Source of the DNA: Alistipes sp.
GTDB taxonomy: Bacteria > Bacteroidota > Bacteroidia > Bacteroidales > Rikenellaceae
Assembly: GCA_017935185.1 (NCBI GenBank)
Contig: JAGBIC010000043.1
Span: 1 to 48,426, forward strand
Direction: 5' to 3'
Length of the DNA: 48,426 bases
The notes under the pieces: model-generated
Told to the model about the DNA's origin: nothing
What the model saw: only the letters and a program-made list of their open reading frames with translations
Databases searched by the model: none
Made by a program: the position numbers and the translations under genes
Shown: positions 1-48,426 of the stretch, piece after piece
How positions within the stretch are numbered: the first letter of the stretch is position 1
Layout: every line of letters starts with the position of its first letter

Positions 1-72
1 ATACAGAAAGAGTTATTTGAAGTTATGCAAAACGCAGAAGACCAAAACACTCTGTATATTGCTAATTCGTAA
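1..72 (+). CDS. C-terminal end of an unidentified gene (partial)
   Basis: The first 72 bases are open in frame 1 and end with TAA at 70-72. They would encode the last 23 residues of a protein that begins outside the window, ending in YIANS. A terminator-like hairpin follows within 20 bases, as expected at the end of a gene. The fragment is too short to assign to a family. Confidence 0.45.
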   Translation: MQKELFEVMQNAEDQNTLYIANS

Positions 73-90
73 CCCAATACATATTCAACT

Positions 91-128
91 AAAAGGTCGT
101 CATTCATTCTCAATAATTTAGACCTTTT
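91..128 (+). terminator. Probable terminator after the upstream partial gene
   Basis: AAAAGGTC (91-98) pairs with GACCTTTT (121-128), leaving a 22-base loop and a T-run on the 3' side. A second small perfect hairpin, CGTAAC-TTC-GTTACG (130-144), follows directly. The long loop makes this weaker than the other terminators in the window. Confidence 0.5.
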
Positions 129-191
129 TCGTAACTTCGTTACGCAAATATATAAACAATTTGGTGTCTTGCAAAATTTTAGTCATTAAAA

Positions 192-224
192 TTGGTGCTG
201 TATGGTAAAAAAACACTATTTTTG
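192..224 (+). promoter_or_regulatory. Bacteroidales-type promoter of ychF
   Basis: TATTTTTG at 217-224 matches the -7 consensus TAnnTTTG. TTGG at 192-195 sits 21 bases upstream in the -33 position. Transcription would start near 230, about 30 bases before the ychF ATG. Confidence 0.6.
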
Positions 225-263
225 TCAATTAAATAGAATATAAACTAAATTAGAGATATAATA

Positions 264-1361
264 ATGGCATTACAATGTGGTATAGTCGGTCTGCCGAACG
301 TGGGTAAATCGACTCTTTTCAACTGCCTTTCAAATGCAAAGGCCCAAGCTGCTAATTTCCCTTTCTGCACAATCGAACCCAACGTGGGCGTTATCACCGT
401 TCCCGATGAGCGTTTGGTAAAGCTGGCAGAGATAGATAATCCCAAAAAAGTTATCCCCACCACCATCGAGATTGTCGATATCGCAGGTTTGGTAAAGGGC
501 GCATCAAAGGGTGAAGGTTTGGGAAATAAGTTTTTGGGCAATATCCGTAATACCAACGCTATTATTCATGTTCTGCGTTGCTTCGAGAATAGCAATATCA
601 CCCATGTTGATGGTACTGTCGACCCGGTACGCGATAAGGGTATTATTGATACCGAGCTTCAACTCAAGGATTTGGAAACCGTCGAGAACAATATCGGCAA
701 GTGCCAGAAGCAGGCTGTGGCGGGCGACAAGAACGCCAAGCGCAAGTATGATTTGCTTGTGCAGTTTAAGGAGGCTCTGGAGCAGGGTCGTTCGGCGCGT
801 ACTGTCGAGACCGATAAGGAGGAGCGCAAGTTGGTGGCTGATTTGAATCTGCTCACCGATAAACCTGTGCTTTATGTCTGCAACGTCGATGAGAAGAGCG
901 CCGTTACGGGCAATGCTCACACCGAGGCTGTAAAGGCTGCTATTGCCGATGAGAATGCCGAGATGTTGATAGTTGCGGCAGCTACCGAGGCCGATATTGC
1001 CGAACTGGAGGATTACGAGGAGCGTCAGATGTTCCTTCAGGATATGGGGCTTGAGGAGTCGGGCGTAGCTCGTCTTATCAAGGCTGCATATAAGTTGCTC
1101 AACCTGCAAACATTCTTTACCACCGGTGCAGACGAGAGCCGTGCATGGACTTTTGTGAAGGGTATGAAGGCTCCCCAAACAGCGGGTATTATTCACACCG
1201 ATTTTGAGCGAGGTTTTATTCGTGCCGAGGTTATCAAGTATAACGACTACGTTACGCTCGGTTCCGAGAAGGCTTGCCGTGATGTGGGTAAGATTGGTAT
1301 TGAGGGCAAAGAGTATATTGTGCAGGATGGTGATATTATGCACTTCCTCTTTAACGTCTAA
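264..1361 (+). CDS. ychF: Redox-regulated ATPase YchF
   Basis: 365 residues, the usual length for this Obg-related P-loop ATPase, which binds ribosomes and is linked to translation and stress control. The P-loop GLPNVGKST is at residues 9-17 and the DxxG switch (DIAG) at 72-75. The G4 position reads NVDE at 207-210 instead of NKxD, which fits the family's preference for ATP over GTP. The C-terminus is the TGS domain, ending in the typical QDGDIMHFLFNV. The ATG lies 39 bases after a good -7 box. A small membrane-protein gene begins 9 bases after the stop, so the two may be co-transcribed. Function is from family knowledge; identity is clear. Confidence 0.97.
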   Translation: MALQCGIVGLPNVGKSTLFNCLSNAKAQAANFPFCTIEPNVGVITVPDERLVKLAEIDNPKKVIPTTIEIVDIAGLVKGASKGEGLGNKFLGNIRNTNAIIHVLRCFENSNITHVDGTVDPVRDKGIIDTELQLKDLETVENNIGKCQKQAVAGDKNAKRKYDLLVQFKEALEQGRSARTVETDKEERKLVADLNLLTDKPVLYVCNVDEKSAVTGNAHTEAVKAAIADENAEMLIVAAATEADIAELEDYEERQMFLQDMGLEESGVARLIKAAYKLLNLQTFFTTGADESRAWTFVKGMKAPQTAGIIHTDFERGFIRAEVIKYNDYVTLGSEKACRDVGKIGIEGKEYIVQDGDIMHFLFNV

Positions 1362-1370
1362 ATTTGCCTT

Positions 1371-1745
1371 ATGGATATTTGGCGAAAAATACAGATTGCT
1401 GCAGTTGTATTGACTGTTATCGCCATTGTGCTTACCATTGTGGCGGTTTACTATCCGAGTGCTGTCTATTGTGCAATGTGGGCGTGGTCAATTGCTCTTT
1501 GGTCGATTATGTTTTTAGGCCCGATGCCCGTAATCAATCGAAATCGAAGCAAAAGTAAGATTGCTAGGGAACTGATGTTTTTTGTGGCTGTGTTTATCGC
1601 AATAAGCATCTATATATGGTTGAAGGATGTGTATCCTGAAACTCATGGTTTTAGTCAAGGCGTATTGGTCTACTCGGTTGTATATCTGATTGTGGGCCTT
1701 GCGTTTGCAGCGTGGCTGAAACTTGAGGAGAAGAAAAATAGATAA
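1371..1745 (+). CDS. Small membrane protein with about four transmembrane segments, function unknown
   Basis: 124 residues. Hydrophobic stretches at roughly residues 8-28, 32-52, 66-84 and 94-116 suggest four membrane helices, with a basic loop (NRNRSKSK) between helices 2 and 3 and a charged tail. No signal peptide, enzymatic motif or family I recognise. It lies between ychF (9-base gap) and gltX (19-base gap to the likely start), so it is probably part of the same transcript. The ATG at 1371 starts directly into the first amphipathic segment. That it is a real gene is supported by its position, length and coherent hydrophobic pattern; function is unknown. Confidence 0.75.
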
Positions 1746-1764
1746 GAAACTAAAAATAAAAATT

Positions 1765-3297
1765 ATGTCAAGAGAGGTTAGAGTTCGTTTCGCACCGTCG
1801 CCTACGGGTCCCCTGCACATGGGAGGAGTGCGTACAGCGCTTTATAACTATTTGTTTGCTCGCCGTCATGGCGGTAAGATGATTCTGCGTATAGAGGATA
1901 CCGACTCGCAGCGTTTTGTGCCCGGAGCCGAGGAGTATATCATCGAGTCGCTGAAGTGGTGTGGTATCGAGATTGATGAGGGTGTGGGTGTTGGAGGCCC
2001 TCATGCTCCATATCGTCAGAGTGAGCGAAAAGAGATTTATTTGAAATATGCCAAGCAACTTGTCGAGGCGGGTTGGGCATATTATGCATTCGATACTGCC
2101 GAAGAATTGGATGCTCTGCGCAAGGCTGCCGAGGCCGAGGGCAAGACTTTTGCATATAACTATACCGTTCGCGAGCAGTTGCCCACATCGTTGAGCCTTT
2201 CAGCCGAAGAGGTAGAGGCTCGCATTGCCCGAGGCGATATTTGGGTGGTACGTTTCAAAATGCCCGAGAATGAGATTGTCGAGATGGATGATTTGATCCG
2301 CGGTCATGTGAAGGTGAATACCTCTACATTGGACGATAAGGTCTTGTATAAGAGTGCCGATGAGTTGCCGACTTATCACCTTGCAAATATTGTCGATGAC
2401 CATTTGATGGAGATATCTCACGTTATTCGTGGTGAGGAGTGGCTGCCATCGTTGCCGTTGCACTACTTGTTGTATCGGGCTTTCGGCTGGCAGGATACGC
2501 AGCCGCAGTTTGCCCACCTTCCTTTGTTGCTCAAGCCTACGGGTGGTGGCAAACTCTCGAAGCGTGATGGCGATAAGATGGGTTTCCCTGTATTCCCTTT
2601 GTTCTGGACCTCCCCCACAGGCGAAACGGCTCACGGTTATCGTGAAGATGGCTATTTTGCCGAGGCTTTCGTAAATATGTTGGCTCTGCTGGGTTGGAAT
2701 CCTGGCACTGAACAGGAACTCTTCTCAATGCAGGAGCTTATTGATGGCTTTTCGCTCGATAGAGTATCCAAGTCGGGCGCACGTTTCCAACCCGATAAGG
2801 CCAAGTGGTTCAATGCTCAATATATGCACCGCAAGAGCGATGAGGAGTTGGCGGAGTTGTTTCAGCCTATCTTGCGTGAGCATGGCGTTGAGACTTCGGA
2901 TGAGCTGGCCGGCAAGGCCGCAGGCATCATGAAGGAGCGTGCAACATTTATCACCGATTTGTGGGATTTGACCTCATATTTCTTTGTAGCACCCACCTCT
3001 TATGAGGAGAAGCAGACCAAGAAGTATTGGAAGGGCGAGAATCCTGCCCGCCTAAAGGAGGTACGTGAAGTGCTGGCCTCTATCGACGATTTTTCAAAAG
3101 AGAATACCGAGGCTGTGGTTGGTGCATGGATTGCCGAGAAAGAGTATGGCATGGGTCAGATTATGAACACCCTGCGTTTGGCATTGGTGGGCGCAGGCAA
3201 AGGCCCAGGTATGTATGATGTGACCGCATTTATCGGTAAGGATGAGTGCCTGAAGCGTATTGACTATATTTTGGAAAACCTAAAACCTATCGAATAA
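1765..3297 (+). CDS. gltX: Glutamate--tRNA ligase
   Basis: Class I aminoacyl-tRNA synthetase that charges tRNA-Glu in the cytoplasm. I take the ATG at 1765, which begins [15 protein letters not shown] and gives 510 residues. An in-frame ATG at 1723 would add a lysine-rich stretch overlapping the upstream gene. The HIGH-type signature is PTGPLHMGG near residues 13-21, and the KMSKS-type loop is KLSKR at 263-267. The C-terminal anticodon-binding region runs to the end. The stop TAA (3295-3297) shares its last base with the ATG of galM, so translation of the two is probably coupled. Confidence 0.96.
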
Positions 3298-4352
3298 TGG
3301 AGATTTTACAACACATTTGGGGTTCAACCCCCGAGGGCGAAGCTATTGTTATTTACACTATTCGCAACGCCAACGGCTGCGAGGTGCAGCTCTGTAATAT
3401 TGGTGCCTCTATCGTGTCGGTTAAGGCTCCCGACCGCAATGGTAAATTTGATGATATTGTGCTTGGCTACAAAGAACCCATGAGCTACTTTGGCGATGGC
3501 GCTGCAAGTGGCAAGAGCGTGGGTCGTGTTGCGAACCGTATTGCAAAGGGTAAGATGTGTGTCGACGGTGTGGAGTATGCATTGGAGATTAACAATGGCC
3601 CCAACCATCTGCATGGTGGCTCAAAGGGCTTTGCCAATCAGCTGTGGGAGAGCCGAGTGGAGACTAATCGTGTGGTCTTCTCGCGTGTATCGCCCGATGG
3701 TGAGCAGAACTACCCCGGTGAGTTGTATGTCGAGGCAGGTTACTATTTCAGCGATGAAAATGAGTTGGAGATTACCTATGTTGCCAAGAGCGATAAGAAT
3801 ACCGTTGTAAACCTCACCAACCATGTATATTGGAACTTGGCAGGCGAGGGCAGCGGTCAGACTATTTTTGACCACGAGTTGCATTTGAATTGCTCGAATG
3901 TATTGGAGATGGATCCTACCCAAATCCCCACAGGTAAGTTGCTCGACGTTAAGGGCACACCGCAGGACTTCACCTCATGGCGTAAGTTTGGCGACGAGAT
4001 CCTGTCGGAGTTCAACCACATGAAAGATTTCAAGGGTTATGACCACTTCTTTGTGCTGGATAATTGGAAACCCAATATTTTGGCCGAAATCGGAGAGTTG
4101 CGCCACGAGGCAACAGGTCGTAAGGTGGAGGTGCTTTCGTCACAGGCTGGAGCTATGGTCTACACGGGTAATTGGCTTGAGGGTGGTTGCCCCGTAACAA
4201 AGTCGGGCGGTCGTTATCAGGATTATGCCGGTGTGGCTATCGAGTGTCAAAACTATCCTAATGCTGTGAACGAGCCTTCGTTCCCTTCTATTGAACTTAA
4301 GGCCGGTGATATGTATTGTCAGAAGATTGTATTCAAACTCGGAACATTCTAA
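3297..4352 (+). CDS. galM: Aldose 1-epimerase (galactose mutarotase)
   Basis: 351 residues. The enzyme interconverts alpha and beta anomers of hexoses. Family signatures are present: NHLHGG at 103-108 with His104, the catalytic acid in LTNHVYWN (His176), and the catalytic base in GVAIECQNYPNA (Glu316), spaced as in characterised mutarotases. No signal peptide is visible, so it is probably cytoplasmic. It overlaps gltX by one base, and the next gene starts one base after its stop, so it sits inside a compact operon. Confidence 0.93.
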   Translation: MEILQHIWGSTPEGEAIVIYTIRNANGCEVQLCNIGASIVSVKAPDRNGKFDDIVLGYKEPMSYFGDGAASGKSVGRVANRIAKGKMCVDGVEYALEINNGPNHLHGGSKGFANQLWESRVETNRVVFSRVSPDGEQNYPGELYVEAGYYFSDENELEITYVAKSDKNTVVNLTNHVYWNLAGEGSGQTIFDHELHLNCSNVLEMDPTQIPTGKLLDVKGTPQDFTSWRKFGDEILSEFNHMKDFKGYDHFFVLDNWKPNILAEIGELRHEATGRKVEVLSSQAGAMVYTGNWLEGGCPVTKSGGRYQDYAGVAIECQNYPNAVNEPSFPSIELKAGDMYCQKIVFKLGTF

Positions 4353-4353
4353 T

Positions 4354-4944
4354 ATGGAGGAAAAAGATAGAGAATTTCTTAACTCCTTTGCCGAAAAGCT
4401 GGAGAAGACATTGGTGGATCAATGTACTGCCGATGCACTTTTGGATGGTAAGATGCTTGAGGTAGAGGAACTTGACGAAAAATGGCGCACATCAGCTCCC
4501 GAATATATGGTTGATGCTGTTCCGCAGATTGCAGAGTATCCATCGGCTGCCATTGCATGGGCTTGCTATGTTGGTATGGGTGCTGCCGTTTTGTGGGATA
4601 AGTCGTGGGGCGAGTATAAGGATCTGGAGGATTGGTATACTCTTATGTCCAAACCTCGCGGTTTCGATGCTTTGGATGAGTATGTTGTGGAGTGCCTCGT
4701 TGGGTATCGCCTTGATAGCGAGGATAATCAAAAGCTCGAGAGCGCTATTCGCAAGTGCGCCCACACTGCGCAAACGATGATCCGCAAGGAGGGTATCGAG
4801 CCGCAGAGTGTTATGGCGTTCCACCTTTTTGCCCGTGTCGTTAAGGTCTTTTTCCGCCTGGGTGTGTCGCTTGAGCTGCGCCACCGTGGCTATAAATATG
4901 TTAAGGTGAATCTTAATGTCGAGGGTCAGGCTCCGGTGTCTTAG
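4354..4944 (+). CDS. Conserved-looking hypothetical protein
   Basis: 196 residues from the ATG at 4354, one base after the galM stop; an upstream in-frame ATG at 4291 would lie inside galM and is unlikely. The protein is acidic in its N-terminal third. It has a hydrophobic helix-like segment around residues 62-80 (AAIAWACYVGMGAAVLW) and a basic C-terminal part (FRLGVSLELRHRGYKYVKV). No signal peptide, catalytic motif or family I recognise. The tight packing with galM and the next gene supports it being real. Function unknown. Confidence 0.75.
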   Translation: MEEKDREFLNSFAEKLEKTLVDQCTADALLDGKMLEVEELDEKWRTSAPEYMVDAVPQIAEYPSAAIAWACYVGMGAAVLWDKSWGEYKDLEDWYTLMSKPRGFDALDEYVVECLVGYRLDSEDNQKLESAIRKCAHTAQTMIRKEGIEPQSVMAFHLFARVVKVFFRLGVSLELRHRGYKYVKVNLNVEGQAPVS

Positions 4945-4953
4945 CAGACGAAT

Positions 4954-5799
4954 ATGGCAAGAAGATTACATCTGATATGTGGAGAGTCAGGCGCAGCAAC
5001 GTTGCGTCTGGCTCTCTCTGATTCTTGTCGGCATGATCAGATACTTGTCTTTCCGAATATATTGCAATACGGTCTGTTGCCCACAGCCTTCGATGAAGAG
5101 CCTGTGCGAAAATATGTCGATAGTTGTCGTGATATGTTTCTCATGGGCAAAAGTGAATGTGAAGGGGTAGTTGAGGCAATATTATCTTTCTCGAATTTCG
5201 ATTTTTCGGGCTATGACGATATAATTCTGTGGCATGGTGATACCGTTGGCGACACGCTGTTTTATTATATGGTATGTTATATGCTCTCTGTGGAGTTGCA
5301 TGAGGTTTGCATAAATCGTATTCGTCCGATGTTGCCAAATCCTAACACAAGTGTGTCGCTGACAATATGTTCGGTGGATAATATAAAGGTGTTACTTTAT
5401 TCTATTGCAAAAATACCCCAAAATAATCAGGTGCATGCCGCAAGGATGTGGCAGCGATGGATTGAATCGCCGAGCGAATTGCGTGTTTCGACTCAATGTG
5501 GCGAGATTATAGGTGTAAGCAAGGATTTTCTTGATGAGATTATCATAAAGACATGTGGTCGCGAGTGGCGTTCGGCAGCAAGAGTCGTGGGTGAAATTTT
5601 GTGTGATACGGGTTTTATTGTCGGTGATAACTTTTTGCATAACAGAATGATATGCCTTGCTCGTTGTGGGGCGTTGTCGGTTCGTCGAAATGTTAAGTCT
5701 TTTACCGATATGGCTTGTAATATCGAGGGTAGCAGAGACCCGATATTGGTCGATGGTGTCGATGTCGGGCAACTTCGACTCTTTGAAGTTTCGGTATAA
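4954..5799 (+). CDS. DUF1835-like protein
   Basis: 281 residues. The N-terminus (LHLICGESGAATLRLAL, residues 5-21), a Gly-Leu-Pro stretch near 40 and the segment IILWHGDTVGDTLFYYM near residue 90 resemble the DUF1835 pattern: a nucleotide-binding-like start with a later W-x-G-D segment. The C-terminal half may correspond to the DUF3658-type partner domain, but I cannot confirm this by eye. It is cytoplasmic with no membrane segment. It starts 9 bases after the preceding hypothetical gene and ends the gltX-galM gene run. The molecular role of the family is not known to me. Confidence 0.65.
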   Translation: MARRLHLICGESGAATLRLALSDSCRHDQILVFPNILQYGLLPTAFDEEPVRKYVDSCRDMFLMGKSECEGVVEAILSFSNFDFSGYDDIILWHGDTVGDTLFYYMVCYMLSVELHEVCINRIRPMLPNPNTSVSLTICSVDNIKVLLYSIAKIPQNNQVHAARMWQRWIESPSELRVSTQCGEIIGVSKDFLDEIIIKTCGREWRSAARVVGEILCDTGFIVGDNFLHNRMICLARCGALSVRRNVKSFTDMACNIEGSRDPILVDGVDVGQLRLFEVSV

Positions 5800-5877
5800 A
5801 GCGTCAAATTATTTATAAAATATGGTGTTTTTTGTTATTTTTTTGCATGAAAATGAATATTTATAGCAATTAAATAC

Positions 5878-5885
5878 TATATTTG
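5878..5885 (+). promoter_or_regulatory. -7 box of the his operon promoter
   Basis: TATATTTG at 5878-5885 matches TAnnTTTG exactly. No clear TTTG lies about 20 bases upstream; the nearest is at 5842-5845, too far. The surrounding bases are very A+T rich. Transcription would start near 5892, about 14 bases before the leader-peptide ATG at 5906, so the leader would be at the very 5' end of the mRNA as an attenuator requires. Confidence 0.55.
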
Positions 5886-5905
5886 CATAAACAAAGCATA
5901 CGAAT

Positions 5906-5962
5906 ATGATTATCGCCATCAATATCCATCATCATCACCATATCTTGCGAAAGATACGGTAG
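5906..5962 (+). CDS. hisL: Histidine operon leader peptide
   Basis: An 18-codon open frame (ATG 5906, TAG 5960-5962) encodes MIIAINIHHHHHILRKIR. Codons 8-12 are five consecutive His codons (CAT CAT CAT CAC CAT, 5927-5941). It lies directly upstream of a terminator hairpin and a full his operon. That is the arrangement of a ribosome-mediated attenuator, in which charged tRNA-His is sensed through stalling at the His run. A run of five His codons by chance at exactly this site is very unlikely. The symbol is given by analogy with enterobacterial hisL; there is no sequence homology claim. Confidence 0.88.
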   Translation: MIIAINIHHHHHILRKIR

Positions 5963-6019
5963 GTTGTGGAGTATGGTGTATAGATGCATACAAAAGGCTT
6001 ACCGATAAGGTGAGCCTTT
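5936..6019 (+). promoter_or_regulatory. His transcription attenuator (alternative RNA pairings and terminator)
   Basis: Three competing pairings can be drawn. (a) Terminator: AAAGGCTTACC (5993-6003) with GGTGAGCCTTT (6009-6019), 11 pairs including one G-U, loop GATAA, followed by a T-rich stretch. (b) Antiterminator: CGGTAGG (5957-5963) with CTTACCG (5998-6004), 7 pairs including one G-U, which uses up the 5' arm of the terminator. (c) 1:2 pairing: CACCATA in the His codons (5936-5942) with TATGGTG (5972-5978). Pairing (c) crosses (b), so they exclude each other. A ribosome stalled at the His codons would block (c), allow (b) and prevent termination; one that finishes the leader covers 5957-5963 and lets (a) form. 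The hisG ATG is 41 bases beyond the terminator stem. Pairings are seen; the mechanism is inferred. Confidence 0.8.
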
Positions 6020-6060
6020 ATTTATTGATTTAAGAAATTATAACAAAAAGCTAAATAGTT

Positions 6061-6912
6061 ATGTTGCGAATTGCTATCCAAACCAAAGGACGATTGAATG
6101 AGCAGAGTCTCGGCCTGCTTCGAGAAATAGGTATCGATGTGGATGATGCCAAACGTAAATTTTTATCGAAAGCGGCAAATTTCCCTGTTGAGTTGCTTTA
6201 TCTGCGTGATGACGATATCCCGCAAGTAGTTGAGAATGGTACCGCCTCATTGGGTATAGTTGGTATGAACGAGGTGGCGGAACGGGGTTGTGATGTTGAG
6301 GTCGTGACAAAGTTGGGCTTTGGCGGTTGTCGCATATCGTTGGCAATACCCAAGGCTGACGAATATAATGGCGTGGAGTATTTCCAAGGCAAACGTATTG
6401 CAACATCATATCCTGCAATTCTGTCGAAATTTCTTAAGGAGCATGGTGTTGAGGCGAAGCTGGAGGTTATTACAGGCTCTGTCGAGATAGCCCCTGCGGC
6501 AGGTATCGCCGATGCGATTTTCGATATTGTCTCTTCGGGTGGCACGTTGGTGTCGAATGGCTTAAAGGAGGTCGAGCGAGTATTTGAGTCGGAGGCTGTC
6601 CTTATTGCAAATCGTAATCTTTCGCCCGAGGAGCGAGAGGTGCTTGACGAGTTGTTGTTCCGTATAGAGTCGGAGCGTGTGAGTCGAGGAAAGAAGTATC
6701 TTTTGATGAATATACCTACCGAATCACTAGATGAGGCGGTGAAGATTCTGCCTGCAATGCGCAGCCCTACAGTTATGCCGTTGGCTGCCGAGGGCTGGTG
6801 TTCGCTCCACTCGGTAGTTGATTCGGCCGATTTGTGGGAGAAAGTGCGCCAGCTGAAAGCTATTGGTGCCGAGGGAATTTTGGTGCTTACGTTGGATAAG
6901 ATAATTCCGTAG
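6061..6912 (+). CDS. hisG: ATP phosphoribosyltransferase (long form)
   Basis: First step of histidine synthesis: ATP plus PRPP to phosphoribosyl-ATP. At 283 residues it is the long, hexameric form, which carries its own C-terminal regulatory domain and does not need HisZ. The N-terminus is LRIAIQTKGRLNEQSL. The PRPP-binding segment is DAIFDIVSSGGTL near residue 160. The last 70 residues form the ACT-like HisG_C domain associated with feedback inhibition by histidine (family knowledge). It is the first structural gene after the attenuator, and hisD starts 4 bases after its TAG stop. Confidence 0.96.
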   Translation: MLRIAIQTKGRLNEQSLGLLREIGIDVDDAKRKFLSKAANFPVELLYLRDDDIPQVVENGTASLGIVGMNEVAERGCDVEVVTKLGFGGCRISLAIPKADEYNGVEYFQGKRIATSYPAILSKFLKEHGVEAKLEVITGSVEIAPAAGIADAIFDIVSSGGTLVSNGLKEVERVFESEAVLIANRNLSPEEREVLDELLFRIESERVSRGKKYLLMNIPTESLDEAVKILPAMRSPTVMPLAAEGWCSLHSVVDSADLWEKVRQLKAIGAEGILVLTLDKIIP

Positions 6913-6916
6913 AGAT

Positions 6917-8209
6917 ATGCAAAACATTGGAATATATATAAACCCTCCTCAAGAGGTCTGGCCCGAGCTCTGCAAGCGTGCCGAGCAGGATAATTCTGCT
7001 ATTGCCGAACGTGTGGAGGCGATTGTCGGCCGAGTGGCTTCGGAGGGTGATGCGGCTTTGTATGACCTCGCTGCACAGATTGATGGCGTAAAGTTGGACT
7101 CGTTGGCTGTTGCTGAAGAAGAGTTTTTGCAAGCTGAACAGAAGGTGAGCGCCGAGGTTAAGGGTGCTATTGAGGTGGCTGTGAAGAATATCACAGCATT
7201 TCATAGGGCGCAAATGCCCGCTTGCATTGAAGTGGATACAAGCGCAGGCGTAAAGTGCATCCAGAAACCTATTGCCATCAGGCGTGTAGGTCTTTATATC
7301 CCGGGTGGTACTGCTCCGCTGTTTTCTACGGTCCTGATGTTGGCACTGCCGGCTGCTATTGCCGGCTGTGGCGAGGTGGTGCTGTGTACCCCCACAAACA
7401 AGCAGGGACAGGTAGCTGCCGAGGTGCTTTATGCCGCTCGTCGCTGTGGTGTGGAGAAGGTCTTTAAGGTTGGCGGAGCGCAGGCTGTGGCTGCCATGGC
7501 CTATGGAACGGAGTCGGTGCCAAAGGTCGATAAGATTTTTGGTCCCGGTAACCGTTATGTGACTCTTGCCAAGCAGTTGGTAAGCGGTCGAAATACTTCA
7601 ATAGATATGCCCGCCGGCCCATCGGAGGTGATGATTATGGCCGATGAGTCAGCCTCGGCCGAGTTCGTGGCTGCAGATATGCTTTCACAGGCCGAGCATG
7701 GGCGTGATAGTCAGGCTATGGTTGTCTGCAACAGCGAGCAGTTGGCCGATGAAATTGTATGCGAGGTGCTGCGTCAGGCGCAGTTGCTTGACAGGGCAGA
7801 TTATGTGGCACATTCGCTGTTCAACAGTCGGGTGGTGGTTTTTGATAATCGCAACGACATGATAGCCTTTGCCAACGAGTATGCTGCCGAGCATCTGATT
7901 GTCTCGATGCAGGATGCGTGGGGCGTGGTTGAGGAAATTTATGCGGCAGGAAGTGTTTTTGTCGGTAATTACTCGCCCGAGAGTGCGGGCGACTACGCTT
8001 CGGGAACAAATCACACACTTCCCACATCAGGCTGGGCGCACTCTTGTAGTGGAGTCAATATCGATAGCTTTATGCGCAAGATGACTATTCAGGAGATTTC
8101 GGCTGATGGAATTCGTGGGTTGGCTCCTACAATTATTGCTATGGCCGAGGCCGAGGGGTTGGAGGCTCATGCGGCAGCGGTGAAGGTGAGAATTAAAAAT
8201 TGCAAGTAA
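6917..8209 (+). CDS. hisD: Histidinol dehydrogenase
   Basis: 430 residues. Oxidises L-histidinol to L-histidine in two NAD-dependent steps, the last reactions of the pathway. The substrate-channel segment YIPGGTAPLFSTVLM is near residues 128-142, and DMPAGPSEVMIMAD near 230. The zinc and catalytic region is SQAEHGRDSQ (zinc Gln and His). FANEYAAEHLIV holds the catalytic Glu-His pair, and TSGWAHSCSGVN the C-terminal His. Full family length. Gap to hisG is 4 bases; the next start is 2 bases after its TAA. Confidence 0.97.
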   Translation: MQNIGIYINPPQEVWPELCKRAEQDNSAIAERVEAIVGRVASEGDAALYDLAAQIDGVKLDSLAVAEEEFLQAEQKVSAEVKGAIEVAVKNITAFHRAQMPACIEVDTSAGVKCIQKPIAIRRVGLYIPGGTAPLFSTVLMLALPAAIAGCGEVVLCTPTNKQGQVAAEVLYAARRCGVEKVFKVGGAQAVAAMAYGTESVPKVDKIFGPGNRYVTLAKQLVSGRNTSIDMPAGPSEVMIMADESASAEFVAADMLSQAEHGRDSQAMVVCNSEQLADEIVCEVLRQAQLLDRADYVAHSLFNSRVVVFDNRNDMIAFANEYAAEHLIVSMQDAWGVVEEIYAAGSVFVGNYSPESAGDYASGTNHTLPTSGWAHSCSGVNIDSFMRKMTIQEISADGIRGLAPTIIAMAEAEGLEAHAAAVKVRIKNCK

Positions 8210-8211
8210 CT

Positions 8212-9261
8212 ATGAAAGAGCAAAATATTAAGAATATCGTACGAGGATGTATAGCTACACTTTCGCCATATTCAACAGCTCGCGATGAATATAAAGGTTC
8301 GTTGGGTGTTTTTCTCGATGCTAATGAGAGCCCCTACGAAAACGGCTACAACCGTTACCCCGATCCTCATCAGAAGCAGCTCAAGCAGGCTATTTCGCAA
8401 GTGAAGGGTGTGGCTGCTGAAAATATATTTATAGGCAACGGTAGCGATGAGGCTATCGACTTGCTCTTCAGAGTCTTCTGCGAACCTCGTCAGGATAATG
8501 TCGTGGCCATAGCTCCCAGCTATGGAATGTATAAGGTGGCTGCTGCAATTAACGATGTCGAAATGCGGGAGGTGCAATTGGGTACAGATTTTTCGTTGCC
8601 TGTTGACGAATTGTTGCAGAGTGCAGATGAGCATACAAAACTGATTTTTTTGTGTTCGCCGAACAACCCTACAGGAAATAGCTTTCTGCGGGCAGATATG
8701 TTGCGTGTGGCAGAGGAGTTTGAGGGTGTTGTGGTTGTCGATGAGGCTTATATCGATTTTGCCGATGCCGAGAGTCTTACGGATGCAATTGCAGCATATC
8801 CCAATCTTGTAGTGCTGCAAACCATGTCCAAGGCGTGGGGTATGGCTGGCCTGCGTGTGGGGCTTGCTATTGCCGATGATTACATAATTGGCTTGATGTC
8901 GCAGGTGAAATACCCCTACAATATCAATCTGGCGACCATGCATCTTGTCGAGGAGTTGCTCCGTGAGCCTGTGTTGGAGCATGTTGCGGAGATAAAGATT
9001 CAGCGTGAGGCGTTGTCGGCTGCCCTGACTTCCATGTCGTTTGTAGAGCATGTCTATCCTAGCGATGCCAATTTTTTGTTGGTGAAAGTGGCTGATGCCG
9101 ATGCGCTGTATGACCACCTTATTGCTGATGGTATAATTGTCAGAAACCGTAATCGTATTAAAGGTTGTGAGGGGTGTCTGCGTATAACTGTCGGTATGTC
9201 ACACGAGAATGAAAAGTTGATAAAATCACTCAAAAAATATGAAGAGAGTCTTGTTTATTGA
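8212..9261 (+). CDS. hisC: Histidinol-phosphate aminotransferase
   Basis: 349 residues from the ATG at 8212; an in-frame TTG at 8200 lies inside hisD and is unlikely. PLP-dependent fold-type I aminotransferase converting imidazole-acetol phosphate to histidinol phosphate. Visible motifs are [18 protein letters not shown] at the N-terminus, the cofactor loop [32 protein letters not shown], and the Schiff-base lysine at residue 207 in [12 protein letters not shown]. The 3' end overlaps hisB by 23 bases. Confidence 0.96.
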
Positions 9262-10363
9262 TCGCGACGGTACAATCATCGTCGAACCGCCGGTGGATTA
9301 TCAGGTTGATTCATTGGAGAAACTGGAATTTGTGGCCGGAGCAATATCGGGCCTGCGCTCTTTGGCAGAGTTGGATTATGAATTGGTTATGGCATCAAAT
9401 CAGGACGGACTGGGTACCGACTCTTTCCCCGAAGAGACCTTTTGGCCGGCTCACACCAAGATGTTAAGAACGTTGGCGGGTGAGGGAGTGTTTTTCGATG
9501 ACCAACTTATCGACCCCTCTTTGCCTGAAGATAATGCTCCAACCCGAAAACCACAAACGGGTATGTTTGGCAAGTATCTCTCGGGCGAGTATGACATGGC
9601 CTCAAGCTATGTGATAGGCGATAGAGCCACCGATGTGGAGCTGGCGTATAATCTGGGAGCAAAGGCTGTTTTACTGCAATCGCCTGCCGAGGGTGAGCAG
9701 ATGCTCAAGGGTAAACCGTTTGCATCGGCATGTGTTTTAATGAGTGATAAATGGAGCGATATTGCCGAGTTCTTGCGTCGTACGGAGCGTCGTGCCGAGG
9801 TTGTCAGAAATACGTCAGAGACCGATATCCGTATCGCAATCGATCTCGATGGTTGTGGCGATTCTCAAGTTGATACGGGCCTAAAATTCTTTGATCACAT
9901 GTTGTGGCAACTACCTCATCATGCAGGAATATCCATGACAGCCATATGCCGTGGTGATTTGGAGGTAGACGAGCATCACACCATCGAGGATGTCGCAATA
10001 GCTTTGGGTGAGGCGATATATCAGGCTTTGGGTTCGAAACGAGGTATTGATCGCTATGGTTTTGTGCTGCCGATGGATGAATGTCAGGCGATGGTGCTGA
10101 TCGATTTCGGTGGCCGTGCCGATTTTGTGTGGAGTGTGCCGTTTACCCGAGAAAAGGTGGGAGATGTGCCTACCGAGATGTTTAAGCACTTCTTCAAGTC
10201 GTTGTGCGTGGCTATGCGATGCAATTTGCACATCGAGGCAAAGGGCGAGAATAATCACCATCTTATCGAGGGCGTTTTCAAGGGCTTTGCGCGGGCGTTG
10301 AAGATGGCTGTGCGGCGCGATGTTTTCAAGTATGAGTTACCATCAAGCAAAGGCGTGTTATGA
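9239..10363 (+). CDS. hisB: Bifunctional histidinol-phosphatase / imidazoleglycerol-phosphate dehydratase
   Basis: 374 residues. Residues 1-165 form a HAD-type phosphatase with the nucleophile motif DRDGT (Asp8 and Asp10) and the metal motif [10 protein letters not shown]. Residues 180-374 are the IGPD dehydratase, with the manganese-binding [12 protein letters not shown] and DEHHTIEDV clusters. The loop that carries zinc-binding Cys/His in E. coli HisB reads [15 protein letters not shown] here, so those ligands are absent. Start overlaps hisC by 23 bases; the stop overlaps the hisH start (ATGA). Both activities are expected to be cytoplasmic. Confidence 0.95.
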
Positions 10364-10944
10364 TAGCAATAATAGATTATAAAATGGGTAATCTGCGCTC
10401 GGTGGAGAATGTGTTGAAGCGTTTGGGCGCAGAATTTTGCGTAACGGCTGATGCTGATGTCGTTCGTGCTGCCGATAGGGTGTTGCTGCCCGGAGTGGGT
10501 AATGCTGCCGAGGCTATGGAGAATCTGCACAAGGCGGGTCTTGTGGATGTTATCCGTTCATTGAGGCAACCTGTGCTGGGAATTTGTGTCGGCATGCAGG
10601 TTATGTGCCGCCATAGCGAGGAGGGAGATGTTGACTGCCTTAATATATTTGATACGCATGTCAAGCGTTTTGTCCCTACCGCCGATTTGAAAGTCCCCCA
10701 TATGGGATGGAATAAGATTGGCAATCTTGAGTCGAAATTGTTTAAGGGTATTGAGGGTGGAAGCTATGTGTATTTTGTTCACTCTTTTTATCCGGAATTA
10801 TGTCCCGACACCATTGCCACGGCAACACATGGAAAAATGTTCAGCGCAGCGCTGTAGTATGAGAATTTTTATGGCACGCAATTCCACCCCGAAAAGAGTG
10901 GTGATGTGGGTGAGCAGATAATCGCAAATTTCCTGAAATTATGA
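10360..10944 (+). pseudogene. hisH: Imidazole glycerol phosphate synthase glutaminase subunit, interrupted by an in-frame TAG
   Basis: The frame runs from ATG 10360 to TAG at 10855-10857 (165 residues). In the same frame it continues for 28 more codons, including YGTQFHPEKSGDVGEQ, to TGA 10942-10944, which overlaps the hisA ATG. The full frame would be 194 residues, normal for HisH. The nucleophile Cys76 (GICVGMQ) lies before the stop. The catalytic His and Glu of FHPEK (codons 176 and 178) lie after it, so the truncated product should lack glutaminase activity. TAG is codon 166 and could derive from GAG or CAG by one change. Other genes here end with TAG (hisG, hisIE, sufB, sufC), so reassignment of TAG is unlikely. 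It is either a recent nonsense mutation, low-level readthrough, or a sequencing error. Confidence 0.85.
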
Positions 10945-11675
10945 GTAAAATAGAGCTTATACCCGCCATAGATATTATCGAGGGTCGTTGCGTGCGCCTG
11001 TCGCAGGGCGACTATGCTCGCAGCAAGGTTTATGATGCCAGCCCCGTAGATATGGCCAAGCGATATGCCGATTGTGGCGTGAAGCGTATCCATGTGGTTG
11101 ATTTGGATGGCGCAAAATCCTCTGCACCAAAAAATCTTAAGACTCTCGAAAAGATGGCTCTCGGGGCCTCGGTCGATATTGAGTGGGGCGGCGGAATAAA
11201 AAGTGAGGAATCTTTGCGCGCATTGTTTGATTATGGTGCAACCTATGCTATTGTGGGCAGTATTGCGGCACAACAACCGCAACTCTTTGGTGAGTGGCTT
11301 GCCCGATTTGGTGGCGAACGGATGGTGCTGGGTGCCGATGTACGTAATGGTAAGGTCTCGGTAAATGGCTGGCAGGAGGATTTGGCTATATCTATCGAAG
11401 AACTTGTCGAGGGTTTTCTGCCGTTGGGACTTCGTCAGGTCGTATGTACCGACATAACCCGTGACGGCATGCTGCAAGGCCCGTCGTTTGAATTATACAC
11501 CGAACTGCAGAGTCGTTTCGGTGAGGTCGACTTCACTGTTTCGGGAGGCATTAGCTCGATGGCCGATATTGAACGTTTGAACGAACTCGAACTGCGTAAG
11601 GTGATTATCGGCAAGGCTATATATGAGAATCGTATAACATTAAAAGATATTGAACAATGGTCGCTAAACGCATAA
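10941..11675 (+). CDS. hisA: ProFAR isomerase
   Basis: 244 residues, a half-barrel-repeat (beta-alpha)8 enzyme that isomerises ProFAR to PRFAR. The N-terminal catalytic Asp is in LIPAIDIIEGRCVRL, phosphate-binding glycines are in EWGGGIKSE and FTVSGGISS, and the second catalytic Asp is in CTDITRDGML. Overlaps the end of the hisH frame by 4 bases (ATGA) and hisF by 19 bases. The overlap with the hisH stop beyond the TAG shows that the original hisH extended to 10944. Confidence 0.95.
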   Translation: MSKIELIPAIDIIEGRCVRLSQGDYARSKVYDASPVDMAKRYADCGVKRIHVVDLDGAKSSAPKNLKTLEKMALGASVDIEWGGGIKSEESLRALFDYGATYAIVGSIAAQQPQLFGEWLARFGGERMVLGADVRNGKVSVNGWQEDLAISIEELVEGFLPLGLRQVVCTDITRDGMLQGPSFELYTELQSRFGEVDFTVSGGISSMADIERLNELELRKVIIGKAIYENRITLKDIEQWSLNA

Positions 11676-12415
11676 TTCCCTGTCTTGATGTTAAGGATGG
11701 TCGCACGGTCAAGGGTGTGAATTTTGTTGACCTGCGTGATGTCGGTGACGCGGTCGAGTTGGGCCAGTTTTACGCCAAAGGAGGAGCTGATGAGTTGGTG
11801 TATCTTGACATAAGTGCTACACGTGAGGGTCGCAATACCTTCACTCGCCTTGTGGAGCGTATTTCTGATGGTATAAATATCCCTTTTACCGTTGGTGGAG
11901 GTATTTCATCGTTGGATGACGCATCGCGTCTGCTCGATGCCGGAGCCGATAAGATTTCGATAAATAGTGCTGCCATAGCAAATCCGTCGCTCATTGATTC
12001 AATTGCGGCTCGCTATGGTAGTCAGTTCGTTGTGGTGGCAATTGATGCCCGACAGATGGAGGATGGTATCTGGCGGGCAACAACGCATGGCGGCAGCCGT
12101 CCCAGCGACAAAGAGCTTTTTTCGTGGGCTCGTGAGGCGCAGGAGCGTGGCGCGGGAGAGATTTTGTTCACCTCGATGAATCATGATGGCACTCGTCAGG
12201 GCTATCCGTGTGATACCTTTGCGCAGTTGGCCGATACGATAACCATTCCCATAATAGCCTCGGGTGGCGCAGGCTCGGTTGAAGATATTGCCGAGGTGCT
12301 TACCGTAGGCCGAGCCGATGCGGCGTTGGCTGCAAGTATATTTCATTTTGGTGAGATTACTGTGGCACAGTTGAAAAAGGAGTTGAGAGAAAGAAATATT
12401 GATGTTAGACTATGA
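11657..12415 (+). CDS. hisF: Imidazole glycerol phosphate synthase cyclase subunit
   Basis: 252 residues. The (beta-alpha)8 cyclase takes ammonia from HisH and converts PRFAR to imidazole glycerol phosphate and AICAR. Signature segments are KRIIPCLDVKDGRTVKGVNF with the catalytic Asp, IPFTVGGGISS, VVAIDARQ, the catalytic region NHDGTRQGYP, and ASGGAGS near the C-terminus. Full length with no damage. HisF can in general use free ammonia without HisH (family knowledge), which matters because hisH here is interrupted. Starts inside hisA and its TGA overlaps the hisIE ATG. Confidence 0.96.
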   Translation: MVAKRIIPCLDVKDGRTVKGVNFVDLRDVGDAVELGQFYAKGGADELVYLDISATREGRNTFTRLVERISDGINIPFTVGGGISSLDDASRLLDAGADKISINSAAIANPSLIDSIAARYGSQFVVVAIDARQMEDGIWRATTHGGSRPSDKELFSWAREAQERGAGEILFTSMNHDGTRQGYPCDTFAQLADTITIPIIASGGAGSVEDIAEVLTVGRADAALAASIFHFGEITVAQLKKELRERNIDVRL

Positions 12416-13014
12416 TAAAATTTGATGACCTTAATCTGAAAAAGTGTGCCGACGGCCTGTTACCCGTAATTGTGCAGGATGCAGTGACGCTTAAAGTGCT
12501 GATGTTGGGCTATATGAATCGTGAGGCTTATGAAAAGAGCCTTGCCGAGGGGCGTGTTACGTTCTATTCCCGCTCTCGCAACTGTCTATGGACCAAGGGT
12601 GAAACAAGCGGTAATTATCTCACAATCAAAGATATGTATCTCGATTGCGATAACGATACTCTGCTTATTAAGGCCATTCCCGCCGGCCCTACATGTCATC
12701 GTGGCACGACAAGTTGTTTCGATACCCCCGATAGCGAGGGTTTTATCCGTCACTTGCAGAGTGTGATTCAGCAGCGTCATCGTGAAATGCCCGAAGGCTC
12801 GTATACCACAAAACTTTTTATCAAGGGCGTGAAAAAGATTGCTCAAAAAGTGGGCGAGGAGGCTGTTGAGAGCGTTGTTGAGGCTGTGGATGGCAATCGC
12901 GACCGTTTTATCTATGAGGCTTCCGATATGATATATCACTTGCTCGTGCTGATGGAGCAGATGGGCTGCTCGCTGGAGGATATGGAGCACGAGTTGGCGT
13001 TGAGGCATAGGTAG
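12412..13014 (+). CDS. hisI: Bifunctional phosphoribosyl-AMP cyclohydrolase / phosphoribosyl-ATP pyrophosphatase
   Basis: 200 residues, the HisIE fusion covering steps 2 and 3 of the pathway. Residues 1-110 are the zinc- and magnesium-dependent cyclohydrolase: VTFYSRSRNCLWTKGETSGN, DCDNDTLL, and cysteines in GPTCHRGTTSCF. Residues 115-200 are the all-alpha pyrophosphohydrolase, with KKIAQKVGEEAVESV and the acidic EASDMIYHLLVLM. Last gene of the operon, overlapping hisF by 4 bases, with TAG stop at 13012-13014. Confidence 0.96.
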   Translation: MIKFDDLNLKKCADGLLPVIVQDAVTLKVLMLGYMNREAYEKSLAEGRVTFYSRSRNCLWTKGETSGNYLTIKDMYLDCDNDTLLIKAIPAGPTCHRGTTSCFDTPDSEGFIRHLQSVIQQRHREMPEGSYTTKLFIKGVKKIAQKVGEEAVESVVEAVDGNRDRFIYEASDMIYHLLVLMEQMGCSLEDMEHELALRHR

Positions 13015-13189
13015 ATTGGCGTTTCCTTTGAGGTAGATAGGCTACTCCGCAAACAGAGATTTGCTCCATTAACACCTTTCATCTACGCTCACCGCAGGGA
13101 TTGCACAAAAGTTCGTGCGTCTTTTTTATTTCGGGGGTTTGGCCATGCTGCGCATGCCCTTTCCCCTCTGCTCGCCGCATGGGCCCCTA

Positions 13190-13328
13190 CGAGAGTAAAC
13201 AAGAAAAGATTGACAACTCAACCGTTTTTTGTTTTCATTGTAGAGTCTTATGCTAACAAGTTCGCAACGACTCTACAACAAAAACAAAAGGTGTCGAATT
13301 TTCGACACCTTTTTCTTGTTTACTCTCG
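13190..13328. repeat. 18-base perfect inverted repeat beside the tRNA-Ser 3' end
   Basis: CGAGAGTAAACAAGAAAA at 13190-13207 is repeated exactly, in inverted orientation, at 13311-13328. The right copy abuts the 3' end of tRNA-Ser at 13329. Nested within are a 10-base inverted repeat, TTGTAGAGTC (13238-13247) with GACTCTACAA (13269-13278), and the terminator hairpin. The arrangement could be a small non-autonomous element, an integration scar, or a stem of a structured transcript. Confidence 0.65.
13286..13313. terminator. Bidirectional terminator downstream of tRNA-Ser
   Basis: AAAAGGTGTCGAA (13286-13298) and TTCGACACCTTTT (13301-13313) form a perfect 13-base stem with a two-base TT loop as read. 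T-runs follow on the plus strand, and A-run/T-run symmetry lets it act on the minus strand as well. It lies 16 bases past the tRNA-Ser 3' end, so it most likely ends that transcript. Confidence 0.8.
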
Positions 13329-13416
13329 CGGAAGGAGGGGGATTCGAACCCCCGGTACCCTAATCGAGTACGTCAGTTTAGCAAACTGGTGGTTTCAGCC
13401 ACTCACCCATCCTTCC
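13329..13416 (-). tRNA. tRNA-Ser (anticodon GCU)
   Basis: On the minus strand the acceptor stem GGAAGGA (13416-13410) pairs with TCCTTCC (13336-13330), with discriminator G at 13329. The T arm GGGGGTTCGAATCCCCC is canonical. The anticodon loop reads TTTGCTAAA, giving GCU for serine AGC/AGU codons. A long variable arm is present, as in class II serine tRNAs. CCA is not encoded. The length is 88 bases including the discriminator. Confidence 0.95.
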
Positions 13417-13441
13417 TGACCGATTCTCCTAAAGAGTGGTG

Positions 13442-13473
13442 CAAATGTAGGCAAAAAAAACTATTGTGCCAAA
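13442..13473 (-). promoter_or_regulatory. Promoter of tRNA-Ser
   Basis: On the minus strand, TACATTTG (13449-13442) matches the -7 box TAnnTTTG, and TTTG (13473-13470) lies exactly 20 bases upstream in the -33 position. The expected start is about 20 bases before the tRNA 5' end at 13416. Confidence 0.75.
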
Positions 13474-13570
13474 TATCGCTCGCAATTTTTTTATTTTTTA
13501 TTAAGAACAACGTCTGTAGTGTACTTTTTTCGGTGAGCGAAGATGGTTACCTTGTGCCGCAATCGGTAAA

Positions 13571-13602
13571 TTTGCCTATTATGAAAAAATAGAGTAAATT
13601 TG
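13571..13602 (+). promoter_or_regulatory. Promoter of the acyltransferase-like gene
   Basis: TTTG (13571-13574) and TAAATTTG (13595-13602) have the Bacteroidales -33/-7 spacing of 20 bases. A second copy of TAAATTTG sits at 13567-13574 and overlaps the -33 element. The start codon is 35 bases downstream of the -7 box. Confidence 0.75.
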
Positions 13603-13636
13603 TAGATACCTTAATTACTAAAACTTATTATTAGCT

Positions 13637-14737
13637 ATGAAAAATCAGCGTTTATATTCGCTCGATGCATTGCGTGGTTTCGATATGTTTTTTATCATGG
13701 GACTTTCGGGTCTGATAGTATCTTTGTGTGCTTTGTGGCCCAATCCAGTAACCGATGCTGTTGCTCAATCAATGAGTCATGTCGATTGGGATGGTTTGCG
13801 TCACCACGACACCATCTTCCCTCTGTTTTTGTTCCTTGCAGGCGTGTCATTTCCCTTTTCGTTGGGCAAAATGCAGCAGAAAGGGGTGTCGCAGGCCGCT
13901 ATTTACGGAAAAATCGTCAGACGTGCAGCAATCCTTATTCTCCTCGGATTGATATACAACGGCATGCTGAATTTTGATTTCGCAAATCTGCGTTGTGCCA
14001 GCGTTTTGGCCCGTATAGGTATCGCATGGGCGGTTGCAGCGGTATTATTCCTCAATTTCGGGGTACGAAGCAGGGTTGTCATTGCAGTCGTAATCTTGAT
14101 TGGGTACGCATTGCTGACAAAATATGTGGGAGCTCCCGATGTGCCCAATGCCGGGCCTTTGAGCCGCGAAGGTAATATTGTGGGATATATCGACCGGCTA
14201 ATCCTTCCCGGACGTCTATATGTAAATAACCATTTCGACCCCGAGGGGTTGCTGTCGGCATTGCCGGCGGTCGTGACTGCTATGCTCGGAATGTTTACGG
14301 GGGAGCTTATTCGTAAAGATGGTATTTCGGGCGGTAGAAAGAGTCTGTATATGGTCATCGGTGCTGTCGCGCTTGCATTGATAGCCATTCTCGCAGACGG
14401 CTTTGTGCCTGTGAATAAAATGTTGTGGTCGAGCACCTTTGTTTGTGCCGTTGGCGCATATTCGTTGGCGATGATGGCATTGTTTTATTATCTTATCGAT
14501 GTCAGGGGGTGGCAAAAATGGACCTTTGTGTTGCGTGTTGTCGGAATGAACTCCATTACGATATATATGGCCCAGAGGATAATTAACTTTAGTGGTATAA
14601 ATAACTTCTTTTTCAGAGGCTTTGCAGGCCTGTTCCCTGAGCCATGGGCCGAAGTGATTATCAATGCCGGATATATCGTGGTATGTTGGTTATTCCTCTA
14701 TTTACTCTATAGAAAACAAGTGTTTTTGAAGATATAA
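13637..14737 (+). CDS. Acyltransferase-like multi-pass membrane protein (DUF5009 / HGSNAT-related)
   Basis: 366 residues with about ten hydrophobic segments. The N-terminus RLYSLDALRGFDMFFIMG carries the SLDALRGFD signature shared by heparan-alpha-glucosaminide N-acetyltransferase-like proteins (COG4299/DUF5009). The conserved HHDTIFPLFLFLAGVSFPFSL follows around residues 56-76, with the His likely to be the acetyl-accepting type residue of the family. Such proteins move acyl groups across the inner membrane onto sugars, but the acceptor here is unknown. It has its own promoter and terminator, so it is a single-gene unit. Confidence 0.85.
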   Translation: MKNQRLYSLDALRGFDMFFIMGLSGLIVSLCALWPNPVTDAVAQSMSHVDWDGLRHHDTIFPLFLFLAGVSFPFSLGKMQQKGVSQAAIYGKIVRRAAILILLGLIYNGMLNFDFANLRCASVLARIGIAWAVAAVLFLNFGVRSRVVIAVVILIGYALLTKYVGAPDVPNAGPLSREGNIVGYIDRLILPGRLYVNNHFDPEGLLSALPAVVTAMLGMFTGELIRKDGISGGRKSLYMVIGAVALALIAILADGFVPVNKMLWSSTFVCAVGAYSLAMMALFYYLIDVRGWQKWTFVLRVVGMNSITIYMAQRIINFSGINNFFFRGFAGLFPEPWAEVIINAGYIVVCWLFLYLLYRKQVFLKI

Positions 14738-14747
14738 TTAAATATAT

Positions 14748-14789
14748 TGCGCCACTATCAGTTAAGATGGTGGCGCATTTGCATTTTTT
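14748..14789 (+). terminator. Terminator of the acyltransferase-like gene
   Basis: TGCGCCACTATC (14748-14759) pairs with GATGGTGGCGCA (14766-14777), 12 pairs with one G-U, loop AGTTAA. A T-rich tract follows at 14778-14790. It lies 11 bases past the stop codon and merges into the sufB promoter region. Confidence 0.88.
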
Positions 14790-14792
14790 TTG

Positions 14793-14800
14793 TATTTTTG
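14793..14800 (+). promoter_or_regulatory. -7 box of the suf operon
   Basis: TATTTTTG at 14793-14800 matches TAnnTTTG. No clear -33 element is present, because the position is occupied by the right arm of the preceding terminator. The expected transcription start is close to 14807, only a few bases before the first in-frame ATG at 14811. Confidence 0.5.
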
Positions 14801-14819
14801 CAAATTATAAATGCTTATT

Positions 14820-16256
14820 ATGGCTGAAAAGGAGATAATTGAAAGGATAGATAGCGAATATAAATATGGCTTTACCACAGATATCGAGACCGAAACCATC
14901 GGTCGAGGATTGAACGAGGAGGTCATAAGAATCATTTCCGCAAAGAAAGAGGAGCCGGAGTGGATGCTCGAGCGTCGACTCAAGGCGTTCCGTCATTGGC
15001 AGACAATGAAGTTGCCGGAGTGGGCGCATTTGGATATTCCGGAGATTGATTTTCAGGATATTATTTACTATGCAGCTCCCAAGCAGCGCAAGAAACTTAA
15101 TTCGATGGATGAGGTTGATCCCGAGTTGAAGCGTACTTTCGATAAATTGGGTATTCCGCTCGAAGAGCAGATGGCATTGGCGGGTGTTGCTGTTGATGCG
15201 GTAATGGATTCGGTGTCGGTCAAAACCACATTCCGCGAAACACTTGCCGAGAAGGGAATTATATTCTGTTCTATCTCAGAGGCAATCAAGGAGTATCCCG
15301 AACTGGTTAAGAAATATTTGGGTACAGTAGTGCCCCATACCGATAATTTCTATGCTGCACTTAATGCGGCGGTTTTCTCTGATGGCTCATTCTGTTATAT
15401 TCCCAAGGGCGTGCGATGCCCAATGGAACTCTCGACCTATTTTCGCATAAATGCCGAGGGTACGGGTCAGTTCGAGCGTACATTGCTGGTGGCCGATGAA
15501 GGTTCTTATGTGAGCTACCTTGAGGGTTGTACCGCCCCGCGTCGTGACGAGAATCAGTTGCATGCAGCCGTTGTAGAGATTATTGTCGAGAAAGATGCCG
15601 AGGTGAAGTATTCTACTGTTCAGAATTGGTACCCTGGTGATAAAGAGGGTAAGGGCGGTATCTATAATTTTGTGACCAAGCGAGGTCTTTGTCGTGAGAA
15701 TGCACGTCTGTCGTGGACTCAGGTGGAGACGGGATCGGCCATCACATGGAAATATCCGAGTTGCGTGTTGCTGGGTGATAATTCGGTTGGTGAGTTCTAT
15801 TCGGTTGCCATGACAAACAATTTCCAGCAGGCCGATACCGGCACAAAAATGATTCACATTGGTAGAAATACTCGTAGCCGAATAGTGTCGAAGGGAATAT
15901 CGGCCGGCAAGAGTCAGAATGCCTATCGTGGTTTGGTAAGAGTAGCCAAAGGCGCTGATAATGCCCGCAACTATTCGCAGTGTGATTCCTTGCTCATTGG
16001 CGATAAGTGTGGTGCGCATACTTTCCCCGAAATAGACTCCCATAATCCCACAGCGGTGCTGGAGCACGAGGCTACCACCTCGAAAATTTCGGAGGAGCAG
16101 CTCTTCTATTGCAATCAGCGAGGCCTCTCCACAGAAGATGCGGTAGGCCTTATCGTAAACGGTTATGCCCGCGAAGTGTTGGCAAAACTGCCGATGGAGT
16201 TTGCCGTTGAGGCGCAGAAGCTTCTTGCACTCAGTTTGGAGGGATCGGTGGGATAG
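14820..16256 (+). CDS. sufB: Fe-S cluster assembly scaffold protein SufB
   Basis: 478 residues from the ATG at 14820. An ATG at 14811 adds three residues but would be almost leaderless given the -7 box at 14793-14800. SufB is the main scaffold of the SufBCD complex, on which [Fe-S] clusters are built. Typical segments are visible: [41 protein letters not shown]-like [24 protein letters not shown], and the C-terminal [16 protein letters not shown] followed by [16 protein letters not shown]. Gap of 45 bases to sufC. First gene of a sufBCDS operon; no SufE, SufU or SufT is in the window. Confidence 0.96.
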
Positions 16257-16301
16257 TGGTAATCTAATTTAGGTGTAAGACGAAAAATAAAAACAAAAGA
16301 T

Positions 16302-17054
16302 ATGTTAAGTGTTAAAAATCTGCATGCCTCTGTTGGCGACAAGGAGATTCTTCGAGGTATAAATCTTGAGGTGAAAGCCGGTGAGGTGCATGCTATAATG
16401 GGCCCTAATGGCTCGGGAAAAAGTACATTGGCATCGGTGTTGGCAGGTAATGACAAATTTGCCGTAACCGAAGGAGAGGTCAGCTTTTTGGGGCAGAACC
16501 TGTTGGATATGTCTATCGAGGATCGCGCCCGTATGGGTCTGTTCCTCGGATTCCAATATCCTGTGGAGATTCCGGGTGTTACGATGGCGAATTTTATGAA
16601 GGTGGCTGTTAATGAGCAGCGAAAATTTCGTGGTGAAGAGCCTTTGACTGCCGGAGAGTTCCTTCGCATGATGCGTGATAGGAGTGCTGTGGTGGAGCTC
16701 GATTCAAAGCTCACAGGCCGAGCTGTCAATGAGGGCTTCTCGGGCGGGGAGAAGAAGAAAAATGAGATTTTCCAGATGGCTATGCTTGATCCGAAACTTG
16801 CTATTTTGGATGAGACTGATTCGGGATTGGATATTGATGCCCTGCGTATTGTGGCTACGGGAGTAACCAAGCTTCATACCGAACATAATGCCACTGTGGT
16901 CATCACACACTATCAGCGATTGCTTGATTATATCGTTCCCGACTATGTGCATGTGCTGTATAAGGGTCAGATTATCTATTCGGGTGATAAGACCCTTGCG
17001 CTTAAACTTGAGAAAGAGGGTTACGATTGGCTTATTAACCAGCATAAAGAGTAG
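16302..17054 (+). CDS. sufC: Fe-S cluster assembly ATPase SufC
   Basis: 250 residues, an ABC-type ATPase of the soluble SufBCD complex. Walker A GPNGSGKST is at residues 34-42, the ABC signature is FSGGEKKKNE, and Walker B is KLAILDETDSGLDIDAL. This is followed by the switch His in TVVITHYQRLLDYI. The DETDSGLD form of Walker B is specific to SufC. It is cytoplasmic and not a transporter. Stop TAG; sufD follows after 3 bases. Confidence 0.97.
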   Translation: MLSVKNLHASVGDKEILRGINLEVKAGEVHAIMGPNGSGKSTLASVLAGNDKFAVTEGEVSFLGQNLLDMSIEDRARMGLFLGFQYPVEIPGVTMANFMKVAVNEQRKFRGEEPLTAGEFLRMMRDRSAVVELDSKLTGRAVNEGFSGGEKKKNEIFQMAMLDPKLAILDETDSGLDIDALRIVATGVTKLHTEHNATVVITHYQRLLDYIVPDYVHVLYKGQIIYSGDKTLALKLEKEGYDWLINQHKE

Positions 17055-17057
17055 GGC

Positions 17058-17876
17058 ATGAGGTTGCTTGATTATATAGATAATTCTCAAGCCAGTTGTG
17101 GCTCTGCAACGAGCATGGCGGATGCGAAGGTGTGGCAACCGGCCGAGGTCGTTATGAATCCCGAGCAACTTGAGCGTGCTGTTGCCGAGGGGGGTGAACT
17201 CTCAATTCTGGTTGTTCACAGTAAGAGTGATTCGGCGAAAATGAATTTTAATGTCGGACAACATGGCTCGTTGAGGTTGGTAGAGGTATTTCTTGGTGAT
17301 AGTTTTGTCGAGTGCAATATCAATCAGCAGGCGGATAGCGAGTGCGATATCGTGATGATTCAGGTTGCAGGAGCTATTGCCGATTATACTATCAATCTGG
17401 ATGGCGGACATGCCGACAATCGTCTGCGTGCTGCCTATGTTGTTGGCGATGAAGAGCGCTGCCGTGTCAGTTTGCGTGTTAATCATAATGTTGCTGATTG
17501 CACGAGTGACTCTTTGGTCAAGGGCGTGGCAGGCGGTAAGGCCGTTGGAGAGTTCAACGGTATGGTCTACGTGGCGCAGGACGCTCAACGTACCGATGCC
17601 CGACAGACCAACCGCAATGTGGAGATTGGTCCCGATGCTAAAATTATAACCAAGCCCCAGCTTGAGATTTATGCCGACGATGTAAAGTGCTCGCATGGCG
17701 CAACTGTTGGCCAAATGGATGGTGATGCGATAATGTATATGCGTCAGCGCGGTCTTTCTGAACAACAGGCTCGCCGTATGCAGCTCGAGGGTTTTGTTGC
17801 CGATGTTATTTCGGTCAATGGAGAAATAGGAGAGGCCCTCAAAGAGGAGTTGGTGGCTAAACTTGAAAAATTATAA
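17058..17876 (+). CDS. sufD: Fe-S cluster assembly protein SufD (short form)
   Basis: 272 residues, against about 430 for well-studied SufD. The C-terminal SufBD beta-helix and end are intact: NVEIGPDAKIITKPQLEIYA, the conserved CSHGATVGQMD, and MYMRQRGLSEQQARRM. The missing part is the N-terminal helical region, replaced by a short start (MRLLDYIDNSQASCG). SufC ends only 3 bases before the ATG, so there is no room for a longer N-terminus in this frame. SufD pairs with SufB in the scaffold and is linked to iron acquisition. sufS follows after 5 bases. Confidence 0.9.
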   Translation: MRLLDYIDNSQASCGSATSMADAKVWQPAEVVMNPEQLERAVAEGGELSILVVHSKSDSAKMNFNVGQHGSLRLVEVFLGDSFVECNINQQADSECDIVMIQVAGAIADYTINLDGGHADNRLRAAYVVGDEERCRVSLRVNHNVADCTSDSLVKGVAGGKAVGEFNGMVYVAQDAQRTDARQTNRNVEIGPDAKIITKPQLEIYADDVKCSHGATVGQMDGDAIMYMRQRGLSEQQARRMQLEGFVADVISVNGEIGEALKEELVAKLEKL

Positions 17877-17881
17877 TTGTT

Positions 17882-19099
17882 GTGTTTGATGTAAATGACA
17901 TACGCAAGGATTTTCCCATTCTCTCGCGTGAGGTGAATGGTAAGCCGCTTGTATATCTCGATAGTGGGGCTACGGCTCAAAAGCCGGAGTGTGTTATCGA
18001 GTGTGTCAATCGTTTGCATCGTGAGTTGAATGCCAATATTCATCGTGGTGTGCATCGTCTTTCGGAGGAGATGACCGAGTTGTATGAGCAGGCTCGCAGT
18101 CGTGTATGTGATTTTTTGGGAGGCGTTAAGCGTGAAGAGATAATCTTTACCGCAGGAGCTACCGCATCGATAAACAGCGTAGCATATGCATGGTGCGGAA
18201 AATTCTTGCGTCAGGGTGATAATATCATTGTGAGCGAGATGGAGCACCACTCCAATATCGTGCCGTGGCAGTTGGCCGCCGAGCGTGTGGGGGCCGAGAT
18301 CAGAGTTTTGCCATTTGATGATAACGGCAGACTTATGGTCGAGCAATTGGATGAGTTGCTCGATGATAAAACACGAATTGTGGCCATTGCGCAAGCCTCA
18401 AATACGTTGGGAACCCGCCCCGACCTTAAAACCATAATCGAAAAGTCGCATGCTGCGGGTGCTTTGGTTATGGTAGATGGATGTCAGGGCGTTGTTCATG
18501 GTGGAGCAAATCTAAAGGAGCTGGGATGTGATTTTTATGCCTTTTCAGGGCATAAACTCTATGGCCCTACGGGTATAGGTGTGCTGTATGGCCGTCAGGA
18601 ATTGCTTGAAGATATGCCGCCGTTTATGGGTGGTGGCGATATGGTCGATAGGGTGTCGTTTGCAAAAACCACCTATGCGCCGTTGCCTCTTAAGTTTGAG
18701 GCCGGCACAGCAAATTTTGTCGGTGCGATAGGTTTGGGCGAGGCGGTGAAGTATCTCGTGGCGCAGGATATGGCTGCTATAGAGACACATGAGCAGGAGC
18801 TTTTGCGCTATGCCGAGCAGCAGTTGTCGCAGATTGATGGGCTTAAAATATATGGAACAACGGCCGATAAGTGTGCTATAATATCGTTTAATGTCGAGGG
18901 TGTTCACAATTACGATATGGGAATGATTCTCGATAAATTGGGCGTTGCAGTGCGTACGGGCCAGCATTGCGCCGAGCCTGTGATGGCTCATTACGGAGTG
19001 ACGGGTATGTGTCGCGCTTCGATAGCGATGTATAATACCACAAGCGATATTGATGCTCTATGTAAGGGCGTTGAACGTGCTGTGAGAATGTTGAAATAA
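17882..19099 (+). CDS. sufS: Cysteine desulfurase SufS
   Basis: 405 residues with a GTG start that gives the family-typical beginning MFDVNDIRKDFPIL; no nearby in-frame ATG fits. PLP enzyme that removes sulfur from L-cysteine and passes it on as a persulfide. The Schiff-base Lys225 is in FSGHKLYGPTG, and the persulfide Cys363 in VRTGQHCAEPVM. VSEMEHHSNIVPWQ and YLDSGATAQKP are also characteristic. Last gene of the suf operon, starting 5 bases after sufD. Confidence 0.96.
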   Translation: MFDVNDIRKDFPILSREVNGKPLVYLDSGATAQKPECVIECVNRLHRELNANIHRGVHRLSEEMTELYEQARSRVCDFLGGVKREEIIFTAGATASINSVAYAWCGKFLRQGDNIIVSEMEHHSNIVPWQLAAERVGAEIRVLPFDDNGRLMVEQLDELLDDKTRIVAIAQASNTLGTRPDLKTIIEKSHAAGALVMVDGCQGVVHGGANLKELGCDFYAFSGHKLYGPTGIGVLYGRQELLEDMPPFMGGGDMVDRVSFAKTTYAPLPLKFEAGTANFVGAIGLGEAVKYLVAQDMAAIETHEQELLRYAEQQLSQIDGLKIYGTTADKCAIISFNVEGVHNYDMGMILDKLGVAVRTGQHCAEPVMAHYGVTGMCRASIAMYNTTSDIDALCKGVERAVRMLK

Positions 19100-19138
19100 C
19101 AATATAGCCAAACGTTAACCAAACTAAATATCGAAAAC

Positions 19139-19822
19139 ATGTTTATTGTACTTGAGGGAGTAGACGGCTCGGGTAAGTCAACACAGATTGCCAATTTGCA
19201 GCGAATGTTTGCCCAGCAGGGAGTTCCGAGCGAGTATTTGCATTTTCCACGTTTTGATGCACCATATTTCGGTGATCTTATTGCACGTTTCCTGCGTGGT
19301 GAGTTGGGCAGTATTGAGCAGGTCGATCCCTATGTGGTTGCATTGCTCTATGCTGGTGATCGACGCGATGCTGCAGTGCAGATTCGTGAGTGGATAGCAG
19401 AGGGTAAGGTGGTTATTTGTGATCGATATGTCTATTCGAATGTGGGGTATCAATGTGCTAAAATTGCCGATGCCGATGAGCGCGAGAAGCTGCGCGAGTG
19501 GATATTGTCGCTCGAGTATGATTATTTTGCCATTCCTCGTCCCGATATGTCGTTGTTTTTGGATGTGCCGTTTGCTTTCACCGAACGCAAATTGTTGCAG
19601 GAGGTGCGTGAGGGTGATGATCGTAGTTATTTGCAGGGTAAAAAAGATATCCATGAGCAGTCGATGGATTTGCAACGAGCAGTGCGGCAGGTATATATAG
19701 ATGCTGCCAAGCATGATGACAATATGCATGTTGTGGATTGTAGTGCAGATGATGATACTATGGCTTCTCCTGAACAGATTTTTGAGAGAATTAAATGTGT
19801 TGTTGATAAATATATCAAGTAA
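19139..19822 (+). CDS. tmk: Thymidylate kinase
   Basis: 227 residues, slightly longer than the usual 205-215. Phosphorylates dTMP to dTDP. The P-loop EGVDGSGKST is at residues 6-15. HFPRFDAPYFGDLIARFL provides substrate contacts, and VICDRYVYSNVGYQ is the DRx motif. The LID region follows near residue 155. The start is 39 bases after sufS; I see no clear -7 box in that gap, so it may be read from the suf transcript. Its last base overlaps the next gene's ATG (TAATG). Confidence 0.93.
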   Translation: MFIVLEGVDGSGKSTQIANLQRMFAQQGVPSEYLHFPRFDAPYFGDLIARFLRGELGSIEQVDPYVVALLYAGDRRDAAVQIREWIAEGKVVICDRYVYSNVGYQCAKIADADEREKLREWILSLEYDYFAIPRPDMSLFLDVPFAFTERKLLQEVREGDDRSYLQGKKDIHEQSMDLQRAVRQVYIDAAKHDDNMHVVDCSADDDTMASPEQIFERIKCVVDKYIK

Positions 19823-20940
19823 TGGCATCGAGGGCTTTGAAAATATCGGCAAATATCTGCCGTGTCATAGTCGGAGTGGTGTTTGCCTTTTCGGGCTTCG
19901 TTAAGGTCGTTGATCCTTGGGGAACATCTCTCAAGGTGAATGAGTACCTTTCGATATATGGCATTGAAGAGTTGACACCATTGAGTATGATATTCTCAAT
20001 ATGGCTGTGCGGTGCCGAGCTGATGATGGGTCTTATGCTCATTTTTCGAGTGCGCACGCGTCTAATTTCAATATTCGCTTTAGCCTCGATGATATTCTTT
20101 ACGGTACTTACTTTCTTGAGTGCCACGTGGATACCTGTTGAGGATTGTGGATGTTTTGGCGATGCGCTGAAACTCTCACCGTGGGAGACATTTTTTAAGA
20201 ATTTGGCAATTTTGCCCATGGTATTTGTTGTGTGGTATCGTTATCGCAAAGATAAGATATTTGTTTTTAAGCCTATCGAAATATTCTTGACTTGCTTGTT
20301 TTGTACGGTGGCGATGGGTTTGGGGGCCTATTGTTATTTTACTTTGCCTTTGGTTGATTTCTTGCCGTATAAAAAGGGCGCAAATATATACGATATGATT
20401 GTGGCGCAGCACGATACCGGAACCGAAGAGATGGTGGAAGAGGAGTATGTCCTTGTGTATCGGAATCGCAAGAATGGCAAGATCAAGGAGTTTTCGATTG
20501 ATGATAAGGAGTGGCAGGATGACTCGAAATGGGAGTGGGTTGAGACCCGCGTGGATAATGAGATTTCGCCCGTTCAGACCCTTATTAGCGAGTTCTCTAT
20601 CTCTGATGTCGAGGGCAATGTAACGCAAGAGATACTCACACAGGATGGTTATATGTATCTGCTCTGCGTAACAGATTTTGATCGCATGTCGGAAAAGTGT
20701 AAAGCTCGTTTAGGCAAGATTGTCGAAAAGGCAATAACCGAGGATGAGCATGTTGTATGCCTGACACCACAGCCTCTAAAAGAGGTTACCTATATGAGTT
20801 TTGCAGGTAGCGAACCGGTGCGTTGTTATAATATTGATGCAACGGTTATGAAAACTATGTTGCGAGCCGAGAATGGTGTTGTGGTGTTAAAAGATGGAGT
20901 CATCGAAGATAAATACAATTGCCGTCAGATTGATTTATAG
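19822..20940 (+). CDS. MauE/DoxX-type membrane protein with a C-terminal soluble domain
   Basis: 372 residues. The first 150 residues hold four membrane helices with RVIVGVVFAFSGFVKVVDPWG and the conserved VEDCGCFGDALKLSPWETFFKN, a dicysteine motif typical of the MauE/DoxX redox family. A fifth helix is near residues 155-178. The C-terminal ~190 residues are soluble and may adopt a thioredoxin-like fold (TQDGYMYLLCVTDFDRMSEKC), ending in GVVVLKDGVIEDKYN. Starts on the last base of tmk and ends before a terminator. A role in periplasmic thiol redox or quinone-linked electron transfer is inferred only. Confidence 0.8.
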   Translation: MASRALKISANICRVIVGVVFAFSGFVKVVDPWGTSLKVNEYLSIYGIEELTPLSMIFSIWLCGAELMMGLMLIFRVRTRLISIFALASMIFFTVLTFLSATWIPVEDCGCFGDALKLSPWETFFKNLAILPMVFVVWYRYRKDKIFVFKPIEIFLTCLFCTVAMGLGAYCYFTLPLVDFLPYKKGANIYDMIVAQHDTGTEEMVEEEYVLVYRNRKNGKIKEFSIDDKEWQDDSKWEWVETRVDNEISPVQTLISEFSISDVEGNVTQEILTQDGYMYLLCVTDFDRMSEKCKARLGKIVEKAITEDEHVVCLTPQPLKEVTYMSFAGSEPVRCYNIDATVMKTMLRAENGVVVLKDGVIEDKYNCRQIDL

Positions 20941-20970
20941 CAATTCTGGTCTGCTGGATAATATGGTATA

Positions 20971-21005
20971 AAAATTGACCTTCTGCGAGGAGGGTCAATT
21001 TTTTT
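20971..21005 (+). terminator. Strong terminator hairpin directly before the RND efflux operon
   Basis: AAAATTGACCTTC (20971-20983) pairs with GAGGGTCAATTTT (20990-21002), 13 pairs with one G-U, loop TGCGAG. Seven Ts run from 20999 to 21005. It ends the tmk/MauE transcript 30 bases after the stop. The adaptor ATG at 21010 lies only 4 bases beyond the T-run, and no -7 box lies between, so it could also act as an attenuator for the efflux operon. Confidence 0.85.
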
Positions 21006-21009
21006 GTTT

Positions 21010-22041
21010 ATGTATCGTATACTCTCTATTCTGATTGTGACACTCTTTGTGTCGTGTAAATCTTCTCATGTAAATCCTTCGCCTATACGTCCGGTGAAAG
21101 TTGCGACTGTGCATGCTATTGATTATGTGGATCGTGACTTTGCAGGAATGGCAACTGCCGATGATGCTGTTAATATGGCATTCAAAATTGCGGGACAAGT
21201 GTCAAGTGTCGATGTCTCGAAGGGCGAGATGGTCTCAAAAGGTGAACTTCTTGCTCGGCTCGATCCTCGCGATGTGGAGCTGCAGGTAGCTTCCGACCGC
21301 TCGCAATATGAGCGGGCGCGCTCTCAGTTTGAGCGTATGAGGCGGTTGCTTGATCATGAGGCTGTCTCGCGACAAGAGTATGAGTCGGCCCAGGCGGCTT
21401 ATGTTCAGGCGGAATCGGTCTACGAAAATTCCAAGGATTTATTAAATGAGACCCGCCTGCGTGCCCCTTTTGCAGGTGTCATAGAACGCACCTATGTTGA
21501 CGCTTTTCAGCGAGTAGAGTCGGGACAAACCATTTTGCGGTTGGTAAATCCGGTCAGTACAACTGTTGAATTTACCATGCCCGAAAAGAGTATGATTCTT
21601 CTCTCGGAGTCATCAATACGCTATTTTGTCAGATTTGATAATTATCCAAATGTCAATTTTGAAGCTCGGCTTGATACCTATGCCAAAACTTCATCAGACG
21701 CTTCGGGGTTCCCTGTATCACTTAAACTCAATAAAGGTGAAATTGCAAAGTATAATATCTCTCCGGGTATGACCTGCCAGGTGACAATACGTGCATCCGA
21801 TAAATTGCAATCCGCAATGTCTGTTCCGCTTACCGCCATCTATTCTCCTGCGCAGGGTGGTGAGTATGTTTGGTGTGTAGATGCCGATGATGTGGTGCAT
21901 CTGCGTAAAGTACAATTGGGTGATATATTTGGACGAGATATGGTTGCCGTAACTTCGGGACTCCGTTCGGGTGAAAGAGTTGTGGTGGCGGGTGTCTATC
22001 ATTTGCGTGACGGTCAAAAGGTGAGAATATTAAATAATTAA
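21010..22041 (+). CDS. RND efflux periplasmic adaptor lipoprotein
   Basis: 343 residues from the ATG at 21010; a TTG at 21004 is a less likely start because it falls in the terminator T-run. The signal peptide ends in the lipobox LFVSC, so the protein should be lipid-anchored. The membrane-fusion-protein layout is clear: lipoyl half-motif FKIAGQVSSVDVSKGEMVSKGELLARLDPRD, a coiled-coil hairpin near residues 95-145 rich in E/Q/R, the second lipoyl half (LRAPFAGVIERTYVD), then beta-barrel and membrane-proximal domains. It links the inner-membrane pump with the outer-membrane channel; all three are encoded here in order. Confidence 0.93.
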   Translation: MYRILSILIVTLFVSCKSSHVNPSPIRPVKVATVHAIDYVDRDFAGMATADDAVNMAFKIAGQVSSVDVSKGEMVSKGELLARLDPRDVELQVASDRSQYERARSQFERMRRLLDHEAVSRQEYESAQAAYVQAESVYENSKDLLNETRLRAPFAGVIERTYVDAFQRVESGQTILRLVNPVSTTVEFTMPEKSMILLSESSIRYFVRFDNYPNVNFEARLDTYAKTSSDASGFPVSLKLNKGEIAKYNISPGMTCQVTIRASDKLQSAMSVPLTAIYSPAQGGEYVWCVDADDVVHLRKVQLGDIFGRDMVAVTSGLRSGERVVVAGVYHLRDGQKVRILNN

Positions 22042-22045
22042 CATT

Positions 22046-25000
22046 ATGTCGGTTGTCGAATATTCAATGCGTCATCGCAACCTGCTATGGTTTGTGTTGA
22101 TACTTTTTGTCGTGGGTGGGGTGTGGTCGTTTGCCCAGATGGGCAAGAAAGAGGATTCTACCTTTGTGCTGAAAAGCGCCGTTGTCACATGCCGTTATGC
22201 CGGAGCAACCCCTTTTGAGGTGGAGCAGCTTGTATCCGAGCCTATTTCGCGTGAATTACAATCGATGCGTAAGGTCGATAAGATTACCTCGAAGTCCTAT
22301 TATGGTTTTTCATATATCACTGTCGAGCTGGAATCGGGCACTCAGGCCAATGAGATACCGCAATTATGGGATGAATTGCGTCGTAAAGTAAGTAACATCT
22401 CTTTGCATCTGCCTGCTGGCGCAGGGCCTATTGTTGTGAACGATGACTTTAGTGATGTGTATGGTCTGTATTACGGTTTAGTTGCTGATGATGGTTTTTC
22501 GTGGAGTGAGATACGTCGTTGGGCGCAACGCATCAAGACTGAGGTGGTCACAGTGGATGGTGTGCAAAAGGTTGCTCTGCAAGGCGAACAGCAGCCTGTT
22601 GTGAATATATATATCACCAAATCAATGCTGGCAAATTTTGCCATCACTCCCGAGATGATTGTTGCCACCATATCGCAGCAGAATGATATTATCAATACGG
22701 GCGATATCGATGCCGGCGAGGTGAGGATACGAATCCTCGAGCCCGGAGTCTATACCACTATTGATGATATCGCCAATCAACTTTTGATAGCCTCCGATGG
22801 TAAGCAGTTTCGCTTGGGTGATATAGCCCGCATAGAGCAGGAATATGCCTTGCCGCCTGAGGTGATTATGCGTGTTGATGGCCGAAATGCTGTGGGTATA
22901 GGGGTGGCATCTGATAGTAGTTATGATGTGGTGGCGTTGGGCTCGGAAGTCAGGTCGGTTCTGGAGCGCATCGAGGGTGAAATGCCCGTTGGAATGGAGA
23001 TTGTTCCGCTATATCCCGAAGATGTTATTGCACGGCAGGCCAACCTGTCGTTTATGATGAATCTGCTGGAGTCGGTTGCCATTGTAATTGTGGTAATTAT
23101 GTTGGCTATGGGGCTGCGTAGCGGCACGCTTATCGGCATGTCGTTAATATTTACTATTGGTGGCACTATGCTCTGCATGTACTTGATGGGTGAGAGTATC
23201 AATCGTACCTCTTTGGCCGGTTTTATAATCGCTATGGGTATGTTGGTCGATAATGCCATTGTAGTTGTCGATAATGCGTTTAAAGGCGTTGCAGGTGGCA
23301 TGCCATTGTATGCTTCTCTCTCGCATGGGGCCGATAAGCCTAAATGGGGTTTGTTGGGTGCGACGTTGATAGCTATATTCTCGTTCTTGCCCCTCTATTT
23401 GGCTCCATCGTCTGTTGCCGAGATTGTAAAACCTCTTTTTGTGGTTATTTCACTGTCGTTGCTCGTTAGTTGGTTGCTTGCCATAACGCAAGTGCCGGCC
23501 TTTGGGTTGTCAATGCTTAAGGTACAGGTGGATGTGGCGCCCGTCGGACGATACAAATGGTTTGAATCGGTGCTGCATTGGTCGCTGAATCACCGAGTAA
23601 TGGTTGTGGTTATCTCTGTGCTGGCATTTGTTGCCTCGATTGCGGCCATGCGCATGATGCCTCAAAACTTCTTTCCGCAACTCGATAAACCCTATTTCCG
23701 AGCAGATGTTATACTCCCCGAGGGTTACGATATAAACGCCACGCAAGAGAATTTATCCCATATGAGCAATTGGCTGTTGGCGCAACCCGAAGTGGTCAGG
23801 GTCTCGACTGTGGCGGGAGGAACTCCTCTGCGTTATTATTTGGCAAGCAGTAGCGTATCTCAACGCCCTAATTTCGGTAATCTGCTTGTCGAGATAAGTC
23901 ACAAGCGTCATACTGCGGAGGTGATGGGCCGTTTTGAAAAATATGTGGCCGAGCAATGCCCTGATGTGTGGTTGCGTTCATCACTGTTTAAGTTGTCACC
24001 TGTTCCAGATGCTACTATCGAGATTGGTTTTGTCGGACATGATGTCGACACCCTGCTTGCTTTGGCGTCGCAGGTGGAGCAGATTATGTGGGATAATCCA
24101 TCGGCTGTCAATGTTCGAAACAGTTGGGGTAATCGTATTCCTACATGGCTTCCGGTTTACTCGCAGGTGAAAGGCCAACGTATAGGGGTTGGGCGCAGCC
24201 GTATGGCGCAGTGGATTACACTTGCCACGCAAGGTTATAATATGGGCGAGTTCCGCCGAGGGGATGAATCGTTGCCGATTTTGCTTAAGGATGAGGATAT
24301 TGGAAGTTACAACCTGTCGAATCTTCAATCTATGCCAATTTTTTCGCAGGGAGGCAGGGTGTTCTCAATCGAACAGGCAAGCAGCCGCTTTGATTTTGAA
24401 TATCGTCAGGGGGTGGTTCATCAGTATAACCGCCAACGAGTGATAAAGGCACAGTGTGATCCAACCAAAGGTGAGAATACCCTTCGTCTTTATGATGAAT
24501 TGCTGAAACAGGTGAAACGCGATGTTGTTCTCCCCGATGGTTATACCATGAAGATATTTGGTGAACAGGAGTCGCAGCAGGAGTCAAACGAGGCATTGGG
24601 TAAAAATATGCCTTTGGCGTTGGTGTTGATATTTATCATATTACTACTGCTTTTCAATAATTATCGCGATCCCATTGTTATATTGCTTATGATTCCACTG
24701 ATTTTTATAGGCGTAGTGGCAGGACTGCTTGTGACTGGAAACAGCTTCGATTTCTTTTCTTTGCTGGGGTTGTTGGGCCTTGTTGGCATGAATATCAAAA
24801 ATGCTGTGATTTTAGTCAGTTCGATAAACGATTTCCGGCAGGAGGGTAAAACGCCCTATGAAGCGGTCTTTTTGGCAGCAACCAATCGTTTTGTTCCTGT
24901 TGTCCTGGCCTCTCTTACTACGATTTTGGCGTTGATTCCTCTGCTTTTCGACTCTCTATTTGCCGGTATGGCCGCCACTATTATGGGTGGATTGCTGGTA

Positions 25001-25099
25001 GCTACCATGCTTACAATGATTGTTCTTCCGGTTGTCTATGCACTGTTTTATGGTGTTGTGGGCGGTCAAAAACTTGTTGGTGTAAAAACGAATAAATAA
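22046..25099 (+). CDS. RND-family efflux transporter, inner-membrane pump
   Basis: 1017 residues, the usual size for the HAE-1/AcrB-like family. A first membrane helix at residues 10-30 is followed by a large periplasmic porter region. A block of helices around 335-480 contains GMLVDNAIVVVDN (the proton-relay position, Asp402 followed by Asn rather than Asp-Asp). A second periplasmic domain and a final helix block (MPLALVLIFIILLLLFNNY, then GLVGMNIKNAVILV) follow. It is a proton-driven exporter; the substrate cannot be read from sequence. Starts 4 bases after the adaptor stop and 11 bases before the TolC-like gene. Confidence 0.95.
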   Translation: MSVVEYSMRHRNLLWFVLILFVVGGVWSFAQMGKKEDSTFVLKSAVVTCRYAGATPFEVEQLVSEPISRELQSMRKVDKITSKSYYGFSYITVELESGTQANEIPQLWDELRRKVSNISLHLPAGAGPIVVNDDFSDVYGLYYGLVADDGFSWSEIRRWAQRIKTEVVTVDGVQKVALQGEQQPVVNIYITKSMLANFAITPEMIVATISQQNDIINTGDIDAGEVRIRILEPGVYTTIDDIANQLLIASDGKQFRLGDIARIEQEYALPPEVIMRVDGRNAVGIGVASDSSYDVVALGSEVRSVLERIEGEMPVGMEIVPLYPEDVIARQANLSFMMNLLESVAIVIVVIMLAMGLRSGTLIGMSLIFTIGGTMLCMYLMGESINRTSLAGFIIAMGMLVDNAIVVVDNAFKGVAGGMPLYASLSHGADKPKWGLLGATLIAIFSFLPLYLAPSSVAEIVKPLFVVISLSLLVSWLLAITQVPAFGLSMLKVQVDVAPVGRYKWFESVLHWSLNHRVMVVVISVLAFVASIAAMRMMPQNFFPQLDKPYFRADVILPEGYDINATQENLSHMSNWLLAQPEVVRVSTVAGGTPLRYYLASSSVSQRPNFGNLLVEISHKRHTAEVMGRFEKYVAEQCPDVWLRSSLFKLSPVPDATIEIGFVGHDVDTLLALASQVEQIMWDNPSAVNVRNSWGNRIPTWLPVYSQVKGQRIGVGRSRMAQWITLATQGYNMGEFRRGDESLPILLKDEDIGSYNLSNLQSMPIFSQGGRVFSIEQASSRFDFEYRQGVVHQYNRQRVIKAQCDPTKGENTLRLYDELLKQVKRDVVLPDGYTMKIFGEQESQQESNEALGKNMPLALVLIFIILLLLFNNYRDPIVILLMIPLIFIGVVAGLLVTGNSFDFFSLLGLLGLVGMNIKNAVILVSSINDFRQEGKTPYEAVFLAATNRFVPVVLASLTTILALIPLLFDSLFAGMAATIMGGLLVATMLTMIVLPVVYALFYGVVGGQKLVGVKTNK

Positions 25100-25110
25100 A
25101 TTATAATGCT

Positions 25111-26355
25111 ATGAACAGAATACTCTTATTGTCATTTACTCTTCTTTTTTCGACTGCGTCGTGGGCTCAAATATCACTCGCGGAATATCGTGATAGCGTC
25201 TATAAATATAGTAACTCAATTAAAGATGCGGTGTTTGTGGTTGAGCAGAGTCGTGAGCAGATGAAAATGGCAAAAACCGATTTCTTGCCGGAGGTATCTG
25301 CCTCGGGCTCTTTTACAACGCTTTTTCGCCGTCCCGAAGGTGGTGATTTGTGGAATTTCACCCTTGGGCCTCGTATTGAACAGTTGATTTATGGGGGTGG
25401 AATTGTGCGAAATGCCTATAAGCAGGCCGACAATAATTATCGGGCCGCATTGTGGGGTGAGGCTGCAGCAATTCTTGATATGCGCTATGAGGCCGATTAT
25501 GCCTATTGGCTGTTGTCGGCCATGAAACTTTATGTGGCGGCAACCGAGGAGTATGTCGGAATAATAAAATCACTTTATGGTGTTGTGAGAGAACGCTTTC
25601 AGGAGGGATATGTAGCCAAGGGCGATTTGTTGCAGGTGGAAACCCGATTAAGCGATGCCGAATATTCGTTGCTTGCCATCAAAAACAACTACGATGTAGC
25701 CCTGCACCGTTTTAATAATTTAAGCGGCAGGGAGGAGGGGCTTGATGTGGAGCTGCAAAATTCGATAATCGATTCTATACCAATGCCGCGCCGTATCGGT
25801 CTTGAGGAGATGTTTGACCGAAGACCCGATGTGAACTTTGCGGAACTCGATATTGTTTCGGCAAAATACGGAGTCAAAATTGCTCGGGCTGCATATAATC
25901 CCCAAATTGGAGTGGAGGTGGGTGGCTCATGGCAGACCTACTCTCCCAATAATGGGGGGCGTACCTATCTTGATGGCGCAATGGTTTTGTCGCTCGATGT
26001 GCCGATATTTCATTGGGGAGAACGCAAGCGGGCGGTGGCTATGGCGCGAGCCGAGGTTGGGCGTATGGAAAATCGCCTAGATGAGGTGTGTGGTGATGCG
26101 GCCCAGTTTGAGGCGGATGATTGGAGCCGCCTGAGCAGCAGTTATGCCCAAATGCAGTCATCGTTGCATAATTTGGAAATTGCGGGCGAGAATCTCTCTA
26201 TTAGTACCTACTCGTATAGCGAAGGCAAAGCGACGGTTCTTGATGTTTTGCAGGCGCAGATAAGTTGGATACAGATATACACCAACGCCATCACCGCACG
26301 TTTTGATTATGCGGTGGCGGTGTCGGCGTATATGAGAACAACAGCGGCCGATTAA
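25111..26355 (+). CDS. TolC-family outer-membrane efflux channel
   Basis: 414 residues with a cleavable signal peptide ending near SWAQ (residue 20). The two repeated outer-membrane-efflux-protein halves are visible, with long helices rich in E, Q and A (QSREQMKMAKTDFLPEVSASG; LEIAGENLSISTYSYSEGKATVLDVLQAQ). The Y-x-E-G-K-A-T-x-L-D-V-L-Q-A segment is characteristic of the family. It completes the tripartite system with the two upstream genes. The stop codon overlaps by 4 bases the end of the convergent OsmC-family gene. Confidence 0.92.
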   Translation: MNRILLLSFTLLFSTASWAQISLAEYRDSVYKYSNSIKDAVFVVEQSREQMKMAKTDFLPEVSASGSFTTLFRRPEGGDLWNFTLGPRIEQLIYGGGIVRNAYKQADNNYRAALWGEAAAILDMRYEADYAYWLLSAMKLYVAATEEYVGIIKSLYGVVRERFQEGYVAKGDLLQVETRLSDAEYSLLAIKNNYDVALHRFNNLSGREEGLDVELQNSIIDSIPMPRRIGLEEMFDRRPDVNFAELDIVSAKYGVKIARAAYNPQIGVEVGGSWQTYSPNNGGRTYLDGAMVLSLDVPIFHWGERKRAVAMARAEVGRMENRLDEVCGDAAQFEADDWSRLSSSYAQMQSSLHNLEIAGENLSISTYSYSEGKATVLDVLQAQISWIQIYTNAITARFDYAVAVSAYMRTTAAD

Positions 26356-26762
26356 ACGGTGGTTGTTTCGGTGCTTACGATAGATATCTCATGAGATACA
26401 GGAGCGATTTTGCGGAGCATGGCAATCATGCCGCAGTGTCGCTCTTGTGCTGCATTTACAGCCTCGCTTGTAGCCTTTTGCTCGAGCATGTTGCGACTCT
26501 CGATATTATAGCTTATCATAAAACTGCGAAATTTGCTTTCTGGCAACAGGCGTGTGGTGTCGAGAACCCCCTCTATGGTGATCTCGCATCGTTTTGGGAC
26601 AATATGATCCCTTCCCAGCTGGTTCATGATTGTGAATCCGGCACATTGCGCCGTCGCGCATAATAGCAAGGCTTTGGGATTCAACTCCTCGATTTTAACG
26701 CCTTTCATTAGTCGAAATTTTCCGTTCTTGAGTTCAACGGATACTTTTTGTGTGTTATTCAT
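26352..26762 (-). CDS. OsmC/Ohr-family protein
   Basis: 136 residues. The core ELNPKALLLCATAQCAGFTIMNQL (residues 26-49) and a second conserved Cys in ERHCGMIAML (Cys110) match the OsmC fold, in which two cysteines, here probably Cys40 and Cys110, reduce organic hydroperoxides. The extra Cys35 is near the first catalytic position. No signal peptide, so cytoplasmic. A single-gene unit convergent with the efflux operon, sharing 4 bases at the stop codons. Family membership is by motif pattern; peroxidase activity is inferred. Confidence 0.82.
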   Translation of the reverse strand: MNNTQKVSVELKNGKFRLMKGVKIEELNPKALLLCATAQCAGFTIMNQLGRDHIVPKRCEITIEGVLDTTRLLPESKFRSFMISYNIESRNMLEQKATSEAVNAAQERHCGMIAMLRKIAPVSHEISIVSTETTTV

Positions 26763-26849
26763 CTTGTCGATATTTAAGATTATTTGTGCTTACAGCTCAA
26801 AAAGCTGTTTTTTTAGTGCAATATAACACCGACAATAATCGTTCCTATA

Positions 26850-26880
26850 TTGTGTAATTCCTTTCAAAATGTTATCTTTG
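26850..26880 (+). promoter_or_regulatory. Promoter of the TPR-barrel gene pair
   Basis: TATCTTTG (26873-26880) matches TAnnTTTG and TTG (26850-26852) lies 20 bases upstream. The likely ATG (26905) is 24 bases after the -7 box, leaving about 17 bases of leader. Confidence 0.7.
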
Positions 26881-26904
26881 TAGGTTGTAGAAAATAGTGT
26901 GATT

Positions 26905-29892
26905 ATGCGAAAAAGTATATCAGTATTTCTCTTGTCAATACTTCTCTGCGGAACTGTTGCCGCGCAGGTGCAGAATCGTACGGTAGAGCAGAGTATTGAG
27001 CGAGGTGTGTCGTTATATAACTTTGGCCATTGGATGGAGGCACGCACTGAATTGCAGAGTGTTAAAGCGGTGCTGTCGCCCGTTACAGACCGTTTTCATA
27101 TAGAGCGCGTGGATTACTATCTGGCGTTGTGTGATGCCGAGTTGAAACTCAAAGATGCCGAAGGCCGATTAAAAAGATATTTGGCCGATTATGGTTATTC
27201 ACCCCATACCAACGATATTAAATTCGCCTTGGCCTCAATGTATAGCTCCAATGGTGAAAATGAGTTGGCAGCGAGTGAACTCGAGAAGGTTAATTATGAG
27301 CGTCTCGACCCCACACAAAAGGATAAATACAATCTGCGAATGGGCTATAAATTCTTTATGGATGGCGATTATCCTCAGGCCGAACAATATTTTAGCCGTA
27401 TCGGAGCAGGTGGCGACTATGCCGACCATGCAACATATTACAAATCATATATAGCCTATTCGCGTGGTGACGTAAATGTGGCTCGCAATGGATTCGCGTC
27501 GCTTGCTTCGGGAAGTTTGTATAGCGAGTTGATGCCGTATTATCTGTTGCAACTCGATTTTAAGGATGGCGACTATCGCTCTGTGGTAAGCAAGGGTGAC
27601 GCATTGGTGTCGCAGACCACCTCTGAGCACGCGCAGCAGATTCATCGTATGATGGCCGAGTCGTGGTTTCAATTGGATGATTATTCTGCGGCGGTTAAAT
27701 ATTTGAATGCCTATAAATCTATGGGTGGCGAAATGGGTCGAGTGGAGAATTACATTATGGGTTATTCGCTACACCGTCAAACCCTCTATGTCGAGGCGAC
27801 CCCCTATTTGCGCGAGGTGTGCGGTGCCGACGATCTGCTCACCCAGAATGCCTCATATCATCTGGCTGACTGCTATCTGCATGCGGGCGACAAAACTAAT
27901 GCCATGCATTCGTTTGCCATGGCGGCGAACTCGGGTTTTGATTCCGATATTGCTGAGGACGCACTCTTTAATTATGGTAAATTGCAGTATGAATTGGGCG
28001 GTGGTGTGTTTAACGAAGCTATAAATGTGCTGAATCGCTATATATCTACCTATCCCTCATCTCCCCGTAAGGAGGAGGCTCGCAAGTTACTTGTGGCTGC
28101 ATATTATAACTCACACAACTACGCCGAGGCTTATCAGGCTATCAAGAGCATGCCCAACCCCGATGGCGAAGTGCAGTTGGCATTGCAGAAGATAGCCTAC
28201 TTTAATGGCTTGGAGGCGTATACAGCCGGTGATCTGGCGGGCGCTGAGAGCTCGCTTGCCGAGTCTATGAGTGTTAGTAATAATGCTAAATATGGCGCGC
28301 TTGCATCTTTCTGGTTGGGAGAGATAGCTTATGCAAAGGGCGACAGCCGTTCGGCATTACAGAGATATCGCAATTTTATTGCCCGTGCCCCCAAGACAGG
28401 CGAGGAGTATGCGATGGCCCATTATAATATGGGATACTGCTATTTCAACAGTGGCGATTTGGTCACTGCAGGCGAATACTTCGATAAATTCCTGTCGTTG
28501 CGTTCACTCCGTGACTCATATCGTGCTGATGCGCTGAATCGTCGGGGTGATGTGCATTATGGCAGTCGCGAATTTGCCAAGGCTGTGGCATGCTACGACA
28601 AGGCTATCTCCCAGAACGGCCCCGAGCGCTATTATGCCGAATTCCAGCGTGCAAAAACTCTGGGCGTGCAGAACAAACGCACTGAAAAGATAAATGCCCT
28701 CAAGCGTATAGTGCAGGCCAATCGTGGCGATTATGTTGATGCGGCCACCTATGAATTGGGTCATACCTATATCGCTGATGAGAAATACAACGAAGGTGTG
28801 AAGATTCTCGAGGAGTTTGTTGGTCAGTATCCAAATTCTCAATATAATGCGCAGGCTTTGTCGGATTTGGGTTTGGCTTATGTGAATTTGGGTGACGAAA
28901 AACGCGCTTTAAGCTATTACGATAAAGTTGTGCAGGCAGCACCGCAGTCGGCGCAATCAAAAAGCGCATTGCAGGGTATTAAGGATATCTACATGGCTCG
29001 TGGTAATGCAGATGACTATTTCAATTATGCCCAAAGTTTGGGTTTGGAGGGTAATGTCAGTGCTATGACTCGTGACTCTTTGTCGTATGTTGCGGCGCAA
29101 AAACTCTATCTTGATAATAAAACCAAAGAGGCTGCGACAAGCTTTGCCGGATATCTGAATAATTACCCCAAGGGTTACTATCGAAGTGATGCGCTATTCT
29201 TCCTGAGCGATTGCTATATTAGAAACGGGCAGGAGGATGAGGCCATTAAAACCCTGTCGGAACTCTCTTCGCAGGGGCAAACGCAATACTCCGAGCGTGT
29301 GCTGGAGAAACTCTCGTCAATGTGCTATAAGCGCGAGATGTGGGCTGATGCGGCCAAGGCCTATCGTCAGCTGTATGATATCACCTCGGTGCAGGCTACA
29401 AAATCCAATGCCGCTTCGGGATATGTGGCTTCGACACTTAAATATGCTGACGATGAGGGTCTGATTGTCATGGCTGATGATGCCGAAAAAATGGTTGAAT
29501 TGAGCGATGTGGCACGCCGTAAGGCTCGTTATGCCAAAGCTACAGTTTTGCTCCGTTCTGCAAAAGAGAAGGAGGCGATGGATATTTTCAAACTTCTATC
29601 AAGCGAGGTGAAAAGTGCTGAAGGTGCCGAGGCTCGTTACCGTATGATTGAGGCGGAGTTCAAGGCAGGAAATCTGCAAAAGGCAGAAGATATGGTCTAT
29701 GAGTTCTCCGACAGCAAGACTCCTCAAAATTATTGGCTTGCGAAGTCATTTATCCTTTTGGGTGACATATATTTGAGCCGTAACGATGCATTCCAGGCTC
29801 GCGCAACATATCAGAGCGTTGTTGATGGATATTCACCTGCGGATGATGGAATTGTCGAGGAAGCAAAACAGAAAATTTCCAAAATGAATTAG
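26905..29892 (+). CDS. Large periplasmic tetratricopeptide-repeat protein
   Basis: 995 residues from the ATG at 26905; a GTG two codons upstream is less likely. A signal peptide of about 21 residues ends in TVAAQ. The rest is almost entirely TPR or Sel1-like helical repeats, with many copies of the pattern ...A...Y..A....P.S....A...L..., for example KALSYYDKVVQAAPQSAQSKSAL and FSRIGAGGDYADHATYYKSYIAYSRGD. No enzymatic domain. The closest functional analogy is to scaffold lipoproteins and BamD/YbgF-like assembly factors, but there is no lipobox. A beta-barrel gene follows 3 bases downstream, so the pair may work together at the outer membrane. Confidence 0.85.
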   Translation: MRKSISVFLLSILLCGTVAAQVQNRTVEQSIERGVSLYNFGHWMEARTELQSVKAVLSPVTDRFHIERVDYYLALCDAELKLKDAEGRLKRYLADYGYSPHTNDIKFALASMYSSNGENELAASELEKVNYERLDPTQKDKYNLRMGYKFFMDGDYPQAEQYFSRIGAGGDYADHATYYKSYIAYSRGDVNVARNGFASLASGSLYSELMPYYLLQLDFKDGDYRSVVSKGDALVSQTTSEHAQQIHRMMAESWFQLDDYSAAVKYLNAYKSMGGEMGRVENYIMGYSLHRQTLYVEATPYLREVCGADDLLTQNASYHLADCYLHAGDKTNAMHSFAMAANSGFDSDIAEDALFNYGKLQYELGGGVFNEAINVLNRYISTYPSSPRKEEARKLLVAAYYNSHNYAEAYQAIKSMPNPDGEVQLALQKIAYFNGLEAYTAGDLAGAESSLAESMSVSNNAKYGALASFWLGEIAYAKGDSRSALQRYRNFIARAPKTGEEYAMAHYNMGYCYFNSGDLVTAGEYFDKFLSLRSLRDSYRADALNRRGDVHYGSREFAKAVACYDKAISQNGPERYYAEFQRAKTLGVQNKRTEKINALKRIVQANRGDYVDAATYELGHTYIADEKYNEGVKILEEFVGQYPNSQYNAQALSDLGLAYVNLGDEKRALSYYDKVVQAAPQSAQSKSALQGIKDIYMARGNADDYFNYAQSLGLEGNVSAMTRDSLSYVAAQKLYLDNKTKEAATSFAGYLNNYPKGYYRSDALFFLSDCYIRNGQEDEAIKTLSELSSQGQTQYSERVLEKLSSMCYKREMWADAAKAYRQLYDITSVQATKSNAASGYVASTLKYADDEGLIVMADDAEKMVELSDVARRKARYAKATVLLRSAKEKEAMDIFKLLSSEVKSAEGAEARYRMIEAEFKAGNLQKAEDMVYEFSDSKTPQNYWLAKSFILLGDIYLSRNDAFQARATYQSVVDGYSPADDGIVEEAKQKISKMN

Positions 29893-29895
29893 CTT

Positions 29896-31571
29896 ATGAA
29901 GAGATTATTATATATATTTCTCATCTTGTGTTTGCCTGTTGCCGTGTCGGCGCAGGTTGCCAAGCAGGTGGAGGTTACAAAAGATTATACCCCCAGTGTA
30001 AGTACGGCCCAGAAGATGTCGATTTTGCCCGATATGACCGATACGGTTACCATGCGTCCCGATATCGATTACACTATTACCCCTAGGTCTTATGAGACCT
30101 CGCTTATGACCCGCAATTTTAAGCCGGCCACAATAACATATTGGGACTATAACAACACTCGCCCGTTGTATGTGAGTGCTGCTATGGGTGCCCCGTTACA
30201 GAGCGAGGCGGATGTTTATTTGTCTACATTCAACAAAGATAAGGGCTATGCCATGGCCTATGCTAATCATTGGGGTGATTACAGAAACCGCCACAACTTG
30301 CTTGGTGAGTTGGTGAAGAGTAAAACCGCCGAGATGAGCAATCGCATAGGAGGTCGTGCCGGATTGATATGGGGACGTCGTCTGTTGGAGGTGGATATAT
30401 ATGGTGATCATCAACTACGCCATCGTTATCCGACAACCGGTGCAAAAGTTCAGTTCGGTTCTATGCAGGGAAAGATTCGCTTGGGTGATGATTTCACCGA
30501 TTTGAGCCGTTGGAACTTTAATGTTGAGGTCGGTGGAGGATTTTTCCTTGACGGTAAGAATGTGAGTGCGGCAAACCAGTCGAATCTCAATGCTAAAGCT
30601 GCTGTGGGCAAGATGTTGGGCCAACATCTGTTTAAGTTGCATGTCGAATATCTGGGGGCTTTTGGTGCTAAAAGCATAGATGTATATAATAATAACCCCT
30701 TATGGCTGGTATGCGCTACGGATTTAGCGGTAAACGTCTTGAATTTGTGTTAGGTGCAGATTATTATTACGACAAGGTTGCCGAGTCGGTCGATTCACCT
30801 CACCATATCTTCCCAAGCTTGAAGATGACATGGAAAAACAGCGAGCAGACATTTGTTCCGTATGTTGAAGTTGACGGAGGTATCAAGCGTCATGATTTCG
30901 CTTCGCTAAAATATGCAAATCCCTTCCTTGCCACGACGGGTGATATAGGGGTGAAGTTGGCATCATCGCCCAACGAGTCGGTGTATAATGGTCGTATAGG
31001 AATCGGAGGTGTTCTTGGTCGTGGTGTCTTCTCATATAATCTTTCGGCGGAGTTGTCATTTGCCAATGACCATTTCTATTGGTACAGTTACGGAGCCGAT
31101 TACTATTTTACCTCGGCTTATCAGCATAGCTTGCGAATTGATGGTTCGGTGTTGTTGCGTCCTGCATCATGGTTTGAGGCCGAGTTAAAGGCTGGTGTCT
31201 ATGCTTGGGAGAATTACGACAATCATTATAGCAATCGCCCCAATTTTGAGACGGCTCTCAAACTGTCATTCATTGCCCGCAGATTTACCGCTGATGTGAA
31301 TCTTGCCTATCGCGGCGGAATCAAATGGATGACATTGGCAGAGGTTGAATCGGATGGTAATTACGAAATGTCGGCACCTCCGACTCTCGAGTTCTCTCAT
31401 GTTAAGACTGATAACGAATTGACGTTAGGTCTGTATGCGGAGTATCGTATCAACAACCGATGGGGGGTCTATGCCGAAGGCCGCAACCTCACAGGTAGTA
31501 AGGTCTATGAGTGGTTGGGTTATTATCGCGACTCGGCTGAAGGCCTCTTGGGAGTGAAGTTCACTTTCTAG
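29896..31571 (+). pseudogene. Outer-membrane beta-barrel protein, split by a one-base frameshift
   Basis: The first frame, 29896-30753, encodes 285 residues, with a signal peptide ending in VSAQ. A second frame carries the continuation from about 30702 (MAGMRYGFSGKRLEFVLGA) to 31571. The break lies at the C run 30696-30699 (AACCCCTTATGG). One additional C gives an uninterrupted protein of about 558 residues reading ...NNNPLMAGMRYG.... The restored protein has alternating hydrophobic beta-strands, many aromatic residues and a terminal Phe (LGVKFTF), typical of an outer-membrane barrel. It may be a sequencing error, a slippage-prone on/off switch, or true decay. Follows the TPR gene by 3 bases. 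Confidence 0.8.
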
Positions 31572-31600
31572 TCAGATATACATGTGGTGGATATGATTAA

Positions 31601-31634
31601 AAATGCCGACTAAACTTTTGTTTAGTCGGCATTT
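31601..31634. terminator. Bidirectional terminator between the barrel gene and the nad-to-ATPase operon
   Basis: AAATGCCGACTAAAC (31601-31615) and GTTTAGTCGGCATTT (31620-31634) form a perfect 15-pair stem with a TTTT loop. A T-rich run follows on the plus strand, and AAA/ATTAA flanks give a T-rich tail on the minus strand. Both flanking genes end here. Confidence 0.92.
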
Positions 31635-31649
31635 GGTTTTTAGGATGGA

Positions 31650-33185
31650 CTATCTTCTTTTTGAAGTCTTTCTCTTTTTCGTAGTTGTGGTGCGAATTGT
31701 TCCGCCGGTAATTTTGCGTGCCATCTGTGTAGCCAAAGTTTTGGCGAAATATGTTACGGCTGTACCTACAACTGTGGCAAAAATACTCTTCTTTGTGCTT
31801 GAACGTTTTGATGCTTTTGCCTCCTCCTTCTCGCGACGCTCACGCTCTTCGGCCTCTGCTTGCTCCTCGGCCAGTTTCTCGGCTTCGGCTGCCGCCTGCT
31901 GGCGTTGTTCCAGAATCTTTTCGAATGCAGACTCTCGATCTACGGCAGTATCGTATTTACCACCTATGCGGGATGATGCGATTATTGCCGAACGCTGCTC
32001 GGCGGTTATAGCACCTATCTGACTCAAGGGAAATAGAATCTTTGCGCGCTCTACAATGCTGGGCGCGCCCTTCTCGTCGAGGAATGACACCAGCGCTTCA
32101 CCTGTTCCCAGCTCTAGAATCTCCCTCTCGGTTGAGAATGCCGGATTCGGACGGAATGTTTGTGCCGCGGCTTTTACTGCAGCTTGGTCTTTGGGTGTGA
32201 ATGCTCGCAATGCATGTTGTACTCGATTACCACATTGGCCCAAAATGGCCTCCGGAAGATCCGATGGCGATTGTGAAATGAAATATATGCCAATCCCCTT
32301 AGATCGTATAAGACGAACAATCTGCTCAATCTTGTCTGTCAATGCTTTCGAGGTATCCTTAAAGAGCATGTGTGCCTCATCGAAGAAGAATACCATCTTT
32401 GGCAACTCCATATCGCCAATCTCGGGCATCTTCTCATATATCGCGGTGAGCAACCACATCAGGAAAGTGGAGTATAACTTTGGCTGCAACATCAATTTAT
32501 CTGCCGCCAAAATATTCATTACACCAAGGCCTCCTTCGGTTTGCAGCAGGTCGTATATGTCGAAAGCGGGTTCGCCAAAGAACTTTTCTCCGCCTTGCTC
32601 GGCAAGGGTGAGCAAAGAGCGCTGGATGGCACCAATTGTGGCCGTTGAAACATTGCCGTATGTGGTAGAATAGCGGTCGGCATTCTTTGCGACATAGTCA
32701 AGCATGAGTCGCAAATCTTTCATATCGATGAGCGGGAGGTTCTCGTCTTCGGCGATGCGGAATGTGAGAGCCAGCACTCCCGATTGGGTGTCGTTTAGCT
32801 CCAGCAATCGTGAAAGCAACATTGAGCCCATTGCGGCAACAGTGGTACGCATAGGATGACCCTGCTCGCCATATACATCGAAGAATCTTACTGGTGAACC
32901 CTCGAATTTCAACTCCGCAGGGTTTATGCCAAACTCGCCACAACGCTTCTCGATAAAGCCGCTTAATTTGCCAGTTTGTGATATGCCTGATAAATCACCC
33001 TTCATGTCGGCCATGAAACATGGTACTCCGGCCTGAGAGAAGGTCTCGGCCAATACTTGTAATGTGACAGTCTTTCCTGTACCCGTTGCTCCTGCAATAA
33101 GTCCGTGGCGGTTAGCCATCTTGCCTATGATGTTAATAGGGCCGTTTGCGGAGTGGGCTACATAGAGTTGAGAATCTTTATACAT
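31650..33185 (-). CDS. HerA/DUF853-family ATPase (YjgR-like)
   Basis: 511 residues from the ATG at 33185; a TTG further upstream lies within rpiB and is unlikely. Walker A is GLIAGATGTGKTVT near residues 29-42, and Walker B is MVFFFDEAHMLF. GIYFISQSPSDLPEAILGQCGNRVQHALR is typical of the DUF853 helicase-like family. The C-terminus carries an E/A/R-rich coiled coil (about 415-455) and a basic tail (KRKTSKRR). Precise function is unknown; DNA translocation is inferred from HerA relatives. Last gene of the minus-strand run, 20 bases after rpiB. Confidence 0.88.
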   Translation of the reverse strand: MYKDSQLYVAHSANGPINIIGKMANRHGLIAGATGTGKTVTLQVLAETFSQAGVPCFMADMKGDLSGISQTGKLSGFIEKRCGEFGINPAELKFEGSPVRFFDVYGEQGHPMRTTVAAMGSMLLSRLLELNDTQSGVLALTFRIAEDENLPLIDMKDLRLMLDYVAKNADRYSTTYGNVSTATIGAIQRSLLTLAEQGGEKFFGEPAFDIYDLLQTEGGLGVMNILAADKLMLQPKLYSTFLMWLLTAIYEKMPEIGDMELPKMVFFFDEAHMLFKDTSKALTDKIEQIVRLIRSKGIGIYFISQSPSDLPEAILGQCGNRVQHALRAFTPKDQAAVKAAAQTFRPNPAFSTEREILELGTGEALVSFLDEKGAPSIVERAKILFPLSQIGAITAEQRSAIIASSRIGGKYDTAVDRESAFEKILEQRQQAAAEAEKLAEEQAEAEERERREKEEAKASKRSSTKKSIFATVVGTAVTYFAKTLATQMARKITGGTIRTTTTKKRKTSKRR

Positions 33186-33205
33186 CGAGGTTTCTGTTAA
33201 AGTGT

Positions 33206-33640
33206 TTATTTGCAAGCAATTTTCTCTACACGGCGAACGTGACGGCCTCCTTCAAAATCGGTAGCCAAGAAGGTGTTTACCAATGTTATAGCCGTGTCGT
33301 TGTCGATAAAACGCGCGGGTAGAACAATTACGTTGGCATCGTTGTGCTGACGAATGAGTGCCGCTACATCGCTGTTCCAGCACAGTCCGGCACGAATTTT
33401 TGCGTGTTTGTTGAGAGTCATTGCCATACCTTCGCCTGATCCGCACAATGCTATGCCCTGTGTCAAATTACCATTCTCAATAGCCTCTGCTAGCGCATGG
33501 CCGAAATCGGGGTAGTCTATACTCTCTTCAGAGTGTGTGCCGAAGTCGATAACATCGTAGCCTTTAGTTGATAGATAGCCAACCAGAAACTCTTTCATCT
33601 GGTAGCCGGCATGGTCACATGCAATACCTATTTTCTTCAT
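33206..33640 (-). CDS. rpiB: Ribose-5-phosphate isomerase B
   Basis: 144 residues, normal for RpiB/LacAB. Interconverts ribose-5-phosphate and ribulose-5-phosphate. GIACDHAGYQMKE at the N-terminus, the catalytic Cys66 in GIALCGSGEGMAM, and KHAKIRAGLCWN are family landmarks. The normally Ile-containing GSGIGM reads GSGEGM. Sits 21 bases after fprA and 20 bases before the ATPase gene on the minus strand. Confidence 0.93.
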   Translation of the reverse strand: MKKIGIACDHAGYQMKEFLVGYLSTKGYDVIDFGTHSEESIDYPDFGHALAEAIENGNLTQGIALCGSGEGMAMTLNKHAKIRAGLCWNSDVAALIRQHNDANVIVLPARFIDNDTAITLVNTFLATDFEGGRHVRRVEKIACK

Positions 33641-33661
33641 TTTCTGTTATATTTTGATTTT

Positions 33662-34825
33662 CTATGCCAATATAGCCTCTGCAAGACTCTCCAGTGCGGG
33701 AATGTCGCTGCTTTTCATGCGTGAACGGATTGTTACCATAGGTTCTACAATCTCAATATCCTTCATCTTGTCGAGCATCTCGCGCATAACTCGGCCGGCA
33801 CAAGGTGCCCATGAGCCATTCTCGATAATACCAACGCGTCGGCGCTGGAAATTTTTCATTTGCAGATGATGCAGGAAATCGTGCATCGGCGGGAATACAT
33901 TTCCATCGTAGGATGATGCAGCAACAACCATTCTGCCCATGCGGAATGCATCCTCGATGGCCTCGGCCATGTCGTCACGGCACAAATCAGTCAACGATAC
34001 CTTTTCGGCACCCTTTTCGCGCAGTATTTCGGCAAGTTTGTTTGCTGTGGCAGCAGTGCCTCCATATATTGATGCGTAGGCGATAAACACACCTTTTGTC
34101 TCTACATCATATTTGCTCCAGCAATCATACAGGCCAATGTAATAACTCAAATTTTCCTTTAGGATAGGGCCATGCAGTGGGCAAATGCATTCAATATCGA
34201 GCGCTGATAATTTTGATAGTAGAGCCTGAACCTGTACTCCATACTTGCCGCAAATGTTAAAGTAATATCGGCGAGCTTCGCAGGCCCAATCCTCCTCGTG
34301 GCTCAATGCCCCAAACTTGCCAAACGCATCAGCCGAGAAGATAATTTTGTCGGCATGGTCATATGTAGTCATAACTTCAGGCCAATGTACCATGGGGGCC
34401 ATGATGAATTGTAGGGTATGGCGACCTAACGATAAGTTGTCGTTCTCTTTAACGGCAATTGTATTCTGCCCGAAATCTACTCCTTCGAAGAATTGTGGCA
34501 ACATCTGAATTGCACGTGCCGAACCTACAATCTTGATGTCGGGATATTTCGCAACAACATCGGCTATTACACCTGCATGATCGGGCTCCATGTGATGAAC
34601 GATAAGATAGTCGGGAGTGCGACCTGCAAGACCGTTCTCTAGGTTTGTCCACCACTCATCTGCCTTGCGAGAGTCTACGGTGTCCATGATAGCCACCTTC
34701 TCGTCTATAATCAGATAGGAGTTGTATGAGATGCCGTTAGGAATGATGTATTGGCTTTCGAATAGGTCGAGTGAGGTGTCGTCTACACCGATATATTTAA
34801 CATCTTCCGTTATATTTATATTCAT
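33662..34825 (-). CDS. FprA-type A flavodiiron protein
   Basis: 387 residues. Residues 1-245 form a metallo-beta-lactamase-like diiron domain with H78-x-E80-x-D82-H83 in HHMEPDH, and further ligands in MVHWPEVM, FSADAFGKFG and CPLHGPIL. Residues 250-387 are a flavodoxin domain that starts FIAYASIYGGTAATA, the FMN-phosphate loop. Such enzymes reduce O2 to water or NO to N2O in anaerobes. Placed 6 bases after nadA; protection of the oxygen-sensitive [4Fe-4S] NadA is a plausible but unproven reason for the co-location. Confidence 0.94.
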   Translation of the reverse strand: MNINITEDVKYIGVDDTSLDLFESQYIIPNGISYNSYLIIDEKVAIMDTVDSRKADEWWTNLENGLAGRTPDYLIVHHMEPDHAGVIADVVAKYPDIKIVGSARAIQMLPQFFEGVDFGQNTIAVKENDNLSLGRHTLQFIMAPMVHWPEVMTTYDHADKIIFSADAFGKFGALSHEEDWACEARRYYFNICGKYGVQVQALLSKLSALDIECICPLHGPILKENLSYYIGLYDCWSKYDVETKGVFIAYASIYGGTAATANKLAEILREKGAEKVSLTDLCRDDMAEAIEDAFRMGRMVVAASSYDGNVFPPMHDFLHHLQMKNFQRRRVGIIENGSWAPCAGRVMREMLDKMKDIEIVEPMVTIRSRMKSSDIPALESLAEAILA

Positions 34826-34831
34826 GGTAAT

Positions 34832-35764
34832 TTATTGTATGGTAACCATATTTATGATTGACTGTTCTGCGGCCTTGCGTGTTGCCTCATCTAGGATTAC
34901 CTCGGGCGACTCACTCTCAAGACACGCAATAATGTTTTCCAGTGTAACCATCTTCATGTAGCGACACTCGTTGCAACCGCATGTGGAATCTATCGGCGGT
35001 GCAGGAATGAATTTTTTGTTGGGGAACTGTTTCTGCATCTCGGATAAAATTCCCGCCTCGGTTACGACGATAAATGTTGTTGCTTCACTCTTTCCGCAAT
35101 ATGTCAAAATTCCTGCCGTAGAGCCTATATAGTCGGCTACAGCTGCAATGTAAGCCTTGCACTCGGGATGCACAACAATCTTTGCGTCGGGATTTTCCTC
35201 CTTGAGTTGAAGGATTTTCTCTAATGAAAACTCTTCGTGAACAGTACATGCACCATCCCATATTACCATATTGTCGCGGTTAGTGAGCTTTTGGATATAG
35301 CTGCCCAAATTGCGGTCAGGTGCAAAAATTATGGGTTGCTCGCGGGGAATACTCTCAATAACCTGCAAAGCATTTGAAGATGTGCAGCATATATCTGTCA
35401 GCGCCTTAACTTCCACCGAGGTGTTTACATACGAAACCACGATGTGGTTGGGGTGTTTGGCCTTTAATGCGGCAAGATCGGTTGCGTTGCACGATTCGGC
35501 AAGTGAGCATCCGGCCTCAGGTACGGGAATAAGCACTCTTTTCTCGGGTGATAACACTTTGGCTGTCTCGGCCATGAAGTTTACGCCGGCAAAGAGAATT
35601 ATTGGAGCATCTATCTCTTTAGCCTTGACCGACAGCGCAAGAGAGTCGCCAAGATAATCGGCTACGGCTTGCACCTCGGGGCGGGTGTAATAGTGAGCCA
35701 AGATTACGGCCCCTTTATCCTTCTTTAATTGCTCGATATGCTGTATTAACTCTTTGTTAGGCAT
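34832..35764 (-). CDS. nadA: Quinolinate synthase A
   Basis: 310 residues from the ATG at 35764; an in-frame TTG 18 bases upstream is unlikely. Condenses iminoaspartate with dihydroxyacetone phosphate to quinolinate in NAD synthesis. LAHYYTRPEVQAVADYLGDSLALS is the family signature. The three [4Fe-4S] cysteines are expected among AGCSLAESC, WDGACTVHEEF and DSTCGCNEC. Follows nadC by 10 bases and precedes fprA by 6. Confidence 0.96.
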   Translation of the reverse strand: MPNKELIQHIEQLKKDKGAVILAHYYTRPEVQAVADYLGDSLALSVKAKEIDAPIILFAGVNFMAETAKVLSPEKRVLIPVPEAGCSLAESCNATDLAALKAKHPNHIVVSYVNTSVEVKALTDICCTSSNALQVIESIPREQPIIFAPDRNLGSYIQKLTNRDNMVIWDGACTVHEEFSLEKILQLKEENPDAKIVVHPECKAYIAAVADYIGSTAGILTYCGKSEATTFIVVTEAGILSEMQKQFPNKKFIPAPPIDSTCGCNECRYMKMVTLENIIACLESESPEVILDEATRKAAEQSIINMVTIQ

Positions 35765-35774
35765 ATTTGAAACT

Positions 35775-36623
35775 TTATCCAATTTGTATATTCATGCTTA
35801 TATCCATAGCCTTTACCGTGTGGGTCAAAGCACCAACGCTGATGAAATCGACACCTGTGGCTGCAACCTCTTTAAGGCGAGGAATATTCATATTTCCAGA
35901 AGCCTCGGTCTTGATATCTTTGCCAGAGGCTTTGATGATAGCCGATGCTTCGCTCATGGTCTCGTTGCTCATATTGTCAAACATTATGATATCAGCTCCG
36001 GCTGCTATGGCCTCTCGTACTTCGTCGAGATTTGTTGTCTCTACTTCAATCTTAATGCCGCAATCGATTCGGCTGCGCACCTGTTCAACAGCTTTGGTGA
36101 TACCGCCGGCCATCTTGATGTGGTTGTCCTTAATCATAGCCATGTCGTAAAGTCCCATGCGGTGGTTGGTGCCTCCGCCATGTTTTACAGCCAATTTGTC
36201 AAGAACGCGCAGGCCTGGAGCAGTCTTGCGGGTATCAAGCAATTGTGTGTTGCTGTCGGCAAGCTCCTTTACATATTTTGCAGTCTCGGTAGCAATACCG
36301 CACATACGCTGAAAAATGTTCAATGACAATCTTTCACCGCGCAGCAGGGTTGGGTAGGTAGCTTCGATCTTTACAATAACATCACCCTTCTGAACATGGT
36401 CGCCATCTTTGAAATATGGTGTAAAGATGACATCTTTCTGAAAACGGTCATATACCATCTTGACAATCTCTAAGCCTGAAATAACGCCCTCTTGCTTGGC
36501 TGTCATCGTGGCTGTGGCGTGTAGTGACTCGGGAATGATTGAGTCGGTGGTGATATCGCCGGTATTGATATCCTCCTCAATGCCGAGATCAATAAGCTTG
36601 TTAATTAAATTTTCGTATTGCAT
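35775..36623 (-). CDS. nadC: Nicotinate-nucleotide diphosphorylase (carboxylating)
   Basis: 282 residues from the ATG at 36623. A longer form from 36653 would overlap nadB by 23 bases and adds ten residues that look non-native. Converts quinolinate and PRPP to nicotinate mononucleotide. The hallmark is LDTRKTAPGLRVLDKLAVKHGG followed by GTNHRMGL; IKIEVETTNLDEV and FDNMS are also typical. Gap of 7 bases to nadB and 10 to nadA. Confidence 0.96.
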   Translation of the reverse strand: MQYENLINKLIDLGIEEDINTGDITTDSIIPESLHATATMTAKQEGVISGLEIVKMVYDRFQKDVIFTPYFKDGDHVQKGDVIVKIEATYPTLLRGERLSLNIFQRMCGIATETAKYVKELADSNTQLLDTRKTAPGLRVLDKLAVKHGGGTNHRMGLYDMAMIKDNHIKMAGGITKAVEQVRSRIDCGIKIEVETTNLDEVREAIAAGADIIMFDNMSNETMSEASAIIKASGKDIKTEASGNMNIPRLKEVAATGVDFISVGALTHTVKAMDISMNIQIG

Positions 36624-36630
36624 ATATTGC

Positions 36631-38247
36631 TTAAAAGTTAAAATAATCAACATTTACGGGTGCTGTAGCCACCTCTTTGCCTTTTTGTTGAACCGAGTGA
36701 ACGGCATACGTTTCGTCGGCGCAGGGGAAATCCTCACGATAGTGACCTCCGCGACTCTCGCGTCGCATAAGTGCTGGTGTCATAATCAATGACGCTACGG
36801 TGAGCAGACGTTTTGACGCTTCGTTGTAGAACTCTTTGCCGCAACCATCTGTTTTACGCTCCAAATCTTTGCTTAGTGCTTCGATTTTTGACAGACCCTC
36901 TTTCAGCCCCTCTTCGCAGCGTATAATGCCGGCGTAGGTGTTCATTATTTTTGAAACTTCTGCCTTGAGCTCGGTATAGGTTGTTTTGTTATTTTCGTTT
37001 ATGCTGAAAACCTTGTCAAAGTGGGGAGTGATATCATGGCCTCCTACCTTAACAGAGTCCTCTACTGCTCGATTTGCAAATACCAGACATTCGATAAGAG
37101 AGTTTGATGCTAAACGGTTGGCGCCCATAATACCCGTTGCAGCTATCTCGCCGCATACATAAAGCCTGTTTATATCGCTGCGGCCATTCTGATTGGAGGC
37201 AACTCCACCCACAGTATAATGAGAAGCCGGAGCTACGGGGATAGCCTGAGTGAGGTCGTATCCATGCTCTTTACACATGGCATAGATGCCCGGGAAACGC
37301 TTTTTAATGCTCTCACTGTTGAGATGTTTGAGAGATAGCGTAACGTGTGGCATGTTATCCTTCTGCATCTGCTTATATATCGAGCGAGCCACAATATCTC
37401 GGGGTGCAAGCTCTGCCAATTCGTGGATAGGCACCATAAATCTCTTGCCATCTTTGCCAAGCAGGTGGGCCCCTTCGCCACGAACAGCCTCGCTAATCAA
37501 TATCGCTTTAGCCGATTCCTGATATAGGGCCGATGGGTGGAATTGAATAAATTCCATGTCGACAATACGACATCCTGCATTGTAAGCGATTGCCAATCCG
37601 TCGCCAACGGTTGTCTCGGGGTTGGTCGTGCGGGCATAGATGGCTGACGTTCCACCCGAAGTGAGAAAGATGTGGTCGGCGTAAAGCAATGTCTCAGAGC
37701 CCTCTTTGTCTGAATTGTCACACAATTTGTCATTTGTGCTCCAGCATCTGACTCCGTAGCATGTTTGATTTTTTATGAGTAAATCAAGCAGGGTGGTATT
37801 CTCAAAAATGGTGATATTCTCCCGCTCAACAACCTTTGATATTACAAATTCTGTAATCCACTTTCCTGTGGAATCGCCACCGGCATGGAGTATGCGACGT
37901 TTGTGGTGGCCGCCCTCCAAGCCCAATGCCAATGCACCTCCTTCAGTGTCGAATTTCATGCCGTCGGCAATGATTTCGGCAATTCTGTCGGGGCCGTCGT
38001 TTACGAGTATATCTACTGCGCTGTCTTCGCAAAGACCGCGGCCGGCTATCAATGTGTCTGATTTGTGAATTTCGGGGTCGTCATCACATGCTGTTACCAC
38101 GGCGATACCGCCCTGAGCATTGAAAGAGTTACTCTCTCGTAGAAACGACTTGGTTACGACGGCAACCGAGCCTTTGAATGATGCTTTGTATGCCGCATAC
38201 AATCCTGCAAGTCCGCTACCTACGATTATATAATCAAATTTATGCAT
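36631..38247 (-). CDS. nadB: L-aspartate oxidase
   Basis: 538 residues from the ATG at 38247; the open frame extends upstream but lacks the conserved start. FAD flavoprotein that oxidises aspartate to iminoaspartate, the substrate of NadA. The dinucleotide-binding motif IIVGSGLAGLYAAYKAS is at residues 6-22. TKSFLRESNSFNAQGGIA and FLTSGGTSAIYARTTNP are characteristic, with SRGGHYREDFP near the C-terminus. First gene of a compact nadB-nadC-nadA-fprA-rpiB-ATPase unit. Confidence 0.95.
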   Translation of the reverse strand: MHKFDYIIVGSGLAGLYAAYKASFKGSVAVVTKSFLRESNSFNAQGGIAVVTACDDDPEIHKSDTLIAGRGLCEDSAVDILVNDGPDRIAEIIADGMKFDTEGGALALGLEGGHHKRRILHAGGDSTGKWITEFVISKVVERENITIFENTTLLDLLIKNQTCYGVRCWSTNDKLCDNSDKEGSETLLYADHIFLTSGGTSAIYARTTNPETTVGDGLAIAYNAGCRIVDMEFIQFHPSALYQESAKAILISEAVRGEGAHLLGKDGKRFMVPIHELAELAPRDIVARSIYKQMQKDNMPHVTLSLKHLNSESIKKRFPGIYAMCKEHGYDLTQAIPVAPASHYTVGGVASNQNGRSDINRLYVCGEIAATGIMGANRLASNSLIECLVFANRAVEDSVKVGGHDITPHFDKVFSINENNKTTYTELKAEVSKIMNTYAGIIRCEEGLKEGLSKIEALSKDLERKTDGCGKEFYNEASKRLLTVASLIMTPALMRRESRGGHYREDFPCADETYAVHSVQQKGKEVATAPVNVDYFNF

Positions 38248-38271
38248 CTTCAAATAAGGTATATAATAGTG

Positions 38272-38279
38272 CAAAATTA
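38272..38279 (-). promoter_or_regulatory. -7 box of the nadB operon
   Basis: On the minus strand the bases read TAATTTTG, matching TAnnTTTG, 25 bases upstream of the nadB ATG. The nearest TTTG upstream is 16 bases away, shorter than usual, so the -33 element is uncertain. Confidence 0.5.
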
Positions 38280-38374
38280 CCAAAAAAAGTCTAAACAAAG
38301 TAAATAATGGCAAATAAAAATATGGCTGTGCTTAAATTTTGAATCGTTTTGTGGTGAAAGTTGTGTAAAATGAA

Positions 38375-38404
38375 ACAATCCAAGCCTTATATGGCTCGGA
38401 TTGT
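38375..38404 (-). terminator. Probable typA terminator
   Basis: ACAATCC (38375-38381) pairs with GGATTGT (38398-38404), and AGCC (38383-38386) with GGCT (38393-38396), with one internal mismatch. It lies 25 bases past the typA stop on the minus strand and is followed there by TTTCATTTT. Confidence 0.7.
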
Positions 38405-38428
38405 CTCTATTGTGATTGCTAAATTTAA

Positions 38429-40234
38429 CTATTCCTGTTTGGCGGCACGTTTGCGATCCACTTCGTTTAGGAGAATCTTACGCAGACGCATTGCTTTGGG
38501 TGTAACCTCAACATATTCATCAGCCTTGATGTATTCCAAAGCCTCCTCAAGTGAGAATACTTTTGGAGGAACAATTACCGCTTTGTCGTCAGCTCCAGAT
38601 GCGCGCATGTTGGTCAGCTGTTTGGCTTTGGTTACATTTATTGTGATGTCGCCCGAACGTGTACTCTCGCCAACAACCTGCCCGCAGTAGACTTCATCCA
38701 TCGGAGAGATGAAGAAACGACCTCTATCCTGCAATTTGTCGATAGAGTATGCATAGGCGGTTCCTGTCTCTGATGCTATGAGTGAGCCGTTTGTGCGCAT
38801 CTCAATATCGCCCATCCATGGCTCAAAATCCTTCAGACGGTGTGTCATGATGGCCTCGCCAGCTGTGGCTGTAAGCATATTTGAACGCAGACCAATGATT
38901 CCTCTTGAGGGCACGACAAACTCCAGGCGTGTGCGCTCACCGTCAGACTCCATATTGGTGAGAACGCCTTTGCGCTTTGTTACCATCTCGATTACCGTGC
39001 CGGCGACTTCGTCGGGACAATCTACTGTCATCTCCTCGACAGGTTCATGCTTAACTCCGTCAATCTCTTTTATGATAACCTTGGGCTGGCCAACCTGCAA
39101 TTCATAGCCCTCGCGGCGCATCGTCTCAATAAGTACTGACAGATGTAATACTCCGCGGCCGTATACCACAAATGAGTCAGCATTCTGTCCGGGCTCAACT
39201 CTCAAAGCGAGGTTGCGCTCCAACTCGCGCTCCAGACGCTCCTTGAGGTGGCGTGATGTTACATACTTGCCGTCACGACCGAAGAAGGGTGAATTGTTGA
39301 TTGTAAAGAGCATCGACATGGTGGGCTCGTCAATGGCGATGGGTGGTAGCGGCTCGGGATTCTCGAAGTCGCAGATAGTGTCGCCAATCTCAAAGCCTTC
39401 GATACCTACTATTGCACAAATCTCGCCACATTCAACCTTATCGACTTTTGCCTTGCCAAGGCCGTCGAATACCATCAACTCCTTGATGCGGGTCTTGATT
39501 TTGGTCTCGCCGTCACGTTTTGCCAGAGTGACATTTTGTCCGGCGTGCAACTCTCCACGAGTAAGCTTGCCCACGGCGATACGACCAACGTAAGGTGAGT
39601 ATTCAAGTGATGTGATTAACATCTGGGGTGTGCCTTCCACATTTTCAGGAGCAGGAATTTCGTCGATTATTGCATCGAGTAGCGGTGCGATAGAATCGGT
39701 GGGCTCATTCCACAGATGTGACATCCATCCCTGCTTTGCCGAACCATATATGGTTGTGTAGTCGAGCTGTTCCTCGGTGGCGTTAAGCGAAAACATCAGG
39801 TCGAAAACCTGCTCGTTGACCACCTCGGGACGACAATTTGGTTTGTCGACTTTGTTAACCACAACTATGGGTTTCTTACCCAGTGATAAGGCTTTTTGTA
39901 GTACGAAGCGTGTTTGTGGCATGGTACCCTCAAAGGCATCTACAAGCAGTAAGACACCGTCACACATGTTCAGCACGCGCTCGACCTCTCCGCCAAAGTC
40001 GGCGTGACCCGGGGTGTCAATAATGTTGATTTTGAAATCCTTATATCTGACAGAAACGTTTTTTGACAATATGGTTATACCTCGCTCTCGCTCAAGGTCG
40101 TTGTTATCCATAATCAAATCTCCCGTATTGGTGTCGGAGCGCAACAAGTGTCCGGCAACAATCATTTTATCCACGAGGGTGGTTTTACCATGATCCACAT
40201 GGGCAATAATGGCAATGTTGCGTAGTTTTTGCAT
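38429..40234 (-). CDS. typA: Translational GTPase TypA/BipA
   Basis: 601 residues, the usual length. EF-G-like GTPase that binds ribosomes under stress and low temperature. G1 AHVDHGKTT is at residues 11-19, G2 and G3 include RERGITI and DTPGHADFG, and G4 is VNKVDKPN. The C-terminal BipA-specific domain ([21 protein letters not shown]) is present. It is divergent from aroB, with its own -7 box. Confidence 0.97.
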
Positions 40235-40254
40235 AGTAATTGAAATTATTCGCG

Positions 40255-40262
40255 CAAAGTTA
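40255..40262 (-). promoter_or_regulatory. -7 box of typA
   Basis: The minus strand reads TAACTTTG, matching TAnnTTTG, 20 bases before the typA ATG at 40234. No clear -33 TTTG is seen. The leader would be about 14 bases. Confidence 0.5.
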
Positions 40263-40283
40263 ATAAAATTAGTTAAAATGTGC

Positions 40284-40291
40284 TATTTTTG
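40284..40291 (+). promoter_or_regulatory. -7 box of aroB
   Basis: TATTTTTG matches TAnnTTTG and lies 25 bases before the aroB ATG at 40317. The position supports the 40317 start over an upstream ATG at 40209, which lies before the promoter and inside typA. Confidence 0.55.
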
Positions 40292-40316
40292 CTCTGCAAT
40301 TCAAGGGTTAGTTACT

Positions 40317-41330
40317 ATGGATTATAGTATCAAGATAAAAGATTATAGTGAAATTTTTGTTGGTAGCGTTGGTGAACTTTTGCCTCGCCTATTGCCAAAG
40401 CGCAGAGTGGTTGTCGTATCGGATACCAATCTTGACCGCTATTACCATTCGCTGATAAATCGTTTTGATCATATCCTGATAGGTTTGGGGGAGACAAGCA
40501 AAACACTTCAGACCCTCGATATGATATATCGCCGATTTATAGAGTTGGGTGTCGATCGTTCGACATTTATTCTTGGCATTGGTGGTGGTATTGTAACCGA
40601 TGTTGCAGGCTTTGCGGCTTCGACTTATATGCGAGGCCTGGAGTTCGGTTTTATATCAACATCATTGCTTGGGCAGGTTGATGCCAGCGTAGGAGGGAAG
40701 AATGGCGTAAATGTCGATGGATATAAAAATATGGTCGGCACTTTCACCCAGCCGAGATTTGTTATTTGTGATGTGAATATGCTCTCCACTCTTTCGTTGC
40801 GTGAGTTCCGCTCAGGTCTGGCTGAGGTGATTAAGTCGGGTGTAATTGCCGATGGTGAGCTTGTTGCAATGTTGGAACAGGCGGATTTTGCTACATTGCA
40901 ACATAATACCGAACTGTTGCAAGAGATGGTCTACCGAGCCATTAAGGTTAAGGCCGATATTGTTGAACGGGATGAGCGAGAGTCGGGTGATCGTCGAAAA
41001 TTGAATCTTGGTCACACATTGGCACATGCTATCGAGAAATCTTCCTCTAAAATGAATCATGGCGAGGCGGTTGCTGTGGGCATGAAATATATCACCGATG
41101 CAGCAATGCGGAAGGGCGTGTTGTCGGAATTTGATAAGGATAGAATTGTGGGCCTTATCGAGCGAGCCGGATTCGTGCTTGAGCCCCCTGTCGAGATGCG
41201 TCGAGTGCTTAAGTCGGTTTCGAAAGATAAAAAGAGCGAGGGCGATTATATCCATGTGGTATTGCCCGAGGCGATTGGCTCGTGTCGTGTCGAGAAGATG
41301 CCGCTTGAGGAGTTTAAGAATATGTTTTAG
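40317..41330 (+). CDS. aroB: 3-dehydroquinate synthase
   Basis: 337 residues. NAD-dependent cyclisation of DAHP, the second step of the shikimate pathway. The NAD-binding segment GIGGGIVTDVAGFAASTYMRG is near residues 84-104. Metal ligands are in LAEVIKSGVI (Glu), LNLGHTLAHAIE (His) and MNHGEAVAVGM (His). KNGVNVDGYKNMVGTF is also characteristic. The shorter start at 40317 places the protein after its own -7 box. Followed by a strong terminator. Confidence 0.95.
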   Translation: MDYSIKIKDYSEIFVGSVGELLPRLLPKRRVVVVSDTNLDRYYHSLINRFDHILIGLGETSKTLQTLDMIYRRFIELGVDRSTFILGIGGGIVTDVAGFAASTYMRGLEFGFISTSLLGQVDASVGGKNGVNVDGYKNMVGTFTQPRFVICDVNMLSTLSLREFRSGLAEVIKSGVIADGELVAMLEQADFATLQHNTELLQEMVYRAIKVKADIVERDERESGDRRKLNLGHTLAHAIEKSSSKMNHGEAVAVGMKYITDAAMRKGVLSEFDKDRIVGLIERAGFVLEPPVEMRRVLKSVSKDKKSEGDYIHVVLPEAIGSCRVEKMPLEEFKNMF

Positions 41331-41346
41331 TGAAGCCCATATATTT

Positions 41347-41383
41347 AAAAAATCCCCACAGGTTGCCCTGCGGGGATTTTTTT
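41347..41383. terminator. Bidirectional terminator between aroB and the isomerase gene
   Basis: AAAAAATCCCC (41347-41357) pairs with GGGGATTTTTT (41372-41382), and CAGG (41359-41362) with CCTG (41367-41370) inside, with one mismatch. A- and T-runs on both sides make it usable by the convergent genes aroB and the sugar isomerase. Confidence 0.9.
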
Positions 41384-41396
41384 ATGGGATACGCAT

Positions 41397-42392
41397 TTAT
41401 TCCTTTATGAAGGCTGCATCAAAAGCAATATTCGAAGGCTCGAAATCGATATGCTTTACATACTTCAGAGATTCAGCCGCGCCGCTCTCTCGATTCATTC
41501 CGCTGTCTTCCCACTCTACCGAGAGCGGGCCGTTGTATCCGATGCGGTTTAGCTCACGAATAATCTCTTCGAATTTGATTTTTCCGCGACCTATGCTTCT
41601 GAAGTCCCAATAGCGATCCTGATGGCCGAAGGGGAGGTGGCCACCAAATACACCACCCTTGGTCGGGGTGTCGCTCCACCAAACATCCTTGCAGTGAACA
41701 TGGAATATACGGTCGGCGAATGTTCTGATGAAGGCCAGATAGTCAACGCCCTGATAGCCCATGTGGCTGGGGTCGAAGTTGAATCCGAATGCGGGGTGGT
41801 AATCGAGAGCCTTCAACAACATCTCGGCAGAGGCGATGTCAAAAGCTATTTCGGTTGGATGTACCTCGAGAGCAAAACGTACACCCATCTCCTGATAACT
41901 ATCCAAGATGGGCTTCATCCTTCTTGCTACCTCCTTGAAGCCGTCACTAATCATTTCGGGAGGTACGGGCGGGTATGAGTAGAGTAGATGCCATATCGGG
42001 CTGCCTGTAAAACCGATTACCGTCTTTACACCCAGCATGGCGGCCGCCTTACCCGTTTTAATCATCTCCTCGGCAGCTCTTTGGCGTACGCCCTCGGGGT
42101 CGCCATCGCCCCAGATGTGGGCAGGAAGAATACCCTTATGTCTGATATCAATAGGATCGCATACGCACTGCCCTACAGCGTGGTTGGATACGCCGTATAA
42201 TGCGAGATTGTATTTTTTGAGTGTTCCCAACAATTCGTCGCAATACTCTTGAGAGAGCTTGTCCAGATTCAGATGATTGTCATTGCATGCAATCTCTATT
42301 CCGTCATATCCCCAATCCTTGATTTTTGCACATAGTGTTTCTAATGGAATATCTCCATATTGTGCTGTAAATAATAAGACTTGACGTGCCAT
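41397..42392 (-). CDS. Sugar phosphate isomerase/epimerase family protein
   Basis: 331 residues, a xylose-isomerase-like TIM barrel. Expected metal ligands lie in FALEVHPTEIAFD (Glu), FNFDPSHMGYQG (Asp and His), IFHVHCKDVWW (His) and LSVEWEDSGM (Glu). The N-terminus (LLFTAQYGDIPLETLC) has no signal peptide, so it is cytoplasmic. Substrate is unknown; relatives include inositol and tagatose catabolism enzymes. Single-gene unit. Confidence 0.85.
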   Translation of the reverse strand: MARQVLLFTAQYGDIPLETLCAKIKDWGYDGIEIACNDNHLNLDKLSQEYCDELLGTLKKYNLALYGVSNHAVGQCVCDPIDIRHKGILPAHIWGDGDPEGVRQRAAEEMIKTGKAAAMLGVKTVIGFTGSPIWHLLYSYPPVPPEMISDGFKEVARRMKPILDSYQEMGVRFALEVHPTEIAFDIASAEMLLKALDYHPAFGFNFDPSHMGYQGVDYLAFIRTFADRIFHVHCKDVWWSDTPTKGGVFGGHLPFGHQDRYWDFRSIGRGKIKFEEIIRELNRIGYNGPLSVEWEDSGMNRESGAAESLKYVKHIDFEPSNIAFDAAFIKE

Positions 42393-42443
42393 TGATTTTG
42401 AGTTTTAGGTGTATTATTAAGTTTGAAATTTTTAGTTCTCCTA

Positions 42444-42451
42444 CAAATATA
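42444..42451 (-). promoter_or_regulatory. -7 box of the isomerase/epimerase gene
   Basis: The minus strand reads TATATTTG, an exact TAnnTTTG match, 51 bases upstream of the ATG at 42392. No -33 TTTG is evident. Confidence 0.5.
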
Positions 42452-42629
42452 AACATTTTTTTCGTTTTCGGTATATAATTATCAGCAAATGTTTGTTGAT
42501 TCTTATTTGATAATGGTTTGTAGTATGGTAAAGGAAATGATAGGCGAGGCGTATATTACCTGCAATCTGGCAGTGAAATTGTTATATTTATAAAATTTTG
42601 GATGTGCTTTGACAGAAAAAGTGAATAAG

Positions 42630-42662
42630 TTTGTTTTTCTGCTCTCGGTTTTCGTATATTTG
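42630..42662 (+). promoter_or_regulatory. Promoter of the symporter gene
   Basis: TTTG (42630-42633) and TATATTTG (42655-42662) are spaced by 21 bases. The transcription start would be near 42669. This rules out the ATG at 42666 and favours the ATG at 42690. Confidence 0.72.
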
Positions 42663-42689
42663 TAGATGTCAAATAAATTTATTGCAATG

Positions 42690-43859
42690 AAAAACTTCTT
42701 TCGTAATACGATAGTGCAACTGCTGATAGCGGTAATTGTCGGCATATTGGTGGGAGTGTTTATAGATGGCGCGCCCTTGTCGGTTATCGTCAGTCTGAAA
42801 CATATAAGCGGACAAATCATCTTTTTTCTTGTGCCGCTGATTATTTTGGGCTTTATTGCCCCCTCGATTGCCCATTTGCGCAGCAATGCCTCGAAGATGT
42901 TGCTGTTTGCATTCGGCATAGCATACCTATCATCTATCGGGGCGTCATTCTTTGGCGCTGCTGTTGGCTATCAGATTATTCCCCACCTAAATATCGCTTC
43001 TGATGCAAATGCATTGAAAGAGCTGCCCGAAAATATGTTGCGAATCGACATCCCGCCAGTGATGAATGTGATGACGGCATTGGTTTTGGCGGTGATGATT
43101 GGGCTGGCCACAGCATGGGTAAAGTCGGATGAATTTTCTCGGTTGCTTGATGCTTTCCAGCAGATGGTATTGGTGCTGGTGAAAAAGATTCTGTTGCCTG
43201 TTCTGCCGATTTTTATCTTTGCTAATTTCTGCATTTTGAGCTATCAGGGTGCTGTGACCAAACAATTGCCTGTGTTTCTTTCGATACTTTTGGTAGTGAT
43301 ATTGTGCCATTATTTATGGCTGGCATTGCTGTATGGCATTGCGGCGATATATTCACGTAAAAACAGTTGGCAGGTGCTGAAGTATTATGGTCCGGCATAT
43401 CTTACCGCATTGGGAACAATGTCGTCGGCTGCGACATTGGGTGTGGCGTTGGATTGTGCCCATAAAAGTCCAATATTGCGCAGAGAGGTTAGTGATGTGA
43501 CCATACCCCTATTTGCTAATATCCATCTATGTGGCTCAATTTTGACCGAAACGGTGTTTGTTATGACTGTGTCGCAGTTGTTGTATGGATCAATGCCCAA
43601 TTTCTTTACATTGACACTGTTTATTCTGATGTTGGGCCTTTTTGCTATTGGCGCACCCGGAGTGCCGGGCGGTACGGTGCTGGCTTCGTTGGGGTTGATT
43701 ATATCTGTTCTTCAGTTTGATGAAATGGGAACAGCCCTATTGCTGACGATATTCGCCCTACAAGATAGCTTTGGAACAGCCTGCAATATCACGGGTGACG
43801 GCGCATTGACGCTGATAACCGACACCTATGAGCAAAGGATGGCCGATTCCGATAAATAA
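42690..43859 (+). CDS. Dicarboxylate/amino acid:cation symporter
   Basis: 389 residues from the ATG at 42690, chosen because the -7 box puts the transcript start after the ATG at 42666. Multi-pass member of the DAACS/SLC1 family. The serine-rich re-entrant loop is TMSSAATLGVALD, and the second loop motif is GAPGVPGGTVLASLG, both diagnostic. FALQDSFGTACNITGDGALTLI near the C-terminus matches the substrate/sodium site region. Substrate (glutamate, aspartate, serine or a dicarboxylate) cannot be told by eye. Convergent with the TauE/SafE gene 20 bases away. Confidence 0.9.
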   Translation, partial: KNFFRNTIVQLLIAVIVGILVGVFIDGAPLSVIVSLKHISGQIIFFLVPLIILGFIAPSIAHLRSNASKMLLFAFGIAYLSSIGASFFGAAVGYQIIPHLNIASDANALKELPENMLRIDIPPVMNVMTALVLAVMIGLATAWVKSDEFSRLLDAFQQMVLVLVKKILLPVLPIFIFANFCILSYQGAVTKQLPVFLSILLVVILCHYLWLALLYGIAAIYSRKNSWQVLKYYGPAYLTALGTMSSAATLGVALDCAHKSPILRREVSDVTIPLFANIHLCGSILTETVFVMTVSQLLYGSMPNFFTLTLFILMLGLFAIGAPGVPGGTVLASLGLIISVLQFDEMGTALLLTIFALQDSFGTACNITGDGALTLITDTYEQRMADSDK

Positions 43860-43879
43860 GAACGTGTTTGCCTTAGGCA

Positions 43880-44623
43880 CTATATCAGCATCATTGCAAC
43901 AGATAGGATTGTGACGATTTGTATAAATCGGCGGAAGGCGCTTTCGGGAAACCTCTTCACAATGCCTATGCCCATCCATGCGCCTATGCCAATGATGGGC
44001 AGCATGGCGAGGTTGAGGGAGAATGTGCCCCAAGAGATGTTATCCCATACAAAAATCTGGAGTGGTACTTTTAGCAGATTTACCACAAGGAAGAACCATG
44101 CATTGATACCGATATACTCCATTTTGTCCTTACGCATCGAGAGCAGATAGACCGACATCACAGGGCCTGCTGCATTGCCAATCATGGTGGTGAAACCTCC
44201 TAGAAGTCCGAATATGGCCGAGTACCACCATTTTTTCATCCATCTGTTCTCCTTGCCGAAAATCTCGCTCCAGATCATTACAGCCAGGGCCATGGCGAGT
44301 GTCCAGCCCATCAGGTGGCGAAACTCTTCGGCGGGAATCAGATTATCCACAACAATGGCGACAAAGAAACCGAGTACGGCAGTTGGCAAGAGTTTTAATA
44401 CTGTCATCCAATCGGCAATACGCTTATAGTATGCCACAGCCATAATATCGGCCATGCAAAGCATGGGGAGGATAATGCCCGTCGACTCCTTTGCGCCGAA
44501 TGCCATTGCCATATATGGTACGGCAAGTAGCATCACTCCTTGTATGCCCGTCTTCGACATGCCGATGCAGAGTGCTGTAAGCGAGAGAATAGTCCACTGA
44601 AATATGGTGAGTGTGTCAATCAT
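43880..44623 (-). CDS. TauE/SafE-family membrane exporter
   Basis: 247 residues with about eight membrane helices. The N-terminal GMSKTGIQGVMLLAVPYMAM and the central GLLGGFTTMIGNAAGPVMSVYLLS match the two halves of the TauE/SafE family, linked to export of sulfite or organosulfur anions. The substrate here is unknown. Starts 4 bases after the lipoprotein gene upstream, so the two are probably co-transcribed. Confidence 0.9.
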   Translation of the reverse strand: MIDTLTIFQWTILSLTALCIGMSKTGIQGVMLLAVPYMAMAFGAKESTGIILPMLCMADIMAVAYYKRIADWMTVLKLLPTAVLGFFVAIVVDNLIPAEEFRHLMGWTLAMALAVMIWSEIFGKENRWMKKWWYSAIFGLLGGFTTMIGNAAGPVMSVYLLSMRKDKMEYIGINAWFFLVVNLLKVPLQIFVWDNISWGTFSLNLAMLPIIGIGAWMGIGIVKRFPESAFRRFIQIVTILSVAMMLI

Positions 44624-44627
44624 GATA

Positions 44628-45428
44628 TTATTCTATTTTAGTCCTTATTGCTTGAGAGTCGAACCCGACGGTTTTAAGTAACACTTTGCCGTTACGACCG
44701 ATTAAAAGACATGTGGGCATGGCTTGCACACCATATTTAATCTTAAATGGTGAATAGTCGGGCATGAATTCTGAAACAAACGAGTAGTTGGCAGGGTATT
44801 TTTGTTGAAGTTTTTGTAGCTCCTCTAAAGATTCCACAGGCCAGTAGACCATAATCTCTAACACCTCTGGTGAATAATCGTCATATAGTTTGGCTAGCTC
44901 GCTGCGGCCAGATGCACCCATGCATCCTAATCCGCCATAAATAAGCAATAAATTCTTACCCGTGTAGCGCTCCCACGCAATTCCGTGACCGTATGCATCT
45001 ATGCCATCGAAAGGGTAGTAATCCATCCCCTCGACTATCTGGTCGGTCTGTATATGCTCGGCAATAGCCTGTGCACTATCGGTCTTGCGCATTTTGCGAG
45101 GAAGGCGTGTAATGATGTTACGAAGAGTATCTTTCGCAATCTCTAATCGCAACATGAAACATCTGCGCAATCCGCTGGGCGTTGATGAGTATTCAAGCGC
45201 AAGTTCTCGATTCTTGCGATCGGTCGTGGCCTCCAGCTCCAATGCCATTATATACAACGAATCTTCGTCTTCGGCATATTGTTCCATAAGCCTCTCCGAT
45301 TCCTGCTCATAAACAGCCCATAAGGTGCTGTCGGCCCTGACGTACTCACGCTCCAATGTGGCGATGTCGATACGTGGAGAACATCCAATAAAATTCAGGG
45401 CTAATATGAAAATCAATAGATATTTCAT
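44628..45428 (-). CDS. Thioredoxin-fold lipoprotein with a degenerate active site
   Basis: 266 residues. Lipobox LNFIGC gives lipidation at Cys16. An N-terminal helical domain (residues 20-130, acidic/basic) is followed by a thioredoxin-like domain. Its active-site position reads GGLGCMGASG, i.e. C169-x-x-A172 instead of CxxC. The cis-Pro region AMPTCLLIGRNGKVLL is kept. Normal disulfide exchange is therefore unlikely; a monothiol, chaperone or binding role is possible. Its neighbour downstream is a TauE/SafE exporter 4 bases away. Confidence 0.8.
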   Translation of the reverse strand: MKYLLIFILALNFIGCSPRIDIATLEREYVRADSTLWAVYEQESERLMEQYAEDEDSLYIMALELEATTDRKNRELALEYSSTPSGLRRCFMLRLEIAKDTLRNIITRLPRKMRKTDSAQAIAEHIQTDQIVEGMDYYPFDGIDAYGHGIAWERYTGKNLLLIYGGLGCMGASGRSELAKLYDDYSPEVLEIMVYWPVESLEELQKLQQKYPANYSFVSEFMPDYSPFKIKYGVQAMPTCLLIGRNGKVLLKTVGFDSQAIRTKIE

Positions 45429-45492
45429 CTGTGATGTTTTATGCGTAAAGGAGTAAGTCTTCTAGTTTGTTTTTCGACTAATGTCGCGGGGC

Positions 45493-46773
45493 TTATTCAA
45501 GTGTCGAGAAGTCAATATCGGGGGCATCTGTCGTGTTGCCTGTGCGGTTAAAATAGGTTCCGTACTCCATGTAGTCATTAAAGAATCCTCCCATCGACAA
45601 GAAGAATTGCCCCTCCCCATTCACACCTCCGGTATAGTCTTGGCGCATCTCTTGTCGGCCGGTTGTGTCGCAGGTGAAACGCGCTTTCGTTATAGGAATC
45701 CACCGGCCGTCTGCGGTACGAGCCCACTGGTTGCCGTAGTATGCCTTTCGGTTGATATAACCCATTGTGGGGTAGAAATTCTCTAGGAACGAGTAGGCGT
45801 TTGTGTACCAAGTGTTGGTTTTCGGGCGACGGAAAGAGGCTACAAGTACCCACTTGGCTTTGGTGTTGTCGTAGAAATAGGCGGTATACACTGTGTTGCC
45901 TTGACCGTCGGGTTTAGCGCCCATCAGGAAACGGCAGCGTTCGCCGGCTTTCCAATCATAGTTCATGTAGCTCTGTCCGCCAGAGCCTTCGTTGCCAAAA
46001 TCCTGAACTTTTACATCAGCACCCTTTTTGACGAGTGTCACACGCATCGAGTCGGGAATCTCGGCAGCATTGTCGGTATTATAAGGGCTCCATACCGAGA
46101 ATAAAACCCTTCGAGGCTTTGGACTATTGTTCTGAATTCCGAAATAACCCTCTCCGAAACCACAGGCCATATAGTAACTGCCGGGGATGTCACCCTCCTC
46201 AGGCACAACGATCTCGTTGTAGAACCACTCTGTATTTTCATCGGGCAGGTCGTAACGCAAGTGTACCGATGGGCCACGTCGCCCGAAATGGGAACTGAAA
46301 TCGGGGGTGACGCGCACCACAGGGCTAACATCGCCACCCACGATGACGGCAGCAATATTGCCGAAATCGATGCCATCGATTATCTTGATGCCACGAATGT
46401 CCAGCTTGATATATTCGGGTTTGTCAACCTTGAATACTCCTAAATCGATGCGTGATAGGGTGTTGCTGTTGAGTGTGACTTTTTTCTTCTTGCCCAACAA
46501 TGAAACCTCAATACGCGAGTTGCCTTTGGCTTGCAATGCGATATTCATATTGCCGCTCTCTTTTGCTTTGAAGTAGAAACTTATCACACTCTCCTTGTCG
46601 CTCCAATTGCGTACGGCGTTGTTGCGTTCGTCAATAGAGGCGGTGTCTCCGGCAGTTATATATGCGTTGCCTGCCAAATTGACAACGCTCTCACTTTGAG
46701 CAATTGACGGCATGGCTACAAATATGGCTGCCGCCAAAGATATTAACTGTAAAAACAATCCTTTGTTTTTCAT
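45493..46773 (-). CDS. DUF5077 and DUF3472 domain secreted protein
   Basis: 426 residues from the ATG at 46773. Signal peptide MKNKGLFLQLISLAAAIFVA with cleavage after PSIAQ. Residues 30-150 form a DUF5077-like beta-rich domain. Residues 170-426 match the DUF3472 family (RYDLPDENTEWFYNEIVVPEE and YYMACGFGEGYFGIQNNS). Many aromatic residues and beta-sandwich patterns suggest carbohydrate or cell-surface binding, but no catalytic residue can be named. Probably periplasmic or outer-surface. On the minus strand TATCTTTA (46857-46850) is a near match to a -7 box. Confidence 0.82.
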   Translation of the reverse strand: MKNKGLFLQLISLAAAIFVAMPSIAQSESVVNLAGNAYITAGDTASIDERNNAVRNWSDKESVISFYFKAKESGNMNIALQAKGNSRIEVSLLGKKKKVTLNSNTLSRIDLGVFKVDKPEYIKLDIRGIKIIDGIDFGNIAAVIVGGDVSPVVRVTPDFSSHFGRRGPSVHLRYDLPDENTEWFYNEIVVPEEGDIPGSYYMACGFGEGYFGIQNNSPKPRRVLFSVWSPYNTDNAAEIPDSMRVTLVKKGADVKVQDFGNEGSGGQSYMNYDWKAGERCRFLMGAKPDGQGNTVYTAYFYDNTKAKWVLVASFRRPKTNTWYTNAYSFLENFYPTMGYINRKAYYGNQWARTADGRWIPITKARFTCDTTGRQEMRQDYTGGVNGEGQFFLSMGGFFNDYMEYGTYFNRTGNTTDAPDIDFSTLE

Positions 46774-46946
46774 ATAAATAATGCTGTTAAGTTTACCAAA
46801 ATCAATGTGTTGTGCTATGTCTTTGTATTCTTGTTCGCAGAGTACGCGTGTAAAGATACACAATCTTTGTGATTTTAATTCACATTATTACCAAATTGCA
46901 ATAATATCAATATACAATCCGTTAATATCGTATTGCATTTATATTT

Positions 46947-48173
46947 ATGATGAGAATTATAATATCTATTTTTGCTATTGTATTGCTTGTGTCATGCGAT
47001 AGCTCGCAATGCTTTGTTTTGGAGGGAACGATAGTAGATGCCAATGTTGGTGAAATGATTTGTCTATCGTATCCAATAAAGCGTGATGGCATTTGGTATA
47101 AGCAGTGCGATACGACATATGTCAATGGTGGGCATTTCCGCTTCGATGGTAGGGTTGATGGACTCGTCCCCGCCGAACTGTCATTTCAGAATATGGATTT
47201 TGCAGAGCTATTTATAGAGCCTGCGGAAATTACATTTAGTGCCGAGCGAAGTGCTTTGTATGACTATTCAATATTGGGATTAAGTATTGACAACGAACTA
47301 AACAAGTATCGTAAAACTTTTTCTGAATACGATAAGGCAGTTTATCGGAAGAACTTCGAAGCGATGCGTAAGAATGAGGAGTGGGTGGTGGCTAATAATA
47401 TCGGCTCTGCAAATGCCAACGAACTATGGACGGAGTTTTACAAATTGATATTAGAGCATCATACCATAAGCGACAAATGGCCTGATATGGCTGTCTCATA
47501 TATTGAAAGCCACAGTGACCAGGTTATTATCCCATATCTGATAGACAAGTTAATCCGTTTTAATTACGATATAACGGCTATAGAATCGCATATCAGCGCG
47601 CTAACAGAGAAACAACAATCTAGCTCTCTCGGTGAATTGATGCGAAATCGCTATAATATAGCCAAGCTATACGGTGGAAAGATAGGTGGTGAAGCGTTAG
47701 ACTTTGTACTCCGTTCTGCCGAGGGCAGACATGTTAAGCTCTCGGAGTGTTATGCCAAAGGCTATGTGTTGCTTGATTTTTGGGCGAGTTGGTGCATTCC
47801 GTGCATCAACGAAATACCAAAGGTGCAAAAACTACACGAAGAGTATGGTGACAAATTGCAAATTCTCAGTATTTCGATAGATAAGGACGCAACCGATTGG
47901 TGTAATGCGATTGAAAAATTGCATCTCACTGATTGGCCACAGTTGATTATAGATAATCCTGATAACGCTGAAAATTATTACTTTGCAGAGCAGGCGGATA
48001 TGTCACTTGCTTATGGAATAGAGCAGATACCTTGCTTTGTACTTATTGATAAAAATGGTGTCATCTTAGGCCGTTGGTCGCATATAACACCCACGACTTT
48101 AGAGGCGGTAGAACGGATAATTACTGGCGATAGCAGTGAAGTCCAAAGTGTAGATTGCTACTATTTCCCATAA
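46947..48173 (+). CDS. TlpA/ResA-family thiol-disulfide oxidoreductase lipoprotein
   Basis: 408 residues. Signal peptide with lipobox IVLLVSC. Residues 20-110 resemble the DUF4369 beta domain common before TlpA modules in Bacteroidota, followed by a helical linker. The thioredoxin domain (from about 255) has the active site FWASWCIPCINE (Cys283 and Cys286) and a cis-Pro in GIEQIPCFVLIDKNGV. Two ATGs occur in tandem at 46947 and 46950; either may be used. It may reduce periplasmic disulfides or help cytochrome maturation, but no such partner is in the window. Confidence 0.9.
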   Translation: MMRIIISIFAIVLLVSCDSSQCFVLEGTIVDANVGEMICLSYPIKRDGIWYKQCDTTYVNGGHFRFDGRVDGLVPAELSFQNMDFAELFIEPAEITFSAERSALYDYSILGLSIDNELNKYRKTFSEYDKAVYRKNFEAMRKNEEWVVANNIGSANANELWTEFYKLILEHHTISDKWPDMAVSYIESHSDQVIIPYLIDKLIRFNYDITAIESHISALTEKQQSSSLGELMRNRYNIAKLYGGKIGGEALDFVLRSAEGRHVKLSECYAKGYVLLDFWASWCIPCINEIPKVQKLHEEYGDKLQILSISIDKDATDWCNAIEKLHLTDWPQLIIDNPDNAENYYFAEQADMSLAYGIEQIPCFVLIDKNGVILGRWSHITPTTLEAVERIITGDSSEVQSVDCYYFP

Positions 48174-48426
48174 CAATCCTATCTCTATTTGGTATACAAA
48201 AATAAGCGATGACGTAAAGTTGTTTACTTTCCGATGCAGAAAGTGTAGATGATTATCAATCAGTCATTTAGCACTCTAAAAGGTGCAACCACTCATTTGG
48301 CAAGTCGTTGAGAATGTGTAAGTTAGTGATTTTCAACGCACTTTTCGCCTTGTACCTCCATTTTGGAATGTAAAAGTAAGTGTAATTTCTTGAATATCAA
48401 AACCCGAGGTACAAAAACTTGCAAAA
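48174..48426. other. Right-edge region, no identified gene
   Basis: About 250 A+T-rich bases follow the TlpA gene. On the minus strand several short frames are open from the window edge, one ending in LPNEWLHLLEC* at 48268-48270 and another ending TRRKVR* at 48333-48335, but neither matches a family I recognise. TTGTACCTC (48350-48358) and GAGGTACAA (48406-48414) form a 9-base inverted repeat. It may be the end of a neighbouring gene or of a mobile element. Confidence 0.3.

Follow-up and report, generated by a model that had tools for sequence, protein, structure and literature searches.

A putative ribosome-mediated attenuator with a His-rich leader peptide upstream of a Bacteroidota his operon

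Upstream of hisG in an Alistipes genome (1.8 Mb, 75% complete), we identified an element that, judged from its sequence and those of its relatives, is very probably a ribosome-mediated transcription attenuator tuning the his operon to the supply of histidyl-tRNA through three alternative pairings of four RNA arms (1:2, 2:3 and 3:4). The element lies in the 48,426-nucleotide stretch of DNA that was analysed (contig JAGBIC010000043.1; hereafter the window). A first-pass annotation of the window had proposed a his attenuator with the classical logic in this phylum, and our comparative tests of the His run, the terminator and the antiterminator supported the proposal. The letters and coordinates that it gave for the 18-codon leader, the His codons (5927-5941) and the terminator (5993-6019) all matched the sequence. 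The element consists of the following features:

5878-5885, forward strand: presumed Bacteroidota -7 promoter element TAnnTTTG (TATATTTG), 20 nt upstream of the leader ATG
5906-5962, forward strand: leader peptide ORF of 18 codons plus TAG, MIIAINIHHHHHILRKIR (ATG at 5906, TAG at 5960-5962)
5927-5941, forward strand: five His codons CAT CAT CAT CAC CAT, read from the sequence; proposed sensing codons and arm 1 (5' side of the protector)
5925-5970, forward strand: proposed protector (1:2), His codons paired with the antiterminator arm; encloses the inner hairpin TATCTT-GCGA-AAGATA at 5941-5956
5957-5965, forward strand: arm 2, 5' arm of the putative antiterminator, CGGTAGGTT; includes the leader stop TAG
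5996-6004, forward strand: arm 3 (GGCTTACCG), common to antiterminator and terminator according to the pairing analyses
5993-6019, forward strand: predicted intrinsic terminator hairpin (3:4), 11 bp, -16.6 kcal/mol, followed by an interrupted T-rich tail at 6021-6026

The surrounding genes were assigned from ORFs and NCBIfam matches:

4954-5799, forward strand: unnamed ORF of 281 aa, directly upstream of the attenuator
6061-6912, forward strand: hisG, at the head of the controlled operon (TIGR00070 equivalog, above cut-off)
6917-13014, forward strand: hisD, hisC, hisB (bifunctional), hisH, hisA, hisF and hisIE

The operon order at 6061-13014 is hisG-D-C-B-H-A-F-IE, and all eight genes exceed an NCBIfam cut-off, while the upstream ORF had no NCBIfam match at E ≤ 0.001.

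In the mechanism that we propose, RNA polymerase would start shortly before 5906, and the leader would be translated by a ribosome. When charged tRNA-His is scarce, the ribosome would stall at 5927-5941 and open the protector formed by arms 1 and 2, arm 2 beginning approximately at its leading edge. Arm 2, now free, would pair with arm 3, which would block the terminator and let the polymerase read into hisG. When histidine is plentiful, the ribosome would reach the stop codon and thereby cover arm 2, within which this codon lies; arm 3 would then pair with arm 4, and transcription would end just after 6019. If the leader were not translated at all, the protector would form and the terminator would win. 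Of these steps, we infer the stalling, the protector role, the termination in vivo and the response to histidine.

In order to evaluate the conservation of the leader, we assembled a close set of 150 hisG upstream regions. Of 150 same-family genomes, all 70 that had a hisG match were used, and named assemblies supplied a further 80 loci, the best of 88. Removal of 8 regions whose last 200 nt were identical to those of others left 142 distinct ones. The nearest named relatives, among these best 80 of 88 loci, were Alistipes and other Rikenellaceae MAGs, several of them labelled as coming from deer, goat and cattle guts. The distribution of hisG was patchy (70 of 150 same-family genomes), and the matches within the genus fell into two groups of 86-92% and 59-65% identity, suggesting either a very broad genus or a replacement of the operon. 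One contig, of a MAG titled Akkermansia sp. (L058), carried a Bacteroidales-like hisG and a leader peptide identical to that of L059, and is probably from a mislabelled or mixed bin.

A leader was called when a short ORF contained at least three His within 8 codons (lax) or at least four (strict). His-rich leaders preceded hisG at 122 of the 142 close loci by the lax and 114 by the strict definition, whereas ten rounds of dinucleotide shuffling of the same regions gave 3 to 9 and 0 to 1, respectively. Real control stretches of the named loci gave 2/73, 3/73, 7/77 and 1/79 (lax) and 0/73, 0/73, 1/77 and 0/79 (strict), the control with 7/77 being the reverse complement of the hisG upstream region itself. 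In the window's genome, the CAYCAYCAYCAY pattern had 19 matches, 2 of them overlapping within the his leader, versus 4 for the reversed pattern.

The wider sampling covered the class and then the phylum. In the class-wide draw, 72 of 159 genomes, the window's own included, had a hisG match; 56 of these, together with 4 genomes of the class that had come up in the phylum draw, were hand-picked to spread over families, giving a set of 60. Leaders were present at 53/60 (lax) and 43/60 (strict) of these loci, versus 2 to 7 and 0 to 1 in shuffles. By the lax definition they occurred in 30 of 35 families (hand count), a few of which may be chance. Thus, the comparison among relatives that the first-pass annotation had called for found the His run conserved both in the close and in the class-wide set. 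Genomes of the same phylum but other classes had a hisG match in 78 cases; in the 20 sampled, a leader was found at 9 loci (5/14 families), versus 0 to 4 in shuffles. Seven phylum-only loci had a divergent HisG, matching from residue 3-8 on with 27-34% identity, and none of them had a leader.

Peptide length and the residues outside the His run varied among leaders while the run itself was conserved, as expected for a sensor and not for a functional peptide. The leader stop was TAG in 77/121 close loci, versus 17/81 hisG stops, and in 9/52 wider leaders, so this preference is a trait of the close group only. Such leader ORFs probably often go unannotated. No leader was called at 20 of the 142 close loci, two of which (L094 and L111) are on contig ends. 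At three others (L018, L113 and L148), the typical GGCTTACC terminator was retained before hisG, with a decayed His run or a missing leader; they may be attenuators in decay. By eye, the remaining uncalled loci showed no leader-like features or apparently had another gene directly upstream.

The leaders were preceded by TAnnTTTG, which we take to be the Bacteroidota -7 element. It occurred in the 75 nt before the leader start at 105/119 close loci, versus 5.7 expected from mononucleotide shuffles, and in 37/52 wider loci, versus 3.0 expected. Therefore, the leader is probably very near the 5' end of the transcript, which in the window would presumably start at about 5889-5893, given the spacing that we assume from the -7 element. 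No clear copy of the -33 TTTG was seen upstream of the window's leader. Bacteroidota mostly initiate translation without Shine-Dalgarno (SD) sequences; an SD-like motif was found upstream of 2 of 121 close leaders; the translation start of the leader probably sits in an A-rich context.

The terminator, which the first-pass annotation had described as strong, was borne out by folding: none of 500 dinucleotide shuffles of 5993-6019 reached its -16.6 kcal/mol. When 22 close relatives were aligned (A1), 95.4% of the cells of the terminator helix were paired and 4 pairs had changed on both sides. A terminator followed 121 of the 122 close leaders, versus 67 of 363 shuffles, and the sole exception (L062) is probably a chance leader call. 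Among the 62 wider leaders, 52 were followed by a terminator, versus 8.7% of shuffles. A hairpin upstream of hisG might instead hide the hisG start region and leave transcription to continue, the control being translational. This reading draws on the T tail in the window, which is modest and interrupted (ATTTATTG), and on the 10 of 62 wider leaders where the terminator was absent by the criterion used, as some lineages may act translationally or via Rho. Nevertheless, we consider it very unlikely for the locus, as the window's hairpin is strong and its 3' end lies 41 nt short of the hisG ATG, terminator-like hairpins follow nearly every close leader and some of the 10 exceptions showed, by eye, weak hairpins rich in A and T, with T runs, below the cut-off. 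Five of the His-rich leaders without an intrinsic terminator by this criterion (L174, L183, L188, L237 and L239) may represent a Rho-dependent or translational variant; in three of them (L174, L183 and L188), the peptide has HHSS at its C terminus and a similar hairpin, ATTCCTC...GAGGAA, sits at the stop codon.

In the transcriptional attenuator that we favor, the terminator competes with the 2:3 helix, which had been claimed as the 7-bp pairing of CGGTAGG (5957-5963) with CTTACCG (5998-6004). These 7 bp were present and extend to 9 bp (5957-5965 with 5996-6004). In the 22 close relatives, 98.5% of the cells of this helix were paired, and neither its covariation score nor its 11 double-change cells were reached by any of 500 shuffles. 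The double changes were confined to one outer pair, since the inner pairs hardly vary. Taken singly, the window's arm duplex was unexceptional, since 6 of 100 shuffled versions of the arm region did as well, and the support for the antiterminator comes from comparison. We then computed, for each leader, the duplex between the sequence surrounding the leader stop and the 5' arm of the terminator. In 121 close loci, the mean energy was -14.7 kcal/mol for the locus's own arms, -12.3 between loci and -9.9 for shuffled sequences. In 52 wider loci, the corresponding means were -13.0, -9.4 (other loci's arms) and -8.2 kcal/mol, and the own duplex beat its swap mean in 47 of the 52. No more than 2 of 100 shuffles matched the duplex at 50/121 close and 21/52 wider loci, the latter by hand count. 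The arms themselves differ widely across the class, as illustrated by GGGTAAGCT with GGCTTACCC (L220), ACTCAAGCG with CGTTTGAGT (L205) and GGCGTCGG with CCGACGCT (L234), showing that the pairing and not the sequence is conserved.

The position of arm 2 relative to the His codons was also constrained. An arm-2 core of at least 6 bp started a median of 13 nt after the last His codon (102/121 close and 40/52 wide loci) and overlapped the leader stop codon in 73 of the 102 close loci. In a scan starting at the last His codon, a 6-bp core was present in 110/121 close loci, but also in 46% of shuffles, and arm 2 started 10-17 nt after that codon in 80% of the 110 close loci versus 17% of shuffled sequences. 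With the general value for the ribosome footprint, this predicted geometry suits a switch in which arm 2 stays accessible when the ribosome stalls at the His codons and is covered when the ribosome reaches the stop codon. We also considered that the ORF might encode a functional His-rich small protein, for example a metal-binding one, with the hairpin simply terminating a transcript from upstream. Metal binding is possible for His-rich peptides in general, and a same-strand ORF (4954-5799) does lie upstream, but the varying peptide length and non-His residues, the tie of the stop codon and of the spacing to RNA pairing and the presence of a Bacteroidota -7 element between that ORF and the leader make this extremely unlikely.

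Fold energies are in line with the attenuation scheme. In the window, the free RNA before arm 4 folded at -15.6 kcal/mol with the ribosome at the last His codon and at -2.3 kcal/mol with the ribosome at the stop codon. In 121 close loci, the medians for the free RNA up to arm 3 were -19.1 and -4.0, respectively, and the stalled-state fold was more than 3 kcal lower than the stop-state fold in 115 of them, part of this gap arising because more RNA is free in the stalled state. When arm 4 was added, the stalled-state fold of the window contained the terminator (-22.4 kcal/mol). The terminator being more stable even in the stalled state, the antiterminator must form first, with the outcome decided while the RNA is still being transcribed.

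The least well supported part of the scheme is the protector. The first-pass annotation had assigned this role to a pairing of CACCATA (5936-5942) with TATGGTG (5972-5978). The two segments are indeed complementary, but as the main protector this pairing was rejected, since 70.6% of its cells were paired, which was no better than shuffles, and it showed no covariation. Thus, of the three pairings in which compensatory changes had been sought, the terminator and the antiterminator showed them and this one did not. Pairing of the His codons with the antiterminator arm is a better candidate protector. The helix at 5925-5970 is contained in the minimum-energy fold of the leader, with a core of -15.5 kcal/mol, and in the 22 relatives 91.6% of its cells were paired (100% for the inner helix). 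Double-sided covariation did not exceed that of shuffles, in part because the sequence of the 5' arm is constrained to encode His. An RNAalifold consensus retained part of this helix. The RNA from 5927 to 6008 alone adopted the antiterminator fold, and the protector won only if the fold included the leader start. In the RNA from 5927 to 6027, the His codons paired differently with downstream sequence, suggesting that alternative protectors may coexist. The inner hairpin (5941-5956), just after the His codons, was paired in 22/22 close relatives with mostly GNRA-like loops, and is possibly a pause hairpin.

We searched the window against known RNA families. At gathering thresholds, the only Rfam 15 match in the whole window was a tRNA gene. 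The enterobacterial family His_leader (RF00514) was unmatched at its gathering threshold, and also at E ≤ 10 over 5800-6200. Two families scored below threshold: Bacteroid-trp (RF01692; 22.1 bits, E 4.7, gathering score 49) and Thr_leader (RF00506; 15.7 bits versus 55). Control by a T-box or another tRNA- or metabolite-binding riboswitch, with the His run incidental, would fit a structured 5' region before an amino-acid operon but has next to no probability, as neither a T-box nor a riboswitch in Rfam matched at E ≤ 10 over 5800-6200 and it is the His run that is conserved amid variable flanking residues.

Other amino-acid genes were inspected for similar leaders. Elsewhere in the window's genome (L252; G000:C38, ~23807, minus strand), a Phe/Tyr-rich leader, MNTNFFFYKRFYYYRLSGQDVVC, precedes a prephenate dehydratase (pheA-type) gene, with a terminator of -19.3 kcal/mol between them. 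By eye, GTCAGGAT near its stop codon can pair with the terminator arm ATCCTGAC, a design as in the his leader. A Phe/Tyr-rich short ORF, a candidate leader, was present upstream of 8/8 pheA-type loci examined. For trpE, no match was found in the window's genome (75% complete), and 2 of 13 genomes had one. In one of the two (L260; G417:C141), a Trp leader, MQLFSNIWWWQSLIIFVERSY, is located ~170 nt before trpE and is followed by a terminator with the same arm, GGCTTACC, as many his leaders. Nine regions upstream of homoserine dehydrogenase genes showed no convincing Thr/Ile leader.

From its distribution in the sequences compared, the his attenuator looks old and general, not an oddity. On balance, we lean toward the view that attenuation has been the default way of controlling his, pheA and trpE since the ancestor of the Bacteroidota, with a spacing of ~13 nt kept nearly fixed and the arm sequences rewritten. 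If this is true, these leaders would be sites of close coupling between transcription and translation throughout a phylum whose translation mostly starts without SD sequences, and amino-acid attenuators need not stem from the gamma-proteobacteria, contrary to the origin that a 2013 survey, in its accessible part, considers possible (PMC3766115). Because the leaders are widespread and nearly constant in geometry, the coupling of transcription and translation in Bacteroidota becomes testable, and the leaders offer a ready assay of whether ribosomes closely trail RNA polymerase there. In addition, the findings point to an RNA family for which Rfam release 15 has no entry at this locus. What is new here is the breadth, the fixed geometry and the similar pheA and trpE leaders; the mechanism itself is unsurprising.

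The novelty is also less than the first-pass annotation had suggested, given that Rfam contains Bacteroid-trp (RF01692) and that a flavobacterial hisG element has been flagged (PMC9723704). As far as the accessible parts of the sources go, amino-acid attenuators, a textbook case in enterobacteria, have been described for Proteobacteria, Actinobacteria and some Firmicutes (PMC2965389, PMC9413887), with candidate his attenuators in Firmicutes reported for a few lineages (same sources), and Bacteroid-trp was listed by Weinberg et al. in 2010 (PMC2864571). In the available portions of a 2021 transcriptome study of Flavobacterium psychrophilum, strong clues to leader-peptide attenuation upstream of amino-acid operons are reported, as are a hisG 5' element that is conserved in Flavobacteriaceae and has no Rfam hits, and a structured pheA 5' element (PMC9723704). 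A transcriptome study of Bacteroides thetaiotaomicron, in the part consulted, mentions long 5' UTRs in which short ORFs resemble leader peptides (PMC7366714). In the accessible text of a 2021 study of the his genes of this superphylum, attenuation is mentioned once, for enterobacteria (PMC8305728). The parts of the literature that were consulted contained no description of a Bacteroidota-wide his leader. Lopatovskaya et al. (2010) may list Bacteroidetes candidates.

The details of enterobacterial hisL that enter the following comparison are general background. Like hisL (RF00514), the window element has a short leader with a His run before hisG and mutually exclusive antiterminator and terminator, as far as hisL is covered in the accessible part of PMC9413887. 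Unlike hisL, it would follow a simpler three-helix scheme with the stop codon within the antiterminator arm, and it has a Bacteroidota promoter element and no SD sequence. Bacteroid-trp (RF01692) is, according to Rfam, likewise a peptide-leader cis-regulatory RNA of Bacteroidetes, but for Trp, whereas the window's leader carries His codons. The hisG element of Flavobacteriaceae, from what is accessible of PMC9723704, shares the phylum and the first gene with ours and belongs to another lineage; that part of the paper gives no leader sequence, pairing or covariation analysis. The Firmicutes candidates have similar His-rich leaders, with 3-5 consecutive His codons, a terminator and an antiterminator (PMC9413887, PMC2965389, accessible parts); they are reported for a few lineages, whereas the present leaders occur in most sampled families of the class.
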